Source: Gemmatimonadota bacterium (GTDB lineage Bacteria > Gemmatimonadota > Gemmatimonadetes > Gemmatimonadales > Gemmatimonadaceae). From it: DNA of 64,000 nt. The notes under the pieces were generated by a model, which worked only from the letters and a program-made list of their open reading frames with translations, ran no database searches and was not told the DNA's origin. Position numbers and translations under genes: made by a program. How positions within the stretch are numbered: the first letter of the stretch is position 1; every line of letters starts with the position of its first letter. Of this stretch, positions 1 through 64,000 are shown piece by piece. The DNA lies in the NCBI GenBank assembly GCA_028287305.1, contig JAQBPX010000028.1:62001-126000 (forward strand), written 5' to 3'.

Positions 1-1809
1 CACGCCCACCGCCACGGGAAGCGAAGGGATGCCCACGAGCTCGATGGCGATCGCGAGGAAGGCGCCGATGAGGATGAGCCCCCACGGCAACTTCTGCGTG
101 AGGATGCCATCCACCACGAGCGCCATGATCTGCGCCTTGGGCGAGTCGAGCTTCTGCACCTCGCGACCGTCCCAGTTCTTCGTCTCGCGGCCGCCGATGC
201 CGGGATCCACCAGGAACTTGATCGCGCCAGCGTCATCCACCAGGTAGCGGCCCGCCGGCGCGTTGCCGGTGAGCTCGAACAGGTGACCCACGCGGTAGCT
301 CCTGCCCTGCGGGCCGACCATGGGCGAGCTCTCGAACTGCGAGACCGCGACGCCCGGATAGTCGCGCGCCACGATGGTCGTGGCGCCGGCATTGAGGAAG
401 GTGATGATGACGCCGATCAGCAGCGCGCTGCTCGTGACGCCGAACAGCAACCCGATCTGCTGGCGCGCGGGGGTCGCGCCCACCAGGTATCCGGTCTTGA
501 GGTCCTGCGAGGTTGCGCCGGCCACCGCGGCCGCCACGCACACCACGCCACCGATCGTCAGGGCGAGCACGCGATGCTCGATGCGCGTCCAGCCCACGGC
601 GAGAAAGATCAGCGCGGTGAGCAGCACGGTCGCCACCGTCATTCCGGAGATTGGGTTGGCCGATGCGCCGATCTGTCCCGTGATGCGACTGGACACCGTG
701 ACGAACAGGAAGGCGAAGAAGAGCGCGAGCACCGCGCCCACCAGCACGATGTTGATCTGCGGCAGCACCACCATGGCCGCAACGCAGAGCAGCGAGCCGA
801 TCATCACGACCTTCATCGGGAGGTCGCGCTGCGTGCGGGGAGTCGCGTCGTCGCCCTGCGCGGCGCCCACGTCCTTCAGGCCGCTCACCAGCGCGCTCCA
901 GATGGTGGGCGTGGTGCGCGCGAGGCTGATCAGCCCTGCGGCGGTCACCGCGCCGGCACCGATGTAGAACACGTAATTCGCGCGGACCTGCGCTGCCGTC
1001 ATCTCGTGAATGAGGATCGTGGCCGGGAACATCGGCGCGGCGAGTGCGTCGCCGAACAGCTTGATCGCCGGGATGAGCACGAAGTACGAGAACACGCCGC
1101 CGCCGAACAGGTAGCCGGCGATCCGCGGCCCGATGATGTAGCCCACGCCGGTGAGCTCGGGACTGATCTCCGCCTGGATCTCCCCGAAGAGCTGCGTGTT
1201 GCCGTTCGGGAGCAGCCGCGTGAAGGTGTGCTTCGGCACGCTGGCCCAGAGGTTCAGCCCGCTGTTCAGGAACTTGTAGAGCGCGCCGAGCCCGAAACCG
1301 CCGAACACCAGCTTCGCCTGTGCGCCGCGCTGCTCGCCGACGATCAGCACCTCCGCCGCCGCGGTGCCCTCGGGATACCTGAGGTTGTCGTGCTCCTTGA
1401 CGATCAGGCTGTGCCGCAGCGGGATCATCAGCAGCACGCCGAGCAGTCCGCCGACCAGCCCGACCGCGGCCACCTTGCTCCACGGCAGCGCGTAGCCGAG
1501 CAGCAGCAGCGCCGGCAGCGTGAACACCGTGCCCGCGGCGATGGACTCGCCCGCGGAGCCGGTGGTCTGCACCATGTTGTTCTGGAGGATGGTGGCCGGC
1601 TTGCCGCCGAATGCCCCGCTCATCCAGCGGAAGATCGTGATCGAGAGTACCGAGATCGGGATCGAGGCACTCACGGTGAGCCCCACCTTGAGCGCGAGGT
1701 ACACGCTCGATGCGGAGAAGACGAGCCCGAGCACGATGCCGAGCACGATGGTGCCGACGGTGAGCTCGCGCGGGGACTCCGAGGCGGGAACGTAGGGCTG
1801 GTGGGTCAT
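1..1809 (-). CDS. OPT family oligopeptide transporter (C-terminus cut by window edge)
   Basis: Polytopic inner-membrane transporter of the OPT family, which imports small peptides by proton symport. The frame is open from an ATG at 1809 to base 1, giving at least 603 residues. It starts MTHQPYVPASESPRELTVG and then shows a run of long hydrophobic segments. The family-typical stretch SRITGQIGASANPISGMT is clear, as are NNMVQTTGSAGES near the N-terminus and FPATILIHEMT. OPT proteins are usually 600-750 residues, so little is missing. It is divergent from a secreted M61 peptidase, which fits uptake of peptides released outside the cytoplasm (inference). The start is supported by a -10-like CATATT six bases upstream. 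Confidence 0.9.
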   Translation of the reverse strand, partial: MTHQPYVPASESPRELTVGTIVLGIVLGLVFSASSVYLALKVGLTVSASIPISVLSITIFRWMSGAFGGKPATILQNNMVQTTGSAGESIAAGTVFTLPALLLLGYALPWSKVAAVGLVGGLLGVLLMIPLRHSLIVKEHDNLRYPEGTAAAEVLIVGEQRGAQAKLVFGGFGLGALYKFLNSGLNLWASVPKHTFTRLLPNGNTQLFGEIQAEISPELTGVGYIIGPRIAGYLFGGGVFSYFVLIPAIKLFGDALAAPMFPATILIHEMTAAQVRANYVFYIGAGAVTAAGLISLARTTPTIWSALVSGLKDVGAAQGDDATPRTQRDLPMKVVMIGSLLCVAAMVVLPQINIVLVGAVLALFFAFLFVTVSSRITGQIGASANPISGMTVATVLLTALIFLAVGWTRIEHRVLALTIGGVVCVAAAVAGATSQDLKTGYLVGATPARQQIGLLFGVTSSALLIGVIITFLNAGATTIVARDYPGVAVSQFESSPMVGPQGRSYRVGHLFELTGNAPAGRYLVDDAGAIKFLVDPGIGGRETKNWDGREVQKLDSPKAQIMALVVDGILTQKLPWGLILIGAFLAIAIELVGIPSLPVAVGV

Positions 1810-1854
1810 TCGCCGAATATGCGGCGGGGGTGGGGATTGTCCATATTCCCCGCC
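1810..1854. promoter_or_regulatory. Divergent promoter region, OPT transporter / M61 peptidase
   Basis: Only 45 bp separate the two start codons. Minus strand: CATATT (1816-1821) lies 6 nt before the OPT ATG, with TGGACA 16 nt further upstream as a -35-like box. Plus strand: CATATT (1842-1847) lies 7 nt before the M61 ATG. Neither gene has a Shine-Dalgarno sequence, so both transcripts may be leaderless. The minus -35 overlaps the plus -10, so the promoters would compete. Confidence 0.5.
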
Positions 1855-3669
1855 ATGCCTTCTCGCATCGCGATGTCCATCCTCGCGGCCATTGCCGCTC
1901 CCTGCGCGCTTGCGGCGCAGGATGCCCGCGGCCTGGGACTGCCGCGACCGGCCATGTCGGCGCCGATCGCCGACGTGCGCTACGCCCTGCGATTCCGCCA
2001 CGACAACGCGACGGAGCGCCGCGTCCACGTCACCACGACCTTTCGCAGCGCGGGCGCGGGTGACGTCATCCTCTCGCTGCCGGCGTGGACGCCCGGCTCG
2101 TACGAGCTGGTGGACTTCGCGAAGTGGGTCGTGGGCTTCAGCGTCACCAGCGAGGGGAAGCCGCTCTCGTGGGACAAGCTGGACCAGGACAGCTGGCGAA
2201 TTCGCGTCGCCGCCGGCCGCGCCGTGCAGGTGACCTACGACGTGATCGCCGACTCGCTGGACGTCGGGCTCGCCTGGTCGCGCAGCGACGTGCTGATGGT
2301 GAACGGGACCGCGGTGTTCATGTACCCGGAGGGCCGGTCACTGGTGTATCCGTCGCGCGTGTCGGTGGAGTCGGAGCCGGAGTGGCACGTGGTCACGGGC
2401 ATGACGCCAGCGGGAGCGCGCCAGTACAGCGCACCGAGCTATCACGACCTGGTCGACATGCCCTTCCTCATCGGCCGGTACGACCTGGACAGCGCGCAGG
2501 TGGAGGGGCGCTGGTTTCGCTACGCGACGTATCCGGAAGGGAGCGTGTCGGGCGCGGCGCGCGCCGGGATGTGGAAGCAGCTCTCGGCGATGGTCGCCCC
2601 CGAGGCGCGCGTCTTCGGCGGCGTGCCGTGGGCGACGTACACGCTGATGCAGATATCGGACTCCGCATCGCAGGGCGGGAGTGGGCTCGAGCACCAGTCG
2701 TCGCACGTGGACATCGTGAACCCGGCGTTCCTCGGGGACCCCGTGATGCACTCGCTCTACGCGCACGAGATCTTTCATGCGTGGAACGTGAAGCGGCTGC
2801 GCCCCGCGGAGATGTGGCCATACCGCTATGACCGTCCGCAGCCCACGCCGTGGCTGTGGGTGAGCGAGGGGATCACCGACTACTACGCGGACCTCGCTGA
2901 AGTGCGGGGCGGCGTGGTGGATGCGTCGGGGTTCTACGCCCTCACGGCCGCGAAGGTGGAGGAGGTCGAGTCGGCCGCGTCGGTCGCGCTGGAGGACGCG
3001 TCGCTCAGCACCTGGATCCATCCGGCCGACGGCACGGCCACGCTCTACTATCCCAAGGGTTCGCTGGCGGGGCTGATGCTCGACATCATGATCCGCGACG
3101 CGAGCGACAATGCGCATTCGCTCGACGACGTGATGCGCGAGACCTATCGCGCGACGTACGCGAAGGGACGCGGCTTCACCGCCGCCGACTGGTGGGGCAC
3201 GGTGCAGCGCATGGCGAACGGCAAGTCGTTTGCCGACTTCGACGCGAAGTACGTGGACGGCCGGGAGGCCTACCCGTGGGACGACGTGCTCCCGCTGGGC
3301 GGCATGCGGCTGGTGCGCGAGCAGGTGCCCTGGCTGGGCGTGACGAGCGTCCAGGACTCGCTCGGCGTGCTCGTGACCGCGGTGGACAGTGGGGGCGCCG
3401 CGTACGGCGCAGGCATCCGCCCGGGCGACCACCTGGTGTCGGTGGGCGAGATCCCGGTGGAGGACAACCAGTTCGGCTCGCGATTCCGCGCGAAGTTCAG
3501 CGGGGTGAGCGAGGGGGCGCCGCTGGTGATCCAGGTGAAGCGCGCGGGACAGCTGGTCACGCTGGCGGGACGCGTGAAGCTGGCGCCGGCGCAGCCGAGG
3601 ATCGTCGCCGACCCGAATGCCACACCGAAGGCGAAGCGCATCCTCGAGGGAATCGTCAAGGGACCGTGA
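1855..3669 (+). CDS. Exported M61 family metallopeptidase with C-terminal PDZ domain
   Basis: A 604-residue glycyl-aminopeptidase-like zinc enzyme. The N-terminus (MPSRIAMSILAAIAAPCALAAQ) looks like a Sec signal peptide, so it acts outside the cytoplasm. The zinc site is visible as HEIFHAWN (His304, Glu305, His308) followed by the third ligand in WVSEGITDYY (Glu338). Residues about 110-280 form the usual M61 beta-rich N-terminal part, and about 495-580 form a PDZ domain (PWLGVTS ... YGAGIRPGDHLVSV). The reading frame extends far upstream of 1855, but that part is the antisense of the OPT gene; the ATG at 1855 begins the signal peptide. A zinc protease follows 90 bp downstream on the same strand. 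Confidence 0.92.
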   Translation: MPSRIAMSILAAIAAPCALAAQDARGLGLPRPAMSAPIADVRYALRFRHDNATERRVHVTTTFRSAGAGDVILSLPAWTPGSYELVDFAKWVVGFSVTSEGKPLSWDKLDQDSWRIRVAAGRAVQVTYDVIADSLDVGLAWSRSDVLMVNGTAVFMYPEGRSLVYPSRVSVESEPEWHVVTGMTPAGARQYSAPSYHDLVDMPFLIGRYDLDSAQVEGRWFRYATYPEGSVSGAARAGMWKQLSAMVAPEARVFGGVPWATYTLMQISDSASQGGSGLEHQSSHVDIVNPAFLGDPVMHSLYAHEIFHAWNVKRLRPAEMWPYRYDRPQPTPWLWVSEGITDYYADLAEVRGGVVDASGFYALTAAKVEEVESAASVALEDASLSTWIHPADGTATLYYPKGSLAGLMLDIMIRDASDNAHSLDDVMRETYRATYAKGRGFTAADWWGTVQRMANGKSFADFDAKYVDGREAYPWDDVLPLGGMRLVREQVPWLGVTSVQDSLGVLVTAVDSGGAAYGAGIRPGDHLVSVGEIPVEDNQFGSRFRAKFSGVSEGAPLVIQVKRAGQLVTLAGRVKLAPAQPRIVADPNATPKAKRILEGIVKGP

Positions 3670-3759
3670 CGGAGGCTGGGGGCGAGCCACCCTTTCGGGG
3701 GCGCGCGTCGCGAGGCAGAATTCGGCAGCAGCTCCTTCCCGGTTCCTCCCAGCCTATCC

Positions 3760-6213
3760 ATGAGCCGACTTCGCCATGCCGCGCGCGCCGCCACCGGTGC
3801 CGCACTCCTGATCGCCGCGCGGTTGCAGGGCCAGAATCCCACCGCGCCCCCGGCGGCCGCGCCTCCCGCGAGCTCGATCAGCGCCCGCACCGCGGGGATG
3901 GCGAAGCAGGAGGGATTCGTCCCCATCTACCTCGACAATCGCACCGACCGGCTGCTGCTCGAGATCCCGCGGGACTCCACTCGCGTGCTCTTCTTCGTGA
4001 CGCAGGCCACGGGGCTCGGGTCGAATCCCGTGGGCATCGATCGCGGGGCGAACGGCATGGACCAGGTGGCGCGCTTCGACCGCGCCGGCGATCGCGTGCT
4101 GCTGGTGTTCGAGAACTGGAACTATCGCTCGGTGAGCGACAACGCCGCGCACCAGCGCACCGTGGCCGAGGCGTTCCCGCCGAGCACCGTGGCGTCGCTG
4201 CCGCTGGTGGCGGAGGAGGGGGGACGCCTGCTGGTCGATGCGACGGACCTGCTCTTCCGCGACTGGCTGGACGTCGCCGGAACGCTGGCCGGTGGTGGGC
4301 AGGGGAACTACGTGGTGCAGCGTGACCGCAGCACCATCTATCGCCCGTACACGAAGTCGCTGCCGGTGAACACCGAGCTGGATGCGTCGCTCACGTTCGT
4401 GGCGCAGGGAAGGCCGGGGCGCATTGTGGGATCCATCGCGCCGGATGGGCGCGCGATCACCATGCGACAGCACGTGTCGCTGCTGCCGCTGCCGGATGGC
4501 GGATTCCAGCCGCGCGAGCAGGACTCGCGCGTGGGCTACTTCGGCATCTCATTCAAGGACTACGCGCAGCCGCTGCAGCGCCCATTGCAGCAGGAGTGGA
4601 TCTCGCGCCACCGGCTGGAGCGCGTGAACCCGGCGGACCCGCGGAGCCCGATAAAGAATCCCATCCGCTACTACGTGGACCGCGGGATCCCGGAGCCCCT
4701 GCGCACGGCCACGCTGCAGGGGGTGAAGTTCTGGGAGCAGGCGTTCGACAAGGCCGGGCTGGTCGGCGGCTTCAAGGTGGAGCTGTTGCCCGAGGGCGTG
4801 GACCCGATGGACGCGCGCTACAACGTGGTGCAGTGGGTGAATCGCAACGAGCGCGGCTGGTCCATCGGTGGATCGCTCGGCGACCCGCGCACCGGCGAGA
4901 TCATCAAGGCGATGGCGCGCATGGACTCGCACCGCAATCGCACAGACTACAACATCTATGCGGCGCTGATGGGCGCGGATGCGGCGGCGGCCGACACGGC
5001 GTACGTGCTCTCGCGCATCCGCCAGGTGAGCTCGCACGAGGTGGGGCACACGCTCGGGCTTTCGCACAACTACATCGCGAGCAGCTACGAGCGCGGGTCG
5101 GTGATGGACTATCCCGCGCCGCGCGTGCGGCTGGATGCGAACGGCAACATCGACCTGTCGAAGGCGTACGACGTGGGCCCGGGCGCGTACGACGTGTGGG
5201 CCATTCACTGGGGATACGGGATCTTCCCGGCGGCGCAGGAGCAGGATTCGCTGCGCGCGATCGTGGCGGACGGGTTGAAGCGCGGCTTCCTCTACCTGAG
5301 CGATGCCGACGCGCGCCCGGAGTTCGCGAGCGACCCGCGCACCACGCTCTGGGACGACGCCGCGACGCCCACCGAATTCCTCAGGCACCAGATGGCGGTG
5401 CGGAAGGTGGCGCTTGCGAAGTTCGGCGAGCGCAACATCCGCCCCGGCGACCCGATCGCGCTGCTGCAGGAGCGGCTCGCGCCGCTGTACTTCTTCCACC
5501 GCTTTGCGCTCAACGGCACCGCGAAGACGATCGGCGGCATGGAGTACACGCAGCCGGTGCGCGGCGACATGCAGCAGGCCACGCGGCCGGTGAGCGGCAC
5601 GCGCCAGCGCGAGGCGATCCGCATGCTGTCGGAGGCGCTGCAGCCGGAGGCGCTGGCGATTCCGGACTCGGTGCTCTCGCTGATGGTGCCGAATGCGAGC
5701 AGCGTGACGAATGGCGTGGAGCTGTTCGGCACGCGCACGCGCCCGTCGTTCGACGAGCTCGGCGCGGCGCGGACGCTGTCGCAGATGATCGTGGACATGA
5801 TGCTGCAGCCGGCGCGGATGGCGCGCGTCGCGCAGTTCGAGACCAGGTTGGCTGGGGCGGAGCGCATCACGCTGAGTGAGGTGATGGATGCGCCGGTTGC
5901 GGCGACGTGGGGACGGGCGGTGCCGGCGAGCGCGAAGTTCGCGGCGCTGCAGCGTGCGGCGCAGCGCTCGGTGGCGGACCGACTGATCCTGCTGGCTGCG
6001 GATTCGCTCGCGGCGCCCGAGGTGCGGGCGATGGCGGACCTCAAGCTGTCGCGGCTGATGGTGGACGCGGGCGGCCGTGCGCGCGCCGCGGGGACGGATG
6101 CGGCGAAGGCGCACTGGATGACGATGGCGACCGACATCCGGCAGTGGGTGGAGAAGCGGGAGGTGCCGAAGCTGACGGCGGCGCTGGTGGCGCCGCCGGG
6201 GGATCCGTTTTAG
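3760..6213 (+). CDS. Exported zinc-dependent metalloprotease (DUF5117/DUF4953 type)
   Basis: An 817-residue protein of the large metzincin-like family annotated with DUF5117, DUF5118 and DUF4953 domains, common in Gemmatimonadota and Bacteroidota. A signal peptide (MSRLRHAARAATGAALLIAARLQG) precedes a Pro/Ala-rich linker. The zinc motif HEVGHTLGLSH spans residues 426-436 (His426, Glu427, His430, His436), preceded by TDYNIYAALMGAD and followed by VMDYPAPR, the likely Met-turn. The C-terminal 200 residues are helical and Ala-rich. The substrate is unknown; the neighbouring M61 peptidase and OPT transporter suggest protein and peptide breakdown for nutrition (inference). Confidence 0.9.
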   Translation: MSRLRHAARAATGAALLIAARLQGQNPTAPPAAAPPASSISARTAGMAKQEGFVPIYLDNRTDRLLLEIPRDSTRVLFFVTQATGLGSNPVGIDRGANGMDQVARFDRAGDRVLLVFENWNYRSVSDNAAHQRTVAEAFPPSTVASLPLVAEEGGRLLVDATDLLFRDWLDVAGTLAGGGQGNYVVQRDRSTIYRPYTKSLPVNTELDASLTFVAQGRPGRIVGSIAPDGRAITMRQHVSLLPLPDGGFQPREQDSRVGYFGISFKDYAQPLQRPLQQEWISRHRLERVNPADPRSPIKNPIRYYVDRGIPEPLRTATLQGVKFWEQAFDKAGLVGGFKVELLPEGVDPMDARYNVVQWVNRNERGWSIGGSLGDPRTGEIIKAMARMDSHRNRTDYNIYAALMGADAAAADTAYVLSRIRQVSSHEVGHTLGLSHNYIASSYERGSVMDYPAPRVRLDANGNIDLSKAYDVGPGAYDVWAIHWGYGIFPAAQEQDSLRAIVADGLKRGFLYLSDADARPEFASDPRTTLWDDAATPTEFLRHQMAVRKVALAKFGERNIRPGDPIALLQERLAPLYFFHRFALNGTAKTIGGMEYTQPVRGDMQQATRPVSGTRQREAIRMLSEALQPEALAIPDSVLSLMVPNASSVTNGVELFGTRTRPSFDELGAARTLSQMIVDMMLQPARMARVAQFETRLAGAERITLSEVMDAPVAATWGRAVPASAKFAALQRAAQRSVADRLILLAADSLAAPEVRAMADLKLSRLMVDAGGRARAAGTDAAKAHWMTMATDIRQWVEKREVPKLTAALVAPPGDPF

Positions 6214-6258
6214 CGCCGGGACGCTGGCACACTGAAACTGCCTCAACTGCAACTGACG

Positions 6259-6355
6259 TGAGCCACGGGTTGCACGGGCGCCTGCTGCGCAGGCGCGACA
6301 CGGCGATCACAGGGCAGTGCCAGCCGCGCAGCGGCTCAGTGCAACCCGTGGCTCA
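6259..6355. repeat. Cloverleaf-like inverted-repeat element
   Basis: A perfect 17-bp inverted repeat (6259-6275 with 6339-6355, TGAGCCACGGGTTGCAC and its complement) encloses 63 bp that hold two further perfect hairpins: GCGCCTGC-TGC-GCAGGCGC (6278-6296) and AGCCGC-GCA-GCGGCT (6322-6336). The single-stranded form would be a branched, tRNA-cloverleaf-like or cruciform structure. It lies between the 3' ends of convergent genes. No transposase is near. It could be a REP/MITE-like element or an elaborate 3'-end structure; a T6 tract follows about 17 nt after it on the plus strand. Confidence 0.75.
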
Positions 6356-6386
6356 AGGCTGTTGCTGTCTGGTTTTTTCAGTGAGG

Positions 6387-6419
6387 GAACGTCAGATCCC
6401 TCGCTGCGCTCAGGATGAC
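6387..6419. repeat. Short interspersed repeat, copy 1
   Basis: The 33-bp string contains CCCTCGCTGCGCTCAGGA and recurs with four substitutions at 48566-48598. Both copies lie in spacers beside stop codons and can form an imperfect hairpin through GTCA ... TGAC ends. Confidence 0.7.
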
Positions 6420-6426
6420 TGCAAAA

Positions 6427-6458
6427 AAGAGGGGACCGGCGAATGCCGGTCCCCTCTT
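6427..6458 (-). terminator. Rho-independent terminator of the pilin operon
   Basis: A perfect 14-bp stem (AAGAGGGGACCGGC, 6427-6440, with 6445-6458) closes a four-base loop. On the minus strand the stem is followed by CTTTTTTGC, so it terminates transcripts coming from the pilin operon that ends at 6512. Confidence 0.85.
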
Positions 6459-6470
6459 CCCTTGCTGTTC

Positions 6471-6506
6471 CTCAGCCCCTCATACCCCAGCCCCTCATAC
6501 CTGCAG
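6471..6506. repeat. CTCAGCCCCTCA-type spacer repeat, copy A
   Basis: Degenerate repeat of CCCAGCCCCTCATACC words ending in CTGCAG. Related words lie at 25578-25660, about 32557-32672 and about 38571-38600, always at gene ends. Confidence 0.5.
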
Positions 6507-6511
6507 TCAGG

Positions 6512-7651
6512 CTAATAAATCGCGACGTTGTCCATCCAGGTGTTCGGCAGCGTCTTGTAGGCGCGGAGGCCGAGGCCGGCGCGGGCGACGTTGCAGGAGC
6601 TGTAGATGTACTGCTTGGTTCCGTTCTGCGTGGCGTTGTCGGTCGTCACGCCCGGTAGCGCCGTGCCGTTGATCAGCAGGTTGAGTCCTGAGACCGTGGC
6701 GCCCTTGGTGGTGTTGTTGCCGTTGGACGTGAGCTGGCCGCCCACGAGCACGATGCCGTCCCACATGTTCGAGCCGGAGATCGTGAAGTCGGAATCGGCG
6801 ATGATCAGCCCGCGGCCGGCGTTCGGCAGCGAGTAGTTGTTGGTGTGGATGCGGATCACCGGCCAGTAGCTGGTGTCGGCGAACTGCGTGACCGTGGGGA
6901 AGGTGCCCGGTCCGATCGTCACATCGGCCGCGATGCCACCGCCGATGATGGAGGCCCAGTCGATCTGCACGGCTGCCTTGAGCTGCGTGAGGTTCTTGGT
7001 CTGGTCCAGGGGCGGATTGCCGCTGAACGCTGATGGATCCCCGTTGAAGTCGCCGGCCGTCGTCATGCCACCTGCCACCGTCGCCTTCTGGCCGCATTCA
7101 TCCACGCCAGTGATGTTGCCGGCGTTTCCGTTCTTCGTGATGCCGGAGAGGCTGGTCCAGCTCGAGAGCACGTTCATCACGATCGTGCTGAACGTGGTGT
7201 AGACGCCCACGGTGCGCTCGGCGTACTGGTTGTAGCCGGCACCACCCAGCTTGGCGGTGGTGTCCACGCCGCGCGACGTGATGAAGTACAGCGCGGGCTG
7301 CGTGGCGCTCAGCTCCCCGCGGATCTTGTGCGAGACGACCTGCGCGTAGCCCCCCGGCACCGGGACCGTGGTCCACTCGGAGTCGGCGACCGGCGGAGCG
7401 TTCGCTCCGGTGAGGGTGCAATTGCTGCAGAAGCCGGATTCCGAGCGACGCACCAGGAACTGCTCGAGGCCCGTCTGGGCGATGGCGTACGCGCGATTCT
7501 GCCCGCGAGTCGAGCTGACGGTGGCGATCTCGGCGCTGGTGGCTGCAAAGCCGGCGGCGATCGCCGCGGTGAGCACCGCAATGACGAGGATCGCCATGGG
7601 GAGCGCGAAGCCGTCGCGGTTCTTCAGGTTCAGGCTGGGAGTTTTTCTCAT
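6512..7651 (-). CDS. PilX-like pilus assembly protein
   Basis: A 379-residue protein whose N-terminus (NRDGFALPMAILVIAVLTAAI, residues 11-31) matches the PilX N-terminal domain: a short basic leader, Gly-Phe junction and a hydrophobic helix without the Glu5 of classical pilins. The rest is beta-rich and Thr/Ser/Gly/Asn-rich, with Cys pairs (FCSNCTLTG, VDECGQKA). PilX-type minor pilins help prime type IV pilus assembly. It is last in a four-gene minor-pilin operon, 9 bp after the PilW-like gene, and is followed by a strong terminator. Sequence identity to characterised PilX proteins is expected to be low outside the N-terminus. Confidence 0.8.
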   Translation of the reverse strand: MRKTPSLNLKNRDGFALPMAILVIAVLTAAIAAGFAATSAEIATVSSTRGQNRAYAIAQTGLEQFLVRRSESGFCSNCTLTGANAPPVADSEWTTVPVPGGYAQVVSHKIRGELSATQPALYFITSRGVDTTAKLGGAGYNQYAERTVGVYTTFSTIVMNVLSSWTSLSGITKNGNAGNITGVDECGQKATVAGGMTTAGDFNGDPSAFSGNPPLDQTKNLTQLKAAVQIDWASIIGGGIAADVTIGPGTFPTVTQFADTSYWPVIRIHTNNYSLPNAGRGLIIADSDFTISGSNMWDGIVLVGGQLTSNGNNTTKGATVSGLNLLINGTALPGVTTDNATQNGTKQYIYSSCNVARAGLGLRAYKTLPNTWMDNVAIY

Positions 7652-7660
7652 TTGTCGGTC

Positions 7661-8563
7661 CTAGAAGGAGCGGACGTTCTTGAAGTACACGGCGGTAGTC
7701 AGCTTCGACTGCTTGACGGATGCATCGCCGACGAGCGTGTTGACTGCAGCCCCATTCAGCACCAGGTCGAGGCCCCGGATCTTGTCGAGCGTGGGGACAG
7801 TGACCTGCGAGGTGTCGGTGCCCGTGATCCAGAAGCGGAATCGCGAGCTCGTGTCGAAGGGGGCGATGAGCTCCTCGTTCGTACCCCCCTCTGGCTGGCG
7901 CCAGAGTGCGACACGACCGGAATACGTGGTAGAGCTGGCGAACGCGTAGGTAATCTTCTGGAAGGCGAAAATTGGCGTGCCTGCCGTCAACGCGGCGTTT
8001 CCGGGCTTGAACTCCATCACGGAGCCGGCGCGCCCGTTGAGCGTGAGCGTCGCAAGCTGCGCCTGGCCGGAGCCGTTGCCCGTGCAGGTGGGCGTGCTCG
8101 CCGATGCAGCGGGTGCGTCGGAGCTCAGCGGATTGCTCGGCTGGACAATCACGTAACGGCCCGCGGCATTGCGATACGCATACCCGTTGTACGTGGCCAG
8201 CGCCTTGGTTGCCGAATCCACGGGCAGCATGCTCGCCGTGAGTGTGCCGCCGGTGCTCGAGCAGACCAGGCCATACCAGTACGGCACGATCACCGTGATC
8301 GACTTGCCATTGGCGGCGGCGACCGTCACGCCACCCGAGTCCTGCACCATGCGCAGGTCCGAGGTGAGCAGGTTGATCGAGTTGCGGCCGACCTGGCGGG
8401 CCTGGCGCTTGGCGTAGTTGCGGTCGAAGAAGCGGGCCTGCGAGAGGATGAGCCGCGTGAAGGCCACGCCGATCACCGCGAGGATGACCATGGACATCAT
8501 CAGCTCGATCAGCGTGAAGCCCTGCCGGCGACGCATTGAGATTGACGGCATCGGGGTCAGCAT
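7661..8563 (-). CDS. PilW-like prepilin
   Basis: A type IV minor pilin of 300 residues. The prepilin peptidase site MRRRQG/FTLIELMMSM is followed by Glu5 and a hydrophobic alpha1 helix. The remainder is the globular beta domain. The ATG at 8563 overlaps the preceding stop by 7 bp, giving a 15-residue leader; an internal ATG at 8536 would give the shorter, more typical 6-residue leader, so the start is uncertain. Operon position between PilV-like and PilX-like genes supports the PilW assignment. Confidence 0.85.
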   Translation of the reverse strand: MLTPMPSISMRRRQGFTLIELMMSMVILAVIGVAFTRLILSQARFFDRNYAKRQARQVGRNSINLLTSDLRMVQDSGGVTVAAANGKSITVIVPYWYGLVCSSTGGTLTASMLPVDSATKALATYNGYAYRNAAGRYVIVQPSNPLSSDAPAASASTPTCTGNGSGQAQLATLTLNGRAGSVMEFKPGNAALTAGTPIFAFQKITYAFASSTTYSGRVALWRQPEGGTNEELIAPFDTSSRFRFWITGTDTSQVTVPTLDKIRGLDLVLNGAAVNTLVGDASVKQSKLTTAVYFKNVRSF

Positions 8564-8967
8564 CCGGAGCAGAGCGGATTCGCAGTGGTCGCCTGCGAGC
8601 GCGTGATGACCACCGAGTCCTTCTTGGTGGCATCGCGCGTGGGCACCACCACCAGCGTGATCGTGTAGTACTTGCCGTTCGAGCTGGCGGTGCGCGTGAT
8701 GCGGCGCGTGTAGGGAAAGTCGGTCGTGGTGAATACCGTGGTGCCCACCGTCTGCTTCGAGAGCGAATCGTATGGAATCCCACCCCAGAACGCGGCGAGC
8801 TGGTTGAGCTTCGCGTTGCGCATGGTCGAGATCTCGTTGTTGGTGCCGCGAGATGACACGAGCACCTGCAGCTTGGCGAGCGAGGTCAGGATGATCGCGA
8901 GCAGGGTCATCGCGATCATGACCTCCACCAGCGAGAATCCGCGCCTGTCGTTTCGGGAGTGCTTCAT
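8557..8967 (-). CDS. PilV-like prepilin
   Basis: A 136-residue minor pilin. The leader MKHSRNDRRG/FSLVEVMIAMTLLAIILTSLA carries the Gly-Phe cleavage site and Glu5. The start at 8967 forms a 4-bp ATGA overlap with the upstream FimT-like gene, which decides it over longer in-frame possibilities. The C-terminus has a Cys-containing end (ANPLCSGC). As in the Pseudomonas fimT/pilV/pilW/pilX order, it probably belongs to the tip or priming complex of a type IV pilus. Confidence 0.85.
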   Translation of the reverse strand: MKHSRNDRRGFSLVEVMIAMTLLAIILTSLAKLQVLVSSRGTNNEISTMRNAKLNQLAAFWGGIPYDSLSKQTVGTTVFTTTDFPYTRRITRTASSNGKYYTITLVVVPTRDATKKDSVVITRSQATTANPLCSGC

Positions 8968-9455
8968 GGCGTGTAGGACTGGATGATCCCGCCGCGCGTC
9001 ATGCGCACGCGCCGCGAGAAGCCGTTGGACGAGAAGAGGATGTTCAGCGTGTCCGTCGCATATCCGCTGGGCATGATCTCCAGCAGCGGGTCGGTGGCGC
9101 GCGAGAAGCTGATGTTCGACGACGTGAGATTGAAGCCGGAATTGCCGCTGAAGCCCACGCGACGATAGACGGTGCCGGCGCGGTCGCGGATCTGCAGCTG
9201 CAGCGCGGACGACACCCACTTGATCTGCACCGGCTTGCGACTCCGCCCGGCGAGCGCGAATGCGAACTGCAGGTTCTGCTCGACTGCCGATGCCGCCTTC
9301 TGCACCCGCGTGTGCGTATTCTGCTTGCTGATCGCGCCGATGGAAATCGTCGCCATCACGCCCGCGACGGTGAGCACGAGGATCAATTCGATGATTGTAA
9401 AGCCGGCGAGCGACCCCAGGTGGGACCTGCGGGGACGCTGATACGTGCTATTCAT
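8964..9455 (-). CDS. FimT/GspH family pseudopilin
   Basis: A 163-residue pseudopilin with an 18-residue basic leader ending at Gly, then FTIIELILVLTVAGVMATISIG with Glu5; the globular part shows the GspH/FimT pattern (QNLQFAFALAGRSRKPVQIKW ...). In some species FimT binds DNA for uptake; the Arg/Lys-rich stretch AGRSRKPVQ and the C-terminal RRVRMTRGG are compatible but not proof. I chose the ATG at 9455; a GTG further upstream (9551) would add a non-pilin N-terminus. First gene of the operon. No major pilin, PilY1 or assembly ATPase is in the window. Confidence 0.82.
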   Translation of the reverse strand: MNSTYQRPRRSHLGSLAGFTIIELILVLTVAGVMATISIGAISKQNTHTRVQKAASAVEQNLQFAFALAGRSRKPVQIKWVSSALQLQIRDRAGTVYRRVGFSGNSGFNLTSSNISFSRATDPLLEIMPSGYATDTLNILFSSNGFSRRVRMTRGGIIQSYTP

Positions 9456-9655
9456 GTATGCCTGGGGTGGCAAGGAGTGAACCGGGCATGGCTGTAGTGC
9501 GAAAGACCCGTGACAGCAACGACTTACGGCCTTCCACCAGCCCCTGTTCACTGGACGAGCTGTTTATTCTGATGCAACATGACTCAATTATTGCAAATCG
9601 CGGTGACGCCCGTCACCCGCACTAGCTTTCCCTCACTCTCGCCGGGTGATGCTTT
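9456..9655. other. Spacer between divergent pilin and beta-oxidation operons
   Basis: 200 bp with no convincing gene. It is less GC-rich around 9560-9600 (TTTATTCTGATGCAACATGACTC), the likely promoter zone for one or both operons. No clear -35/-10 pair or palindrome could be assigned by eye. Confidence 0.4.
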
Positions 9656-11989
9656 GTGACTTCCGTTGACCTTCCGGGCGTGTCGCGCCCTGATCTCTCC
9701 CCGGGCCGCACACTGCGGACCCGCATCCGCAAGCTCGGCGTGGTCGGCGCCGGCACCATGGGCAACGGCATCGCTGCCCTCGCCGCCTCCGCCGGCGTTC
9801 CGGTGGTGCTGCTCGACATCCCCGGTCCCGAGGGCGACCGCAACGCGCCGGCGAAGGGAGGGCTCGATCGCGCGAGGAAGTCGAAGCCCGCGGCGTTCAT
9901 GGATCCCGACCGCGCGCAACTCGTTCGCATCGGCAACACCGAGGACGACCTGGAGTTGCTCTCCGACTGCGACCTCGTGATCGAGGCGATCATCGAGCAG
10001 CTCGAGCCCAAGCGCGCACTCTACGAGCGACTCGAGAAGGTGCTTCCACCCACCGCGATCGTCGCGAGCAACACGAGCGGCATCCCGATGCACATGCTCG
10101 TCGAGGGGCGCAGCGAGCGCTTCGCGCAGCGCTTCGTGGGCATGCACTTCTTCAACCCGCCGCGCTACCTGCACCTGCTTGAAATCATACCCACCGGGCT
10201 GACCTCCTCCGACGTGCTTGCAGAGGTGCGCCGCTTCAGCGAGCGCACCTTCGGAAAGGGCATCGTGGTCGCCAAGGACGTCCCCGGATTCGTGGCCAAC
10301 CGGCTCGGCGTCTACGGGATGGTGCTCGCGATGCGGCTGATGGAGCAGTACGACCTCACCATCGACGAAACCGACTTCCTCCTCGGCACCCTCACCGGGC
10401 GCGCGAAGAGTGCGGTGTTCCGCACTGCCGACCTCTCGGGCGTGGACGTCATCTGGCACGTGACCAGGGGGCTCGCGCAGACCACGGGCGAGGACTTCGC
10501 GCTCCCCGCATGGGTGAACACGCTCGTCGAAACCAAGCGCCTTGGCGAGAAGACCGGCGCGGGCTTCTACAAGAAGGTCGGAAAGGAGATCCAGGTACTC
10601 GACTGGAAGAACGACACGTACGCCGCGTCGAGGAAGCCCGAGGCGCCGGAGCTCGAGAAGCTGCAGCGCAAGCCGCTCGCCGAGCGACTGGCTGCGGTGA
10701 AGTCGATGGAAGGGAAGTACGGCGACTTCACGCGCGAGATGCTGCTGCGCTTTTCCCACTACGTGCTGGAGCGTGCCGACGAGATCGCGTACGACCTCGC
10801 CAGCGTGGACCAGGCGATGGAGTGGGGCTACGCCTGGGAGGCGGGTCCCGTGAAGCAGGTGGACCTGCTCGGCGTGGAGTTCGTGCGCGAAGGCTTCGCG
10901 AAGCTCGGGCTCAGCGAACCGAGGCTGCTGTCGCAGGTGCATGCCGCCGTGTCGCAGGGAGCGGCCGCGGGGAGTGCGCCGAGCGGGCAGCTCAAGCTCG
11001 ACGACCTGCGCAAGCGCGGCGCGGTGATCGAGGAGACGAAGGACGCGGCCATCCTCGACCTGGGCAGCGACGTGCTGCTGCTCGAGTTCCGCAGCAAGAT
11101 GAATTCGCTGGGCGAGGGCGTGATCACCATGCTGCACAGGGCGCTGGAGCAGGTGGCCAGCGGCGGGTATGCAGGGCTCGTGATCGGCAACGACGATCCG
11201 CGCACCTTCACCGCGGGCGCGGACCTCTTCCAGGTTGCAGCGGTGGTGCAGGCGGGCGAATGGAAGAAGCTCGACGCGGCCATCAAGGCGTTCCAGGACA
11301 CCTCGATGGCGCTGCGCGCGGCGCCCTTCCCCGTGGTGATCGCGCCCTTCGGGCTCACGCTCGGAGGCGGCTGCGAGTTCACGCTGCATGCCGATCGCGT
11401 GCAGTCGCATGCGGAGTTGTATTGCGGCCTCGTCGAGGTGGGCGTCGGGTTGATCCCCGGTGGCGGCGGCACCAAGGAGCTGCTGTTCCGCTTCACGCAG
11501 GAGCTGGCGCCGTACGACGAGGCCGACCCGTTCGAGGGCGTGAAGCGCGCGTTCAAGCTGATCGCGATGGCCGCCACGAGCACGAGCGCGCTCGAGGCGC
11601 GGAAGATGGGCTTCCTCCGCGAGGGCGATCGCATCTCGATGAACCGCGACCTGCTGATCGGCGACGCGAAGCAGCGCGTGCTCGACCTGGCCCCGGACTA
11701 CGTGACCCCGCAGCCGCGCACGATCGTCGCGCTTGGCCGCGAGGGCGTGGGCAACCTCGACTACGCCGCGTGGGCGATGAAGGAGGGCGGCTATGCGAGC
11801 GCGCACGACGTGAAGCTCGCGCACGAGGTGGCCTACGTCCTCTGTGGCGGTGATGGCCCGAGCCGCGTGGTCACGGAGCAGGACATTCTCGACCTGGAGC
11901 GCGACGCGTTCCTGCGACTCCTCGGCACCAGGGAGACGCAGGAGCGGATCGCGTTCACGCTGAAGACCGGCAAGCCCCTGAGGAACTGA
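9656..11989 (+). CDS. fadN: 3-hydroxyacyl-CoA dehydrogenase / enoyl-CoA hydratase, FadN-like
   Basis: A 777-residue bifunctional beta-oxidation enzyme. The NAD-binding domain comes first (GAGTMGNGIA from residue 31), with VGMHFFNPPRYLHL carrying catalytic His164, then the 3HCDH C-terminal domains to about residue 430. The enoyl-CoA hydratase/isomerase domain is C-terminal (about 470-680: FTAGADLF, GLTLGGGCEFTLHADR, GLIPGGGGTKEL). This order, dehydrogenase before hydratase, is that of Bacillus FadN and the reverse of E. coli FadB. The thiolase gene starts 3 bp after the stop, as in fadNA operons. The GTG start has no obvious ribosome-binding site; a slightly later start cannot be excluded. Confidence 0.93.
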   Translation: MTSVDLPGVSRPDLSPGRTLRTRIRKLGVVGAGTMGNGIAALAASAGVPVVLLDIPGPEGDRNAPAKGGLDRARKSKPAAFMDPDRAQLVRIGNTEDDLELLSDCDLVIEAIIEQLEPKRALYERLEKVLPPTAIVASNTSGIPMHMLVEGRSERFAQRFVGMHFFNPPRYLHLLEIIPTGLTSSDVLAEVRRFSERTFGKGIVVAKDVPGFVANRLGVYGMVLAMRLMEQYDLTIDETDFLLGTLTGRAKSAVFRTADLSGVDVIWHVTRGLAQTTGEDFALPAWVNTLVETKRLGEKTGAGFYKKVGKEIQVLDWKNDTYAASRKPEAPELEKLQRKPLAERLAAVKSMEGKYGDFTREMLLRFSHYVLERADEIAYDLASVDQAMEWGYAWEAGPVKQVDLLGVEFVREGFAKLGLSEPRLLSQVHAAVSQGAAAGSAPSGQLKLDDLRKRGAVIEETKDAAILDLGSDVLLLEFRSKMNSLGEGVITMLHRALEQVASGGYAGLVIGNDDPRTFTAGADLFQVAAVVQAGEWKKLDAAIKAFQDTSMALRAAPFPVVIAPFGLTLGGGCEFTLHADRVQSHAELYCGLVEVGVGLIPGGGGTKELLFRFTQELAPYDEADPFEGVKRAFKLIAMAATSTSALEARKMGFLREGDRISMNRDLLIGDAKQRVLDLAPDYVTPQPRTIVALGREGVGNLDYAAWAMKEGGYASAHDVKLAHEVAYVLCGGDGPSRVVTEQDILDLERDAFLRLLGTRETQERIAFTLKTGKPLRN

Positions 11990-11992
11990 GCA

Positions 11993-13162
<1,170 letters not shown>

Positions 13163-13178
13163 TGCCGCGGCCGCAGCC

Positions 13179-13931
13179 CTACTGGTGCGACGGCGAACCC
13201 TCGAACACCTGCTCCTGGTCGAGCAGGAAGAGCGCGCTCTTCACGTCGAGGGCCACATTGCGGAAGCGGTCCGCATTCGCGCGCGGCACCGACACCCGGC
13301 TGAAGAGGATCACGGCGAACAGGTCGCCGGTGCGCAGCGAGCCGCCGAAGCCGATCACCGACCGGATGCCGTGCGGCACCACGAATTCCTTCTGCGCCGG
13401 GATGTACGGGCTGCCCAGCGCCTCCTCCACGTGGAAGATGCCGTAGGTCCGGTCGAAGCGCTCGCCCACGATCGTGCCCTCGTTCGGCTGCACCAGGTCG
13501 GCGAGGTCGAGGCCGAACTGCCGCACAAGCTGCGCAATCATCGGGGCCTGTTCCACGAGCTGGGGCGTGGGCAGCGGGATGGCCTGGTGTCCCTGGGATG
13601 AGCGGCGGTCGTTCCACGCTTCCTCGTCCCCCGCGGTGCCGATGAGCGTGAGGCACTTCATGCTGCTGGCGATGTTCGAGCCCTGCTCGAAGCTGCGCGA
13701 CGCGAATGCCTTCAGGTCGCGCGGCAGCCGGCTGTACGGTTGCGTGCAGTAGAAGCGCACGAGCGCGCACTGCCGCGAATCATCGGCCGTGTTGCGGAAG
13801 CCGTCGTAGAGGATCCGGCAGGCGCGGCGCGCGGCGTCCTCCACCGTGGGTGCGCCGAGCATGCCTCGTCGCATCTCCCCGCCACAGCGAAGCATGTCGG
13901 CCAGCTCGAACCGCGAAATGTCGTAGGGCAT
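13179..13931 (-). CDS. GAF-like sensory domain protein
   Basis: A 250-residue soluble protein with no catalytic motif. The C-terminal half (HGIRSVIGFGGSLRTGDLFAVILFSRVSV) resembles the GAF-like module I associate with the N-termini of myxobacterial and cyanobacterial sensor proteins; here it stands alone. The start MPYDISRFELADMLRC at 13931 is chosen because a TANNNT-like CATCCT lies six bases upstream; the frame remains open further but has no conserved look. It sits 25 bp downstream of the APH-kinase gene on the same strand, so it may be co-transcribed as well as having its own promoter. The ligand and partner are unknown. Confidence 0.6.
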   Translation of the reverse strand: MPYDISRFELADMLRCGGEMRRGMLGAPTVEDAARRACRILYDGFRNTADDSRQCALVRFYCTQPYSRLPRDLKAFASRSFEQGSNIASSMKCLTLIGTAGDEEAWNDRRSSQGHQAIPLPTPQLVEQAPMIAQLVRQFGLDLADLVQPNEGTIVGERFDRTYGIFHVEEALGSPYIPAQKEFVVPHGIRSVIGFGGSLRTGDLFAVILFSRVSVPRANADRFRNVALDVKSALFLLDQEQVFEGSPSHQ

Positions 13932-13937
13932 TCGTGA

Positions 13938-13943
13938 AGGATG
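13938..13943 (-). promoter_or_regulatory. -10-like box before GAF-like gene
   Basis: CATCCT followed by six bases (TCACGA) and the ATG; no Shine-Dalgarno. It decides the start at 13931. Confidence 0.4.
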
Positions 13944-13956
13944 GAGTGGCCCGGTG

Positions 13957-14986
<1,030 letters not shown>

Positions 14987-15006
<20 letters not shown>

Positions 15007-16180
15007 AGGCCTTGAGCATGCGCTTCGCCACCACCGTCTTGTGCACCTCGTCCGGCCCGTCGTAGATGCGCGCCGCGCGCTCGTGGCGATACCAGAAGGC
15101 GAGCGGCGTGTCGTCGGTCACGCCGAGTGCGCCGTGCACCTGGATGGCGCGATCCAGCACGCGCTGCAGCACGCCGGCCACGAAGAACTTGAGGGTGCTC
15201 ACGGCGTCGCGCGACGCGTGCACGCCATTCGCGTCGATCTGCTGCGCCGCATCGAGCACCAGCAGTCGCGCCGCATCCACCTCGGCGCGGCTGTCGGCGA
15301 GCATGTGCTGCACCGCCTGCTGCTCGGCGAGCGGATGGCCGGGGGAGAGCTCGCGCGACACCGCGTAGCGGCACGAGAGGTCGATGGCGCGCTCGCAGAT
15401 GCCCAGCCAGCGCATGCCGTGGTGGATGCGGCCCGGGCCCAGTCGCTCCTGCGCGAGCGCGAATCCTGCGCCCTCGTCGCCGATGCGATTCGTCACCGGC
15501 ACGCGCACGCCGTCGAAGCGCATCTCGGAGTGCGTGGGCCAGCCGTCGCCGGCATGTCCCATCACGGAGATGTTGCGCACGCGCGTCACCCCCGGCGCGT
15601 CCATGGGCACGATCACCTGCGACGCGCGCGCATGCGGCGGCGCATCGGGATCCGTGACGACCATGATGATGGTGAACGCCGCGCCATCCGCTCCGGAGGT
15701 GAACCACTTGTGCCCGTCTATCACGTAGTCGTCGCCGTCACGAATGGCGCGCGAGGACATGAACACCGGATTCGACCCGGCGTGCCCGGGCTCCGTCATT
15801 GCGAAGCAGCTCCGGATGTCACCACGCGCGAGGGGCTCGAGCCACTGGACCTTCTGCGCCGCGCTCCCGTGCGCGTGCAGCAGTTCCATGTTGCCGGAGT
15901 CGGGCGCCTGGCAATTGAACACATAGTGCCCGAAGGGACTCTGGCCGAGCGCCTCGCCAACGCGAGCAAAGGTGAGGAAGGGCAGCTCGAGGCCGCCGAG
16001 CGAGCGCGGCACCTGTGGAGCCCACAGCCCGAGCGACTTCACCTCGGCGCGCAGTGCGTCGAGTCGCGGCTGCACCTCGCGAAACGGCAGGGTGATGAAG
16101 TCGCGCTCGAGGGTCGCGTCGAGCAGGCGCTCGCTCACGAACGCCCGGATGCGGGCGAGCGCGTCAGATGGTGTATCCAC
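14987..16180 (-). CDS. Acyl-CoA dehydrogenase, ACAD10/11 subfamily
   Basis: A 397-residue flavoprotein with the family's FAMTEPGHAGSNP and QVHGALGVTDDTPLAFWYR motifs. At the position of the MCAD catalytic Glu the protein has IYDGPDEVHK, that is Asp374. The YDGPDEVH/ADGPDEVH signature marks the ACAD10/11-LvaC group, which acts on phosphorylated 4-hydroxyacyl-CoA rather than performing plain alpha,beta-dehydrogenation (established for relatives). The GTG start at 16180 gives the normal family length and overlaps the SDR stop by 17 bp; a longer in-frame start at 16270 would only add antisense-like sequence. Confidence 0.9.
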
Positions 16181-16928
16181 CGTCCACCATGTATGTGCCA
16201 CCCGTGCAGAAGGAGCTCGCGTCGCTGGCGAGGAAGAGCGCCATGCCGGCCACGTCATCGGGCTGCGCAAGCTGCGGGAGTGGCTGCTTGCGTTGCACTC
16301 CCTTGAGCAGCTTCTCGTCCTTCCAGAGGGCGGAGCTGAAGTCCGTCTGGATGAGGCCCGGGCAGATGGCGTTCACGCGAACCTTCTGCGGCCCCCACTC
16401 CTTCGCGAGCACCCTGGTGAGCGACAGCAGTGCTGCCTTGCTCATGCTGTAGATGCCCAGGTAGGGCTCCGGCGACACGCCACCGATGCTCGAGATGTTG
16501 ATGATCGAGCCGCCGCCGCGCGCGACCATGAGCGGATACGCACGCTTGGCGATCTCGAAGGGGCCCTTCACGTTCACGGCCATGATCTTGTCGAACGCGC
16601 CCTCGTCCGTCTCGAGCGCCGGGCCGAAGACGGGATTCACCGCGGCGTTGTTGACCACGATGTCCACGCCGCCACAGAGGCTCGCCACCTGGTCCACCAG
16701 CGCGCGCGCCTCCTCCATGCGCCCCACGTTCGCCGGGACTCCGTCGGCCCGGAGTCCGTCGGCCCGGAGGGCCTCCACCACTGCGGCCACGGCGTCGGCC
16801 TTGCGGCTGCAGACCACCACGCGTGCGCCGGCTCGCGCGAACTGGGTGGCGATCGCGAGGCCGATGCCGCGCGTGCCCCCGGTGACGAGGGCGACCTTTC
16901 CGGCGAGGGACTGCGGGCTGGTTGTCAT
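16164..16928 (-). CDS. Short-chain dehydrogenase/reductase
   Basis: A 254-residue classical SDR: cofactor motif TGGTRGIG (16-23), NNAA (93-96), catalytic Ser in NISS, Tyr160 and Lys164 in YSMSK, and a C-terminal TGGTYMVDGGY. Probable role is oxidation or reduction of a hydroxyacyl/oxoacyl-CoA in the same pathway as the two genes that overlap downstream. A 15-bp exact direct duplication (about 16740-16769) repeats LRADG at residues 54-63. The ATG at 16928 starts just before the Rossmann strand; it lies 22 bp after the M24 gene, so the genes 18411-13957 may form one transcript. Confidence 0.9.
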   Translation of the reverse strand: MTTSPQSLAGKVALVTGGTRGIGLAIATQFARAGARVVVCSRKADAVAAVVEALRADGLRADGVPANVGRMEEARALVDQVASLCGGVDIVVNNAAVNPVFGPALETDEGAFDKIMAVNVKGPFEIAKRAYPLMVARGGGSIINISSIGGVSPEPYLGIYSMSKAALLSLTRVLAKEWGPQKVRVNAICPGLIQTDFSSALWKDEKLLKGVQRKQPLPQLAQPDDVAGMALFLASDASSFCTGGTYMVDGGYTI

Positions 16929-16950
16929 CGAGGGGTGGTGGGAGGGCGGG

Positions 16951-18411
16951 CTAGTGCTCCGGAGGATAACTCCGCACGAGCGCCGCGTCACGCTTCGCGG
17001 GCCCCGTGAAGGGCTGGCGCATGAGCGCCTCGATCTCGGCCATCTCCCGCGGGGCCTTCGAGAGCCACTCCGCGCCCTGCGCCGTGATCGCGTAGTCATC
17101 CTCGATGCGCACGCCCATGTCGCGATACCTGTTCACCGCCGGCGCGAGCTTCGCCCGCAGCGAGCGATTGGCGGGCGTGTCGGGCAGGTAGTCGAGTGCA
17201 TCGGCCCGCACGTAGATGCCGGGCTCGATGGTGAACGCCGAGCCCAGGTTGATCCGGCCGTCGCTGGTCCACGGATTCGGGTCGTGGACCTCGAGCCCGA
17301 TCCCGTGACCCAGCCCGTGCATGTAGAAGAGCCGCGACTGGCGACACTGCCGCTGCGGCGCGCACTCGTACGTGGCCGTCGGTGACTCGATGAGGCCAAG
17401 TCGCGTGAGGCCGGCGGAGAGTGTCGCGGTGGCGGCAGAGTCCACCGTGCGCCACTGTGCGCCCGGCTTCGCCTGCGCCTCGGCCGCGGCCTGCGTGGCG
17501 CGCACGATCTCGTAGAGCGCGCGCTGGAGTGGCGAGTACGTGCCGCTTGCGGGCACCGTGCGCGTGACGTCGGCGGCGTATCCCTGATAGGACGCGCCGA
17601 TGTCCATCACCACCAGGTCGTTGCGGCCGATCACGCGGTCGTCGGTGTTGTAGTGCAGCGTGGTGCCGTTCGGGCCCGAGCCCACGATCGTGGAGAACGA
17701 AGGACGGTCGGCGCCGTTGCGACGGAAGGTGTACTCGATCAGCGCCTGCAGCTCGAACTCGTTCATCCCGGGCTCGATGGCCGCCATCGCCTCGCGCTGC
17801 GCGCGGACGGTGATGTCGATCGACTTCCGCAGGAGGGCGAGCTCCGCCGGGGAATGCGCGCTGCGGAGGGCGCCGAGCATCGCGTTCGCGCTGCGAACCA
17901 CCAGCCCGGCGTGTCGCGACACAACGGCGTCGGCGAACTGCTGGTCGGCGCTCTTCACCGGCGCGCTGCCGCTCATCTCGCCGGCAATGAGCAGCGGCAC
18001 GGAGGCCTGCAGCAGCGAGTCGAGGGTGACGTCGAGCGCCGAGCGGTCGCGACCGGCAACTCCCGTAGCGGCTTCAACACGATCGGCGCCGAGCCGCGTA
18101 CCGGTCCACGTTTCGCGCGCCGGGTCGCGGGCAATCACGAACAGCAGCTGGCGCACTTGCCCGCCCTGCTTCGAGAACACGAGCGCGGCGTCGGCCTCGG
18201 AGCGAAGGCCCGTGAGGAAGTAGAGCTGCGGGGACTGGACGAACGCCTCGTAGTCGTGCGGCGGCTCGGGCGCGCCGAGCACCACCGTCACCGAGGGATC
18301 GGGCAGCTTCGCCACGAATGCGTCGCGACGCTGCTGGTACTCGGCGCGAGAGACTTGTGCGGCGGCGGAAGTGCCCAGCATCGCTGCAAGGATGAGTGCA
18401 CGCGTGATCAT
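16951..18411 (-). CDS. Exported M24 family Xaa-Pro aminopeptidase-like protein
   Basis: A 486-residue dimetal peptidase with a signal peptide (MITRALILAAMLGTSAAAQ). The five metal ligands of the pita-bread fold are present: Asp270 (MDIGASY), Asp281 (ADVTRTV), His369 (HGLGHGIGLEVHD), Glu396 (IEPGIYV) and Glu437 (VRIEDDY). The N-terminal creatinase-like domain is about residues 20-180. It probably removes N-terminal residues before proline from peptides in the periplasm. A paralogue lies at 53941-55413. Upstream the sequence CCTTTAAAAGG (18421-18431) is a near-perfect small palindrome that could be an operator or part of the promoter. Confidence 0.92.
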   Translation of the reverse strand: MITRALILAAMLGTSAAAQVSRAEYQQRRDAFVAKLPDPSVTVVLGAPEPPHDYEAFVQSPQLYFLTGLRSEADAALVFSKQGGQVRQLLFVIARDPARETWTGTRLGADRVEAATGVAGRDRSALDVTLDSLLQASVPLLIAGEMSGSAPVKSADQQFADAVVSRHAGLVVRSANAMLGALRSAHSPAELALLRKSIDITVRAQREAMAAIEPGMNEFELQALIEYTFRRNGADRPSFSTIVGSGPNGTTLHYNTDDRVIGRNDLVVMDIGASYQGYAADVTRTVPASGTYSPLQRALYEIVRATQAAAEAQAKPGAQWRTVDSAATATLSAGLTRLGLIESPTATYECAPQRQCRQSRLFYMHGLGHGIGLEVHDPNPWTSDGRINLGSAFTIEPGIYVRADALDYLPDTPANRSLRAKLAPAVNRYRDMGVRIEDDYAITAQGAEWLSKAPREMAEIEALMRQPFTGPAKRDAALVRSYPPEH

Positions 18412-18469
18412 TCGGATTGCCCTTTAAAAGGGGGAGGCCCTCAGGCCCGCAGGCCCGCTAGCCGGAGCG

Positions 18470-19579
18470 TTAGAAGTTCAAGCCGACCCGAACAGCCCAC
18501 TCACGGTAGGCGTTCGGCGAGATCTCGCTCGGCTTGATCTCCGAGCGGCCGCCCCAGAACACGTTCGTGTACGCAACGGGAATTCCCGCCTCGACCAGGT
18601 GCTCGTCGATGGCCCGCTTGTGCGCGAGCACCACGTCCTTCTCGGTGCCGTGCGCCACCGCCATGATGTTCACGTCGGCGAACTCGGGACCGCCCTCGCG
18701 CCAGTACGCGTGCGTGAGGACGTGGTGGCGCCCCACCTCGCGCCCCGCCTCGATCTCGCGGCCCACCGGCACGCGCCAGTGAAAGAGCGCGTTGTAGCGC
18801 GTGACGCGCGCGCCGGTGCTCGATGGCTTCACGTGCTCGAGAAAGGTGGAGAAGCGCCCGATCACGCCGCGCTCGGCGAGTGACCGGCCCACGCGCAGGA
18901 ACTCCTCACGGGTCACGCCTGCTTCCGTCGCACGAATGGTCCATGGGTCGGCGCCGATCTCGGCCACGGTGAACTCGCGCTTCAATGCCTCGAGCACCTG
19001 CCAGTCGAGCGCGCCCAGCTCCACGATGTTGGTGTCGATCACCTGCCCGGGCTCGTCGGTGCGGCTGCCGGCCTCCATCCCGCGGCGGCGCACATGTCCC
19101 ACGCCCAGGGCGAAGAGGCGCTTCGCGGGCATGGTGCGATACGCGGTCGCCCCGATCTTCTCCATGAGGAAGTCGCAGTGCGCAGCCATCGAAGAGCCCT
19201 GCGGCACCTTCAGCGTGGTCCAGAGCCGGTAGGCCGAGCCGGGGGTCTCCGCATCGGTGGAGCGGATCACCACGTGCCCGGAAAACGGATCTTCCTTCGA
19301 CAGGTACTCGAAGCCGGCGTCGAGCTTCTCGGGAGCGATCTTCCACGCCACGAGCGCGCCGGGCGCGAGGTTGGTGGCCATCAGCGTCTGGCGAATGCGC
19401 CGGATCGTGCCCGACGCGAGCATCGCGCGAAGGCGCTCGTGCACGGTCTCGACCGGCACCCCGGCGAGCGCGGCGATCTCGGCGAACGGCTCCTCGAGGA
19501 ATCCCTGGATGCGGTCCTCGGAGACGGCGAGGATGCTCGCGTTCACCGGGTCAGCGATGTCGGTGGGAATGGTCAGCAC
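18470..19579 (-). CDS. Two-module Lrp/AsnC-fold protein resembling AhbA-AhbB siroheme decarboxylase
   Basis: A 369-residue protein built of two similar halves, each an HTH followed by an AsnC-like ligand domain (first HTH about 25-65, second about 200-250). Motifs such as TRYNALFHWRVP and LVAWKIAP match the YxANAMxVWxVP pattern of AhbA/AhbB/NirD-type siroheme decarboxylases rather than ordinary Lrp regulators. AhbA and AhbB are normally separate subunits of about 150-170 residues; here they appear fused. No heme or cytochrome cd1 genes are nearby, so the function is unresolved: decarboxylase-like enzyme or regulator. The GTG start follows a clear TAGATT box at six bases. Confidence 0.65.
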   Translation of the reverse strand: MLTIPTDIADPVNASILAVSEDRIQGFLEEPFAEIAALAGVPVETVHERLRAMLASGTIRRIRQTLMATNLAPGALVAWKIAPEKLDAGFEYLSKEDPFSGHVVIRSTDAETPGSAYRLWTTLKVPQGSSMAAHCDFLMEKIGATAYRTMPAKRLFALGVGHVRRRGMEAGSRTDEPGQVIDTNIVELGALDWQVLEALKREFTVAEIGADPWTIRATEAGVTREEFLRVGRSLAERGVIGRFSTFLEHVKPSSTGARVTRYNALFHWRVPVGREIEAGREVGRHHVLTHAYWREGGPEFADVNIMAVAHGTEKDVVLAHKRAIDEHLVEAGIPVAYTNVFWGGRSEIKPSEISPNAYREWAVRVGLNF

Positions 19580-19585
19580 CCCCGA

Positions 19586-19591
19586 AATCTA
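19586..19591 (-). promoter_or_regulatory. -10 box before the AhbA/B-like gene
   Basis: TAGATT, six bases (TCGGGG), then the GTG start at 19579. It overlaps the stop codon of the PAS kinase gene, so this gene can be expressed separately from its upstream neighbour, probably as a leaderless mRNA. Confidence 0.5.
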
Positions 19592-21538
19592 TCCCGGCGC
19601 CAGGGCCTCGGCCTTCATGCGCCCGTCGGCGTCCAGCTGGCGGAACCAGAGGGTGAACACCGCGCCCTCGCCTTCGTCCGACTCGGCGGTGAGGCTCCAG
19701 CCGAGATACTCCGAGAGCGAGCGGGAGATGGCGAGCCCCAGGCCGGTGCCGCCGAACCGGTGCTGCACCGAGGAGTCACCCTGCTCGAAGGGCTCGAAGA
19801 TCACGCCGAGGCGCGCGCGAGGAATGCCGATGCCGGTGTCGCGCACCTCGATGGCCACGGGCGTGCGATCCTCGTGGATCACGCGAATGGCCACGCTGCC
19901 CGCCCGCGTGAACTTGAAGGCGTTGCCCAGGAGGTTGATGAGCACCTGGCGGAGCTTCGACGGATCGGTGGAGACCGGGTCGAGCCCCGCGGGGAAGTCG
20001 TGGTCCACGCGCACCCCGGGATGCACCTGCGTCTCGAGCTCGGAGAGCACGTCACCCGCCAGCGTGCCGATGTCCACGAGCTGGATCTCGAGGCTGGTGC
20101 GGCCCGCCTCGATCTTGGAGAGGTCGAGGATGTCGTTGATCAGCGTGAGAAGGTGCTGCCCGTTGCGATGAATGCGCTCAGTCCAGTCGAGCTCCATCGC
20201 AGGCAGCGCCTGGGAGCGGTTCTTCAGCAGCTGGTACGAGAACCCGATGATGCTGTTGAGCGGAGTGCGCAGCTCGTGGCTCATGCGGCTGAGGAAGACA
20301 CTCTTGGCGCGGCTGGCCTGCTCCGCGGAGTAGAGCGCCTCGCGCAGCGCGCCCTCGGTCCTCTTCTGCTGCGTGATGTCGATGACGCTGCCCAGGTAGC
20401 CCACCATGGAGCCATCGGGGCCGCGCACGGGATCGGCCGCGCCGATCACCCACACCGTCTGGCCACTGGTGGTGCGCATGCGGTACTCGAGGCGAAAGCC
20501 GCGCTCCTCGCGCATCGAGCGCACCCACTCGGCGCGCATGGCGGTCACGTCGTCCGGGTGGATCAGCGAGACCCATCCCTCGCCGGCAGCCAGGCCCGGC
20601 GTGGACTCGGTGAGCTGGCAAAAGCGATCGTTCACGAAGATGCAGCGGCCCTCGGTGTCCGTCTCGAAGATGCCGACCGGTGCCTGGATGGCGAGCGCCG
20701 CGAAGCGTTCCTCGCTCGAGCGCAGTGCTTCCTCCGTCGCCTTGCGACGCGTGATGTCGGTGTGCGTGCCGACCATGCGCAGCGCGCGCCCCTGCTCGTC
20801 GCGCGAGACTACCTTGCCGCGGTCGAGCACCCAGATCCAGCCACCCCAGCGCGTGCGGATCCGGTGCTCGGACTCATAGGTGGGCGTGACGCCATGAAGG
20901 TGGCGGTCCACCGCGGCCGACACGCGAATCACGTCGTCGGGGTGCACGCGTGAGAAGGACGAGGGAAGGTCCTGCTGGATGTCGCCGGGCGAGAACCCCA
21001 CCATGCGAAAGTACTGCGGGCTGTAGTAGACCTCGTCCGTGGAGATGCTCCAGTCCCACAGGCCGTCGGCGGTGGCCTCGAGCGCGTATGCCAGCCGTGC
21101 CTCGCTCTGGCGCAGCGCGGCTTCCGCCTCGCGCTGGGCGGTGATGTCGCGGATGGTGGAGATGACGCCAGATGGAAGGCTGTCGGGCGCCGCGCCACGC
21201 GCGCGAATGGGCCGGCTGTCCACCACCACCCAGGATATTCGCGGTGACTCGCGATCGCGCTGGAACCCGATGATGTGGCCCGCCTGGGCCTCGCCCGTCT
21301 GCAGCGCGACGATCGCGGGGTGGCTCTCTCGGCTGGCGCGCTGGCCGTCCGCGTTCAGGGAGCGCCAGGGGATGTCGAGGAAGCGCAGCCCCACCACGTC
21401 GCGCGCGCGAATGCCCATGATCTGCTCGGCGCCGGGATTGACGGCGATGATCACGCCGTCGGCGTCGAGCACCGTGACACCCGCCGGGATCACCGAGAGG
21501 ATGTCGGCGGCGAGGAGCTTGAGGACCTCGATGGTCAC
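19589..21538 (-). CDS. Soluble PAS-domain sensor histidine kinase
   Basis: A 649-residue cytoplasmic sensor kinase with no membrane segment. Three PAS/PAC modules lie in order (about 10-130, 140-265, 270-395), the second and third with the PAS_3 signature IHPDD / VHPDD. The HisKA box SRMSHELRTPLNS carries phospho-acceptor His421, followed by an HATPase domain with DTGIGIP and GGTGLGLAIS. No receiver domain or response regulator is adjacent. The GTG start forms a 4-bp GTGA overlap with the DNA glycosylase stop, which fixes it; the upstream in-frame sequence is glycosylase antisense. The signal is unknown. Confidence 0.9.
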   Translation of the reverse strand: MTIEVLKLLAADILSVIPAGVTVLDADGVIIAVNPGAEQIMGIRARDVVGLRFLDIPWRSLNADGQRASRESHPAIVALQTGEAQAGHIIGFQRDRESPRISWVVVDSRPIRARGAAPDSLPSGVISTIRDITAQREAEAALRQSEARLAYALEATADGLWDWSISTDEVYYSPQYFRMVGFSPGDIQQDLPSSFSRVHPDDVIRVSAAVDRHLHGVTPTYESEHRIRTRWGGWIWVLDRGKVVSRDEQGRALRMVGTHTDITRRKATEEALRSSEERFAALAIQAPVGIFETDTEGRCIFVNDRFCQLTESTPGLAAGEGWVSLIHPDDVTAMRAEWVRSMREERGFRLEYRMRTTSGQTVWVIGAADPVRGPDGSMVGYLGSVIDITQQKRTEGALREALYSAEQASRAKSVFLSRMSHELRTPLNSIIGFSYQLLKNRSQALPAMELDWTERIHRNGQHLLTLINDILDLSKIEAGRTSLEIQLVDIGTLAGDVLSELETQVHPGVRVDHDFPAGLDPVSTDPSKLRQVLINLLGNAFKFTRAGSVAIRVIHEDRTPVAIEVRDTGIGIPRARLGVIFEPFEQGDSSVQHRFGGTGLGLAISRSLSEYLGWSLTAESDEGEGAVFTLWFRQLDADGRMKAEALAPG

Positions 21539-22191
21539 GGCACGCCGCCGGCGACGTCCAGCGAGCGCCAGAGGTACCAGCTCGCGAGGGTGCGATAGGG
21601 AGCCCAGCGCGCGCCGAGCTTCTCGACCTGCCTGGGCAGCGGGCGTTTCTTCATCTTGTACGCGCGCTGCACGCCGTTCTGGATCCCGAGGTCCAGGATC
21701 GGCAGCACGTCGAGGCGCCCGAGGCGGAACATGAGGAACATCTGCACGGTCCACGTGCCGATGCCCTTCACCCTGGTGAGCTCCTCGATGATCGCCTCGT
21801 TCGACAGGCGGCCGAGCGAGGCGAGCGGGATCTCGTCGCTGTTCGCGCGAATGGAGAGGTCGCGGAGGTAGCCGAGCTTCTGTCGTGACAGTCCCACGGA
21901 CCGGAGCGTCTCGTCGTCCAGCTCGAGCAGCGCGCTCGCGCGCGGGGCGTTGCGTGGAAAGAGCGCCTGGAAGCGGCCGTGGATCGTGGCCGCCGCCTTG
22001 GTGGAGAGCTGCTGCGAGATGATCGAGCGCGCGAGCGCCTCGAAGTGCGTGCCCCTGGCGCGCGGCTCGAATTCGCACGGCCCCACCGCCGCGATCACTT
22101 CCGCGAGGATGGGGTCGACGCGGCGGAGGTGTGCGACCCCGTCCGCGTGCGGGGCGCGCCGGCTAGTGGCGCGCGTAGGTGCGGGAGCCAC
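21535..22191 (-). CDS. DNA-3-methyladenine glycosylase (HhH-GPD, AlkA-like)
   Basis: A 218-residue base-excision repair enzyme of the HhH-GPD superfamily that removes alkylated bases. The helix-hairpin-helix is TRVKGIGTWTVQ (about 139-150), and Asp167 in VLPILDLGIQNG is the catalytic residue by family alignment. IISQQLSTKAA (58-68) is the usual N-terminal signature. No iron-sulfur cluster cysteines are present, as expected for the AlkA type. The GTG start at 22191 overlaps the DUF411 gene by 29 bp; the first 20 residues are Arg/Ala-rich and the true start may be a little later. Confidence 0.88.
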   Translation of the reverse strand: MAPAPTRATSRRAPHADGVAHLRRVDPILAEVIAAVGPCEFEPRARGTHFEALARSIISQQLSTKAAATIHGRFQALFPRNAPRASALLELDDETLRSVGLSRQKLGYLRDLSIRANSDEIPLASLGRLSNEAIIEELTRVKGIGTWTVQMFLMFRLGRLDVLPILDLGIQNGVQRAYKMKKRPLPRQVEKLGARWAPYRTLASWYLWRSLDVAGGVP

Positions 22192-22642
22192 CCGACCGAT
22201 CGAAGCTGAGCACGTCGTAGTGCTGCGGCGCGCCGCCTTCCATCCCCGGCGACCCGGTGACCATTCCCGGCACGGCGAGGCCCGCGACCTTCGGATGCTC
22301 GCGCAGCAGCCGCTTGACGTCGTCGGCGGGCACGTGGCCCTCGATCACGTAGCCATCCACGAATGCGGTGTGACACGAGGCGAGGTTGCCGGCCACGTGC
22401 GCGGTGCGCTTCACGCCCTGCATCCCTTCAGCCGTGGTGTCCTTCACCACCACCGTGAAGCCGTGCTTGCGGAGGTGTTCCACCCACGACTTGCAGCAGC
22501 CGCAGTTGGGATCCTTGTAGACCGTGATGGTCGGCGATGTCGCGTGCTCGTGCGCATCGGCGGCCACCGGAGCGGCCAGCAGTGCCGTGAATGCGCCGAG
22601 CAATGCCAGGCGAAGGGGCGAGCGAAGGCGGGAAGGACGCAT
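22163..22642 (-). CDS. Exported DUF411 protein (putative metal-binding)
   Basis: A 159-residue protein of the DUF411 family, often encoded in copper-resistance loci. A signal peptide precedes the thioredoxin-like start ITVYKDPNCGCCKSW with Cys47, Cys49 and Cys50; a further Cys-His pair (LASCHTAF) and the typical ending GLAVPGMVTGSPGME follow. Periplasmic copper binding is the usual inference, but no copper exporter is adjacent here. It starts the glycosylase-kinase unit; TATCTT stands five bases before the ATG. Confidence 0.9.
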   Translation of the reverse strand: MRPSRLRSPLRLALLGAFTALLAAPVAADAHEHATSPTITVYKDPNCGCCKSWVEHLRKHGFTVVVKDTTAEGMQGVKRTAHVAGNLASCHTAFVDGYVIEGHVPADDVKRLLREHPKVAGLAVPGMVTGSPGMEGGAPQHYDVLSFDRSGGSRTYARH

Positions 22643-22647
22643 GGCGG

Positions 22648-22653
22648 AAGATA
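22648..22653 (-). promoter_or_regulatory. -10 box before DUF411 gene
   Basis: TATCTT, five bases (CCGCC), then ATG at 22642. There is no Shine-Dalgarno; a leaderless mRNA is likely. Confidence 0.5.
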
Positions 22654-22657
22654 ATGC

Positions 22658-23068
22658 TCAGCTGCGGTGGCAGGGGACGCGAATTCCCCGCACCGTGGCG
22701 GTGGGCGTCGCATTCCGGAGGTCCGCGACGAACGCGCGCGCGACGCCGACGAGCGTGTCCCCCTGATGGGAGCGATCGAACTCGACGCTCACTCCGTACG
22801 GCCACCATGCCGGATAGAGCATGAGCAGCGAGTCGCCGCCCACGGTGGGCAGGCGTCCCGCATCCTCGCGGGGCTGTCCGGCGGGGCGCTCGCCGCTGGG
22901 GGCCGCGGCATGGCCGGCCGCCGCGGCGTCGAGCTTCGGCGTCCACGTGCCGAAGGTGAAGGTGAAGCACTCGCTCGGGCGCGGATCGGGCTGCTGTGCC
23001 GCAACGGGCGCGACACGCGACGCGATGGCAACCGTCGCGATCGTCAGGAGTCGAAGGGCACGCCGCAT
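22658..23068 (-). CDS. Exported hypothetical protein
   Basis: A 136-residue protein with a signal peptide (MRRALRLLTIATVAIASRVAPVAAQQ). The mature part has two cysteines (SECFTF near its start and VPCHRS at the end) that may form a disulfide, and an Ala/Pro/Gly-rich linker in the middle. I do not recognise a family. Its own promoter-like TATCAT lies five bases upstream of the ATG. Confidence 0.65.
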   Translation of the reverse strand: MRRALRLLTIATVAIASRVAPVAAQQPDPRPSECFTFTFGTWTPKLDAAAAGHAAAPSGERPAGQPREDAGRLPTVGGDSLLMLYPAWWPYGVSVEFDRSHQGDTLVGVARAFVADLRNATPTATVRGIRVPCHRS

Positions 23069-23073
23069 CCCGG

Positions 23074-23079
23074 ATGATA
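23074..23079 (-). promoter_or_regulatory. -10 box before exported hypothetical protein
   Basis: TATCAT, five bases (CCGGG), then the ATG at 23068. Confidence 0.5.
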
Positions 23080-23091
23080 CCCCGGTTCGCG

Positions 23092-23616
23092 CTACACGTT
23101 CTCCGGCCGCCGCGCGACCACGCCGCTGAAGCGCGCCCGCAGCGCCGCGATGTCGGGCTCGCTATCGCCCGTGGGGATGAACGGGGGCATCAGCTGCACC
23201 GAGCGCGTGCGATAGTCGAGCGCCACCGGCACGATCGGCACGCGCGCGCCCACCGCGATGTGCCAGAAGCCGCTCTTCCACCGCAGCACCTTCCGGCGCG
23301 TGCCCTCGGGCGAGAGCGCCAGGACCATGCTGTCGCGGTTGCGGAATTCGTCGACGATCTGCGAGACCACGTCATGCGAGCTCGCGCGGTCCACCGGGAT
23401 GCCACCGTGCCGCTTCCAGATTGCGCCCCAGGGTCCGCTGAAGATCGTGTGCTTTCCCAGCCAGTGCACTTCCACGCCGATCGCGAGCAGCGCACTGAAT
23501 CCGACCACGAAGTCCCAGTTCGAGGTGTGCGGCGCGACGATGGCCACCAGCTTGGCGCTGTCGGGAAACGTGCCCTCGAACCGCCACCCCATGATGCGCA
23601 TGATGGTGCGCCCCAC
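23092..23616 (-). CDS. PlsC-like lysophospholipid acyltransferase
   Basis: A roughly 175-residue 1-acyl-glycerol-3-phosphate acyltransferase-like protein. Motif I is HTSNWDF, motif II IPVDRAS, motif III ALSPEGTR and motif IV VPIVPVALDY, so the active site is complete. It likely acylates a lysophospholipid at the inner membrane. No ATG or GTG lies at the place where the family usually begins; the GTG at 23616 (GRTIMRIMGWRFEG) is the longest plausible one, and the conserved-looking sequence just upstream (PKRRAPIARAV) may be translated from a non-standard start. Divergent from the acyl-CoA ligase gene. Confidence 0.82.
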   Translation of the reverse strand: MGRTIMRIMGWRFEGTFPDSAKLVAIVAPHTSNWDFVVGFSALLAIGVEVHWLGKHTIFSGPWGAIWKRHGGIPVDRASSHDVVSQIVDEFRNRDSMVLALSPEGTRRKVLRWKSGFWHIAVGARVPIVPVALDYRTRSVQLMPPFIPTGDSEPDIAALRARFSGVVARRPENV

Positions 23617-23807
23617 GGCGCGCGCGATGGGTGCGCGCCGTTTCGGGAGCCTGGGACCGAGGACCGGCTGGAGTGTGCGCAGGCGCGGGGACGTGGCGAG
23701 TGGGAGGGAACAGCGACCGCAAGGTAGGCCGTCATTGCGAGCGCGGCAAACGCGCCGTAGCGTTGGCGTCGTCACTCCCTCCGCCCCACTCCCCGCAGCG
23801 CCCCCCA

Positions 23808-25571
23808 ATGCAGACCATTCCGCAGGCATTCCTTGCCACCGCGCAGGCGTACGCCCCCAGTGCCGCGCTGAAGGTGAAGCGCCAGGGTGCGTGGCAGGTG
23901 ACCACGTGGGCCGAGTACGGTGGCGAAGTGCGCCGCGCCGCGCGTGCACTCATCGCGCTCGGCGTGGACGCCGGCGCCGGCGTGACCATCATCGGCTTCA
24001 ATCGCCCTGAATGGTTCGTGGCCAACATGGCCGCGATCTGCGTGGGTGCGCTTCCGGCGGGGATCTACACGACCAGCAGCCCCGAGCAGTGCCAGTACAT
24101 CACGGCACACTGCGACGCCGCCGTCGCGTTCGTGGAGAATGCCGAGCAGCTCCGGAAATATCTCGCGATCCAGGGTGAGCTGCCGGCGCTCAAGGCGATC
24201 GTGGTGATGGAGGAGGGCGACGCGACCGGCGGTGCGCTCACGTGGTCGCAGTTCCTCGCCAAGGGAGACGCAGTGCCGCAGGCGGCGGTCGACGCGCGCA
24301 TGGCGACGCAGCAGCCGGATGACGTGTGCGCCCTGATCTACACGTCGGGCACCACCGGCGTGCCGAAGGCCGTGATGCTCAGCCACGACAACATCATCTG
24401 GACCACCGAGGTCGCCACGCGCATGGCCGGGTTCGCGGCTGGCGACGACGTGATCAGCTACCTGCCCCTGAGCCACATCGCGGAGGCGGGCGTCTCGATG
24501 TACGGGCCCATTCACCACGGACGATGCGTGTGGTTCGCGCAGAGCCAGGAGACGCTCAAGGCGGACCTGCTGGACGCACAGCCGCACGGGTTTCTCGGCG
24601 TGCCGCGCGTGTGGGAGAAGATCCAGGAGGGCATCGCCGCCGAGGGCGCGAAGAACCCGCCGCTGAAGAAGAAGATCTCCGCGTGGGCGAGGAAGATCGG
24701 GCTGGCGGGCGGGTATGCGGAGCAGGAAAAGCGCGCGAAGCCGCTGCTGTGGCCCCTGGCGAACGCGCTCGTGTTCAGGAAGGTGCGCGGCGCGCTCGGC
24801 CTCACGCGCGCGCGCATCCTGGCGACGAGCGCCGCGCCGATCTCGAAGGACACGCTCGAGTTCTTCCTGAGCCTCGGGCTGCCGATCTGCGAGATTTATG
24901 GGATGTCCGAGTGCACCGGGCCGGCCACGATGTCACAGCCGCACAAGTACCACACGGGCAAGGCGGGCTTCTGCCTGGAGGGTGCGGAGCTGAAGATCGC
25001 GGAGGACGGCGAGATCTGCATGCGCGGCCGTCACGTGTTCAAGGGCTACTTCAAGGACGCGGAAAACACGGCGCTCACGCTGGACTCCGAGGGGTGGCTG
25101 CACTCGGGTGACATCGGCACCATCGACGCCGGCGGCTTCCTGCAGGTGACGGACCGCAAGAAGGAGCTGATCATCACGGCGGGCGGGGAGAACGTGGCGC
25201 CTCAGCTGGTGGAAGGCGCGCTGAAGGGCATTCCGGTGGTGAGCCAGGCGATGGTGATCGGCGACCGCCGCCGCTACATCAGCGCGCTCGTCACCCTCGA
25301 CCCGGCGCGCGTTCCGATCGATGCGGCGACCGCCGGCAGTCCCGCGCGCACGCCAGAGGAGGCCGCGGCCTGCCCGAAGTTCAACGCGTGGCTCTTCACG
25401 CAGGTGGAGCAGGTGAACGCGAAGCTGGCGCGAGTGCAGAGCGTACGAAAGGTGAAGATCCTGCCGCACGAGCTGACGATCGAGAGCGGGGAGCTCACGC
25501 CGACCATGAAGCTCAAGCGGCGGGTGATCCTCGAGCGGTATGCGGGCGAGGTAGAGGAGCTCTACGCCTGA
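23808..25571 (+). CDS. Long-chain acyl-CoA synthetase (AMP-binding)
   Basis: A 587-residue ligase that activates fatty acids with ATP and CoA, feeding the beta-oxidation genes at 9.7-16.9 kb. The P-loop is YTSGTTGVPKAVMLSH (from residue 178), the A5 motif EIYGMSECTGPATMS, and the A8/A10 region DRKKELIITAGGENVAP ... TPTMKLKRR. It matches the FadD15/ACSBG-like bacterial long-chain group. The ATG at 23808 is used because the upstream in-frame sequence is antisense to the acyltransferase. Convergent with the FRG gene; the 89-bp gap holds an inverted repeat. Confidence 0.92.
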   Translation: MQTIPQAFLATAQAYAPSAALKVKRQGAWQVTTWAEYGGEVRRAARALIALGVDAGAGVTIIGFNRPEWFVANMAAICVGALPAGIYTTSSPEQCQYITAHCDAAVAFVENAEQLRKYLAIQGELPALKAIVVMEEGDATGGALTWSQFLAKGDAVPQAAVDARMATQQPDDVCALIYTSGTTGVPKAVMLSHDNIIWTTEVATRMAGFAAGDDVISYLPLSHIAEAGVSMYGPIHHGRCVWFAQSQETLKADLLDAQPHGFLGVPRVWEKIQEGIAAEGAKNPPLKKKISAWARKIGLAGGYAEQEKRAKPLLWPLANALVFRKVRGALGLTRARILATSAAPISKDTLEFFLSLGLPICEIYGMSECTGPATMSQPHKYHTGKAGFCLEGAELKIAEDGEICMRGRHVFKGYFKDAENTALTLDSEGWLHSGDIGTIDAGGFLQVTDRKKELIITAGGENVAPQLVEGALKGIPVVSQAMVIGDRRRYISALVTLDPARVPIDAATAGSPARTPEEAAACPKFNAWLFTQVEQVNAKLARVQSVRKVKILPHELTIESGELTPTMKLKRRVILERYAGEVEELYA

Positions 25572-25577
25572 CGGCGG

Positions 25578-25660
25578 GAGCTGGGGGGCTGAGGTTTGAG
25601 GTGTGAGGACTGCAGTGGTTGTCCCCATTCCTCAGCCCCTCACACCTCAGCTCCTGCAGT
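25578..25660. repeat. CTCAGCCCCTCA-type inverted repeat between convergent genes
   Basis: The left half (GGCTGAGGTTTGAGGTGTGAGG) and the right half (CCTCAGCCCCTCACACCTCAG) are imperfect inverted copies, each next to CTGCAG. The hairpin lies between two 3' ends and could stop transcription both ways, though no T-tract follows. Confidence 0.6.
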
Positions 25661-26458
25661 TCACGCGTAGTAGCGCAACAGGCTCGCCGCCACTCCGTCC
25701 AGGTCCGGGAACAGCCTCCGCTCGTCGAGGCCCACCAGGTCCAGCTGGTCGCGAATGTGCGGCACCTCGCGCTGCGGGATCACGTACTTGGTGAGCGCGC
25801 CCTCCAGGCCGTGATCCATCAGGAACCGGTCGAGTGACCGCGTGGTGTCGTTCGACAGCGTGAAGCAGGCCGCCTGCGCCACGATGCGGTTGTCGAGGCT
25901 GGGCGGCTCCAGCAGGCAGGCGAACGGGCGTCCTCCATCTCGGCTCTGGAACAGTTGCCACGGCGTGAAGTGCTTGTCGTCGCCCAGCAGCCGATCGAGG
26001 TCGGTGGTGAGCAGGGAGAGGCGCGGGAAGCCGAAGGTCTCATGCAGCAGCTGCCAGTCGAGGCGCCAGATGGCGCGGTCGGTCTCCACCGCGTGCGGGC
26101 GCGTGGCGAAGAAGGTCGCGACCAGCGGTGAGTACGACCAGTCGAGCAGCCGTGTGGGCACGCCGTGGTGCTGGGCCGAAATGAGGTACTCCCACTCGTT
26201 CGCGGATTCACCGCCCACGTAGGGCCGCGAGTAGCGAATGAAGTTGCGGAGGATGTGCTCCTCGAGGTCGCGCTTGGCGTGCGGGGTGGTCGCCCCGCCC
26301 AGCTTGTCGAGGCTGGTGAGCAGCGGGGAGGACGCATCGAACGCGCCGCGGTACACGCCGCTGTCGCGCCGCCGGCCGGACTTGGGGTCGGGAACGTCGG
26401 GAGTCACCAGGTCGATGAGTTCGCCGAGCGTGCCGATCGTGATCTCGTTGATCGCCAT
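25661..26458 (-). CDS. FRG domain protein
   Basis: A 265-residue protein with the FRG domain: SGVYRGAFDASSPLLTSL near the N-terminus and LISAQHHGVPTRLLDWSYSPLVATFFA (about 105-131), the most conserved block. The domain's biochemical role is not established; it occurs in phage, toxin-like and stress contexts. Here it stands alone. The ATG at 26458 is chosen over a 26710 start, whose added sequence is antisense to the sensor kinase. Divergent from the kinase with 85 bp between them. Confidence 0.85.
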   Translation of the reverse strand: MAINEITIGTLGELIDLVTPDVPDPKSGRRRDSGVYRGAFDASSPLLTSLDKLGGATTPHAKRDLEEHILRNFIRYSRPYVGGESANEWEYLISAQHHGVPTRLLDWSYSPLVATFFATRPHAVETDRAIWRLDWQLLHETFGFPRLSLLTTDLDRLLGDDKHFTPWQLFQSRDGGRPFACLLEPPSLDNRIVAQAACFTLSNDTTRSLDRFLMDHGLEGALTKYVIPQREVPHIRDQLDLVGLDERRLFPDLDGVAASLLRYYA

Positions 26459-26531
26459 TCGCTGGGGTGGGGGTGGTCGTCCCGAATGCTGCACCCGCCG
26501 TACGCAATTCGCCAGCGGCGCGGTCCCCGAA

Positions 26532-26537
26532 TAAGTT
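26532..26537 (+). promoter_or_regulatory. -10 box before sensor kinase
   Basis: TAAGTT, six bases (GGTGGC), then the ATG at 26544; no Shine-Dalgarno. Confidence 0.45.
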
Positions 26538-26543
26538 GGTGGC

Positions 26544-28493
<1,950 letters not shown>

Positions 28494-28546
28494 ACCTTCG
28501 AAATCGAGGGTAGGGGGCAGGTAAAACCCGGTCCGCTTTATGCCCG

Positions 28547-28552
28547 TATGGT
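28547..28552 (+). promoter_or_regulatory. -10 box before STAS-like gene
   Basis: TATGGT, six bases (AGGCGT), then the ATG at 28559. Confidence 0.5.
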
Positions 28553-28558
28553 AGGCGT

Positions 28559-29047
28559 ATGCCGCTCACGTATTCCGTCGACGCCGACGAGCCGCTGGTC
28601 ATCCTTCGCGCTGAGGGAGAGCTGAGCGCGAGCGACCTGCTCGCCGCGCGCGAGCAGTACAAGACCGACGACCGGTTGACGCCCGAGCACCGCGGCCTTC
28701 TCGACCTGCGCCTGGTCACGAAGTTCACCCTGCGCAGCGACGAAGTGCGGATGCTGGCGGGCTCTCGCAGCACGATCGGGAAGATCACCACCCAGACCTA
28801 CGTGGCGATCGTGGCCAGCTCTCCCGAGTCGTTCGGGCTCGCGCGCATGTACGAGCTCGCGCGCAGCGACGCCAGCGACACGATGCGCGTGTTCGACCGC
28901 TACGATGATGCGCTGTCCTGGATCCGCGCCACCTATCCTCCCGAGCTGCGCGAGCGCTTTCACCAGCGCGACGCGGGCGGCAGCGTCAGCGCGCACGAGG
29001 ACGGGCTAACCCCAGGCGCTGTCGATCGCGCGGCGGATATCCGCTAG
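28559..29047 (+). CDS. SpoIIAA/STAS-like small protein
   Basis: A 162-residue soluble protein with the pattern of SpoIIAA-like/STAS domains: a strand-rich start (LTYSVDADEPLVILRAEGELSA), LLDLRLVTKFTLRSDEV in the middle, and a helix ending in YDDALSWI. Such proteins bind partners or lipids; the site of phosphorylation in anti-anti-sigma factors is not evident. It follows a sensor kinase, but a functional link is only suggested by position. Its last 42 bp overlap the 3' end of the opposing gene. Confidence 0.6.
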   Translation: MPLTYSVDADEPLVILRAEGELSASDLLAAREQYKTDDRLTPEHRGLLDLRLVTKFTLRSDEVRMLAGSRSTIGKITTQTYVAIVASSPESFGLARMYELARSDASDTMRVFDRYDDALSWIRATYPPELRERFHQRDAGGSVSAHEDGLTPGAVDRAADIR

Positions 29048-29428
29048 CGCCTTTCCCTGGCCGGCGAGCTTGCCCACCAGCTCCCCTTCCTCGATGCATC
29101 CATTGCAGCCCGTCGCCTGGTCGCTCTCGTAGCACGCGAGCAGCGAGCGATGACCCATGGAATCGCGACAGCGGCAGGCGCAGAACACGCCATCGAAGAG
29201 CACCGGATACTGCCGCGCGAATGCATACACGCCCCGCACACGCTTGCGGTCCGGAAGCTTGGCATCAGGGAGCACGTGCTCCGCGGTGATCCCCTCGCGC
29301 GGCTCGGGGTGGTCGAACGGCTTGGGGGTGCCCGGCCTCGCGCGCGCGGCGGGGAGCATCGGTGCCACCACCAGCGCGCCGAGCGACTTCAGGAATGCGC
29401 CACGGGAAATGCGGTCTGCGTGCTGCAT
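29006..29428 (-). CDS. Exported PCYCGC-type cysteine-rich protein
   Basis: A 140-residue protein with an export signal of Tat-like layout (SRGAFLKSLGALVVAPMLPAARA, single Arg). The mature part has FDGVFCACRCRDSMGHRSLLACYES and GCNGCIEEG, which matches the PCYCGC-motif family of secreted, possibly metal-binding proteins. I use the ATG at 29428 because TAGGAT stands five bases upstream and the signal peptide begins there. It is divergent from the MFS gene and overlaps the STAS-like gene tail-to-tail by 42 bp. Confidence 0.75.
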   Translation of the reverse strand: MQHADRISRGAFLKSLGALVVAPMLPAARARPGTPKPFDHPEPREGITAEHVLPDAKLPDRKRVRGVYAFARQYPVLFDGVFCACRCRDSMGHRSLLACYESDQATGCNGCIEEGELVGKLAGQGKALADIRRAIDSAWG

Positions 29429-29433
29429 GACGA

Positions 29434-29439
29434 ATCCTA
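29434..29439 (-). promoter_or_regulatory. -10 box before cysteine-rich exported protein
   Basis: TAGGAT, five bases (TCGTC), then the ATG at 29428. Confidence 0.45.
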
Positions 29440-29474
29440 CGCGAGTGCGGGTTTCCCGGGCAATGGCCGTGCTG

Positions 29475-29480
29475 TAAGAT
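29475..29480 (+). promoter_or_regulatory. -10 box before MFS gene (decides the start)
   Basis: TAAGAT, seven bases, then the ATG at 29488. A more upstream in-frame ATG (29479) overlaps this box and would be outside a transcript starting here. Confidence 0.5.
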
Positions 29481-29487
29481 GCCCGCA

Positions 29488-30795
29488 ATGACTGCGCCCA
29501 GCTTGCCCCGCCGACTGCGCTCGATCATGGGGGGATCCGCCGGCAACCTGGTCGAGTGGTACGACTGGTACGTGTTCTCGGCGCTCTCGCTGTACTTCGC
29601 GAAGGCGTTCTTCCCGGCGGGGAACGAGACGGCGCAGCTGCTCAACGCCTCCGCGGTGTTCGCGGTGGGGTTCCTGATGCGCCCGGTGGGCGGCCTGGTG
29701 ATGGGGCGCTATGCCGACCGGCACGGGCGCCGCGCCGCGCTCAGCCTCTCGGTGCTGCTGATGTGCGCGGGGTCGCTGCTGATCGCCGTCACGCCGGGCT
29801 ACGCGACCATCGGGATCGCGGCGCCGGTGATCCTGGTGATCGCGCGCCTGGTGCAGGGGCTGAGCGTGGGGGGCGAGTACGGCGCGAGCGCGACGTACCT
29901 GAGCGAGATCGCCGGCGACGATCGCCGCGGGTTCTGGTCCAGCTTCCAGTACGTGACGCTGATCATGGGGCAGCTGCTCGCGCTGGGAGTGCTGATCGTG
30001 CTGCAGCGATCGATGAGCGCGCACGCGCTCGAGACCTGGGGCTGGCGCATCCCATTCGCGATCGGCGCGGCGTGCGCGGTGATCGCCGCCTGGCTGCGGC
30101 GCGGGCTGGACGAGACGCCGGCGTTCGAGGCGTCGCGCGGGAGCGGTGCGCCGCGCGCATCGCTGCGCGCATTGCTGGCACACCCACGGGCGGTGCTCAC
30201 GGTGATCGGCCTGACCGCGGGTGGCACCGTGGCGTTCTACACCTTCACGACGTACGCACAGAAGTTCCTGGTGAACAGCGCGCACTTCACCCGGGACGCG
30301 GCCACGCGCGTGTCGGCTGCATCCATCTTCCTGTTCATGCTGGTGCAGCCGCTCTACGGGCACGTCTCGGATCGCATCGGCCGCCGGCCGATCCTGATGG
30401 CCTTCGGCGTGGTGGGCACGCTCGCCACGGTGCCGCTGCTCGACGCGCTGCATGGCGCCGGCTCCGAGCTGCGGGCATTCGTGCTGCTCTCGGTCGCGCT
30501 GCTCGTGGTGAGCGGCTACACCTCGATCAACGCCGTGGTGAAGGCCGAGCTCTTTCCCACCGAGATTCGCGCGCTCGGCGTTGCGCTTCCCTACGGGATC
30601 GCCGTGTCGCTCTTCGGGGGCACCGCCGAGTACCTCGCGCTGCGCGCGAAGGGCGGCGGCCATGAGCGCTGGTTCTTCTGGTACGTGGCCGCCTGCATCT
30701 TCTGCTCGCTGCTGGTGTTCGCCATCATGCCCGAGACGCGGCGCGTCTCGTTCGAGGTCAGTCCACCAGCGCCGGACGATCGCGCACCGTCATGA
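29488..30795 (+). CDS. MFS transporter, metabolite:H+ symporter (MHS) type
   Basis: A 435-residue, 12-helix transporter of the MHS family (KgtP/ProP relatives) that imports organic acids or osmolytes with protons. Hallmarks are GNLVEWYDWYVFSALSLYFA in TM1, GRYADRHGRRAAL in the loop 2-3 signature, and LVQGLSVGGEYGASATYLSE in TM4. The substrate cannot be read from the sequence; alpha-ketoglutarate or another dicarboxylate is the usual guess for this subgroup. The last 38 bp overlap the opposing thioesterase gene. Confidence 0.9.
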   Translation: MTAPSLPRRLRSIMGGSAGNLVEWYDWYVFSALSLYFAKAFFPAGNETAQLLNASAVFAVGFLMRPVGGLVMGRYADRHGRRAALSLSVLLMCAGSLLIAVTPGYATIGIAAPVILVIARLVQGLSVGGEYGASATYLSEIAGDDRRGFWSSFQYVTLIMGQLLALGVLIVLQRSMSAHALETWGWRIPFAIGAACAVIAAWLRRGLDETPAFEASRGSGAPRASLRALLAHPRAVLTVIGLTAGGTVAFYTFTTYAQKFLVNSAHFTRDAATRVSAASIFLFMLVQPLYGHVSDRIGRRPILMAFGVVGTLATVPLLDALHGAGSELRAFVLLSVALLVVSGYTSINAVVKAELFPTEIRALGVALPYGIAVSLFGGTAEYLALRAKGGGHERWFFWYVAACIFCSLLVFAIMPETRRVSFEVSPPAPDDRAPS

Positions 30796-31222
30796 TCGTC
30801 GCCTGCATCACGGCGACGCTCGTCTCCAGCTGGTCATCGATCGCGAACAGCTCGCCGGCGCAGACGGTGATGGTCCGGCCAGCCCGCAGCACCCGACCTG
30901 TCGCGCGAAAGTGCGTACCGCTCGCCGGCGCCAGCATGTTCAGCTTGAACTCCACGCTCAGCACCGCCGCCCCTGGCTCCATGAGCGTGAGCGCGGCATA
31001 GCCGCAGGCGGTGTCCACCGCCGAGGTGACGATCCCCGCATGCAGGAAGCCGTGCTGCTGCGTGAAGCGCGCGTCGAATGGAAGTGCGATGTCCACCTCG
31101 CCCGCCGCGACGTGCGTGATCGTCGCGCCCAGGGTCGCCATCAACGGCTGGCGCCCGAAGCTCGCGCGCACGCGAGCGTCGAACGCCGGGTCGCGCGGCT
31201 CGTGGCTCAGCGACCGCCCCAC
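30758..31222 (-). CDS. PaaI-like hotdog-fold thioesterase
   Basis: A 154-residue thioesterase: FTQQHGFLHAGIVTSAVDTACGYAAL is the PaaI-type active-site helix with His-Gly, followed by EFKLNMLAPASG and the strand pattern of the hotdog fold. It probably hydrolyses acyl-CoA or aryl-CoA esters. The GTG at 31222 overlaps the MsrA stop by 16 bp, so the two genes are coupled; longer in-frame sequence is MsrA in another frame. Confidence 0.85.
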   Translation of the reverse strand: MGRSLSHEPRDPAFDARVRASFGRQPLMATLGATITHVAAGEVDIALPFDARFTQQHGFLHAGIVTSAVDTACGYAALTLMEPGAAVLSVEFKLNMLAPASGTHFRATGRVLRAGRTITVCAGELFAIDDQLETSVAVMQATIMTVRDRPALVD

Positions 31223-31905
31223 TCGCTGCGGTAGAGCGCCGGGAACTGCGACTTGAGGTGCTCGACCTTCGGCGCATCGTTGTAGACGATGTACGGCTGG
31301 TCGGGGTGATGCACCATGTAATCCTGGTGGTACGCCTCGGCCTGGTGGAACGCCTTGAGCGCGACCACCTGCGTCACGATCGGGCGCTTGTAGGCCTTCG
31401 CCGCGGTGAGCTGCGCAATGTACGCCTCGGCTGCCTTCCGCTGCGCGTCGTTGCGATAGAAGATGGCGGAGCGGTACTGCGTCCCGACGTCGGGCCCCTG
31501 CCGGTTGAGCTGCGTGGGGTCGTGGGCGACGGAGAAGTAGACCTGCAGGATCTGGCCGTAGCTGACCTGCGAGGGGTCGAACACCACCTGCACCGACTCG
31601 GCGTGCCCGGTGTCGCCGGAGCTGACGTCGTCGTAGGTCGGGCTGTTGGTCGTGCCGCCCGCGTAGCCACTCGTGGCGCTCTTCACGCCCTTCATGTGCT
31701 CGTACACGGCCTCGATGCCCCAGAAGCATCCGCCGGCGATCACGGCGGTGTCGAGGGGGCTGGCGATGGCGGAGCTGGCGGTGTCGTCGCCGGCATAGGC
31801 GGGAATGTCGATGGCGGCCTCCGCCGAGGGACGACGGGAGGCGGTCATTGCTGCTGTGAAGGCGACGGCGACCGTCGCGGCAAGTACCAGTCTCATTTGT
31901 CTCAT
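31207..31905 (-). CDS. msrA: Exported peptide methionine-S-sulfoxide reductase
   Basis: A 232-residue MsrA with an N-terminal signal peptide (residues 1-25), so it repairs oxidised methionine in envelope proteins. The active-site motif is AGGCFWGIEA with Cys60; GYAGG, GDTGHAESVQVVFDP and QYRSAIFY are all typical. The C-terminal resolving-cysteine region of some MsrAs is absent. ATGs at 31905 and 31896 are both possible. It is the first gene of a two-gene unit with the thioesterase. Confidence 0.95.
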   Translation of the reverse strand: MRQMRLVLAATVAVAFTAAMTASRRPSAEAAIDIPAYAGDDTASSAIASPLDTAVIAGGCFWGIEAVYEHMKGVKSATSGYAGGTTNSPTYDDVSSGDTGHAESVQVVFDPSQVSYGQILQVYFSVAHDPTQLNRQGPDVGTQYRSAIFYRNDAQRKAAEAYIAQLTAAKAYKRPIVTQVVALKAFHQAEAYHQDYMVHHPDQPYIVYNDAPKVEHLKSQFPALYRSEWGGR

Positions 31906-31956
31906 CCGTTGGCTTTCCCCATGAATCGGCGGCGGGGCGCAGGAGTTCCGCTCCCT

Positions 31957-32310
31957 TCAGTCACCAGCGAGGGCCAGGAGTTCCTCGGCGATCTCGGCGA
32001 TGGGCTCCCAGCCGGGCGGGACAGTGCTCACCCAGCGGAACGAGGACTGTGCGAGGGCGCTCGAGATGATGAGCTCGTAGCCCACCGAGCTTGCGAGCGC
32101 GGCCTTCATGGGTGCGAGGGGAATGGCCGTGCGCTCGAGTCGATCGGTCGCCTGGCGGACGCGGGCCACCGGAATGGTGCGCTGCGACTTGCTGCCGCCG
32201 GCGTTCACCTGGATGGTGGCGTCGTTGAAGCCCATCTCGATGCGCACGCGAAGCTCCGGTGCCGCGTCGGCGGCCTGGCGGACCTCGATGGTATAGAGCG
32301 TCGCGGACAT
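31957..32310 (-). CDS. Hypothetical protein
   Basis: A 117-residue soluble protein without recognisable motifs. The N-terminal half looks beta-stranded (LYTIEVRQAADAAPELRVRIEM), the C-terminal half mixed. The ATG at 32310 is set by TACCTT six bases upstream. The first residues and promoter resemble those of the YaeQ gene at 38540, but the proteins do not look alike. Confidence 0.6.
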   Translation of the reverse strand: MSATLYTIEVRQAADAAPELRVRIEMGFNDATIQVNAGGSKSQRTIPVARVRQATDRLERTAIPLAPMKAALASSVGYELIISSALAQSSFRWVSTVPPGWEPIAEIAEELLALAGD

Positions 32311-32316
32311 GGGGGA

Positions 32317-32322
32317 AAGGTA
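32317..32322 (-). promoter_or_regulatory. -10 box before hypothetical protein
   Basis: TACCTT, six bases (TCCCCC), then the ATG. The same TACCTT-TCCC context precedes the YaeQ gene. Confidence 0.45.
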
Positions 32323-32325
32323 CTG

Positions 32326-32356
32326 CGGTTTGGGGTTTGTGGTTTGCGGTTTGCGG
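32326..32356. repeat. GGTTTGC-type microrepeat
   Basis: Four to five degenerate copies of GGTTTGC/GGGTTTG in tandem in the spacer between divergent genes. Period about 7-8 bp. Confidence 0.5.
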
Positions 32357-32418
32357 CAACGCTGCCTCGCGGTACGGCGCATGCGAATGGGCCGGCAACC
32401 ACTCGACGGGAGAAGAGC

Positions 32419-32547
32419 GTGAGCAAGTTGCTGCGTGGCATGGCGGCCGGATACGGCGCGAAGAAGATGGGCGGCGGGTGCTTCAGCACGGTGCTGATCT
32501 TTCTCGTGCTGTGGTGGGTGCTGGGGCATTTCGGGATCTTCAAGTAG
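32419..32547 (+). CDS. Small single-pass membrane protein
   Basis: A 42-residue protein with a GTG start preceded by a good Shine-Dalgarno (GGGAGAAGA). It begins SKLLRGMAAGYGAKKMGGG and ends in one transmembrane helix (STVLIFLVLWWVLGHFGIF). The amphipathic, Gly- and Lys-rich start plus one helix is typical of conserved small membrane proteins. Function unknown. It converges with the propeller gene, with a hairpin between. Confidence 0.7.
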   Translation: MSKLLRGMAAGYGAKKMGGGCFSTVLIFLVLWWVLGHFGIFK

Positions 32548-32588
32548 CAGGAGTCGGGGGCACGGGAGCTGAGGGATGGGGAAAAGAA

Positions 32589-32619
32589 AAGGGCGGCCGC
32601 GTGGTTCGCGGCCGCCCTT
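32589..32619. terminator. Hairpin terminator between convergent genes
   Basis: A perfect 13-bp stem (AAGGGCGGCCGCG, 32589-32601, with 32607-32619) and a 5-nt loop. On the minus strand it is followed by CTTTTCTTTTC, a good U-rich tail for the propeller gene; on the plus strand the tail is weaker (CCTTG). Confidence 0.75.
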
Positions 32620-32678
32620 CCTTGTCAGTGCTCTCCTGAGCCCCTCACATCCCGAGCTCCTGAGCCCCTGAAATCGCT

Positions 32679-34025
32679 CTACCGCGCGCTCGCCTTCTCC
32701 AGCGTGACCGTGGCTCCATCGCGGAAGCTCAGGTAGACCACGCCGCCTTTGCCGAAGCCGATGATGCTGCGGCCGGCCGGAACCTGCACGCGATCCACGA
32801 GCTCACCCTTGCCGTTGATCACGTCGTAGATGGGACCGCCCGGATAGGCCTTGGTCGGGATAGTGCGCACCCATGCGTTGCCGTCCGCATCCGCACGCGT
32901 GGAGCCCGCGAAGAACGGCGGCTTGTAGTCGGGCAGCTCGCTCGGGCTCACGAAGTTCACCTGCGCCTGGGGAGCGCCGGCACCGTTGGGGCCGCCCGCG
33001 GCGCGCGGTGCGCCACCAGGTCCGCCGGGCCCGCCGCCGTCACCCATGCGAATGACCATCTGCGGCGCACCACCCCCGGCGCCCTGTCCGCCACCACCGA
33101 ACGCGGTGGTCGGGCCGCCGCCGGACACGATCGTCTGGCCGGGGCCCTGCTGCGTGGCCAGGCGCGCGCGCTGCGCCTTCACGGAATCGATGAACGCGAT
33201 CTTGTCCTCGTCGGTCAGTCGCTGCCAGTCGAAGGGCATCTTCGCCACGGACTGCTGCGTGCCGTCGGGACGCACGATGTCGGCGTGGTAGTCGCGCCCG
33301 CGCAGCAGCATCAGCGTGCCATCGGTGAGCACCGCCCAGTCATCCACGAGCGGCAACGGGTTGATCTCGGACGACATGGTGGTGCGGCCATCGGCGTCCG
33401 TCGTCATGTTCATCCTGATCTTCGGGATCTTCATCCACGCGAGCGTGTCCACCTTGCGCGACGCGAGGTCGATGCGGAGGATGGCGCTCGAGTCCGGGAA
33501 CTCGGGGGGAGAAAAGACGCCGTTCGCCGTGCGCGGCGGCGGCGAGAAGCGGAAGCCGGCGCGATAGATGAGCCGGCCCTGCGAGTCGAAGCCGGGCATG
33601 CCCTGCAGGCCGGCCAGCGTGGACGCATCCTCGGGACGCGGCACCGACATCACGCGGCCGATCTTGCCGCTCGGGTCGATGACGAGCATCGAGAGCGACT
33701 GGGGGTCCACGAAGAGCGTGGAGTCACCGCGGTACGGCACCAGGCCGGCGATGCGGCCGCTGTACGCGTTCGCCGTCTCGCTGGTGGAGTCCGCGATCAC
33801 CCTGGGGGAGCCGAGCGATGCATCGAGCATCACCACCTTCCGGCCCGACGGGTCGTTGACGAGCAGGCTGCCGTTGGGCAGTTGGCGCACGCCGCTCACG
33901 TTCCCGAACTTCTCGGTGGTCTTCGCCACCACCGCGCCGAGCTGGCGAATGGGCGGCAGCGCCTGCGCGCCCAGGGGCGCCGTGGCGCCCGAGAGGGCGA
34001 AAAGAGAAAGGATTGTCTTCTTCAT
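32679..34025 (-). CDS. Exported beta-propeller-like protein with glycine-rich insert
   Basis: A 448-residue protein with a signal peptide (MKKTILSLFALSGATAPLGAQ). Repeated strands of the type GSLLVNDPSGRKVVMLD and LSMLVIDPSGKIGRV suggest a six-bladed NHL/6-phosphogluconolactonase-like propeller. A low-complexity Gly/Pro/Ala region (about 300-355) interrupts it. It follows the TonB-dependent receptor by 30 bp and has AGGA as ribosome-binding site, so it is probably co-expressed and works with the receptor, perhaps as surface or periplasmic partner (inference). Confidence 0.7.
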   Translation of the reverse strand: MKKTILSLFALSGATAPLGAQALPPIRQLGAVVAKTTEKFGNVSGVRQLPNGSLLVNDPSGRKVVMLDASLGSPRVIADSTSETANAYSGRIAGLVPYRGDSTLFVDPQSLSMLVIDPSGKIGRVMSVPRPEDASTLAGLQGMPGFDSQGRLIYRAGFRFSPPPRTANGVFSPPEFPDSSAILRIDLASRKVDTLAWMKIPKIRMNMTTDADGRTTMSSEINPLPLVDDWAVLTDGTLMLLRGRDYHADIVRPDGTQQSVAKMPFDWQRLTDEDKIAFIDSVKAQRARLATQQGPGQTIVSGGGPTTAFGGGGQGAGGGAPQMVIRMGDGGGPGGPGGAPRAAGGPNGAGAPQAQVNFVSPSELPDYKPPFFAGSTRADADGNAWVRTIPTKAYPGGPIYDVINGKGELVDRVQVPAGRSIIGFGKGGVVYLSFRDGATVTLEKASAR

Positions 34026-34055
34026 GTGTCAGGTCCTGATGAGGGTGAAGCCCTT

Positions 34056-37000
34056 CTACTGCCGAATGATTACCCGCTGCCCATCTCCACCACCGCCAGC
34101 CGCGAACACCTGCTGGTTGCCGCCACCGCCCACGAACTGGCTGCCGTTCGTGAAGGTCGCGGTGCCGTTGCGGATCGACGCGAGGTAGCGCGGGTCCAGG
34201 TAGCTCGTGATGAACGACGGCAGCTTTCGCTGCTGCTCCGCGCTCAGCACGCCCTTCACGTTGCCGCTGAGGGACGAGAGCAGGTCGATCGAGGCGTGGC
34301 GCGCCTGGATGAAGTGCTCGTACGCCTCGTCATGGTCGTACTTGTCGGGCAGCGCGGCCAGGAACTTCGCGACCGGCGTCCAGATCTGGTCGAGCTTGAT
34401 CGTGAAGTAGCGGTTGAGCATCGCGATGCTGTCCGCCTGCTGCGCGGTGAGCTTGAGGCTGTCCTGCTGGCGCAGGATCGTCGCCATGGGGTTCGGCACG
34501 CTGCCCGAGCCGTAGATGGCCTTGATGAGCTGCTCGGGCAGCTTGTCGCCGTCCGAGGTGCGACCGCGATCGAGCTGCATGCTCAGCGACTGGCGCTCGC
34601 GCGTGGGGCCCACGTCGAAGCGCATCAGCGCCGTGAGCGTCACGGGAGCGCGGAAGGCGTTGAAGGCCGGGTTCGTGGACCCGAAGCGCTGGTTCACCTC
34701 GTATTTGTACTTGTTGGTGGCCGCGTCGAAGCCGCGCACGTAGAGCAGCGACTGGTCGACGAAGTTTGCCTGGCCCCACCCGCGCAGGTTGTTCGTGCCG
34801 TGCAGCGCCATGTCGGCGGCGCCGAGGGGGTTCGAGACCTGGAAGGAGAGCGATGCGCGCTGCGGCATGCGCACCTTCACCGGGTTGAACGAGATGGACA
34901 TCGACGCGTTCGTCGTCCACGGACCCTGACAGCTGTTCCTGCTCGCGAGCAGGCCGAGCTGGCTGCGCAGGCACTGCTTCGCCTGGTCGGAGCCGTGATC
35001 GAGCAGCGCCTGCATCCCCGCCGCGACCGTCGGATCCACGCCGGCCTTCGCGGGATTGAAGATGTACGCGCGGTCGTTGGAGTACCCGTCGCCGTTCACG
35101 TCGCCCACGATGCCGGGCGTGAAGGGACTGCCCGAGCGGAAGCTGCCGAACCAGCTGACGCGCACTGCGTCGAAGAAGTTGTAGCCCAGCGAGTACGTCA
35201 CCTGGTGGTGCGAGTCGAACGACGAGCGGCCCGACTCGACCAGCAGGGGGTTGCCCGACGTGCTGCTGAAGCCGCGCGACTGCTCGGTGACGCTCGACCA
35301 GACGTAGTTCAGCCCCCAGCTCAGCGAGGAGCTGAAGTTCGCCGGGTTGAGGCTCACGCGAACCTGCTTGCTGTCGGAGTGCAGGTCCGACAGGATCTCG
35401 CTCACGCGGGAGAAGCTCACCGACTTGCGCGCATCCCGGCTCGCGATGGCGCCGGTCGCCGGAACGATGCTCGATGAATTGACGTACACGGGGCGGTTGG
35501 CCTCGTCCGCCAGCGTGAAGCGCGTGGTGGGGTCGAAGTTGAGGTCCACGCTCGACTGCTGCCCGAGGTTGCGCGAGTAGGTGCCGTCCACCGTGACCGA
35601 GAAGCGGTTGTTGAGCACGGGCCCGTTCCACTGGAGGTTCGAGCGCACGCTGCGTGGCGACACGAAGTCCGGCGAGAAGAGGGCGACGTTGGGCAGCGTG
35701 TTGGAGAACACGGTGCCGGTGGTGCCGTCGGCGCACGCGGTCGGGATCGCGCCCTGGCTCGCGGCGTACGCCGTCCAGTTCGGCACCGGCGTCGCCGCGC
35801 CCACGCACGACAGCTGCTGGATGGCGCTCGCGAGGCCGGTGTTGTCGATCGCGCCGTTGATGCTCTGCGTGCCCGGCGTGTTCTGGAACATGCCCACGCC
35901 GCCGCGGATCACCGCGCGCGGCGCGCGCTGCGCACCGTCGAAGCTCGCGATCTGGCTTGCGGTGCCCAGCGTGTAGGAGAAGCCGAGCCGTGGGCTGACA
36001 TACACCCGGTTCGGCACGTTGTCGTTCGAGACGTTGAACGCCGAGAGCACGGCGGGGTTCGTGTTGGGGTCCGCCAGGAAGCGGTTGGCATCCACGCGCA
36101 CGCCATACTGCAGCTGCAGGTTGGGGGTGCGGCGCCACGAATCTCCCAGCGACACGCCGCCGACCACCTGGCCGGCGCTCGAGTGACGCTCACCGAGCTG
36201 GCGCGAGAAGCCCGCGGGCGTGTTGCTCGCAAGGTCGGCCAGCGAGTTGTACGTGAAGGTGCCGAGCGTGTTCGAGGCCGACGCCTGTGCGTAGGACTCG
36301 TGGCGCAGCTCGGTGGTCAGCTTGAGGCGATGCTTGTTGTTCACGCTGAACCAGGACAGCTGGTTCAGGAAGTTCGCAGTCGTGTTGGTCGAGGCGGTGC
36401 CGAGCCCCTGGTTGCCACCGAACGAAAGCGACGACACGCCGTTGCTGCCATCGTCGAAGGTGGAGTTCACGCGCACGCGACCGTCGGGCAGCTGCAGGTA
36501 CGGCGAGCCGTAGTTGCGGCTCGCACTGAAGCCGAACGAGGTCTCGGTGAGGATGGTCGAGTGCAGGTAGGCGTTGTTGCGGCCCGTGACGCCCACGCGC
36601 CAGTTGGTGCGCTCGCCGCTGTGCGACGGCAGCTCGGTGCTGGAGCTGGCCGCGGTCTGCGCCGGCGCCTGCTTGGTCCAGCTCGCGTCGAAGCCGAGGT
36701 TGTACGCGCTGCCCCGCGTGCTGCTGGGCGGCGCGAAGTCCAGGCTGCCGAAGAGCGAGCCCTGGTCGCTCGTGCGATTCTTCCGCAGGCCACCCACGGT
36801 GCTCGGGATCTTCGTGGGAACAAGCAGCCCGAGCAGGCGAGACACCGAGTCGCTCGACACGCCCGCCGCGCGGAAGCCGACGGCGTCGGTGTTCAGCAGG
36901 TTCTGGTAGTCATTCGAGCGGCGGCCCAGCTGGTAGGAGATGGAGTAGAACGCCTTGTCGAACACGATCGGGCCCGCGGCCCGCCCGCCCAGCGACACGT

Positions 37001-37829
37001 TCGTGAACTGCTGGCCGAGCGCCTGCGCGGCGGGATCGGTCCACTGCAGCTGCGGCGCGTCCAGGTTGAGGCTCATGCCCCGGCTCACGAAGTTGTTGCC
37101 GCCGCTCGAGCGCAGGGAGAACTGTGCGCCGCTGAAGCCGCCGCGGCTCACGTCGTAGGGGCTCGTGGCCAGCGACGACGACACCGCCGCGTCGCGTGGC
37201 AGGTTCGAGCCGCCGAAGTTCATGCCGTTGAGCGTGGTGTTGTTCTGGTCCGCGCCCAGGCCGAGCACCGAATAGCCGTTGCTGCCGTCGGCATTCTGCG
37301 CGCTCTGCACGCCCGGCAGCTGCGCGGCCATCGCCGCGAGGTCGCCCAGGTCGGCGGCAGGGACGCCCGTGTCGGTCACGCGCTGCTCGGTGCCGGAGAT
37401 GTCGGGCTGTGCGGTGTCGTTGCGCCGCACGCGCTCGCGGTCGGCCGTCACCTTGAGCGCATCGAGCGTCACGGCCACCCGGCTGAGCTTCGCGTCGGCC
37501 ACGAGGATGTCCTCGTCGGCATTGCGCTTCACCTCGAACCGCTTCGCGCCGAAGCCGAGCGCGGCAAAGGCGACCATGTAGTCGCCGTCGCCATTCGGGA
37601 AGGTGATCGTGAAGCGACCATCGCTGCCGGTGCGCGTGGATCGATTGACGTTGCCGGAGATCGACGTCGCGGTAACGGTGACGGCGGCAATCGGCAGGCT
37701 GTCGGGGCCGATGACGCGGCCGCGAATGACGTCGGCGCCCTGCGCGTGAAGGCGGGCAGGGTGTATGACCGCGGCGGTGATGACCGCGGAGGCGAGGCAG
37801 AGGAATCGGCGAAGTCGCACAGAAGGCAC
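34056..37829 (-). CDS. TonB-dependent outer-membrane receptor with carboxypeptidase-regulatory-like domain
   Basis: A 1257-residue outer-membrane protein. After the signal peptide comes a CarboxypepD_reg-like domain (about 30-115: VIRGRVIGPDSLPIAAVTVTA), then a plug domain (about 130-260, PDISGTEQRVTDTGVP ... NGMNFGGSNLPRDAAVS), then a very large beta-barrel that ends in Ser/Gly-rich strands (...GQRVIIRQ). Such long OAR-like receptors are frequent in Gemmatimonadota and Acidobacteriota; substrates may be peptides or glycans. The GTG start is preceded by TACCCT at four bases. The exported propeller gene follows. Confidence 0.88.
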   Translation of the reverse strand: MPSVRLRRFLCLASAVITAAVIHPARLHAQGADVIRGRVIGPDSLPIAAVTVTATSISGNVNRSTRTGSDGRFTITFPNGDGDYMVAFAALGFGAKRFEVKRNADEDILVADAKLSRVAVTLDALKVTADRERVRRNDTAQPDISGTEQRVTDTGVPAADLGDLAAMAAQLPGVQSAQNADGSNGYSVLGLGADQNNTTLNGMNFGGSNLPRDAAVSSSLATSPYDVSRGGFSGAQFSLRSSGGNNFVSRGMSLNLDAPQLQWTDPAAQALGQQFTNVSLGGRAAGPIVFDKAFYSISYQLGRRSNDYQNLLNTDAVGFRAAGVSSDSVSRLLGLLVPTKIPSTVGGLRKNRTSDQGSLFGSLDFAPPSSTRGSAYNLGFDASWTKQAPAQTAASSSTELPSHSGERTNWRVGVTGRNNAYLHSTILTETSFGFSASRNYGSPYLQLPDGRVRVNSTFDDGSNGVSSLSFGGNQGLGTASTNTTANFLNQLSWFSVNNKHRLKLTTELRHESYAQASASNTLGTFTYNSLADLASNTPAGFSRQLGERHSSAGQVVGGVSLGDSWRRTPNLQLQYGVRVDANRFLADPNTNPAVLSAFNVSNDNVPNRVYVSPRLGFSYTLGTASQIASFDGAQRAPRAVIRGGVGMFQNTPGTQSINGAIDNTGLASAIQQLSCVGAATPVPNWTAYAASQGAIPTACADGTTGTVFSNTLPNVALFSPDFVSPRSVRSNLQWNGPVLNNRFSVTVDGTYSRNLGQQSSVDLNFDPTTRFTLADEANRPVYVNSSSIVPATGAIASRDARKSVSFSRVSEILSDLHSDSKQVRVSLNPANFSSSLSWGLNYVWSSVTEQSRGFSSTSGNPLLVESGRSSFDSHHQVTYSLGYNFFDAVRVSWFGSFRSGSPFTPGIVGDVNGDGYSNDRAYIFNPAKAGVDPTVAAGMQALLDHGSDQAKQCLRSQLGLLASRNSCQGPWTTNASMSISFNPVKVRMPQRASLSFQVSNPLGAADMALHGTNNLRGWGQANFVDQSLLYVRGFDAATNKYKYEVNQRFGSTNPAFNAFRAPVTLTALMRFDVGPTRERQSLSMQLDRGRTSDGDKLPEQLIKAIYGSGSVPNPMATILRQQDSLKLTAQQADSIAMLNRYFTIKLDQIWTPVAKFLAALPDKYDHDEAYEHFIQARHASIDLLSSLSGNVKGVLSAEQQRKLPSFITSYLDPRYLASIRNGTATFTNGSQFVGGGGNQQVFAAGGGGDGQRVIIRQ

Positions 37830-37994
37830 CGGTAGGGTAGTGCTGCTGGTCTGGCTATGGTACGTGCGTCCCCGCGCCGTGGTTGGCGGGGGGTCGCATC
37901 TTGGACCGCAGGGGGGTGGGAAGGGTTTACGGCGCGGGACGAGCGGCGCCGACTTTACCCTTTCCAGACACTACGCCAGCTGGAACCCCCTGTT
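37830..37994. other. Spacer upstream of the TonB-dependent receptor
   Basis: 165 bp with no ORF worth calling. It holds the receptor's promoter (TACCCT close to the GTG) and the end of the YaeQ gene. No clear terminator was seen. Confidence 0.4.
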
Positions 37995-38540
37995 TCAGGG
38001 CGCGGCGAGAAGTGTGCGGGTCACGTCGCCCTCGAGGGTGACGCCCGCTGTAGACAGGTAGGCGTGGCCCTCCGTCACGGAGAGCTCCCACGACATGCGC
38101 CGGTCGAGGCGCGGCACGAGTTCGGCGAGCAGCCCCCGGTCCACGGCGTAGAGCTCCACGAGCTCCACCTTGTGGATGCGGGCGTTGCCCCAGAGGCGGA
38201 TGAGCGACTGCGGGTCGCGGTGCGTGTAGATGGCGACCCGCGGCGCGGCCTTGCTTGCCTTGTGCACGCGATCGGCGTCTGGCGAGCCGATGTCGATCCA
38301 GGCCTTCAGCGCCCCGGTGAGGTCGCGCACCGCGATCGCGGGTTCACCCGGATCGGCCAGGCCGGGAGAGAAGCTGATCCCCTCGGCGTATTCCAGGCAG
38401 TAGGCGAGCACGCGCGTGAGGAGGTACTCCTCGGTCTCGGATGGGTGGCGGGCGACCTTGATCGCGAGGGTCTCGTACACGTTGCGGTCGACGTTGGAGA
38501 GGTTGACGTCGAGGTTGTAGATCGTTGCGCCCTGGGCCAT
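37995..38540 (-). CDS. yaeQ: YaeQ family protein
   Basis: A 181-residue protein matching YaeQ along its whole length: ATIYNLDVNLSNVDRNVYETL at the start, RHPSETEEYLLTRVLAYCLEY, and DIGSPDADRVHKASKAAPRVAIY. YaeQ has a restriction-nuclease-like PD-(D/E)XK fold (established from structure), but its cellular role is not settled. The length equals that of the family. The ATG is preceded by TACCTT at six bases and by no Shine-Dalgarno. Confidence 0.92.
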   Translation of the reverse strand: MAQGATIYNLDVNLSNVDRNVYETLAIKVARHPSETEEYLLTRVLAYCLEYAEGISFSPGLADPGEPAIAVRDLTGALKAWIDIGSPDADRVHKASKAAPRVAIYTHRDPQSLIRLWGNARIHKVELVELYAVDRGLLAELVPRLDRRMSWELSVTEGHAYLSTAGVTLEGDVTRTLLAAP

Positions 38541-38546
38541 GTGGGA

Positions 38547-38552
38547 AAGGTA
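38547..38552 (-). promoter_or_regulatory. -10 box before yaeQ
   Basis: TACCTT, six bases (TCCCAC), then the ATG at 38540. Confidence 0.5.
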
Positions 38553-38604
38553 TGCGGTGTGGGTGAAACGGGGGCTGGGGTTTGAGGTGTGAGGTGTGGG
38601 GAAC

Positions 38605-38676
38605 TGCGGCACTGCATCACTGCGGCACTGCGGCACTGCAGCACGGCGGCACTGCAGCACGGCGGCACTGCGTTAC
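38605..38676. repeat. 8-bp tandem repeat (TGCGGCAC)9
   Basis: Nine degenerate units of TGCGGCAC (variants TGCATCAC, TGCAGCAC, GGCGGCAC, TGCGTTAC) in a row; the last unit runs into the stop codon of the ClC gene (TAA, complement at 38673-38675). The units with TGCAGCAC and GGCGGCAC alternate, indicating a secondary 16-bp period. Confidence 0.8.
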
Positions 38677-40478
38677 GGCTTCTTCCAATCCCTTGTCACG
38701 TGCGTCGCGGCGGCAAGGCGCGGCTCGTGCGCCGAGAGGAGGTCGCTGCGGGAGAGCATGCCAACGACTCGCGCGTGATCCGCGCGCGACACGACCGGCA
38801 GGCGTCCCACCTTGCCGAGCACCATCTGGTCTGCGGCGTCGCGGAGGGTGCTGTCTTCGAAGACCACGACCGGGGCGCGGTGAACGAGGCTCTCCATCGT
38901 GTCGTGCGCCGCGACGGCTGGGTCGAGCACGTCGCGCCTCGTCAGGACTCCGCGCAGCGCGTCGTGCGCGTCGAGCACGGGGAAGCCCTGGTGCGTGGTG
39001 CCGCTCGCGCCACTCGCCAGCCACGCGCGCACCTGCGCGACGGTGTCCCCGGCGCGCAGCGCCACCACCCCGCGCGCAGCGACGTCGGCGACGCTGACGT
39101 GTGCCAGGTGATCCACCGCGTATTCGGTGCGCACGTGCACGCCGCGGCGCGCCAGCTTCTCCGTCATGATCGAGTAGCGACTCATCAGGAGGCTCACGAG
39201 GTAGCTCGCGGTGCAGCCGGCCAGCAGGGGAAGCAGCCCCACGGGCTGGCGCGTGGTCTCGAAGGCGAAGACCACCGAGGCGAGCAGCGCGTGCGACGCG
39301 CCGGCGAACATCGCCGCCATGCCCACGAGTCCCGCCACATGCGGGTCCACGCCCAGTGCAGGCAGCCCTTCGGAGATGCGCGCGCCGAGCCAGGCGCCGG
39401 TGCCGCCGCCAATGGTGAACAGCGGGGCAAGCGTTCCGCCGGAGGTTCCACTTCCGAGGTAGACCGACCACGAGACGAGCTTGAGTGCCACGAGCACGAC
39501 TAGCTCGCGGCCCACGATGTCGCCGCTCAGGGCGCCCGTGATGTTCGAGTAGCCTACGCCCAGCGTGCGCGGCTCCACGATGCCGATGACGCCGACCGCC
39601 ACCGCGCCGAGCATCGGCCACCACATCCAGTGAATGCCCGTGCGCTCGCCCAGGTGCTCGAAGAAGTCCTCGATGCCGTACGAGAGGCGCATGATCGCCA
39701 CGGCCAGCACGCCGATCCCGGCGCCCAGCACGGTGTAGCTCGCGAGCGCGTAGCCGCTCGGCTGCGCGAGGGGCGCGATGGCGAACGCGGGGGCGCTGCC
39801 CTCGAATGCGATGCGAACCGCCGTCGCCACGCACGACGCGAGTGCCACCGGAATCAGCGAGCGCGGCCGATACTCGAACAGCAGGAGCTCGATGGCGAGG
39901 AGCACCGCGCTCACCGGCGTCCCGAAGGTCGCGGCCATGCCCGCCGCGGCGCCGGCCGCCAGGAGCACCTTTCGCTCGTCCACGGTGACGCGGATCATCT
40001 GGCCGAGCAGTGAGCCGAGCGCCCCGCCGGTGGCGATGATCGGGCCCTCCGCGCCGAACGGCCCGCCCGTTCCGATGGCGATCGCCGTGGAGAGGGGCTT
40101 GAGCACCAGCACGCGCACGCCGATGCGGCTCTCGCCGAGGAGCACGCGCTCCATCACCTCGGGAATGCCATGGCCGCGAATGGCCGCCGATCCGTAGCGA
40201 GCCATGATGCCGATCACGAGTGCGCCGCCGACCGGGATCAGCAGGATCGCGAGCCACGGGCGATGCGTGAATGCAGGGTCCACGAATTCGGCCGAGAGCC
40301 GCGAATACCAGGCGATGTTGGTGAACAACCCGATGAGTCGCGTGAGCAGCTGCGCGGCGGCCCCGCCGAGGAGCCCCACGAGGATGGACAGGCCGGCGAT
40401 GGCGACCGTGCGCTGGTCCACGGGCTCGTATTCCGCCGGCACCACCGGAGTGCGGTCGGCGGGTGTGGACGCGGTCAT
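38673..40478 (-). CDS. ClC family chloride channel/antiporter with CBS domains
   Basis: A 601-residue protein: a ClC membrane domain of about 440 residues and two C-terminal CBS domains (about 465-590). Filter motifs are GHGIPEV (from residue 102; His replaces the Ser of GSGIP), GAEGP (142-146, with gating Glu144) and GTSGGTLAPLF. It is probably a Cl-/H+ antiporter or anion channel with nucleotide regulation through the CBS pair. The ATG forms a 4-bp ATGA overlap with the MarR stop, so it is co-translated and probably controlled by that repressor. Confidence 0.92.
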   Translation of the reverse strand: MTASTPADRTPVVPAEYEPVDQRTVAIAGLSILVGLLGGAAAQLLTRLIGLFTNIAWYSRLSAEFVDPAFTHRPWLAILLIPVGGALVIGIMARYGSAAIRGHGIPEVMERVLLGESRIGVRVLVLKPLSTAIAIGTGGPFGAEGPIIATGGALGSLLGQMIRVTVDERKVLLAAGAAAGMAATFGTPVSAVLLAIELLLFEYRPRSLIPVALASCVATAVRIAFEGSAPAFAIAPLAQPSGYALASYTVLGAGIGVLAVAIMRLSYGIEDFFEHLGERTGIHWMWWPMLGAVAVGVIGIVEPRTLGVGYSNITGALSGDIVGRELVVLVALKLVSWSVYLGSGTSGGTLAPLFTIGGGTGAWLGARISEGLPALGVDPHVAGLVGMAAMFAGASHALLASVVFAFETTRQPVGLLPLLAGCTASYLVSLLMSRYSIMTEKLARRGVHVRTEYAVDHLAHVSVADVAARGVVALRAGDTVAQVRAWLASGASGTTHQGFPVLDAHDALRGVLTRRDVLDPAVAAHDTMESLVHRAPVVVFEDSTLRDAADQMVLGKVGRLPVVSRADHARVVGMLSRSDLLSAHEPRLAAATHVTRDWKKP

Positions 40479-40963
40479 TCCTCCTCGAGCAGCATCGTCG
40501 CCGGCACCCGTCCGAGTCCGGCGTCGGTGATCCACTGCTCGAGGGCCGCGGCGAGGGCCGCGCGCTGCCGGGGCGTCATGGCGCCGAGGCCCTCGAGCAG
40601 CCGCTCCTGCACCGTGGGCCCGGCGCGCGCCACGATGCGGCGTCCCCTGGCGGTGAGCGTCAGCGCGCGAACGCGCGCGTCGCCCTTGGCGGGCACGCGC
40701 GCGACGAGGCCGGCCTTCACGAGCCGACTGACCACCTCGGAGATGGTGCTCTGCTTGGCGAGCGTGCTCGCGGCCAGCGCGCCCATGGAGATCTCGGGGC
40801 TCGCGCCGACCTGGCGCAGCACGAACAGCTGCGCGCCGCTCACGGAGCCGCGCGGCGCGACCTCGCGCGCGGAGGTGCTGAGCGCGCGCACGATGCGGCG
40901 CAACCCGTCCATCACGCGCCGCGCGCTGTCGTCGCGCGGCGGTCCCGCCTTGCCGGTGGCCAT
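40475..40963 (-). CDS. MarR family transcriptional regulator
   Basis: A 162-residue winged-helix regulator. The recognition helix region is LAKQSTISEVVSRLVKAGLVAR and the wing VPAKGDARVRALTLTARGR, both typical of MarR. It probably represses its own operon with the ClC gene: a perfect 12-bp palindrome overlaps the -10 box directly upstream. The inducer is unknown; MarR proteins usually sense small aromatic or oxidising compounds. Confidence 0.92.
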   Translation of the reverse strand: MATGKAGPPRDDSARRVMDGLRRIVRALSTSAREVAPRGSVSGAQLFVLRQVGASPEISMGALAASTLAKQSTISEVVSRLVKAGLVARVPAKGDARVRALTLTARGRRIVARAGPTVQERLLEGLGAMTPRQRAALAAALEQWITDAGLGRVPATMLLEEE

Positions 40964-40968
40964 CCCCC

Positions 40969-40985
40969 AATATATCGGTACCGAT
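40969..40985 (-). promoter_or_regulatory. MarR-ClC promoter with palindromic operator
   Basis: TATATT (40969-40974) stands five bases before the MarR ATG. It abuts the perfect palindrome ATCGGTACCGAT (40974-40985), placed where a repressor would block the -10. Autoregulation is the natural reading. Confidence 0.65.
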
Positions 40986-41018
40986 GGAATCCGGCACCGC
41001 GGGATGCGCCGGCCCCGG

Positions 41019-41210
41019 CTAGAACTCCCGGCGCTTCATTTCCTTGAAGAAGGCGTTGCGCTCGAGGTTCGTGTCGTCGTCGTCCTTGTCGATCGGCGGA
41101 CGCGTCGCGTCGAGGGTCTTGTCGTACGTCTTGCTCTGGCGGGCCTTGGCGAGCTTCTCGGCCTGCGCGGCGTTCTTGCGGATCAACTTCGCGAGCTGCT
41201 TCTCGTCCAT
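41019..41210 (-). CDS. Small charged hypothetical protein
   Basis: A 63-residue protein rich in Lys, Asp, Glu and Arg (EKLAKARQSKTYDKTLDATR, then DKDDDDTNLERNAFF). Preceded by a good Shine-Dalgarno (GGAG, five bases before the ATG), unlike most neighbours. Probably soluble and largely helical. No family recognised. Confidence 0.65.
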   Translation of the reverse strand: MDEKQLAKLIRKNAAQAEKLAKARQSKTYDKTLDATRPPIDKDDDDTNLERNAFFKEMKRREF

Positions 41211-41234
41211 CGGGTCTCCAGCGGGGTGAAGGGT

Positions 41235-41768
41235 CTATCCATGGGACGACCGGGCGGCCGGAATGGTTGCGGCCGCCTGTCGCCGGTCGAACTCGAGCGT
41301 CATGGTGCCGCCCGGGGGGAGCGCGATCCACTCCCCCTGTACTCGGTCCATCAGTTCCCGTACGGCTGCGAGCTCTGCCTCGCTGAAGCGGCGGCCGGTC
41401 GTGATGGCCTTCGTCTGCACGAGAAGGTCCACATGCTCGTTGAGCTGGCCTGCGGTGAGATTCCGTTCGCGATCCAGGATCCCGACCAGGTGCTCGACGA
41501 CGATCGCCTCGGCGGGAAGCGGGCCACGCGCGCCCTTTCCCCCCGTGTCCGCCAGCTCCCAGCCGTCGGCGATCAGGCCGAAGAAGCCATGCGTCATCCC
41601 GAGCGCCGTCTCCACGGAGTAATGGGCGAGGTCGTGAAGGGGGAAGAACAGCGCGGTCTTTCCCTGGTGGCGCTGGAAGGCGTCGGTTCCGTTCGCGCGC
41701 ACCCAGCGGAGCGCGGTGCCGCCGTCGCTTCGCTTGCTGAGCTCCAGGCGAAGCTCGGGCCCGTGCAT
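41235..41768 (-). CDS. Conserved hypothetical protein
   Basis: A 177-residue soluble protein. FFPLHDLAHYSVETALGMTHGFFGLIADGWEL is the most distinctive part, with a His-Asp-x-x-His arrangement that could bind metal (inference). The ATG shares one base with the stop of the methyltransferase gene (TGATG), so the two are translationally coupled. I recall similar stand-alone hypothetical proteins in other soil bacteria but no assigned function. Confidence 0.65.
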   Translation of the reverse strand: MHGPELRLELSKRSDGGTALRWVRANGTDAFQRHQGKTALFFPLHDLAHYSVETALGMTHGFFGLIADGWELADTGGKGARGPLPAEAIVVEHLVGILDRERNLTAGQLNEHVDLLVQTKAITTGRRFSEAELAAVRELMDRVQGEWIALPPGGTMTLEFDRRQAAATIPAARSSHG

Positions 41769-42619
41769 CAGGCGCGCTCGAGGAGCACGATGCCGGAGAA
41801 CTTCCGGAAGACTTCCTTGCGCGACTTCGGCATGAAGAGTGACATGACGCGGAAGAAGGGCGCGGCGCCCATCTCGCGCTTCAGTCGGCGCGCTTCCTCC
41901 ATGGATGAGCGAAAGACCTTCTCCGTCCAGCCGAGCGGCGCGAAGAACGCGGTGCCCTCGGGGGGCGCGAACCTGAATGGTGCGTTGCCCGCGGCGACCG
42001 CCTTGCCCCAGGAGCGCGTCATCATCTTGAGCAGCTCGGGGTGCGCGAGGTCGATCATCCACCACTTGAAGCTCGGCTGCGCATGCAGCGCGCGCGCGAG
42101 CGACTCGACCTGCGCGCGCTCGAGGTAGATCAGCAGCCCCTCGGTGATGACGAAGACGCGCTTGCCGCGGGCGCCGAGAGTGGTGAGGATGGCCTGGCGC
42201 ACCTTGTCGTCGGTGAGGTCGGCGTCGATGGACTCGTAGTGGAACTTCGGCGGCGCGCTGCCGATCACGTCGCGCTTGTACTGGGAGATCTCGGGGAGGT
42301 CCACGTCCACCCACTGCAGGGTGGACGGCAGGTCGAGGCGCCAGGGTCGGGCATCGAGCCCCGCGGCGAGGTTCACGACGAGGTCGACGCCCTGGCCCTT
42401 GATGGTGTCGACGAGGATCTCATCCATCACCGCGGTGCGGACGATCATCGCCCAGGCCATCGAGCGGCCCTGCTTCATGGTGTTGACGATCTCCTGCCCG
42501 CGGTCGCCGGCGAGCTGGCGCGCGAAGGGGTCGCGGAAGATCGCGTCCGGGCGCTCGGTCTCCATGGCGCGGTAGATCGCGACCCACCGGGCAGTGTCGG
42601 AGATGTTCTCGATCGGCAT
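41768..42619 (-). CDS. SAM-dependent methyltransferase, leucine carboxyl methyltransferase (PPM1)-like
   Basis: A 283-residue class I methyltransferase of the LCMT/PPM1-like bacterial group. The start has ARWVAIYRAMETERPDAIFRDPFA, the SAM site VVNLAAGLDARPWRLDLP, and WVDVDLPEI follows. The substrate is unknown; bacterial members are often polyketide O-methyltransferases or of unknown role. It begins with TACCTT six bases before the ATG and is coupled to the downstream hypothetical gene. Confidence 0.88.
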   Translation of the reverse strand: MPIENISDTARWVAIYRAMETERPDAIFRDPFARQLAGDRGQEIVNTMKQGRSMAWAMIVRTAVMDEILVDTIKGQGVDLVVNLAAGLDARPWRLDLPSTLQWVDVDLPEISQYKRDVIGSAPPKFHYESIDADLTDDKVRQAILTTLGARGKRVFVITEGLLIYLERAQVESLARALHAQPSFKWWMIDLAHPELLKMMTRSWGKAVAAGNAPFRFAPPEGTAFFAPLGWTEKVFRSSMEEARRLKREMGAAPFFRVMSLFMPKSRKEVFRKFSGIVLLERA

Positions 42620-42625
42620 GCCGCT

Positions 42626-42631
42626 AAGGTA
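42626..42631 (-). promoter_or_regulatory. -10 box before methyltransferase
   Basis: TACCTT, six bases (AGCGGC), then the ATG at 42619. Confidence 0.45.
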
Positions 42632-42646
42632 TTGCGGCTCGAGTGG

Positions 42647-42940
42647 CTATCGCCAGCCGCAGGTGACGTAGTCGCCGATCTTCGCGGCGGCCCACCTTGC
42701 GGCGTCCACTGAGCATTGGCTGCCGTTGTCGGCAACGAGGACGTCGGGCGAGACCTTCTGCGCCACCTTGCGGCTCTGGTTCGGTTGCTCGGAAGTGGGC
42801 GGGCGGGTGGTGCGGCCGGTGCCTGCGTTGGTGCGCGCGCGGTCGTCCACGCCCGGGAGGGCGTGCGGGTTGCCTGTGCCTACGCTCGTGTGGATGCAGG
42901 AGAGCGTGGCGAGCAGGGGGAGAAGTCTGAAGCGGTGCAT
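42647..42940 (-). CDS. Small exported hypothetical protein or lipoprotein
   Basis: A 97-residue protein with a signal sequence MHRFRLLPLLATLSCIHTS; the Cys at position 15 could be a lipobox cysteine, although the box (TLSC) is weak. Two more cysteines (GSQCSV, VTCGW) lie near the end. The middle is Thr/Pro/Arg-rich. TATCCT stands five bases before the ATG, which sets the start. No family recognised. Confidence 0.6.
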   Translation of the reverse strand: MHRFRLLPLLATLSCIHTSVGTGNPHALPGVDDRARTNAGTGRTTRPPTSEQPNQSRKVAQKVSPDVLVADNGSQCSVDAARWAAAKIGDYVTCGWR

Positions 42941-42945
42941 GAAGT

Positions 42946-42951
42946 AGGATA
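42946..42951 (-). promoter_or_regulatory. -10 box before small exported protein
   Basis: TATCCT, five bases (ACTTC), then the ATG at 42940. The repeat block begins directly upstream. Confidence 0.5.
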
Positions 42952-42956
42952 GCGTG

Positions 42957-43026
42957 CTGCGGCCAACTGCGGCCAACTGCGGCCAACTGCGGCCAACTAC
43001 GGCTAAATACGGCTAACCGCGGCTAG
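42957..43026. repeat. 10-bp tandem repeat CTGCGGCCAA
   Basis: Four exact units of CTGCGGCCAA (42957-42996) decay into CTACGGCTAA, ATACGGCTAA and CCGCGGCTAG, all in a strict 10-bp register. It leads into the long inverted repeat. Confidence 0.85.
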
Positions 43027-43204
43027 CGGCTAGCGGGACAGACAACTGCACGGGCGGAACTGGAGCGGCTAGTTCGGCCACGGCGGCCACTACGGCTGGC
43101 GGCTTGCCGCGCGTGGCAGTTGCGCCAGCTGCAGTGGCCGCCCGCAGCCGTCGTGGCCGCTCCAGTTCCGCTCCTGCAGTTGTCCGTTCCGCTAGCCGCT
43201 AGCC
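43021..43204. repeat. Long hairpin: 49-bp inverted repeat with structured loop
   Basis: Arms 43021-43069 and 43156-43204 match as reverse complements at 45 of 49 positions (by eye). The 86-bp loop contains further inverted words (GGCCACGGCGGCC against GGCCGCCCGCAGCCGTCGTGGCC). The outer flanks are also related: GGCTAA words on the left, TTAGCCG words at 43213-43245 on the right. The 311-bp gap (42941-43251) contains no gene; it is filled by this hairpin and the tandem repeats. Confidence 0.85.
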
Positions 43205-43251
43205 GTCGTTATCCGCCGTTAGCGGTTAGCCGTTAGCCGTTAGCCGAATCC

Positions 43252-44955
43252 CTACTGCCGAGTAGCCGCATTGAAGAACTTCTCGAGATCCGAGCGCAGC
43301 TTCTTCATGCTCGGCTCGTCGATGTACATCATGTGGCCCGCCGAGTAGCGCTCCACGGTGATGTTGCTCTTGGCGATCTTCGGGTCCACCGACATGTGGC
43401 TGAGCGTGTACTCCACGGCGCCCAGCGGCGTGGCGGCGTCGTAATAGCCCTCGGCCACGAACAGGCGCATGTACGGGTTCTTCGCGAACGCGCGCTCGAG
43501 GTTCGGCACCACCGTGGCGTACTGGTTCTGCGGGTAGTTCCAGCGGCCGATGCCGCCGCCGAGGATGTAGTAGATGTCCTCGTTCTTGTAGTTCAGCTCG
43601 CGGCGCGTGTAGTCGGTGAGCACCGGCGTGAAGGTGTTGCGGATCACGACTTCGCTCGGGTCGCCCACGCCACCGCCGCCGCCGCGTCCGCCGCCGCCGC
43701 CGCTCAGCAGCGGCGAGTACGCGGTGAAGCGTCCGTCGAGTCGGCCGACCTGCTGGCGATCGCTGCGCAGCAGCTCGGAGTCGAACGTCCCCAGCGCCAC
43801 GCGCAGCTCGTTCTGCTCGATCACGTCGCGATCCAGCCCGGTGAAGCGCACCATCTGGTCCGTCACCGTCTTCAGCTCGGCCGGCGTGAGCTTGTTGCCC
43901 TTCATCAACGCCGCCGCGTACTCGTTGCTCGCCCAGCGCTCCGCCATGCTGGTCACTTCGCCCACGGACTTCGACTGCAGGTCGGCGGGCAGCTTCTTGT
44001 GGTACCAGGCGGTGGCCGCATACGTCGGGATGAAGCCGATGAAGCCCAGGTCATTGCCGCGCGTCTGGGCTGAGTAGCCGAAGTTGAGCACCGTCGAGAG
44101 CAGCACGACGCCGTTCATCACGATGCCGTCATCGGCCAGGTTGCCGGAGAGGCCGGCCGCGCGCGTGGTGCCGTAGCTCTCGCCGGCGAGGAACTTCGGC
44201 GATCCCATGCGGTCATGTCGCACGAGGTAGAGGCGAATGAACTCCGCCACCGAGCGAAGGTCCTCGTCGAGGCCCCAGAAGTTGGCGCCCACCTGCTGGC
44301 TCGTCGCGCGGCTGTAGCCCGTGCCGATCGGATCGATGAACACGAGGTCGGTCTGGTCGAGCAGCGTGTTCTCGTTGTCCATGTACGAGTAGGGCGGCGG
44401 CGGCGCGCTTCCCTCGCTCGTGAGCTTTACCTTCTTGGGCCCGAAGGCGCCGAGGTGCAGCCACACGCTCGCCGAACCCGGTCCACCATTGAAGGTGAAG
44501 GTGATCGGTCGCGTCGACGCGTTCGTGTTGTCCTTGAGGTAGGCCACGTAGTACATCCCGCCTTCCACTGCGCCGGAGGCGCCGTTGCGCATCGGCAGCA
44601 TGCCGGCGACGGCGGTGTAGTTGATCGTCTGCCCGCGCACGTTCACCGAGTGGTGCGTGACGCTCGGCGCCGCATCCGCCTGTGCGATGATGTCGCGCGG
44701 GACCGCCGCGCTCACGCCCGCGCCGAATCCCGCCCCGCCACCGAAGTTTCCGGCCCCGCCGCCGCCACCGCGACGCGCGCCACCACTCGAGTCTGGGGGC
44801 GTACCCACGGCGGGAGCGGCGCCGCCGCGCGGGCCACCGCCGCCGCCGCGCGTGCCGGTGGGCGCGGGCTGTGGGGTGCCCTGCGCGACGGCCGCGGAGG
44901 AGGCGAGGGTCAGGGCGAGAATGCTGCGGCCGAGGCCGAGGCGGGAGATGTCCAT
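43252..44955 (-). CDS. Exported S10 family serine carboxypeptidase-like peptidase
   Basis: A 567-residue alpha/beta-hydrolase of family S10. After the signal peptide comes a Gly/Pro/Arg-rich low-complexity segment (about 28-80). The oxyanion region FNGGPGSASVW and the nucleophile LAGESYGTTRA (Ser260) are followed by Asp506 (EGYYDAATP) and His541 (SAGHMMY), completing the triad. A second Gly-rich insert (about 405-420, GGGGGRGGGGG) lies in the cap. Bacterial S10 proteins remove C-terminal residues from peptides in the envelope. It adds to the set of secreted peptidases in this window. Confidence 0.92.
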   Translation of the reverse strand: MDISRLGLGRSILALTLASSAAVAQGTPQPAPTGTRGGGGGPRGGAAPAVGTPPDSSGGARRGGGGGAGNFGGGAGFGAGVSAAVPRDIIAQADAAPSVTHHSVNVRGQTINYTAVAGMLPMRNGASGAVEGGMYYVAYLKDNTNASTRPITFTFNGGPGSASVWLHLGAFGPKKVKLTSEGSAPPPPYSYMDNENTLLDQTDLVFIDPIGTGYSRATSQQVGANFWGLDEDLRSVAEFIRLYLVRHDRMGSPKFLAGESYGTTRAAGLSGNLADDGIVMNGVVLLSTVLNFGYSAQTRGNDLGFIGFIPTYAATAWYHKKLPADLQSKSVGEVTSMAERWASNEYAAALMKGNKLTPAELKTVTDQMVRFTGLDRDVIEQNELRVALGTFDSELLRSDRQQVGRLDGRFTAYSPLLSGGGGGRGGGGGVGDPSEVVIRNTFTPVLTDYTRRELNYKNEDIYYILGGGIGRWNYPQNQYATVVPNLERAFAKNPYMRLFVAEGYYDAATPLGAVEYTLSHMSVDPKIAKSNITVERYSAGHMMYIDEPSMKKLRSDLEKFFNAATRQ

Positions 44956-45063
44956 CGAGTGGGGCTCCGGATCAGGATTCGGGGGCGCGGGAAGGGGCGC
45001 CCCCGGATGGGGAAGGACCTGCTCTGACGGTGTTACGCGGCCATGGGCCGGGGCGCTGGATTC

Positions 45064-45357
45064 CTACCGGGCCATGGAGCCAAGGCTGCGCTCGAGGGCC
45101 CGGACCTCGCGCACCAACGGCGTGAGGTCCTGCTCCACGAGCTCGGGGTGGTTGAGCTCCCCCGCCTCGGCGCGATGGAGGAAGCGCGCGATCTGCGTGT
45201 CGGAGGCACCGCGCGCCAGGAGCGCATAGACCTCGTGCGCGTACGGCTGGTACTCGAGGTGCTCGCCCGGGGACTCACGCACGGCGAGGGGATCCCACTT
45301 GAGGAGCAGGAGCTGCTCGATGGCGTTCTCGGCGAGCTGTCGGGTTTCGGTGGACAT
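45064..45357 (-). CDS. Small hypothetical protein
   Basis: A 97-residue acidic, helical protein (MSTETRQLAENAIEQLLLLKWDPLAV ...). It contains YAHEVYALLARGASDTQIARFLHRAE, an amphipathic helical pair. No export signal or cofactor motif. The ATG at 45357 is preceded by TATACC-like sequence. Function unknown. Confidence 0.6.
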   Translation of the reverse strand: MSTETRQLAENAIEQLLLLKWDPLAVRESPGEHLEYQPYAHEVYALLARGASDTQIARFLHRAEAGELNHPELVEQDLTPLVREVRALERSLGSMAR

Positions 45358-45494
45358 GCGAGGTATAGTGCAGCGCGCGGGGCCAAACAGCAAAAAAAGG
45401 GCTGAACAGGAAAGGGGCGGACGTCCAGGACAACGGCGGATCTGAATCATCGGTCGGTCGGCTCCTATCCCGTCGTTGTCTGCAGTTGTCCCTG

Positions 45495-46134
45495 CTAGGC
45501 TTTTTTCTTCTTTGGCCTCTCCGTCCGGTGCCTCAGCCCATCCCGGCAGAGGTCCATCACTTCCTTGAGGCGCGCGGCCCTCGTCTCCGGGCGCTTCGCG
45601 GAGTTGAGCCGGAACAGGTAGCCCTTCCGCGTGGTCATGGACACGGAGTCGAAGTACGCCTTCGCCTTCTTGTCCTTCGCGAGGGCCTTCGCGAGCTCGG
45701 GCGGGATCACGAATGCCTCCACGCCGTCGATGCTCTCCCACGCGCCATTCTGCTTCGCGACCGCAATCGACGCGAGCCCCGCGGGCGCCATGAGCCCCTC
45801 GTCGACCAGTCGCGCGACGCGCGTCTTGTTCAGCTTCGACCAGGTGCTCTTCGGCTTGCGGGGCGCGAAGAACTGCATGTACCGATGTTCGTCGAGCGGG
45901 CGCACGGTGCTGTCGATCCAGCCGTAGCAGAGCGCCTCCTCCACCGCATCGGCATACGACAGTCGCTCTGCGCGGCTCGTCTTCTTGTCGTACACCAGCC
46001 AGATGCCGGACGACTTCGCGTGTTGCCGCGCGAGCCACTTCCGCCAGGAACGGCGGTCGGGGACGTAGACCTGTTCGGCCGTGGCGAGGATCGATGCGGG
46101 GCGGGGAATTCGAGCCTCCGGAGGGGTGTTCCAT
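45495..46134 (-). CDS. YdeI/OmpD-associated family protein, apparent N-terminal frameshift
   Basis: The main frame (from 45495) encodes the YdeI-like family: YVPDRRSWRKWLARQHAKSSGIWLVYDKK, YADAVEEALCYGWIDSTVRPLD, APRKPKSTWSKLNKTRV, and a Lys-rich end. The first ATG/GTG/TTG in that frame is GTG 45995, but conserved sequence continues upstream in frame to about 46095 without a start. An ATG at 46134 in the adjacent frame (MEHPSGGSNSPP) would join it if one base were removed in the G-runs at 46098-46106. So the gene is either frameshifted or mis-sequenced, or uses an unusual start. Function of the family is unknown. Confidence 0.75.
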
Positions 46135-46239
46135 GAAAATGCAAGGCGGAGAATCGCCTGTCACGTGCCCACGCGTGGGGCCCATCCGGTTATCTTTCAG
46201 TACAAGGAGTACGCCTTACCCAAGCCGCGAGAGTATCCG

Positions 46240-46548
46240 ATGGGCGAGATTCAGTTCGAGGAAGGTGGTCGTACGTTCACCTGTCACGTGGCGCCTTGCG
46301 TCGCCACCCCCGACACCTCGTGGTGGTGGGTGAGTGTTGCCGGCGACGGACAGCGCTACGCCGCTTTCCACGCGAATCCCAAGGAATCCAAGACGGCCGT
46401 GAAGAAGCGCGTCGTCGCGTACTACGAGCAGGTGCTGGCCGACCGCGCCCGTCCCCCGGTTCCGCGGGCCGAGTTCGTGGCGAACCGCATGGCCGCGACC
46501 GCGCGCAAGAACGCGGCAGCCGCCGCGAAAGCCGCCGTCGTCGAGTAG
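46240..46548 (+). CDS. Small hypothetical protein
   Basis: A 102-residue soluble protein. It starts MGEIQFEEGGRTFTCHVAP and ends with a basic Ala/Lys/Arg-rich helix (RMAATARKNAAAAAKAA), which could bind nucleic acid. DTSWWWVSVAG suggests a beta-hairpin. An upstream in-frame ATG (46081) would overlap the opposing gene's 5' region and is less likely. No family recognised. Confidence 0.6.
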   Translation: MGEIQFEEGGRTFTCHVAPCVATPDTSWWWVSVAGDGQRYAAFHANPKESKTAVKKRVVAYYEQVLADRARPPVPRAEFVANRMAATARKNAAAAAKAAVVE

Positions 46549-46569
46549 GCGGCTCGCAGGACCGCCGGC

Positions 46570-46959
46570 TCAGTTCCCCGTGGGAACGATGCCGGCATTC
46601 TCCACCATGAGGATCACGGTGCGCACGGGCGCTCGCGTCCTGTGCATCACGCCCCGCGGCACCACGTAGCCCTGCCGGGGGCCGAGCTCGATCACGGTGC
46701 CGGGTGACCCGTCGTCGCGCTCGTCGAGGTCGATGAGGAACAGTCCCTCGATCACGTAGAAGAACTCGTCGTCGCCGTCATGCTTGTGCCAGTGATACTC
46801 GCCCTGCATCACGCCCATGCGCACCACCGAGTCGTTCACCCGGCAGAGCGTCTGGTTCCACCACTGGTCCTTCACGCCGTCGATCACCGGCTGCAGGTCG
46901 ATCTTCTCGAGCGCCGGGAACCTGACGTCGAGGTGGGTCACGTAGGGGTAGTCGGTCAT
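46570..46959 (-). CDS. Cupin domain protein
   Basis: A 129-residue single-domain cupin. Motif 1 is GEYHWHKHDGDDEFFYVIEG with the two His and the Glu metal ligands, motif 2 GYVVPRGVMHRTRA with the last His. It is probably a small metal-dependent enzyme or sugar/acid-binding protein; substrate unknown. Divergent from the TMEM175-type gene with 45 bp between the starts. Confidence 0.88.
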   Translation of the reverse strand: MTDYPYVTHLDVRFPALEKIDLQPVIDGVKDQWWNQTLCRVNDSVVRMGVMQGEYHWHKHDGDDEFFYVIEGLFLIDLDERDDGSPGTVIELGPRQGYVVPRGVMHRTRAPVRTVILMVENAGIVPTGN

Positions 46960-46964
46960 CCCTG

Positions 46965-46997
46965 ATTATGGTCAAGGCACCGGCGACGCGCTACGAT
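46965..46997. promoter_or_regulatory. Divergent promoters of cupin and TMEM175-like genes
   Basis: Minus: CATAAT (46965-46970), five bases before the cupin ATG. Plus: TGGTCA (46969-46974), a 17-bp spacer, TACGAT (46992-46997), then seven bases to the ATG at 47005. The minus -10 overlaps the plus -35. Neither gene has a Shine-Dalgarno. Confidence 0.55.
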
Positions 46998-47004
46998 TAC
47001 GCGC

Positions 47005-47583
47005 ATGGACACCGGGCGACTCGAGGCATTCACCGACGGCGTGATCGCGATCCTGATCACGATCATGATCCTGGAGCTCAAGGTTCCGCATGAGCCCACG
47101 TGGAGTGCGCTTGGGCCCATGCTCCCCGTGTTCCTGACGTACGTGCTGAGCTTCATCTACCTCGGCATCTACTGGAGCAATCATCACCACATGCTGCAGG
47201 CCGCCGAGCGCGTGAACGGCGCCGTGCTCTGGGCGAACCTGCACCTGCTCTTCTGGCTCTCGCTCGTGCCGTTCGTCACGAGCTGGATGGGCGAGAATCA
47301 TTTCGCGCCCATTCCCACCGCGGCGTATGGCGCGGTGCTCTTCTGCGCCGCGATCGCCTACTACATCCTGCAGGGCGCGATCATCCGTGAGCAGGGTCCG
47401 GGCTCGACGCTCGAGCGCGCGGTGGGCGGTGACCTGAAGGGAAAGCTCTCGCCGATCCTGTACCTCGTGGGCATTGGGCTGGCGTTCGTGCGCCCGTGGC
47501 TCTCCGACCTGTTCTATGCGGCGGTGGCGCTCATGTGGCTGGTGCCCGATCGCCGCATCGAGACTCAGGTGGCGCGCGCGTAG
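47005..47583 (+). CDS. TMEM175/DUF1211 family potassium-channel-like protein
   Basis: A 192-residue membrane protein with six predicted helices. The N-terminal signature RLEAFTDGVIAILITIMILEL corresponds to the RxxxFSDGVxAI...LEL motif of TMEM175 channels; YWSNHHHMLQAAERVN follows TM3. Bacterial members form tetrameric potassium channels (established). The 3' end overlaps the opposing membrane-protein gene by 19 bp. Confidence 0.9.
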   Translation: MDTGRLEAFTDGVIAILITIMILELKVPHEPTWSALGPMLPVFLTYVLSFIYLGIYWSNHHHMLQAAERVNGAVLWANLHLLFWLSLVPFVTSWMGENHFAPIPTAAYGAVLFCAAIAYYILQGAIIREQGPGSTLERAVGGDLKGKLSPILYLVGIGLAFVRPWLSDLFYAAVALMWLVPDRRIETQVARA

Positions 47584-47918
47584 CGTTCCTTCTGGGCGGC
47601 CATGAACGCGCGCACCTCGGGCGCCTTCACCAGGATCACGAACGCGAGCACCTGCACGCCGCCGGCGATCGCGAAGACCACGCGATCGATCCAGTCGAGT
47701 CCCTTCATGGCGAAGGCGATCACGAGGATGGCGGCGCCGGCGAACACCGTGAAGAGCCCGAGCGCCCAGAGTGCGCGACGACTGCCGCGCCACACGAGCA
47801 CGCAGCAGAGGGCGATGACGGCCAGGCGTCCCCACGTCGCCACTGGATTCGAGCCGGCGGAGCCCGCGGCCAGCCACGTGACCACGGCGGAGACCCAGAA
47901 GATTCGCCAGAGGTTCAC
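47565..47918 (-). CDS. Hypothetical four-helix membrane protein
   Basis: A 117-residue protein with about four hydrophobic segments (VSAVVTWLAAG, LAVIALCCVLVW, ALGLFTVFAGAAILVIAF, VFAIAGGVQVLAFVILV). The GTG at 47918 puts TM1 near the N-terminus. A TTG at 47972, two bases after the preceding stop, would add 18 charged residues; the same stop-CG-TTG layout occurs at 49058, so it is a real alternative. No family recognised. Confidence 0.6.
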   Translation of the reverse strand: MNLWRIFWVSAVVTWLAAGSAGSNPVATWGRLAVIALCCVLVWRGSRRALWALGLFTVFAGAAILVIAFAMKGLDWIDRVVFAIAGGVQVLAFVILVKAPEVRAFMAAQKERYARAT

Positions 47919-47974
47919 GCGAACGAGCGATCGCCCCTCACGCAGCTCGAGCTCGTCCCCGGGGTCGGGCAACG

Positions 47975-48226
47975 TCAGCCGGCGGAGCTCCCCGACATCA
48001 CCGTGGGGTCGCCCTCGATGAGCGAGAGCATGAACTCGCAGGCCGCCGACTCGTCGGGGAACATCCGCTCGCGCGTGGGCATGTCGCCGAGCGTCGAGTA
48101 GACGATCCATCCGTACGTCTCCTTCGATAGCACGTAGCGACTGGTCGAGGGTGAGGCGGAGAAGGAGTACGCATCGGCGCGCACTCCCCGCTCGGCGAGC
48201 TTCGCTTTGAGGTCAGCAATGGTCAC
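47975..48226 (-). CDS. Small hypothetical protein
   Basis: An 83-residue soluble protein: TIADLKAKLAERGVRADAYSFSA, then ETYGWIVYSTLGDMPTRERMFPDESAACEFMLSLI. The layout resembles small immunity-like or TsiV-type proteins but no firm match. The GTG start at 48226 has TAATCT six bases upstream. Confidence 0.6.
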   Translation of the reverse strand: MTIADLKAKLAERGVRADAYSFSASPSTSRYVLSKETYGWIVYSTLGDMPTRERMFPDESAACEFMLSLIEGDPTVMSGSSAG

Positions 48227-48232
48227 GCGAAT

Positions 48233-48238
48233 AGATTA
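48233..48238 (-). promoter_or_regulatory. -10 box before 47975-48226 gene
   Basis: TAATCT, six bases (ATTCGC), then GTG at 48226. Confidence 0.45.
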
Positions 48239-48314
48239 GCATGGGAACGCTGCGCTGTACAACCGTCAGCGTGCGATTCATGCAGCAGTCAGGATTGCCG
48301 ACGACCGCACCGTG

Positions 48315-48320
48315 TAGCTT
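48315..48320 (+). promoter_or_regulatory. -10 box before CPXCG gene
   Basis: TAGCTT, seven bases, then the ATG at 48328. It favours this start over the in-frame ATG at 48241. Confidence 0.45.
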
Positions 48321-48327
48321 GCCTCGA

Positions 48328-48561
48328 ATGGAATACGACAGCGAAGAAGAGTTCGACCTCGGAGACGGCACCGCGGAGACGGAAGCCTGCGTGCGCTGCC
48401 CGTACTGCGGCGAGTCCGTGGAGATCGCGCTCGACCCCGGGAGCGGGGAGCAGCAGGAGTACGTGGAGGACTGCGAGGTCTGCTGCCAGCCGTGGCGCGT
48501 CAGCCTGTGCTACGACGCGGAGGGAAGGGCTGAGGTGAGCGTGTCGATCCTGGACGAGTGA
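48328..48561 (+). CDS. CPXCG-motif cysteine-rich protein
   Basis: A 77-residue probable zinc-binding protein: CVRCPYCGESVEIALD and YVEDCEVCCQPWRVSLCYD match the CPXCG family, whose members are usually 60-75 residues. The acidic N-terminus (EYDSEEEFDLGDG) is typical. Function unknown; a one-zinc ribbon is likely. Confidence 0.85.
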   Translation: MEYDSEEEFDLGDGTAETEACVRCPYCGESVEIALDPGSGEQQEYVEDCEVCCQPWRVSLCYDAEGRAEVSVSILDE

Positions 48562-48565
48562 CAGC

Positions 48566-48598
48566 GAACGACAGGTCCCTCGCTGCGCTCAGGACGAC
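48566..48598. repeat. Short interspersed repeat, copy 2
   Basis: A near-copy of the 33-bp repeat at 6387-6419, here with CGAACGACAGGTCCCTCG at its left end. It stands between the stops of two convergent genes. Confidence 0.7.
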
Positions 48599-48605
48599 AA
48601 CCTGC

Positions 48606-49058
48606 TCATTCGTCCGGCTGTGACTTCCGCTCGCGCTCGCTGAAGAGGCGCGCGGCGGGCGCCGTGCGCAGGGCGTGCGAGTACGAGCTCACAGTGGGCT
48701 CGGCCACGAGTCCATCGCCGCGCAGCAGCACGGCCTGTGCGCTCTTCGCGAAGCCGAGCAGGCCGGCGCTGAAGGTGGCGTCCAGCCGGCGCACGTCCAC
48801 GCGGGCGATTACCTGCGCGACACGCCCCTCCTTCGCCACCACCTCGATGCGGTTGCCCTCGAGGGTGCCCCACGTCTCGCGCTCGGCGCTCGAGTCCGGT
48901 CCGGCGGACAGCACGGCGCCCAGGCGGGCACGGTAGTCGGCCGGCAGCGCACCGCCCGTCCACCAGTCGGTGGTGCGCACGGTCTCGTCGGTCAGCGCGC
49001 GCGGCTGCTGCATGGCGCGATGCGGCACGAGGAAGAACTCGACCTGCCAGGGCGCCAA
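48606..49058 (-). CDS. Hypothetical protein (TTG start)
   Basis: A 150-residue soluble protein. APWQVEFFLVPHRAM begins right after a TTG that lies two bases behind the stop of the upstream zinc-ribbon gene; longer in-frame sequence is that gene in another frame. RIEVVAKEGRVAQVIARVDVRRLD and LLGFAKSAQAVLLRGDG suggest an alternating strand/helix fold. Unknown family. Confidence 0.65.
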   Translation of the reverse strand: MAPWQVEFFLVPHRAMQQPRALTDETVRTTDWWTGGALPADYRARLGAVLSAGPDSSAERETWGTLEGNRIEVVAKEGRVAQVIARVDVRRLDATFSAGLLGFAKSAQAVLLRGDGLVAEPTVSSYSHALRTAPAARLFSERERKSQPDE

Positions 49059-49060
49059 CG

Positions 49061-49255
49061 CTATTCCTCGGTGAGGCCCGGGCGCGTGGCGCGAATCTCG
49101 GCGCGCTCCCGGAAGGAGATGGTCTTGCCGCACTGCGTGCAGATGTAGTTCCCGGTGCGCTCGCCGGCCGCGTCGTATTCCTTGGCGAACGCGGGGTGGT
49201 CGCAGGGCTTGTCGCCCCACGAGTCGCGCAGCTCCTCGGCCTTCTTCTGTTTCAT
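49061..49255 (-). CDS. Small zinc-ribbon-like protein
   Basis: A 64-residue protein: KPCDHPAFAKEYD, then NYICTQCGKTISFRERAE. One Cys-x-His and one Cys-x-x-Cys pair could bind one zinc ion. The ATG at 49255 gives a basic start (MKQKKAEELRDSWGDK). Probably co-expressed with the following gene. Confidence 0.7.
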   Translation of the reverse strand: MKQKKAEELRDSWGDKPCDHPAFAKEYDAAGERTGNYICTQCGKTISFRERAEIRATRPGLTEE

Positions 49256-49293
49256 GGCGTCCTGTTCCGTACGGTGTCCCGAAAGCTAGCCAG

Positions 49294-49827
49294 TCAGGGC
49301 TTCGGGACCGCAATCCACCCGGGGCCGTCGGCGGGCGGATCGAGCCTGCGGCAGCTCCAGAGCTTCGCGCGCGATCGGTAATCGCAGACGGTCGGCTTCT
49401 GTCCGCCGTACCGGAACGAGAGCATGTACGCGTCGCCCTGCACGCGATACTCGAGCGGGTGGAAGTACGGGTCATCCTCCACGCGCGGTATCGACCAGAT
49501 GTCGTGCCCCACGATCTCGCGCAGCGAGGGCGGATAGTGCTTCTCTCGCGCGTGGTACTTGCCGAGTGCGTAGATCATCGGTCGCGCGAGCTCGAAGTCC
49601 CGCTCCGCGAACGGCCCGCCGCCTGCATCAGGCCCGCTGCAGATGGTAAGCATCAGGACGGTGAGCGCGAGCAGGCCGCCAGCCAGGCAGCCGATGGACT
49701 GCGCGGAATTCGTGCGCTCCATCCCGCCCCTTCCGAATAGCCGGAGCGAGACCTTCGGCCCCGCCCATGCGACGAGCGCGCACGCAATGAGGAAGCCGAG
49801 AAGCTTGCCCACCGCGTACGCGCTCAT
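49294..49827 (-). CDS. Hypothetical membrane-anchored protein
   Basis: A 177-residue protein with two N-terminal hydrophobic helices (residues 5-24 and about 46-62) and a C-terminal soluble part (FELARPMIYALGKYHAREKHYPPSLREIVGHD) that looks like the pilin-like/secretin-associated soluble domains of type II secretion-like proteins, without the Gly-Phe leader. Good Shine-Dalgarno (AGGAA). It follows the tricorn gene by 12 bp and is probably co-transcribed with it. Confidence 0.6.
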   Translation of the reverse strand: MSAYAVGKLLGFLIACALVAWAGPKVSLRLFGRGGMERTNSAQSIGCLAGGLLALTVLMLTICSGPDAGGGPFAERDFELARPMIYALGKYHAREKHYPPSLREIVGHDIWSIPRVEDDPYFHPLEYRVQGDAYMLSFRYGGQKPTVCDYRSRAKLWSCRRLDPPADGPGWIAVPKP

Positions 49828-49839
49828 GCTGTTCCTTCC

Positions 49840-52800
49840 CTACTTCATCGGCGGGTCAGTGCGCGGCCTCACCTTGTCGGCGGGGCGCGTGGGAATCACG
49901 TGCCGCTTGGTGGCCATCTGCTTCATGACCTCCTGCACGGCGCGCTCGAGCTGGTTGTCCTTGCCCGCGAGCACGGACGCGGCGTCGTTCTCGACTTCGA
50001 TGTCGGGATCCACGCCGTGTCCCTCGATGATCCACTGTCCATCGGCGCTGGCGAGCGCCGACGTGGGCACGTTGACGTTGCCTCCATCGATCAGCGGCAC
50101 GCCACCGTTGATGCCCACCACGCCGCCCCACGAACGCTTGCCGATGAGCGGCCCGAGCTTCGCCTGGCGGAACATGTAGGGGAAGATGTCGCCGTCGCTC
50201 GATGAGTACTCATCGAGGATCGCCGCCATCGGCCCCACGAAGACGTTGTCGGGATAGGTGCCTGGCAGGTCGCTGGTGCGCGCGTAGTTCACGCCGAGCA
50301 GTTCGCGACGCAGGCGCTCGATCACCATGCGGGAGATGTTGCCGCCACCATTGGCGCGGACGTCGACGACCAGGCCTTCCTTATTCATCTGCGGGTAATA
50401 CCACTTGATGAACTCGCGCAGGCCGCCCGCGCCCATGTCGGGAATGTGGATGTATCCCACCTTCCCGCCGGTGAGCTGCGACACGCGCCGCTGGTTCGCG
50501 AGCACCATGTCCAGGTAGCCGAGGTCATTCTCGGTGGTCACCGGACGGTAGCTCACGTCGTGCGAGCCGCCCCCCTGCGCCGAGGTCGCGAGCGTGAGCG
50601 TCACGGGACGGTCGGACTTGCCGCGCAGCATGCGATACGGATCGTCGCCGGCTTGCAGCGGCTCGCCGTCGATGGCCATGACGTACTCGCCCACCTTCGC
50701 GTTCACGCCGAGCTCGGTGAGCGGCGAACGGTAGATCGCCTCCTCGTTCTGCCCCTCGTAGATCTTCGAGATGCGGTAGTGACCGGCGGCGGAGTCGAGC
50801 GAGAACTGCGCACCGGCCAGCGCGACCGGCGTGCGCGTCGCCTGCTGCCAGTCACCGCCCGCGATGTAGGCGTGCTGCACGCTCAGCTCCGAGATCATTT
50901 CCTGGATCACGTAGTTGAGGTCGGACCGATGGTCCACGAATGCGACGAGCGGCTTGTACTGGTCGTGCAGCGCCTGCCAGTCGTAACCGTGCATGTTCTT
51001 CGCGTAGAAGTAGTCGCGATAGCGGCGCCACACTTCCTCGAAGATCTGGTTCCATTCGGCGCGCGGGTCGCGGTCCACCTGCAGGCCGTCGATCGCCACG
51101 GCCTTGCGGCTGGCGGCGGCGTTCGGTCCCACGTCATACACGCCGAAGCCACCGGAGCCGACCAGCACCTTCTTGCGATCGCGCGAGAAGGCGTAGCCGC
51201 CCGCGTTGTCGAGGAGCAGTGTGGTCTTGCGGTCCTTGAGCGAGTAGCTGTTGAGCACCGGGCGGCGCTCGGGCTGCCGCGAGTAGTACGGCGCGCCCGT
51301 CACCTGGTAGATGAGGGCGCCCTTCGTGGCGACCAGGTCGCCGATGTTCTCGGACTCGATGGGCACGCGGGCCACGCGCGACTCGATCCCGTCGAAGTCG
51401 ATGCGGACTTCGCGGCTCGATGCCGCGATCGCGTCGGGACCACCGCTCGGCGCCGGAGTTGCCGGCGCTGCAGCGCCGGGGGCAGGCGTCGCCGGATTCT
51501 GCGGCCGGCGCGCCGCCATGGTGTCCACCGTGACCTCGTCGTTCTCCATCGGGAAGGGGTTCTTCACGTCCCTGCGCAGGGCGAGGGCGAAGATTCCTGT
51601 CTGGCGCACGGTGGCGTAGTTGAACTCGTCCTGCGAGAGCTGCGGCTGGTAGTCGCGGTTGCTCAGGTAGAAGAGGTAGTTGCCGTCCGGGTCCCACGAG
51701 GGAGTGAACTCGTTGAAGCCGACGGTGGTGACTCGATGCGCCTTCGCATCACTCGCCTGCCACACGTAGATGGACGAGGTGCGCTTGTCCTCGACGTCGG
51801 TCTGGCTCCAGGCGAGCGAGTTGCCCGTGGGGGACCAGGTGTAGTCGGTGATGCGGCCGGAGAGCTCGTCGGCGATTTCGCTGACGTTGCGATCCGCCAC
51901 GCGCAGCACGTACAGCTTGCCGTCCTTGTCGCTGAAGGCGATGCGGGAATTGTCCGCGCTCCACTGCGGGTTGAAGCGCTGCGCCTTGCCGCCGGTCGTG
52001 AGCTGCACGGGCTTCGAGGAGCCGTCCTGCGCCACCGTCCAGACCTCTTCCTCGCCGCTGGCGTCGGAGATGTAAGCGATGCGCGAGCCGTCGGGCGACC
52101 AGTCGGGCGAGCGATCGTGCGCGCCGCTCGAGTGGGTGAGGTTGCGCGTGTAGCCGTGCTCGATGGGCACCGTGAAGATGTCGCCGCGTGCGGCGAACAC
52201 TGCGCGCTCGCCCTTGGGGCTGAGGCTGGCCGCTTCTATCTGGCCAGCAGCCGAGACGCGTGATGGGCGCGTGGTGACGTTGTCGTCGGTGGCGGTCACG
52301 TGGATCGCCGAGACCTGTCCGCTCTTCGTGTCGAGCACCGAGAGCTCGCCGCCGAACTCGTAGATGATCCGGCCGGTGGCGACGTCTGCGCTGGGCCAGC
52401 GCACGTCCCACGTGGTGCTCTTCGTGAGCTGCGCGATCGCGCCGGTGGCGACGTCGTACGAATACAGGTTGAAGGTGCCGTCGCGATCGGAGTTGTAGTA
52501 GATCTTGTTGCCGATCCACATCGCGTCGCGCTCGGCGCGCGGGCCCTTGCTGATGGTGCGGGCGGAGTTCTTCGAGAAGTCGAAGATCGCCAGGTAGTTG
52601 GCGAAGCCGCCGCTGTAGCGCTTCTCGGGGCGGAAGTCGCGGAAGACCTTCGAGTAGACGATCTGCCTGCCGTCGGGCGAGTAGGCACCGGAGCCGGCGA
52701 GGGGCATCGGCAGCGCTACCGCGGAACCGCCCTGCGGGCTCACCGTGTAGAGCTTCGTCTGGCCCAGTGTCCAGGAGCCGCGCGTGCCGCGGAAGAGGAT

Positions 52801-53193
52801 GCGCGAGCCGTCCCTGGTCCAGCCGTAGACCTGGTTGTCGTAGCCCCAGCGCTCGGCGCGCGGGCCGCCAGAGGGATACCAGGTGAGCTGCTTCGGGGCG
52901 CCGCCGGTCGAGGGGACCACGTAGACCTGCTCGTCGCCGTCGTACTGGCCGGTGAAGGCGATCCAGCGGCCGTCGGGCGAGAACTTGGCGAAGACCTCGA
53001 TGCCGGGGTGCGACGTGATGCGGGTCGCGGTGCCTCCCGTCGCCGGGGCGGTCCAGATGTCGCCGCCGTGCGAGAAGGTGATGCGATCGCCGTGGATGTC
53101 GGGAAAGCGGAGGAGCTTGGTCTGTGCGGAAGCGGTGCCTGTGGCCAGGAGAACCAGAGCCGCGGCGCGCGCGAGCATGAGTCGTGTAGGCAT
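49840..53193 (-). CDS. Exported tricorn-like S41 protease
   Basis: A 1117-residue protein: signal peptide (residues 1-23), a beta-propeller built of PD40/WD40-like repeats (about 30-560, e.g. SPDGRWIAFTGQYDG, SPDWSPDGSRIAYISD), a Pro/Ala linker, then the tricorn core, PDZ domain and S41 catalytic region. Catalytic His774 lies in LSVQHAYIAGGD and Ser999-Asp1000 in DEYSSSDGDIFPY. Tricorn proteases cut peptides of intermediate size; here it is exported, so it works in the periplasm or outside. The ATG at 53193 is preceded by CATCTT at four bases. Confidence 0.93.
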   Translation of the reverse strand: MPTRLMLARAAALVLLATGTASAQTKLLRFPDIHGDRITFSHGGDIWTAPATGGTATRITSHPGIEVFAKFSPDGRWIAFTGQYDGDEQVYVVPSTGGAPKQLTWYPSGGPRAERWGYDNQVYGWTRDGSRILFRGTRGSWTLGQTKLYTVSPQGGSAVALPMPLAGSGAYSPDGRQIVYSKVFRDFRPEKRYSGGFANYLAIFDFSKNSARTISKGPRAERDAMWIGNKIYYNSDRDGTFNLYSYDVATGAIAQLTKSTTWDVRWPSADVATGRIIYEFGGELSVLDTKSGQVSAIHVTATDDNVTTRPSRVSAAGQIEAASLSPKGERAVFAARGDIFTVPIEHGYTRNLTHSSGAHDRSPDWSPDGSRIAYISDASGEEEVWTVAQDGSSKPVQLTTGGKAQRFNPQWSADNSRIAFSDKDGKLYVLRVADRNVSEIADELSGRITDYTWSPTGNSLAWSQTDVEDKRTSSIYVWQASDAKAHRVTTVGFNEFTPSWDPDGNYLFYLSNRDYQPQLSQDEFNYATVRQTGIFALALRRDVKNPFPMENDEVTVDTMAARRPQNPATPAPGAAAPATPAPSGGPDAIAASSREVRIDFDGIESRVARVPIESENIGDLVATKGALIYQVTGAPYYSRQPERRPVLNSYSLKDRKTTLLLDNAGGYAFSRDRKKVLVGSGGFGVYDVGPNAAASRKAVAIDGLQVDRDPRAEWNQIFEEVWRRYRDYFYAKNMHGYDWQALHDQYKPLVAFVDHRSDLNYVIQEMISELSVQHAYIAGGDWQQATRTPVALAGAQFSLDSAAGHYRISKIYEGQNEEAIYRSPLTELGVNAKVGEYVMAIDGEPLQAGDDPYRMLRGKSDRPVTLTLATSAQGGGSHDVSYRPVTTENDLGYLDMVLANQRRVSQLTGGKVGYIHIPDMGAGGLREFIKWYYPQMNKEGLVVDVRANGGGNISRMVIERLRRELLGVNYARTSDLPGTYPDNVFVGPMAAILDEYSSSDGDIFPYMFRQAKLGPLIGKRSWGGVVGINGGVPLIDGGNVNVPTSALASADGQWIIEGHGVDPDIEVENDAASVLAGKDNQLERAVQEVMKQMATKRHVIPTRPADKVRPRTDPPMK

Positions 53194-53300
53194 GCGTAAG
53201 ATGTGGCGCCGAACGGGGCACCCGCGCAAGAACCCGACGATGTCCGAACAATTTCCGGATGTGCGGGGAACCGAAAGCGACGCCGGGCGATAGGAGACAG

Positions 53301-53924
53301 GTGAACGAGGGATCCGCGGTGCTGCTTTCGGTGAACGTTGGCGGCATTCGGCAGGTCGAATGGCGCGGCCGCCTGATTTCGACCGGTATCTGGAAGACCA
53401 CGGTCGGCGACGCGCCGATGGCAGTTCGAGGTGTCAACCTCCAGGCAGACGACCAGGCAGACCGCATCGTCCACGGTGGTCCCGACAAGGCGGTGTATGC
53501 GTATGCGGCCGAGGACTACCTGCACTGGCACGAGGTGCAGGGCGTCGCGACCGCGCCTGGCCTCTTCGGCGAGAACCTGACGACGAGCGGCGTCTCGCTC
53601 ACGCACGCGGTGGTGGGTGAGCGCTGGCGGGTGGGAAGCGCGCTGCTGGAGGTAGCCCAGCCGCGACTGCCATGCTTCAAGCTCGGCGTTCGAATGAATG
53701 ACGCGGGATTTCCCAGGCGCTTCATGCAGGTCGGCCTGCCGGGCGCCTACCTGCGGATCATCGAGGAAGGAGTGCTGCGACGCGGTGACGCCATCGACGT
53801 CATCGAGCGGCCGGCACACGGCATCACTCTCAGGAACATGATGGAGGCGGTGCACGATCCAGCTCGAGCGCCGCTCCTGCGGATGCTCCCGAGACTGCCG
53901 GAATGGTGGCGGCAGTTCGCGTAG
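53301..53924 (+). CDS. MOSC domain protein (YiiM-like)
   Basis: A 207-residue MOSC protein of the YiiM type. HGGPDKAVYAYAAEDY, GLFGENLTTSG and the conserved Cys125 in QPRLPCFKLGV are all present. MOSC proteins bind the molybdenum cofactor; YiiM reduces N-hydroxylated compounds (established for E. coli). The GTG at 53301 follows AGGAG by five bases, a clear ribosome-binding site. Divergent from the tricorn gene and convergent with the second M24 peptidase. Confidence 0.92.
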   Translation: MNEGSAVLLSVNVGGIRQVEWRGRLISTGIWKTTVGDAPMAVRGVNLQADDQADRIVHGGPDKAVYAYAAEDYLHWHEVQGVATAPGLFGENLTTSGVSLTHAVVGERWRVGSALLEVAQPRLPCFKLGVRMNDAGFPRRFMQVGLPGAYLRIIEEGVLRRGDAIDVIERPAHGITLRNMMEAVHDPARAPLLRMLPRLPEWWRQFA

Positions 53925-53940
53925 GCGGCGCAGCCGGCCG

Positions 53941-55413
53941 CTACATCCTGAGCGATCCGCAGCTTCCGCCTCCCGGCAATTCCGGCTTGCGCTGCTTCAT
54001 CATGGCCTCGACGTCGGCGATCTCGCGCGGGGCGCCCTTCGAGAGCCAGTCCACGCCCGTGGCGGTCACCGCGTAGTCGTCCTCGATGCGAACGCCGATG
54101 CCCATGTACTTCGCGAGCGCGGGCGCGAGCTTCGCCTTCATCGCGCGATTCTTCGGCGTGTCGGGGAGCGACGCGAAGAACGCGCTGTCCACGTAGATGC
54201 CAGGCTCCACGGTGGTCACGTCGCCCACTGCGAACCGGCCGGTGTAGTAGTACTGCGCGGGGTCGTGGACCTCGAGGCCGATGCCATGGCCTCCATAGCC
54301 GTGCGGCAGGTAGAGGCCCGCCTGCGAGCAGTCGCGCCGGTCGCAGGTCATGCCCTCGGGAGGATCGAAGGTGGCCGTCGCACTTTCCATGAGGCCGAGC
54401 GCGATGAGGCCCTTCGTGGCCACCGCGCGACCGGAGTCGCTCGCCACCGATTCGGCGACGCCAGGCTTTACCTGCCGCACGTACGCGGCCTGCGCGTCGA
54501 GCACGATCTGGTAGATGTCGCGCTGTGGCTTGCTGAAGGTGCCGTTCACGGGCACGGTGCGCGTGACGTCGGCGGAGTAGTGGTCGAACGACGTGGCGGC
54601 GTCGATCAGCAGGAGCTCGCCGGCGCGCATCACGCGATTGTCGTCCATGTAGTGCAGCGTGGTGGCGTTCGGGCCGGAGCCCACGATGCTGCCGTAGGCG
54701 GGGCGGTCTCCGCCGAAGCGACGGAAGGTGCCGTCGAGCAGCGCCTGGATCTCGTTCTCGCCGCACTGCGGGGCAACGGCCTTCATGGCTTCGACGTGCG
54801 CGCGAACCGATATCTGCGCAGCCTTGCGGAGCAGCTCGATCTCGGCGGGCGACTTGTTCGCGCGCATCGCGTCCACGCGCGCGCCGAGCGAGCGGGGCTT
54901 GAGCCCCTGCCGGGCGAGCTCCTGCGCCAGGCGGCTGCCGCGCGTGAGTGAATCCTCGGCGGCGTAGTCGCTCGCCTGGATGTCGGGGACGGAATAGAAG
55001 GGGAGCTTGGTGGCGGCGAGTGAGTCGAGGGTGGCGCGAAGCTGCGAGATGTCGCGCCCGGGAATTCCGTACTTGCGGTTGAAGTCGGCGACCGAGGTGC
55101 GGGCGCCGTTCCATCGCTGCTCGAGCGCGTTGCGTGTGGGCGCGAACAGCACGGTGGCAGTCTTGCCACCCTGCTTGGTTATAAGGAGCACCCCATCGGT
55201 CTCGCCGAAGCCGGTGAGGTACTGGAACGCCGGCAGCTGGAATGGATTGGGCCAGTAGTTCACCGGCTCCACCACGCCATAGGCCACGACGACGCCCGAG
55301 TCGATCGACGCCAGCAATGCGTTGCGGCGGGCCGCGTAGTCGATCGAGGGCGCCTGCGCCGAGAGGAGGGCTGGGAGGGCGAGGGCGACGAGGGCTACGA
55401 TGCGCTTGGTCAT
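53941..55413 (-). CDS. Exported M24 family Xaa-Pro aminopeptidase-like protein, paralogue 2
   Basis: A 490-residue paralogue of the protein at 16951-18411. Signal peptide MTKRIVALVALALPALLSAQ. Metal ligands: Asp271, Asp282 (ADVTRTV), His376 in HGYGGHGIGLEVHD (one residue longer than the paralogue), Glu403 (VEPGIYV) and Glu in VRIEDDY. A Cys pair (MTCDRRDCSQ) sits before the His loop, like the paralogue's ECAPQRQCRQ. CAGCTT lies six bases before the ATG. Confidence 0.92.
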   Translation of the reverse strand: MTKRIVALVALALPALLSAQAPSIDYAARRNALLASIDSGVVVAYGVVEPVNYWPNPFQLPAFQYLTGFGETDGVLLITKQGGKTATVLFAPTRNALEQRWNGARTSVADFNRKYGIPGRDISQLRATLDSLAATKLPFYSVPDIQASDYAAEDSLTRGSRLAQELARQGLKPRSLGARVDAMRANKSPAEIELLRKAAQISVRAHVEAMKAVAPQCGENEIQALLDGTFRRFGGDRPAYGSIVGSGPNATTLHYMDDNRVMRAGELLLIDAATSFDHYSADVTRTVPVNGTFSKPQRDIYQIVLDAQAAYVRQVKPGVAESVASDSGRAVATKGLIALGLMESATATFDPPEGMTCDRRDCSQAGLYLPHGYGGHGIGLEVHDPAQYYYTGRFAVGDVTTVEPGIYVDSAFFASLPDTPKNRAMKAKLAPALAKYMGIGVRIEDDYAVTATGVDWLSKGAPREIADVEAMMKQRKPELPGGGSCGSLRM

Positions 55414-55460
55414 GCATCGAAGCTGGCAGCGCCCGGCGCGTTCCGCGACCCTCGTGGTTG

Positions 55461-56630
55461 CTAATTCCTCGTAAGCTTGATGGTGACGTCCTCCGAGAGT
55501 CCTTCGGCACTCGTGAGTGTGACCGTGACGTCGATCCGGCCTTTCTGCACGGTGAGATGCTCCGCGGTGAACACGATGAGCCGTCCCCACGGTATTCCCG
55601 TACCACCGGGTCCTTCCTTTTTCCAGCTGCCGCATCCCCCGGCGCGGGAGCTGACCGCCTTCGTCTCCGCGCTCCCTCGCGACATGGCCTCCACGCTGAG
55701 CGAGAAGACCTTGATGTTCGGGTCCGGCTCGCGGGTAATGCGCAGCTTCACCCGTCGCAGGATCCCCTTCGCCGACGCCGTGGACTCGGTGGCATCGATG
55801 ATGTCATCCGACACGTTGCTCACGTAGCCGGAGTCGCTGACCACTCCGTTCTTGTCCTGCGGGAAGCAGCCCTTGCTCCCCCACCTCGATTCCTCGATAC
55901 CCTTCGACGTCAACTCCGACGAGCCTTCGGTATCGATGTACGGCGGCTCGCCGGGCTTTCCGTGGGAAATCACGAACTTCCATGTGTCCTGCTCGTGCTG
56001 GTCGAGCTTCGAGATCTGCTGGCCGGTCGGATCTCCGTTCGGCTCCACCACATTCTTGTGCACGTTTGCCGTCCGCGAGTAGTCGAGGGTGCCGACCCAC
56101 GGGCAGATGTCATACTCCATCGCCCGCAGAGGCGCGAGGATCCCCTCCACGAAGTCATGTGCGCTCCAGTTCCACCCGTCGGCATCCATGCGATTGCGCA
56201 TTGGCACCTTGCCGGTCGCCACGTTGTACATCGTCGCCGAGGCGTAGCGGCCCGGTGATTCGTGCGTGGTGCCGGTGGAGCCGAACTCGAGGCTGATCAC
56301 GATCTCGGCCCCGACCAGTTCCGCAATGCGCTCGGTCATGTCCTCCGCGCTTCCCGAGATGAGCGCCTTTTCGCGGTCGTTGTTGGCCATCATCACGACG
56401 TCGTCAACCGTTCGCACGTTGGCGCACGGGAAGAGCTCGCGGACCTGCTGCTCGACCTGCGCGTAGATCGCATCGGCCGCCGCGGCATTCACGTTGCGCA
56501 CGAGCTTCGGTCGCAGCAACAGGATGCGGAACTGCTTCGGCGCGCCTGCCGCACGAGCGGGGGCGTTCGGCGTCGCGCCCGGGACGAGCAGCGAGAGTGC
56601 ACACATCAGCGTGGTGAGTCGGGGCATCAT
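55461..56630 (-). CDS. Exported protein with CsgG/LpoB/TolB-N-like N-terminal domain
   Basis: A 389-residue exported protein and last gene of the five-gene overlapping operon. After the signal peptide, FRILLLRPKLVRNVNAAAADAIYAQVEQQV ... VRTVDD ... ERIAELVGAEIVISLEF has the pattern of CsgG/LpoB/TolB-N domains. The second half is a Gly/Ser-rich region with strands (RVKLRITREPDPNIKVFSLSVEA) and ends in a beta-rich stretch (GRIDVTVTLTSAEGL). The start at 56630 overlaps the preceding stop by 4 bp (ATGA). Role unknown; the N-terminal domain type often acts in envelope assembly or as lipoprotein activator. Confidence 0.65.
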   Translation of the reverse strand: MMPRLTTLMCALSLLVPGATPNAPARAAGAPKQFRILLLRPKLVRNVNAAAADAIYAQVEQQVRELFPCANVRTVDDVVMMANNDREKALISGSAEDMTERIAELVGAEIVISLEFGSTGTTHESPGRYASATMYNVATGKVPMRNRMDADGWNWSAHDFVEGILAPLRAMEYDICPWVGTLDYSRTANVHKNVVEPNGDPTGQQISKLDQHEQDTWKFVISHGKPGEPPYIDTEGSSELTSKGIEESRWGSKGCFPQDKNGVVSDSGYVSNVSDDIIDATESTASAKGILRRVKLRITREPDPNIKVFSLSVEAMSRGSAETKAVSSRAGGCGSWKKEGPGGTGIPWGRLIVFTAEHLTVQKGRIDVTVTLTSAEGLSEDVTIKLTRN

Positions 56631-57172
56631 GGCTTCATCCTCGCCGCGTTGAACGTTCCCTTGAGCGTGACGACGATGTCCTTGTCGTCGGCATCGTTGC
56701 CGCACAGGCGAAGCTCGAACCGACCGGACACAGCGGCCGCGGTCGCGCTCGAGATCGAAACGGTTCCCGACTGCCCGCCGGCAAGCCACGTCGGCGTCAG
56801 CGGTGGGCCCCCTCGAAGGGTCACCGCCACGTCGCTCCGGGGCGGCGGCGGCGCGTCGTCGTCCGGTTCTTCGGGTGGGTCATCGTCTTCGCACGGCGAT
56901 TCATGGATCGTCAGCACGCCAGGGTGTGCCGAGGGCGCGCCGACTGGACGCTCGATGACGATCGTGGCACGGGCCGCTGCACTGCCAGCGCTGCTGAGGA
57001 CGACGAGCAGCGAGCCATCGGGCGCCACGCGGAACGCTGCGCGGCCCTCGAGGTGCGCGGGCGACGCGCCGGTCATTGTCGCTTCGAAGCAGTTACTCGT
57101 GCACGCCGCCGGCATCGGAGACCTGGCGAGCGCGAGCAGGGCCAGTGCGGCGAGTGTGTTGATCTGGCGCAT
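56627..57172 (-). CDS. Exported hypothetical protein with acidic/proline linker
   Basis: A 181-residue protein with a signal peptide (MRQINTLAALALLALARSPMPAA) and a Cys pair soon after (CTSNCFEA). Two beta-rich parts flank an Asp/Glu/Pro linker (PCEDDDPPEEPDDDAPPPP). The second part (VAVTLRGGPPLTPTWLAGG ... SGRFELRLCG) resembles the ends of its operon neighbours. Starts one base inside the stop of the upstream gene (TGATG). No family recognised. Confidence 0.6.
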   Translation of the reverse strand: MRQINTLAALALLALARSPMPAACTSNCFEATMTGASPAHLEGRAAFRVAPDGSLLVVLSSAGSAAARATIVIERPVGAPSAHPGVLTIHESPCEDDDPPEEPDDDAPPPPRSDVAVTLRGGPPLTPTWLAGGQSGTVSISSATAAAVSGRFELRLCGNDADDKDIVVTLKGTFNAARMKP

Positions 57173-58545
57173 CAGCAGTGCGCCGGCAGGTCGGTGAACG
57201 TCGCCGTCAGCTTGGCGCCCTTCGTCTCGCCCGATTGGTCGATGCCATCTGCGACAATCGTGAGGGACCCACTGAACGTCTTGCCGGCCTTCGTGATCGT
57301 CAGCGTGCCGCCGGTGGCCGAGAACGAGTTCGCGGACGTGCCGCTCCGGGAGAAGCCTACGGTGATCGTGGACGAGCCTTCCACGGCGATCGGGTAACTG
57401 CCCGGGCGCAGCCGCGTGTTGTTCCCAGTGATCAGGCCGACGCCGCCTTCGCCGGTGAGCTGGATGACGAATAGACTCTCGCCGCCGACCATGCAGACGG
57501 CGCCGGTGCCGCTCAGGGGGCCTGTCGGTGTCGTGGCCACGAACGTCCCGGCCGCGGCGAGCTCACGCTTCTCCCCGGCCGGTGGTACGGGACTGAGGCC
57601 GAGGGTCGTGGTGGTGACGGTGCCGGGTGGGAGGTGTCCCTTGCGGTTCCAGCGTTCGACATACATCTCGAATTCCTCGACCGCGAAGCCCTTCGAACCG
57701 ACGGCGTGTCGTCGGGCGACGATTCCGACGCCGGTCGCGTCCATCTGGAGCACGGCCGGTGGGGCGAGCGTGGGAGGGCGAAGCACGAGGGAAAACGTCC
57801 GCTCCGCCTGCGGCGTCGGAGAGGCACTCGAGCCGATGGTGGCCGAGAACCACTTCTCGAGTTCGAGACCGCGAGGGATCGACGTCGTGATCCGGATGTT
57901 CGGATGGTCGAAGCCAGGTCGATTCTCGCCCCTGATGAAGTCGCCCTGGAGCTGTACCGAGTCGAGTGTCACTGCCTGAATGGTCTGGCCATCGACCAGA
58001 ACCTGGAAGTTGGCGCGGAGGCAGTCATTTCGATCGGTCGAAGCCGGGATCTTGGTCGACGAAGGGGTGACCGGCGCGTATGAGCCCGGACGAAGGACCA
58101 CGGTCACGTTGCAGGCATCCTTCGACGAGGCATCGAAGGCGCCGAATGTCACGGAGAGGACCTGCGCGTCGACGGCCCTCGAGGTGAGCGTCGGCGTGCC
58201 GTTGAAATCGGTCGTCACGACATCGAAGGTCGTGCGCTGTCCGTCCAGGAAGGCGTCGAGCATCTGGATGAACGCCGCGTTCGGCCACTGGAACGTGACC
58301 TCGATGTCGTCCTGTACCACCCGTTGTCCCAGCTTCTTGTCCCGCGTTCCAAACTCGTCGGGCCCCTGTGCCTCCACGACGCCGTAGCGTGCCCCGCCCC
58401 TCAACGTCTTGACGGGGAGAATCGCAGAGCTGCCGACCTGGACGAACACCTTGGCAACCGTGTACGTACGTTCGTCCGCGGCCGCTCCCCCGGATCGCAT
58501 CGCCAGCGGCGAGATGGCCACCAGCACCATCCAGAAGCGCCTCAT
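57172..58545 (-). CDS. Exported protein with two phage tail-tube (gp19)-like segments
   Basis: A 457-residue exported protein. Residues about 28-155 and 176-297 each follow the pattern of T4 gp19/Pvc1 tail-tube domains: a start like FQVLVDGQTIQAVTLDSV, a middle with LELEKWFSATI or AFIQMLDAFLDG, and an end like GFAVEEFEMYVER or FDASSKDACNVTVVL. The remainder (about 330-457) is beta-rich (GKTFSGSLTIVADG). A signal peptide and no other phage genes argue against a prophage; it may be an envelope or extracellular tube-like protein. The gp19 relation is my reading of weak patterns. Overlaps both neighbours (4 bp, 1 bp). Confidence 0.5.
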   Translation of the reverse strand: MRRFWMVLVAISPLAMRSGGAAADERTYTVAKVFVQVGSSAILPVKTLRGGARYGVVEAQGPDEFGTRDKKLGQRVVQDDIEVTFQWPNAAFIQMLDAFLDGQRTTFDVVTTDFNGTPTLTSRAVDAQVLSVTFGAFDASSKDACNVTVVLRPGSYAPVTPSSTKIPASTDRNDCLRANFQVLVDGQTIQAVTLDSVQLQGDFIRGENRPGFDHPNIRITTSIPRGLELEKWFSATIGSSASPTPQAERTFSLVLRPPTLAPPAVLQMDATGVGIVARRHAVGSKGFAVEEFEMYVERWNRKGHLPPGTVTTTTLGLSPVPPAGEKRELAAAGTFVATTPTGPLSGTGAVCMVGGESLFVIQLTGEGGVGLITGNNTRLRPGSYPIAVEGSSTITVGFSRSGTSANSFSATGGTLTITKAGKTFSGSLTIVADGIDQSGETKGAKLTATFTDLPAHC

Positions 58546-59039
58546 TTCGGCGGCCCCTTCGCCGCGCCCTCACACCCCGCGGCCTGGCCTGCGTCGAACG
58601 TCCCTTCCGCTCGCACCACCTTGCCTGCGCCACCCTTGGCCGCGGCGGAGAACTTGAAGCTGCCCGTGACGTGCGTCGCGTCGATGCGGCTGAACGTCAC
58701 GGTGCCCTCCGTCGCCTCGTAGCGCGTCCACCGCACGGGTTCCTTCCCCGTGGTCTTGTCGGTCACCCCGGCCGTCACCACGCCATCGCCGATCACATGG
58801 CTGCCCGAGGTGGGTGCGCCCTTCGACGACGCAATCTTCACCGCCCATTGCTCGTTGTTCGCCGCGAAGGCGAAGACGCTGATGGTCATCTTCCCGAACG
58901 TGGCGCTCGTGGTGCAGAAGCCTCCGTCGTGCATCTCGACGCTGCCGCTCTTGCCCCCCGAGAGCGTCATGCTCACGCGTCCCCCGGAGGCGAGCGCCAG
59001 CGACGCAAGCGCCGCGAGCATCATCGCGCGCGCGCTCAT
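58542..59039 (-). CDS. Exported beta-rich hypothetical protein (DUF6252-like pattern)
   Basis: A 165-residue exported protein. After the signal peptide it is beta-rich, with TVTFSRIDATHVTGSFKFSA and VVRAEGTFDAG, a pattern like the small secreted DUF6252-type proteins of Bacteroidota. Two cysteines (GGFCTTS, AGCEGA) could pair. It overlaps the OmpA-like gene upstream and the tail-tube-like gene downstream by 4 bp each, so expression is tightly coupled. Confidence 0.55.
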   Translation of the reverse strand: MSARAMMLAALASLALASGGRVSMTLSGGKSGSVEMHDGGFCTTSATFGKMTISVFAFAANNEQWAVKIASSKGAPTSGSHVIGDGVVTAGVTDKTTGKEPVRWTRYEATEGTVTFSRIDATHVTGSFKFSAAAKGGAGKVVRAEGTFDAGQAAGCEGAAKGPPK

Positions 59040-60400
59040 GGGACCTTCACCAGCTCGACGCGACGATTGGCCTGGCGTCCTTCCGGCGTGGTGTTGAGGG
59101 CGACCGGCTTGCCCTGCCCCATGCCGCGCGGCGTGAGGCGACCCTCTCCCACGTGCAGCGTGCCAGTGAGATACGCCACGATCGCCTGCGCGCGCTTCTG
59201 CGACAGTGCGAGGTTCGCCGCGGGCGTGCCCGAATTGTCGGTGTGCCCTTCGACCACCAGCTTGAGGTCCGCATGCTCGGACAGCATGTCACCGATGATC
59301 TTCAGCGTGGGCGTCGACTCGCCACGAATACGGTCGCTGCCCACGTCGAACAGGATGCCCTGCGTGGCCACGTGGCCATCGGCGAGCAGCGCGTCATACA
59401 GCTTCTTGCCCCCCGCATTCACGCTCAGGTTGCCGATGAGCGGAAAGGCCTGCTCGGTCGGCCCGTCGTACTCGAAGATGATCTTGTTCGCGCGCCCGAA
59501 GTCGGCGTTCGGGATGTTCGCGATGCGCTTCTCATCCATGTACACCTTCACGTAGCGACCATCCGCCTCCATGCGGATGTGGAAGACGCGGCTGTTGTCT
59601 TCCTTCTCGCCGCCGAACATGTCGGGGTACTGCGTGCGCGGATCCACCAGCGATCCCTCGGTGCTCTTCGCGCGCGTCACGCCCGCCGTGGGTCCCGTGA
59701 AGAGCACGGTGGCCACGTCGCGATCCGGGGTCTGGATCCCCAGCTTGTCCGCCCCGGCCGCCGAGTAGAACGCGAACCCATTCCACGGAATGGTTGCGTC
59801 GAACTCCATGGTGAAGCGCTGCCCCAGCTTCTCGGGCAGCGGGACGGCGAAGATCGTCGGGCTGCTCATCCGCAGCCAGCGGCCGCCCTTCCACTCCACC
59901 ACCTCGGCGTTGCCACTCACCAGCTCGAGGCGCTGCGGGAAGTTGCCCACGCGGTCCTTCGAAAAGTCCTCCGAGAAGAGCACGCGCTCACCCGGCACGA
60001 AGTCGAAGTTGCTCCAGGCGCCCTGGCCCGGGGCGCCCGCCTGCTTCGGCGCGTCTGCGCTGCCTTCGCCCGAGGCGGGAGCCGCCGCGGCAGGCGCCAC
60101 GCGTGCAGGAGAGTCCTTCGGCTGCTTCGACGGCGGCAGCACGGTGCCTGAGCTGTCCGTGAGCACCACCTTCTTGCCCGCCTCCTTCGCGCGCTTCGGG
60201 CAGTCCGCATCGCCCACGATGCATGCGAACGCCCCGTCGAACTCCTCGAGCACTCGATCCTCCGCCTGCTCGACCTTTTGCTCGGCGCGCTCCTTCACCT
60301 TCTGCTTGAGCCGATCGCCCAGCCCCTGTGCCTGAACGCCCGGCAGGGCGAGAACGAGAAGGGCCAGTACAACTAACGAAGTACGTAACGAGCGTTTCAT
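59036..60400 (-). CDS. OmpA family protein with concanavalin-like N-terminal domain
   Basis: A 454-residue envelope protein, first gene of the five-gene operon. Signal peptide, a short Lys/Glu-rich helix (DRLKQKVKERAEQKVEQAED), an Ala/Pro linker, a laminin-G/concanavalin-like beta domain (about 130-315: VLFSEDFSKDRVGNFPQRLELVSG ...), and a C-terminal OmpA peptidoglycan-binding domain (LKLVVEGHTDNSGTPAANLALSQKRAQAI ... RRVEL). It probably anchors a surface or periplasmic complex to peptidoglycan. GAGG ribosome-binding site before the ATG at 60400. Confidence 0.88.
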   Translation of the reverse strand: MKRSLRTSLVVLALLVLALPGVQAQGLGDRLKQKVKERAEQKVEQAEDRVLEEFDGAFACIVGDADCPKRAKEAGKKVVLTDSSGTVLPPSKQPKDSPARVAPAAAAPASGEGSADAPKQAGAPGQGAWSNFDFVPGERVLFSEDFSKDRVGNFPQRLELVSGNAEVVEWKGGRWLRMSSPTIFAVPLPEKLGQRFTMEFDATIPWNGFAFYSAAGADKLGIQTPDRDVATVLFTGPTAGVTRAKSTEGSLVDPRTQYPDMFGGEKEDNSRVFHIRMEADGRYVKVYMDEKRIANIPNADFGRANKIIFEYDGPTEQAFPLIGNLSVNAGGKKLYDALLADGHVATQGILFDVGSDRIRGESTPTLKIIGDMLSEHADLKLVVEGHTDNSGTPAANLALSQKRAQAIVAYLTGTLHVGEGRLTPRGMGQGKPVALNTTPEGRQANRRVELVKVP

Positions 60401-60494
60401 GACGGAACCTCGGGGGGGTGGGAGCATCGGGACTTGCCTATCCAGCCAGCGCGGATACGATTGCTTCGGCGCGTTATTCCCGTGTTTCGCCAGC
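60401..60494. other. 5' spacer of the OmpA operon
   Basis: Contains the Shine-Dalgarno (GAGG) and a G8 run (60411-60418, complement C8 in the mRNA). No ORF; no clear -10/-35 pair was seen on the minus strand. Confidence 0.35.
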
Positions 60495-60514
60495 CGTTAC
60501 CTGCGCAGGTAACG
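60495..60514. promoter_or_regulatory. Perfect 20-bp palindrome, probable operator
   Basis: CGTTACCTGC followed directly by its reverse complement, with no spacer. It lies 31 bp before the BTAD regulator gene and 95 bp before the OmpA operon, in the region that must contain both promoters, so it is a good candidate for the binding site of a dimeric regulator. SARP/BTAD proteins typically bind direct repeats, so the binder may be another protein. Confidence 0.6.
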
Positions 60515-60545
60515 CCCGGAATTCTCCCGTTTCCCGCACGAAAGC

Positions 60546-63389
60546 GTGATCCACCTCAGGTTGCTGGGCACCGTGGACGCGCGGGACGACCTCGGCGCGC
60601 CGCTCAAGCGGATCATCGCGCAGCCCAAGCGGCTGGCGCTGCTGGCGTACCTGGCGCTTGGAAATGGCCAGCTTCGCATGCGCGACCTGCTCCTCGCCCA
60701 GTTCTGGCCGGAGCTCGACACCACCCACGCGCGAGCGGCGCTCCGCCAGGCGCTGCATCACCTGCGTCGCGACCTTGGGGAGGGTGCGATCACCGGTGAG
60801 GGTGAAGGCCTCGCGATGAACATGGCCCTTGTGCAGTGCGACGCCTGCGACTTCGCGCGACATGTGACCGCGGGCGACGATGCAGCAGCCCTCGACTGCT
60901 ACGGCGGCACCCTGCTCGACGGCGTGCACGTGAGCGATGCCTCCACGGAATGGGAAGCGTGGCTCGATGGCGAGCGCGCCAGGCTGCGCGACATGGCGCT
61001 GGCCGCGGCGCGGCGCCTCGTCTCCGCGGCGCGAGCGCGCGGCGACCTGGAGGGCGCGGTGACGCTCGCTCGTCGTGCCTGCCAGCTGGCGCCGGACGAC
61101 GACGCGACCGCCTGCGCGCTCGTGAGCGCACTTTCCGCACAGGGTGACGCGTGCGGCGCGCTGCGCGTCCACGAGGCGTTCGCCAGGCGGATGCGGCGCG
61201 AGTTCGAGCTCGACGTCTCGCCGGAGATGACCGCGCTGGTCGCGCGCATTCGCAGCGAGGAGCGGTCGGCACCGGGCATCATCACGCCGGTGGAGGCGGC
61301 GGCGATCATCTCGGCCCCGCACGCGGTGCGGAGCACCGAGCGAAGCTGGCCGAGGAAGCGCGCACTGGCGGTGGCAGTGATGGCGATGGCCGCATTCGCT
61401 GCAGCGCTCGCATGGCGGGCCAGCCATGCGCCGGAACCCACGGTGCTCGCCATCGGCCTCATTCGCGACCACACCGGCTCGCCGGAGCTTGCGGCTGCAG
61501 TGAGCGAGCTGCTCGCAACGGACATGGCACGCGACGCGGGGTCTCGCGTCATCAGCACCCCGCGCATGTTCGAGCTGCTCACGCAGGTGGACAGCGCGGG
61601 CGGCGAGCGCCAGCGCATGGCTCGCGCTGCGCGACTGGCCGGCGCCGACGAATTCCTGGAGGGTGCACTCTACCGCGACTCCACCGGCCTTCGGCTGGAG
61701 CTCGACCGCGTGGACCTCCGCACCGGTCGCGCGGTGAACTCGCGCACGATTTCGGGCGCCGATCCATTCGTGCTCGCGGAGCGCGCGACGGGCGGCGTGC
61801 TCGGCACCATGCGCATCGGCCCGCCGCGCGGGCGACTGCAGGACGTCGTCGCCAACTCTCCCATGGCGCTGCGCTTCTACCAGGAGGGAGTGCGCGCTCG
61901 ATCGCAGAACGACATGGCGGCGGCCAAGCGCTTTTTCGCCGCCGCGGTGGCGGAGGACTCCTCCTTCGCGATGGCCACCTTTGCGCTCGCCGTGATGCAG
62001 GACTCGGTGGGCCCGCTGCACTACCGGGCGCTCCACCTGGCCGAGCGGACTTCCGATCGTGAACGCCTCCTGATCCAGGCCACGCTCGCTCACACCTTCG
62101 ACGATCCGGCGGCGCTCGCATTTGCCGAGACGCTGGCCGTGCGCTATCCGTCCGAGCCGGACGGCGCGCTGATGCTCGGCCAGGCGCTGGTCTATGAGGG
62201 CCGGCCCGCCGAGGCGATCCCGCCGTTGCGCCAGGTGATCGCCATGGACTCGGCGAGCCTGCGCTCGAGCGACGCCTGCCGCGCGTGCGAGGCCTACTCC
62301 GAGCTGGCGTCGGCGTACACCCACATGGATTCGATGCAGGCAGCGGAGCGCGTGGCGCGGGAGTACCATGCGCGCGCGCCGGCCCGGGTGCAGTCGCTCT
62401 ATCCACTGATCGACATCCTCGACGACCAGCGGCACTTCGACGAGGTGCGCGCCCTGCTCGGACAGATGGAGGTTGCCAACGGCTCCGCGCTCGGCGAGTA
62501 CGGACACCGGGCGGACCTCCTGATCAAGGAAGGTCGATTCGGCGAGGCCGAGGCCTACCTGCAGCGCGTGATAGAATCGACGCATGGCGACGACCGCGCG
62601 AACGCGCAGTGGGGATATACCATCCTCCTGCGCAACGAGGGACGATATCGCGAGGCGCTCGCGCTCGCCGAGGTGCTGCGCCAGCGCGACGCCCGCCCGC
62701 CGGCGGCATTCGCCCAGCGATACTGGAGCGGCGGGATGCGCGCAATGATCCTGCACGACATGGGACGCTACGCCGAGGTGATTGCGCTGCGAGATTCTTC
62801 CATGCGGACGCCCTATGGTTCGACGCTCACGCGCAAGTCACGCAGCCTTGCCGGCGAGATGACGCAGGCGGCCGCGGCGCGCGCGGAGATGGGTGACACC
62901 GCGGGGCTGCGGACAATCGCCGAGCAGGTCGAGTTTCACGGGAGCCGCACCGGATATGGAATGGTGCGCCGGTTCCATCATTATGTTCGCGGCCTTCGGT
63001 ACGGACTGCTGGGGCGGCACGAGGACGCCGTGCGCGAGCTGCGCGCGTCCATCTTCTCCCCGGTCACGGGCTTCGTGCGCGAGAACTATGAACTGGGCAA
63101 GGAACTACTGGCCGCCGGACGCCCGGCCGAGGCGGCGTACTGGTTCGACGCCGGGTTGCGTGGGCCGCTTGGCGCTGGTGGCCTGGGCGTCACCCGACCG
63201 AAGCTCGAGTTGATGCTCGGGCGCGCCCGCGAGCGGATGGGCGACACGCTGGGTGCCGTCGCCAGCTACGAGTATGCGATGGCAGCCTGGGAGCACGCCG
63301 ATCCGGTCGTGCATCCCATGCGCGCGGAGGCGGCGAGCCGCGTTCAGGCACTCCGCGCGGTGAGGGTGAAGAACTCCACGATGCGCTGA
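60546..63389 (+). CDS. Membrane-anchored BTAD regulator with TolB-N-like and TPR domains
   Basis: A 947-residue one-component regulator. A winged-helix DNA-binding domain (about 1-90: [32 protein letters not shown]) and a BTAD helical domain (about 95-240) precede one transmembrane helix (about 272-290). The outer part has a TolB-N-like domain (about 298-405, [12 protein letters not shown] ... [11 protein letters not shown]) and then many TPR helices to the end. This layout resembles CadC-like or SARP-type regulators that sense envelope conditions. It is divergent from the exported five-gene operon, which it likely controls (inference). GTG start; a weak AAAG is the only ribosome-binding-site candidate. 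Confidence 0.85.
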
Positions 63390-64000
63390 AGCGACTCGGC
63401 CTGGCTCGCCATCTCCTCGGCGGTCGAGGCCAGCTGCTCCGCGGCGGATGCCGTCTGCTGGGTGATGGAATCCACCTGGCTCATGGCGCCGTTGATCTGC
63501 GTGACGCCCACCGCCTGCTCGTGTGACGCCGCGGCGACTTCCTGCACGAGTTCGGCCGTGCGACGGATGGCCGGGACCAGCTCCCTGAGCCAGTTGCCCG
63601 AGCGCTCGGCCACGGCCACGCTGCTCACCGCCATGGCGCCGATCTCGTTGGCTGCAGACTGGCTGCGCTCCGCGAGCTTGCGCACCTCGGTGGCCACCAC
63701 GGCGAAGCCCTTGCCGTGATCGCCGGCGCGGGCGGCCTCGATGGCGGCGTTGAGCGCCAGCAGGTTGGTCTGGTAGGCGATGTCCTCGATGATCCCGATC
63801 TTCTGCGCGATCGTCTTCATCGCGGCCGTGGTCTCCTGCACCACGCGGCCGCCCTGCTCGGCGTCGGTCGCGCTCTTGAGCGCCGTCTGCTCGGTGGTGC
63901 GGCTGGACTCGGCGTTGGAGGTGATGGAGGCGTTCATCTGCTCGAGGCTGGCGGAGGTCTCCTGGACCGATGCCGCCTGCTCACTGGTGCCCTGCGAGAG
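63344..64000 (-). CDS. Methyl-accepting chemotaxis protein, C-terminal part
   Basis: The signalling domain of a chemoreceptor, open to the right edge (219 residues visible). The hairpin tip is [40 protein letters not shown], the CheA/CheW contact site. The surrounding Gln/Glu/Ala-rich coiled coil (e.g. [15 protein letters not shown]) contains likely methylation sites. The N-terminal sensor lies outside the window. The last 46 bp overlap the 3' end of the BTAD gene. Confidence 0.95.

Follow-up and report, generated by a model that had tools for sequence, protein, structure and literature searches.

In SARP/BTAD regulators, a Trans_reg_C-like region and a BTAD occupy the N-terminus. OmpA/Pal-like peptidoglycan (PG)-binding proteins such as YiaD, YfiB and TagL have a C-terminal OmpA domain. 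CadC-type one-component regulators, in the comparison drawn in PMC9214523, are composed of a winged helix, one TM helix, a periplasmic alpha/beta domain and TPRs, and adjoin the genes which they presumably regulate. In co-component systems of the VtrA/VtrC kind, as described in the same source, the lipocalin-like VtrC is paired with a CadC-like DNA-binding chain which is devoid of a TPR part; the partner gene mostly overlaps the end of the regulator gene, a few being exceptions or located on the complementary strand (PMC9214523).

The locus analysed here lies in a 64,000-nucleotide stretch of a Gemmatimonadaceae genome (the window) and includes six genes, of which the coordinates and strands were all verified: A to E on the minus strand and R, divergent, on the plus strand.

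53941..55413, minus strand: M24 peptidase of aminopeptidase P-like type, perhaps a sixth gene after A-E (Pfam Peptidase_M24, 3.5e-50)
55461..56630, minus strand: E, probably exported, 389 aa, no recognised family in Pfam, NCBIfam, PHROGs and further searches
56627..57172, minus strand: D, probably exported, DUF6252-like beta domain (by profile) with an acidic, proline-rich linker
57172..58545, minus strand: C, probably exported, no recognised fold; C-terminal ~130 residues perhaps DUF6252-like (by profile score)
58542..59039, minus strand: B, small, probably exported, DUF6252-like beta domain (by profile and an ortholog in genome G238)
59036..60400, minus strand: A, signal peptide, coiled segment, ConA-like jelly roll and OmpA domain (Pfam and AF2 fold)
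A, N-terminal part: coiled segment, includes Cys 60 and Cys 67
A, residues 134-332: ConA-like jelly roll (fold match of the AF2 model)
A, residues ~350-446: C-terminal OmpA domain (PF00691, E 3.3e-18, 66.3 bits against a cut-off of 27.2)
60495..60514: perfect 20-bp palindrome CGTTACCTGCGCAGGTAACG, candidate operator (sequence and simulation)
60546..63389, plus strand: R, membrane-anchored regulator, 947 aa (Pfam, hydropathy and profile comparison)
R, residues ~23-79: probable winged helix (Trans_reg_C, E 9e-4; 19.7 bits, below the cut-off of 26.2)
R, residues 113-236: BTAD (Pfam, E 1.8e-13, above the cut-off)
R, residues ~271-293: TM stretch, a single hydrophobic segment of TM length by hydropathy, after RKR
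R, residues ~285-435: CsgG/TolB-N-like domain (hhalign profile comparison)
R, best at residues 652-677: TPRs (Pfam TPR_8, 2.1e-7, above the cut-off)

We regard this locus, with a probability of about 0.5, as a locally controlled envelope operon in which a recurrent pair of a CadC-like regulator and a PG-anchored lectin has received lineage-specific exported additions, and not as a conserved five-gene machine. The reading frames of A to E are joined at ATGA, ATGA, TGATG and ATGA, giving overlaps of 4, 4, 1 and 4 bp as in the preliminary description (1-4 bp each), which implies translational coupling. Hydrophobic N-terminal segments are present in 5/5 of the encoded proteins (best 10-residue KD means, 2.35-3.52), in agreement with the signal peptides previously assigned to all five; these calls are those of a hydropathy heuristic, not of a trained predictor, and comparable KD values are common within the window.

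The layout of R is probably that of CadC with an added BTAD, the winged helix being called at a sub-threshold score. The Trans_reg_C-like region and the BTAD are N-terminal, as in SARP/BTAD regulators; the former sits directly before the latter and is matched at the same place, always below the cut-off, in 6/8 scanned R-like proteins including R itself. Unlike SARP/BTAD regulators, R contains a TM stretch, and half of the protein is presumed to be periplasmic. As in CadC-type regulators, the hydrophobic stretch is single and is followed by a putative alpha/beta domain, assigned by a CsgG/TolB-N-like profile, and then by TPR helices. The hhalign score of the region is 35.2 against 17.8 for the best of 40 shuffles, and full-length R scores highest of the window's called genes with a CsgG-like profile (51.0; next, 25.9). 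NCBIfam TIGR04510 matches residues 296-609 (9e-12, below the cut-off). Thus, the order of BTAD, one TM helix, TolB-N-like domain and TPRs noted earlier for R holds. R differs from CadC-type regulators by the BTAD inserted between the winged helix and the TM stretch, and by its length, with a longer C-terminal part. Judged from charges only, the winged-helix/BTAD part would be in the cytoplasm, and the C-terminal half with the CsgG/TolB-N-like and TPR regions would be in the periplasm.

R would be a one-component switch, bound to the membrane, which to judge from its position acts on its own promoter and on the divergent promoter of A-E, probably at the 20-bp palindrome, which is perfect and, as had been reported, lies between the divergent genes. 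The A-R gap (60401-60545) is 145 bp. Order-2 simulations of the window yielded 12 such 20-bp palindromes in 60 windows, i.e., 0.2 per 64 kb, which corresponds to a chance expectation of ~5e-4 for a 145-bp gap; the real window includes two. The sequence occurs once in its own genome, with one further 3-mismatch site on contig C23. Across 40 loci of A in relatives, no site was found at four or fewer mismatches, and the eight R-A gaps of relatives that were checked differ from the palindrome by 8-10 mismatches. A search for a sigma-70-type promoter found none.

A was previously described as an OmpA/lectin protein, and both parts of this description stand, the lectin-like part by the fold of a model. 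The AF2 model of A has a mean pLDDT of 69, and parts of the jelly roll are below 50 (225-231 and 236-267). The modelled residues 134-332 match ERGIC-53 (1gv9; Z 14.4, rmsd 3.0, 178 aligned) and ZgLamA (Z 14.4, 171 aligned). The OmpA domain model matches OmpA-C with Z 17.5, and matches to the OmpA/Pal-like proteins as a group have Z ~15-17.5; the best NCBIfam match is YiaD (3.4e-28), and the best 25 of 39 NCBIfam matches are all below their own cut-offs. D388 and R403 of this domain, the putative diaminopimelate-binding residues, are invariant in 20 aligned sequences. In contrast to OmpA/Pal-like proteins, neither an OmpA barrel nor a lipobox was seen in A by eye, and A adds the jelly roll and the N-terminal coil with its Cys pair. 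A would be exported and held to peptidoglycan via its OmpA domain, presenting the predicted jelly roll to bind glycan from the envelope or the surroundings.

R-like genes recur beside A. In 12/40 fetched Gemmatimonadaceae loci, from six genera besides the window's own, an R-like gene is divergent to A or to A's operon; these loci were hand-picked from the best-scoring A matches, so the fraction does not represent a random sample. ORFs homologous to A number 39 in the 40 loci. No R-like gene is beside A in the other 28/40, some of which are limited by the contig, and only two further R-like genes occur in the set, one 3.6 kb away (L055) and one at a locus edge (L057). Antisense ORFs entered the clustering of neighbours, of which only the R-like cluster was used. 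The R-like ORFs beside A vary: at L045, L046 and L049 they have a length of 377-489 aa, the one at L046 shows no TPR, and the one at L040 shows a BTAD without a TPR or Trans_reg_C match at E<=0.01. At L060 and L065, other genes are located between R and A. On a tree of A, adjacency to R requires seven changes and is weakly clustered (36/500 shuffles as low), with L041, L070 and L077 entered as R-negative by the script.

The top-scoring relatives of R elsewhere (~36-40%) are at loci without A, and A was found in 0/20 fetched R loci, indicating that the R-A pairing is frequent, not exclusive. R was called in 18/20 of these loci; its first upstream neighbour is divergent with a signal-like start (by heuristic) in eight, divergent without one in four and co-directional in six. 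Facing an exported operon is thus no fixed trait of R.

The recurrence of R-like genes and A as neighbours would also be consistent with co-component sensing, in which A or one of the small beta proteins B and D would be a VtrC-like ligand-binding partner of the periplasmic part of R instead of an effector. We regard this as improbable: the genes are divergent here, unlike most co-component pairs, and a CadC-like TPR part, which the co-component chains lack, is already present in R.

Beyond R and A, conservation is narrow. R-A-B with the same 4-bp ATGA overlap between A and B is present in one other genome, G238 (contig identical to JANXUN010000345.1), where B is followed by pyrE (named by eye) on the opposite strand, without C-D-E. 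Other exported proteins are encoded after A at five loci (L041, L042, L065, L069 and L070), a phosphodiester-glycosidase-like protein is encoded at L060, and a DUF6252 protein directly follows A at L074 (Pfam 6.3e-6; 26.9 bits against a cut-off of 27.2). The gene order is therefore not conserved as a whole cluster, its R-A-B part being shared with a single genome. Of the PG-anchored assembly under a membrane regulator proposed in the preliminary description, the parts concerning A and R are well supported, and a single five-gene assembly is not.

By profile comparison, B and D share a predicted DUF6252-like beta domain, a kinship which is new here. B has 44% tblastn identity to its G238 counterpart, and reaches 16.1 bits with Pfam DUF6252 (PF19765), short of the curated cut-off of 27.2; Pfam gave no match of any family for D at E<=1 and no DUF6252 match for C. 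With a profile of DUF6252-like Gemmatimonadaceae domains made without B, B scores 41.3, partly by construction because most profile members came from a B-seeded search; the top unrelated protein scores 21.6. D scores 40.0 with B in the profile and 35.2 without it, exceeding every unrelated protein compared. The profile rows are mainly weak B-search matches; those in G239, G293 and G296, and one of the pair in G254, were excluded. D differs from DUF6252 domains by an acidic insert, the linker EDDDPPEEPDDD noted earlier. The C-terminus of C is perhaps DUF6252-like: it scores 26.5 with B and the G238 ortholog in the profile (57 other window genes reach 17.6), and 20.5-21.4 without them, which is within noise relative to the best unrelated protein. 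Both B and D would belong to one family of small exported proteins with a beta domain, and may act as partners of A.

C and E had been described as a double tail-tube-like and a CsgG/LpoB-like protein, respectively; neither assignment was sustained. For C, Pfam, NCBIfam and PHROGs gave no match of note, a PDB sequence search gave no match, and phage tblastn gave one match, to a hypothetical protein (E 0.3). In a search of 121 genomes with PF06841, C was not among the own-genome matches at E<=1, the sole match there (E 0.68) being on a different contig. Parts of C score 11.3-16.7 by hhalign with 10 gp19 rows (8 distinct), under the 20.2 reached by 60 shuffles of residues 20-165, and the tail-tube reading was rejected on these sequence and profile comparisons. 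For E, a PDB sequence search gave one match (E 1.2), and E is missing from the own-genome matches at E<=0.1 in a PF03783 search of 59 genomes. With the CsgG-like profile, 77 columns of E aligned at 14.5, below shuffles of up to 18.7, and the CsgG reading was likewise rejected at the level of sequence and profile. The CsgG-like set consists of 15 proteins from 30 fetched loci (4 larger ones left out; 11 unused, being in the wrong frame or larger).

These results bear on the idea of a five-part exported machine, in which a phage-tail-tube-like C and a CsgG-like E form an outer-membrane conduit. The gene order and export signals fit it, and a strand-helix-strand run is visible in the single-sequence AF2 model of C, weakly, as that model has a pLDDT of 35; with C matching no tail-tube profile, E no CsgG profile and the 77-column alignment of E below shuffles, we consider it very improbable. 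In line with the earlier statement that no described system with such an order was known, none of the searches made linked the proteins to a secretion or adhesion system already characterised, and no description of the cluster was found in open-licence literature.

The genome searches scored the first candidates per genome (4-10 for E, up to 8 for C), and absence of C or E means absence at that depth. In 200 phylum genomes, C had one weak match (G023, E 9.5e-4), judged to be chance as it lies within a protein kinase (named by eye); scans of genome contigs and of viruses, both of which need near-exact 8-residue words, gave nothing for C. For E, the search of 179 family genomes yielded one weak match and that of 395 phylum genomes yielded two (overlapping samples), and tblastn against plasmids at E<=0.01 yielded none. 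The match of E in G081 (E 1e-4), within a PDZ-like protein (named by eye), was judged to be chance, as was that in G018 (E 5e-4; tblastn 1e-6 against the short locus alone), which lies in a 257-aa frame resembling a polyketide-cyclase/START-type protein (by eye). No second occurrence of the complete five-gene set was found.

C and E would be lineage-specific exported additions, and C, D and E could be passengers. An alternative, somewhat unlikely in our view, is that a conserved R-A(-B) module merely shares its transcript with recently acquired, functionally unrelated C, D and E. It is consistent with the layout of G238 and with the lack of credible relatives of C and E in the genomes searched. 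GC3 is low in D (0.80), C (0.83) and E (0.85), ranking first, third and fifth from the lowest of 46 window genes of >150 aa (median 0.91), but R is sixth lowest (0.86), so low GC3 is no specific mark of C-D-E. Also, every overlap is 1-4 bp, and the beta domain of B in D hints at duplication and co-function, arguing against unrelated passengers.

The envelope operon described above might, more tentatively, represent one case of a modular Gemmatimonadaceae envelope-response cassette, in which a CadC-like BTAD regulator faces the PG-anchored lectin A and exchangeable exported cargo. A would then provide the constant element, for docking or sensing, and the niche-specific part would be the cargo (B, D, C and E here, and elsewhere the exported proteins after A at L041, L042, L065, L069 and L070 and the phosphodiester-glycosidase-like protein of L060). 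To our knowledge, these bacteria have been little studied at the bench; if the R-A pairing is functional, it would open envelope sensing in this group to experimental tests, with a CadC-type regulator containing a BTAD and a PG-anchored lectin fold with a natural regulator adjoining. Caution is warranted against treating the five genes as a single conserved machine. The M24 peptidase gene, which is outside the conserved set, is on the same strand as E, 47 bp beyond it, and has a signal-like N-terminal start, suggesting that the A-E transcript may be longer.

The locus is best read as the gene for a CadC-like membrane regulator that carries a BTAD domain (R), opposite an operon encoding a lectin-fold protein that bears a peptidoglycan-binding domain (A), DUF6252-like partners (B and D) and two probably exported proteins of unassigned fold (C and E). 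The source assembly is 4.37 Mb in 39 contigs (window, G000:C33:62001-126000). The genes are as follows.

60546-63389, plus strand, divergent to A-E: R, membrane regulator with BTAD and TPR
59036-60400, minus strand: A, lectin-fold plus OmpA domain
58542-59039, minus strand: B, DUF6252-like domain
57172-58545, minus strand: C, probably exported; C-terminus possibly DUF6252-like
56627-57172, minus strand: D, DUF6252-like domain
55461-56630, minus strand: E, probably exported

The A-E junction sequences are, in order, ATGA, ATGA, TGATG and ATGA. At its 3' end, R shares 46 bp (63344-63389) with the 3' end of a convergent gene, methyl-accepting-chemotaxis-like by eye.

The regulator domains proposed in the preliminary description are borne out: BTAD and TPR exceed the Pfam cut-off, one TM stretch is present, and a CsgG/TolB-N-like domain is found (region score 35.2 versus 17.8 for the best shuffle); the Trans_reg_C match is sub-threshold. 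CadC is laid out as a winged helix, then TM, an alpha/beta domain and finally TPR helices (PMC9214523). Among eight R-like proteins scanned, window R counted, BTAD is over the cut-off in six and Trans_reg_C sub-threshold in six. At E<=1e-20, with scoring limited to four candidates in each genome, 119 of the 179 family genomes yield R-like matches, indicating a large regulator family; Pfam BTAD occurs at three places in the window's own genome.

The regulator-A pairing is recurrent. Forty A loci were fetched from the best A matches (homologous ORF called in 39), and 12 of them carry an R-like gene divergent from the A operon (L040, L041, L042, L045, L046, L047, L049, L060, L065, L069, L070 and L077). 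The strict scripted count is 9/39; by taking the longest ORF start, the script overlooked L041 and L077, and it also overlooked L070 because the R ORF there extends past the contig end. All three were added by hand. Three groups of these loci each share a genus (L045, L046 and L049; L041, L042 and L069; L065, L070 and L077). In L060 and L065, intervening genes separate R from A; at 377-489 aa, the R-like ORFs in L045, L046 and L049 are short. Within the fetched A loci, the only further R-like genes seen are one in L055, at a distance of 3.6 kb, and one at a locus edge in L057. Several results count against the pairing, however: A is absent from all 20 loci fetched around the best relatives of R, the gene facing R has a signal-like start in only 8 of 18 such loci with a called R, and R-adjacency takes seven gains or losses on the tree of A, a number equally low in 36 of 500 shuffles. 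Paper searches turned up no description of the pairing.

In A, the OmpA domain spans residues 350-446 (Pfam). A predicted structure (thirteen aligned sequences, twelve from public contigs; mean pLDDT 69) was compared using VIA-align: residues 333-454 superpose on OmpA C-terminal domains (Z 17.5), and residues 134-332 on concanavalin-like proteins, including ERGIC-53 (Z 14.4, 178 residues) and ZgLamA (Z 14.4, 171 residues). Matches to A at E<=1e-10 occur in 132/179 family genomes, own genome counted, many covering the OmpA domain alone. A public-contig scan, in which 80 loci were kept of 575 relatives, also gave long matches in MAGs whose titles name Acidobacteriota (L200, L205) and Rhodothermaceae (L201).

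Among 179 family genomes, B has matches at E<=0.01 in 11, own genome counted, and a strong match in G238 alone. This relative, whose contig sequence is identical to JANXUN010000345.1, has R, A and B ordered as in the window, again with a 4-bp A-B overlap, followed by a pyrE-like gene on the opposite strand; the two A proteins are sisters in the tree (93/95). Of the proposal that the five genes form one system, the recurrent R-A pairing and the R-A-B order in G238 stand, but the full set was not found in other genomes. A DUF6252-like profile of ten Gemmatimonadaceae domains, B and its ortholog left out, scores B at 41.3 and D at 35.2 (best unrelated protein 21.6; 522 comparisons); the D score is the cleaner evidence, as nine of the ten domains were found by B-seeded search. 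In L074, a DUF6252 protein, itself a row of the profile, lies immediately 3' of A. Two apparent tandem DUF6252-like domains occur in L095 (7823-8833) and L097 (2334-3314).

The matches of C and E look like chance: C has one weak match beyond self in 200 phylum genomes and none in genome_contigs or viral_contigs, and E has one in 179 family genomes and two in 395 phylum genomes. These overlapping samples cover part of the phylum, and the matches listed include no second genome of the window's genus. The earlier labels, tail-tube for C and CsgG for E, found no support. Ranked from the lowest GC3 upward among 46 window genes (median 0.91), D (0.80), C (0.83) and E (0.85) come first, third and fifth; this fits recent acquisition or weak selection, but ordinary variation too, since R itself comes sixth. 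Paired gp19 tail-tube genes 1-3 kb apart were seen in L101/L112 (G025:C9), L100/L113 (G019:C1) and L102/L114 (G052:C344), an arrangement like that of contractile injection systems.

The previously noted 20-bp palindrome between R and A is perfect (60495-60514, within the 145-bp gap). Order-2 simulation gives 0.2 such palindromes per 64 kb, so the chance of one falling in the gap is about 5e-4; the window holds two. The palindrome in the gap is single-copy in its genome, bar one site with three mismatches. The 40 relatives' loci (540 kb) contain no site at <=4 mismatches, and the eight R-A gaps compared differ from it by 8-10 mismatches. The second palindrome (50198-50217, CTCGATGAGTACTCATCGAG) lies within the 49840-53229 ORF.

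Other genes adjoin A elsewhere. An exported-looking protein of ~310-354 aa comes after A in L041, L042, L065, L069 and L070, followed by one of 706-784 aa (L041, L065), 420 aa (L042) or 272 aa (L069); the L070 counterpart of the 706-784-aa protein is interrupted by the contig end, and neither of the L041 proteins matches a Pfam family above its cut-off. Downstream of A in L043, L045, L046, L049, L068, L072 and L075, loci spanning two genera, lies a conserved gene of 720-746 aa that by eye resembles glutamine synthetase; R adjoins A in three of the seven. Phosphodiester glycosidase-like (NAGPA) genes adjoin A in L060 (5596-6399, Pfam 6e-17) and L071 (10684-11634, Pfam 2e-14).

Follow-up and report, generated by a model that had tools for sequence, protein, structure and literature searches.

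Tail-tube folds are known from phage tails, contractile particles, gene transfer agents and type VI secretion, and the question raised by this locus is what such a fold does in a protein that carries an export signal and lies away from the genes of any such machine. The window, meaning the whole 64,000-nucleotide stretch of the Gemmatimonadota contig that was analysed, contains the gene P0001 on its minus strand, at exactly the coordinates proposed in a preceding sequence-only reading. The frame is taken as coding because a homologue, designated P0002, exists in an Acidobacteriota genome. A signal peptide had also been claimed for P0001, and it is clear both to the eye and in the hydropathy profile; it is of the Sec type and reads MRRFWMVLVAISPLAMRSGGAAA followed by DE. 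Judged by this N-terminus, the protein is very probably exported, and passage through the Sec pathway would deliver it to the periplasm. The features of the locus and of the homologue are given in Table 1.

Table 1 Positions of P0001, its parts, its operon partners and its Acidobacteriota homologue (window coordinates, except for P0002)
Feature	Position	Strand	Basis or remark
OmpA-family exported protein, operon gene 1	59036..60400	minus	PF00691, E 3.4e-18
165-aa exported protein	58542..59039	minus	4-base overlap with P0001; sub-threshold DUF6252 match
P0001, exported protein with tandem tail-tube-like domains, 457 aa	57172..58545	minus	ORF call and homologue P0002
Signal peptide, P0001 residues 1-23	58477..58545	minus	Sequence inspection and hydropathy
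Tail-tube-like domain 1, residues 24-158	58072..58476	minus	AlphaFold without MSA, Foldseek, VIA-align; joint profile 97.4 %
Tail-tube-like domain 2, residues ~171-305	57631..58035	minus	hhalign to gp19 profile with controls; joint profile 93.4 %
C-terminal region, residues 306-457	57175..57630	minus	Without Pfam match
181-aa exported protein	56627..57172	minus	Start overlaps P0001 stop codon
388-aa exported orphan protein, last of five	55461..56627	minus	
BTAD/TPR transcriptional regulator	60546-63389	plus	Divergent from operon, ~120 bases between
P0002, 346 aa, Acidobacteriota	G634:C1, L205:1210-2250; in L208 inside ORF 9182-10318	minus	

Family searches did not recognise P0001. Scans against Pfam, PHROGs and NCBIfam returned nothing significant, as did phmmer against the PDB sequences; PF06841 gave no match even at E-values up to 10, which leaves the protein below the curated Pfam cut-off, and in the Pfam scan neither an Hcp family nor, for the C-terminal region, any family was matched. 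Profile comparison was carried out with a gp19 profile made from 40 PF06841 proteins taken from related genomes. Residues 166-305 of P0001 were aligned to this profile end to end by hhalign (129 columns, score 33.9, probability 76 %). None of 300 shuffles scored above 24.3, and the highest of 405 slices of unrelated ORFs, at 30.3, covered only 29 columns. Domain 1 by itself scored 13.9 to 15.7 in the right register, which is not significant. The joint two-sequence profile of P0001 and P0002 gave two successive end-to-end gp19 domains at the probabilities listed in Table 1, and through the Acidobacteriota homologue both domains are thus significant. The gp19-type motifs of domain 2 stand where the sequence-only reading had placed them (ANFQVLVDG at residues 178-186, LELEKWF at 227-233 and AVEEFEMYVERW at 288-299), and inspection of domain 1 found DIEVTFQW (80-87), the helix FIQMLDAFLDG (92-102) and CNVTVVLR (145-152). 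A MAFFT alignment of domain 1 to domain 2 was unreliable and was set aside.

P0002 was the one clear relative obtained when 396 Acidobacteriota genomes were searched with residues 24-305 (E 3.2e-6, 27 % identity over 205 residues). BLAST of P0001 against P0002 gave an E-value of 6e-11 as a single comparison, and a score of 47.8 bits, where 200 shuffles reached 21.9 at most. The homologue passes the PF06841 cut-off in two stretches (E 1.8e-14), contains the twin-arginine motif TRREFLGK and is surrounded by DnaK, GlmS and regulator genes, with no injection locus. Like P0001 it is exported, has its gp19 domains in tandem and lies away from injection loci; unlike P0001 it has a Tat and not a Sec signal, and it lacks both the C-terminal region and an adjoining OmpA gene. 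Family searches label it simply as a tail tube. Two weaker Acidobacteriota rows were rejected; one, at L207, coincides with an apparent lipoyl synthase gene.

The AlphaFold model of full-length P0001 was poor (pLDDT 35). Its Foldseek matches in the PDB fell mainly into two groups, phage tube and baseplate chains, which led the list, and dihydrofolate reductases; none had an E-value below 0.05. The model was too poor to be used alone and only the type of these matches was taken from it. Domain 1 (residues 24-158) was modelled separately by AlphaFold without an alignment, so the gp19 fold cannot have been copied from aligned relatives, and this model (pLDDT 61.7, pTM 0.60) has, in the numbering of the fragment, strands at 10-13, 19-24 and 58-64, a helix at 67-77 and further strands at 82-89, 95-114 and 122-130. 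The top Foldseek matches were a Streptomyces contractile tube, the PVC tube (Pvc1), lambda gpV and the AFP tube (Afp1), with Hcp close behind (best match E 6.4e-4, probability 1.00). In VIA-align, tail tubes and Hcp made up nearly all of the top 50 (Z 6.7-8.4 over ~90-110 residues), and a library of viral structures again returned tail tube proteins. What these searches returned for domain 1 is therefore a tail-tube beta-barrel with one helix, in a model with a pLDDT of only 62, and not the unrelated fold that would have spoken against the sequence-only reading. Near the tube rows in VIA-align stood a flavin reductase-type chain (Z 7.7) and a PilZ protein (Z 6.7); split-barrel chains score so close to the tubes that the fold alone is insufficient to settle the identity of domain 1.

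The profile of domain 2, the model of domain 1 and the bridge through P0002 agree with one another, and the two gp19/Pvc1-like segments described from the letters alone are upheld; P0001 almost certainly carries two tube-type domains. It is very hard to believe that the likeness arose by chance in domains unrelated to tail tubes, as might be argued from the insignificant sequence score of domain 1 and the silence of every family library, when a controlled profile match, a fold match obtained without an alignment and an intermediate homologue all point the same way. By homology, established through profile comparison, P0001 is a member of the tail-tube/Hcp fold superfamily, and it is not a formal member of PF06841, an Hcp or a hub of the VgrG/gp27 type. 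It resembles T4 gp19, Pvc1 and Afp1 (PF06841) in domain fold, strand order, the single helix and the end-to-end profile match, and differs from them in its two fused domains, its signal peptide, its C-terminal region, its position below the Pfam cut-off and the lack of sheath or baseplate genes nearby. With Hcp (TssD) of type VI secretion it shares the fold class, Hcp chains being among the structural matches of domain 1, whereas it has no Hcp-family sequence match and its genome has no Hcp.

The tubes of contractile and type VI machines are not known to need a signal peptide for assembly; a functional tube of a contractile system would be expected to lack an export signal and to assemble in the cytoplasm, and inspection of P0001 shows a Sec-type signal. 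In eCIS loci, tail-tube proteins (Phage_T4_gp19) belong to the core, as do sheath, spike and baseplate (PMC8213781). The sequence-only reading had noticed no tail, baseplate or sheath genes near P0001, and a scan of ~30 proteins of the window bore this out, with no tube or spike gene found either; the genome-wide scan, which covered gp19 (PF06841), sheath and Hcp, found none above cut-off, and the genome, in 39 contigs, is rated 100 % complete. A sheath-profile match (E 0.038) outside the window, at L204 (G000:C16:390799-390948) within a 3369-aa frame, was taken as chance. P0001 is accordingly judged, with high confidence, not to be part of an injection machine. It could still belong to a contractile or type VI-like machine that has diverged beyond recognition, or be loaded onto one from the periplasm, given that its domains are homologous to the tubes of such machines and that about one tenth of the related genomes searched carry normal gp19 tubes; this is improbable in view of the genome-wide result and the signal peptide, and P0002 likewise lies outside such a locus.

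Within the phylum, the search of 298 sampled genomes found only P0001 itself, one row at E 9.5e-4 being rejected as a relative. No relatives were found in genome contigs, viral contigs, plasmids or phages; among phages the C-terminal region alone gave a match (E 0.3). Relatives of P0001 are rare in the genomes searched, and a query as divergent as this one misses many. Similar tandem proteins probably occur in Myxococcota. For exported stand-alone tandem tail-tube proteins no description was found in the open literature, subscription papers being outside the scope of the search. The lack of close relatives within the phylum might suggest a functionless remnant of a decaying prophage or injection locus that became fused to a signal peptide by chance. 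Such an origin is very unlikely for a gene with an intact frame and a typical third-position GC (0.84, in a genome with a high GC of 68 %) that is coupled into a five-gene operon and whose homologue in another phylum shares its tandem plan and likewise carries an export signal.

The arrangement of two tube-type domains in one chain is shared with T4 gp27, Mu gp44 and the N-terminal part of VgrG. The two homologous tube domains of T4 gp27, only 4 % identical, make up a pseudo-six-fold torus when three chains assemble, and they are homologous to Hcp1 as well (PMC3004832). P0001 differs from gp27 and VgrG in being exported and in that the best PDB matches of domain 1 are tubes of the gp19/Pvc1 type, and neither a gp5-like OB domain nor a beta-helix needle was matched by Pfam in P0001 or in the operon partners scanned. 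Since gp27, with two fused tube domains, makes its torus from a trimer, a trimeric ring is the most likely form that an assembly of P0001 would take, and by this analogy ring formation through trimerisation is tentatively suggested. The best explanation of the locus, to which a probability of about 45 % is given, is that a tail-tube module has been reused outside injection machines as a trimeric ring of the cell envelope. On this proposal mature P0001, which has tandem tube domains and is encoded in a five-gene operon led by an OmpA-family protein, would be exported by Sec to the periplasm, and three copies would form a short, hollow, pseudo-hexameric ring like that of gp27. Anchored by its C-terminal region and by the OmpA-family protein, the ring would serve as a collar, either structural or channel-like. 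If this is true, a stand-alone exported two-domain version, in a genome lacking recognisable parts of an injection machine, would represent a self-assembling module taken over for an envelope task. The group would also be one hidden from annotation, P0001 being missed entirely by family searches and P0002 labelled by its domain only.

Some observations count against a ring. In T4, gp27 apparently needs gp5 in order to trimerise (PMC3004832), and a gp5-like partner was not seen at this locus. In the SPP1 tube protein gp17.1, removal of the loop that stacks the rings stops self-polymerisation (PMC8718954); in domain 1 the prediction for the equivalent stretch is poor (pLDDT below 50 at model residues 25-51), and in domain 2 this stretch is shorter. 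The results fit a tube, a short ring or the absence of any ring equally well. The main competing explanation is that the tube domains serve as a monomeric or dimeric beta-barrel scaffold in an exported protein with a binding or structural role in the envelope or at the cell surface, with neither ring nor lumen. This has a real, if less than even, chance of being right: the fold lies near common split barrels, as the flavin reductase-type and PilZ chains indicate, and P0001 is highly divergent from gp19, with an ill-formed stacking loop and an extra C-terminal region. Against it, the tandem plan has been kept across two phyla, which fits a symmetric assembly better, and this is no proof.

The proposed trimeric envelope ring would lean on the operon for its attachment. 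Five genes, P0001 being the third, overlap one another by a few bases and are translationally coupled, and by inspection all five products start with a hydrophobic, signal-like stretch. Peptidoglycan binding is expected of the OmpA-family protein from its family. The link between this protein and P0001 is one of position only, because the operon partners are orphans. A sample of 150 genomes of the phylum contained homologues of the OmpA-family gene in 33 cases; in the 20 neighbourhoods examined, no relative of P0001 lay downstream and the gene order was not conserved. It is doubtful, if conceivable, that there exists an exported tandem tail-tube family in at least two phyla which, without an injection machine, forms hollow envelope rings or short tubes tied to the peptidoglycan by an OmpA-family partner; this would be a new envelope structure built from a phage part.

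For the 388-aa protein no acceptable relative was found in 298 genomes of the phylum, and its apparent homologues, a PDZ protein and a polyketide cyclase-like protein, were spurious. The 165-aa and 181-aa proteins have a common C-terminal segment of ~43 residues (0 of 1000 shuffles scored as high), which suggests a duplicated module flanking the tube-domain gene; kinship of this pair with the C-terminal region of P0001 was tested and was not significant. The divergently transcribed BTAD/TPR protein is a candidate regulator of the operon, and elsewhere the window encodes peptidases, histidine kinases, a thiolase, a CLC channel and similar genes.
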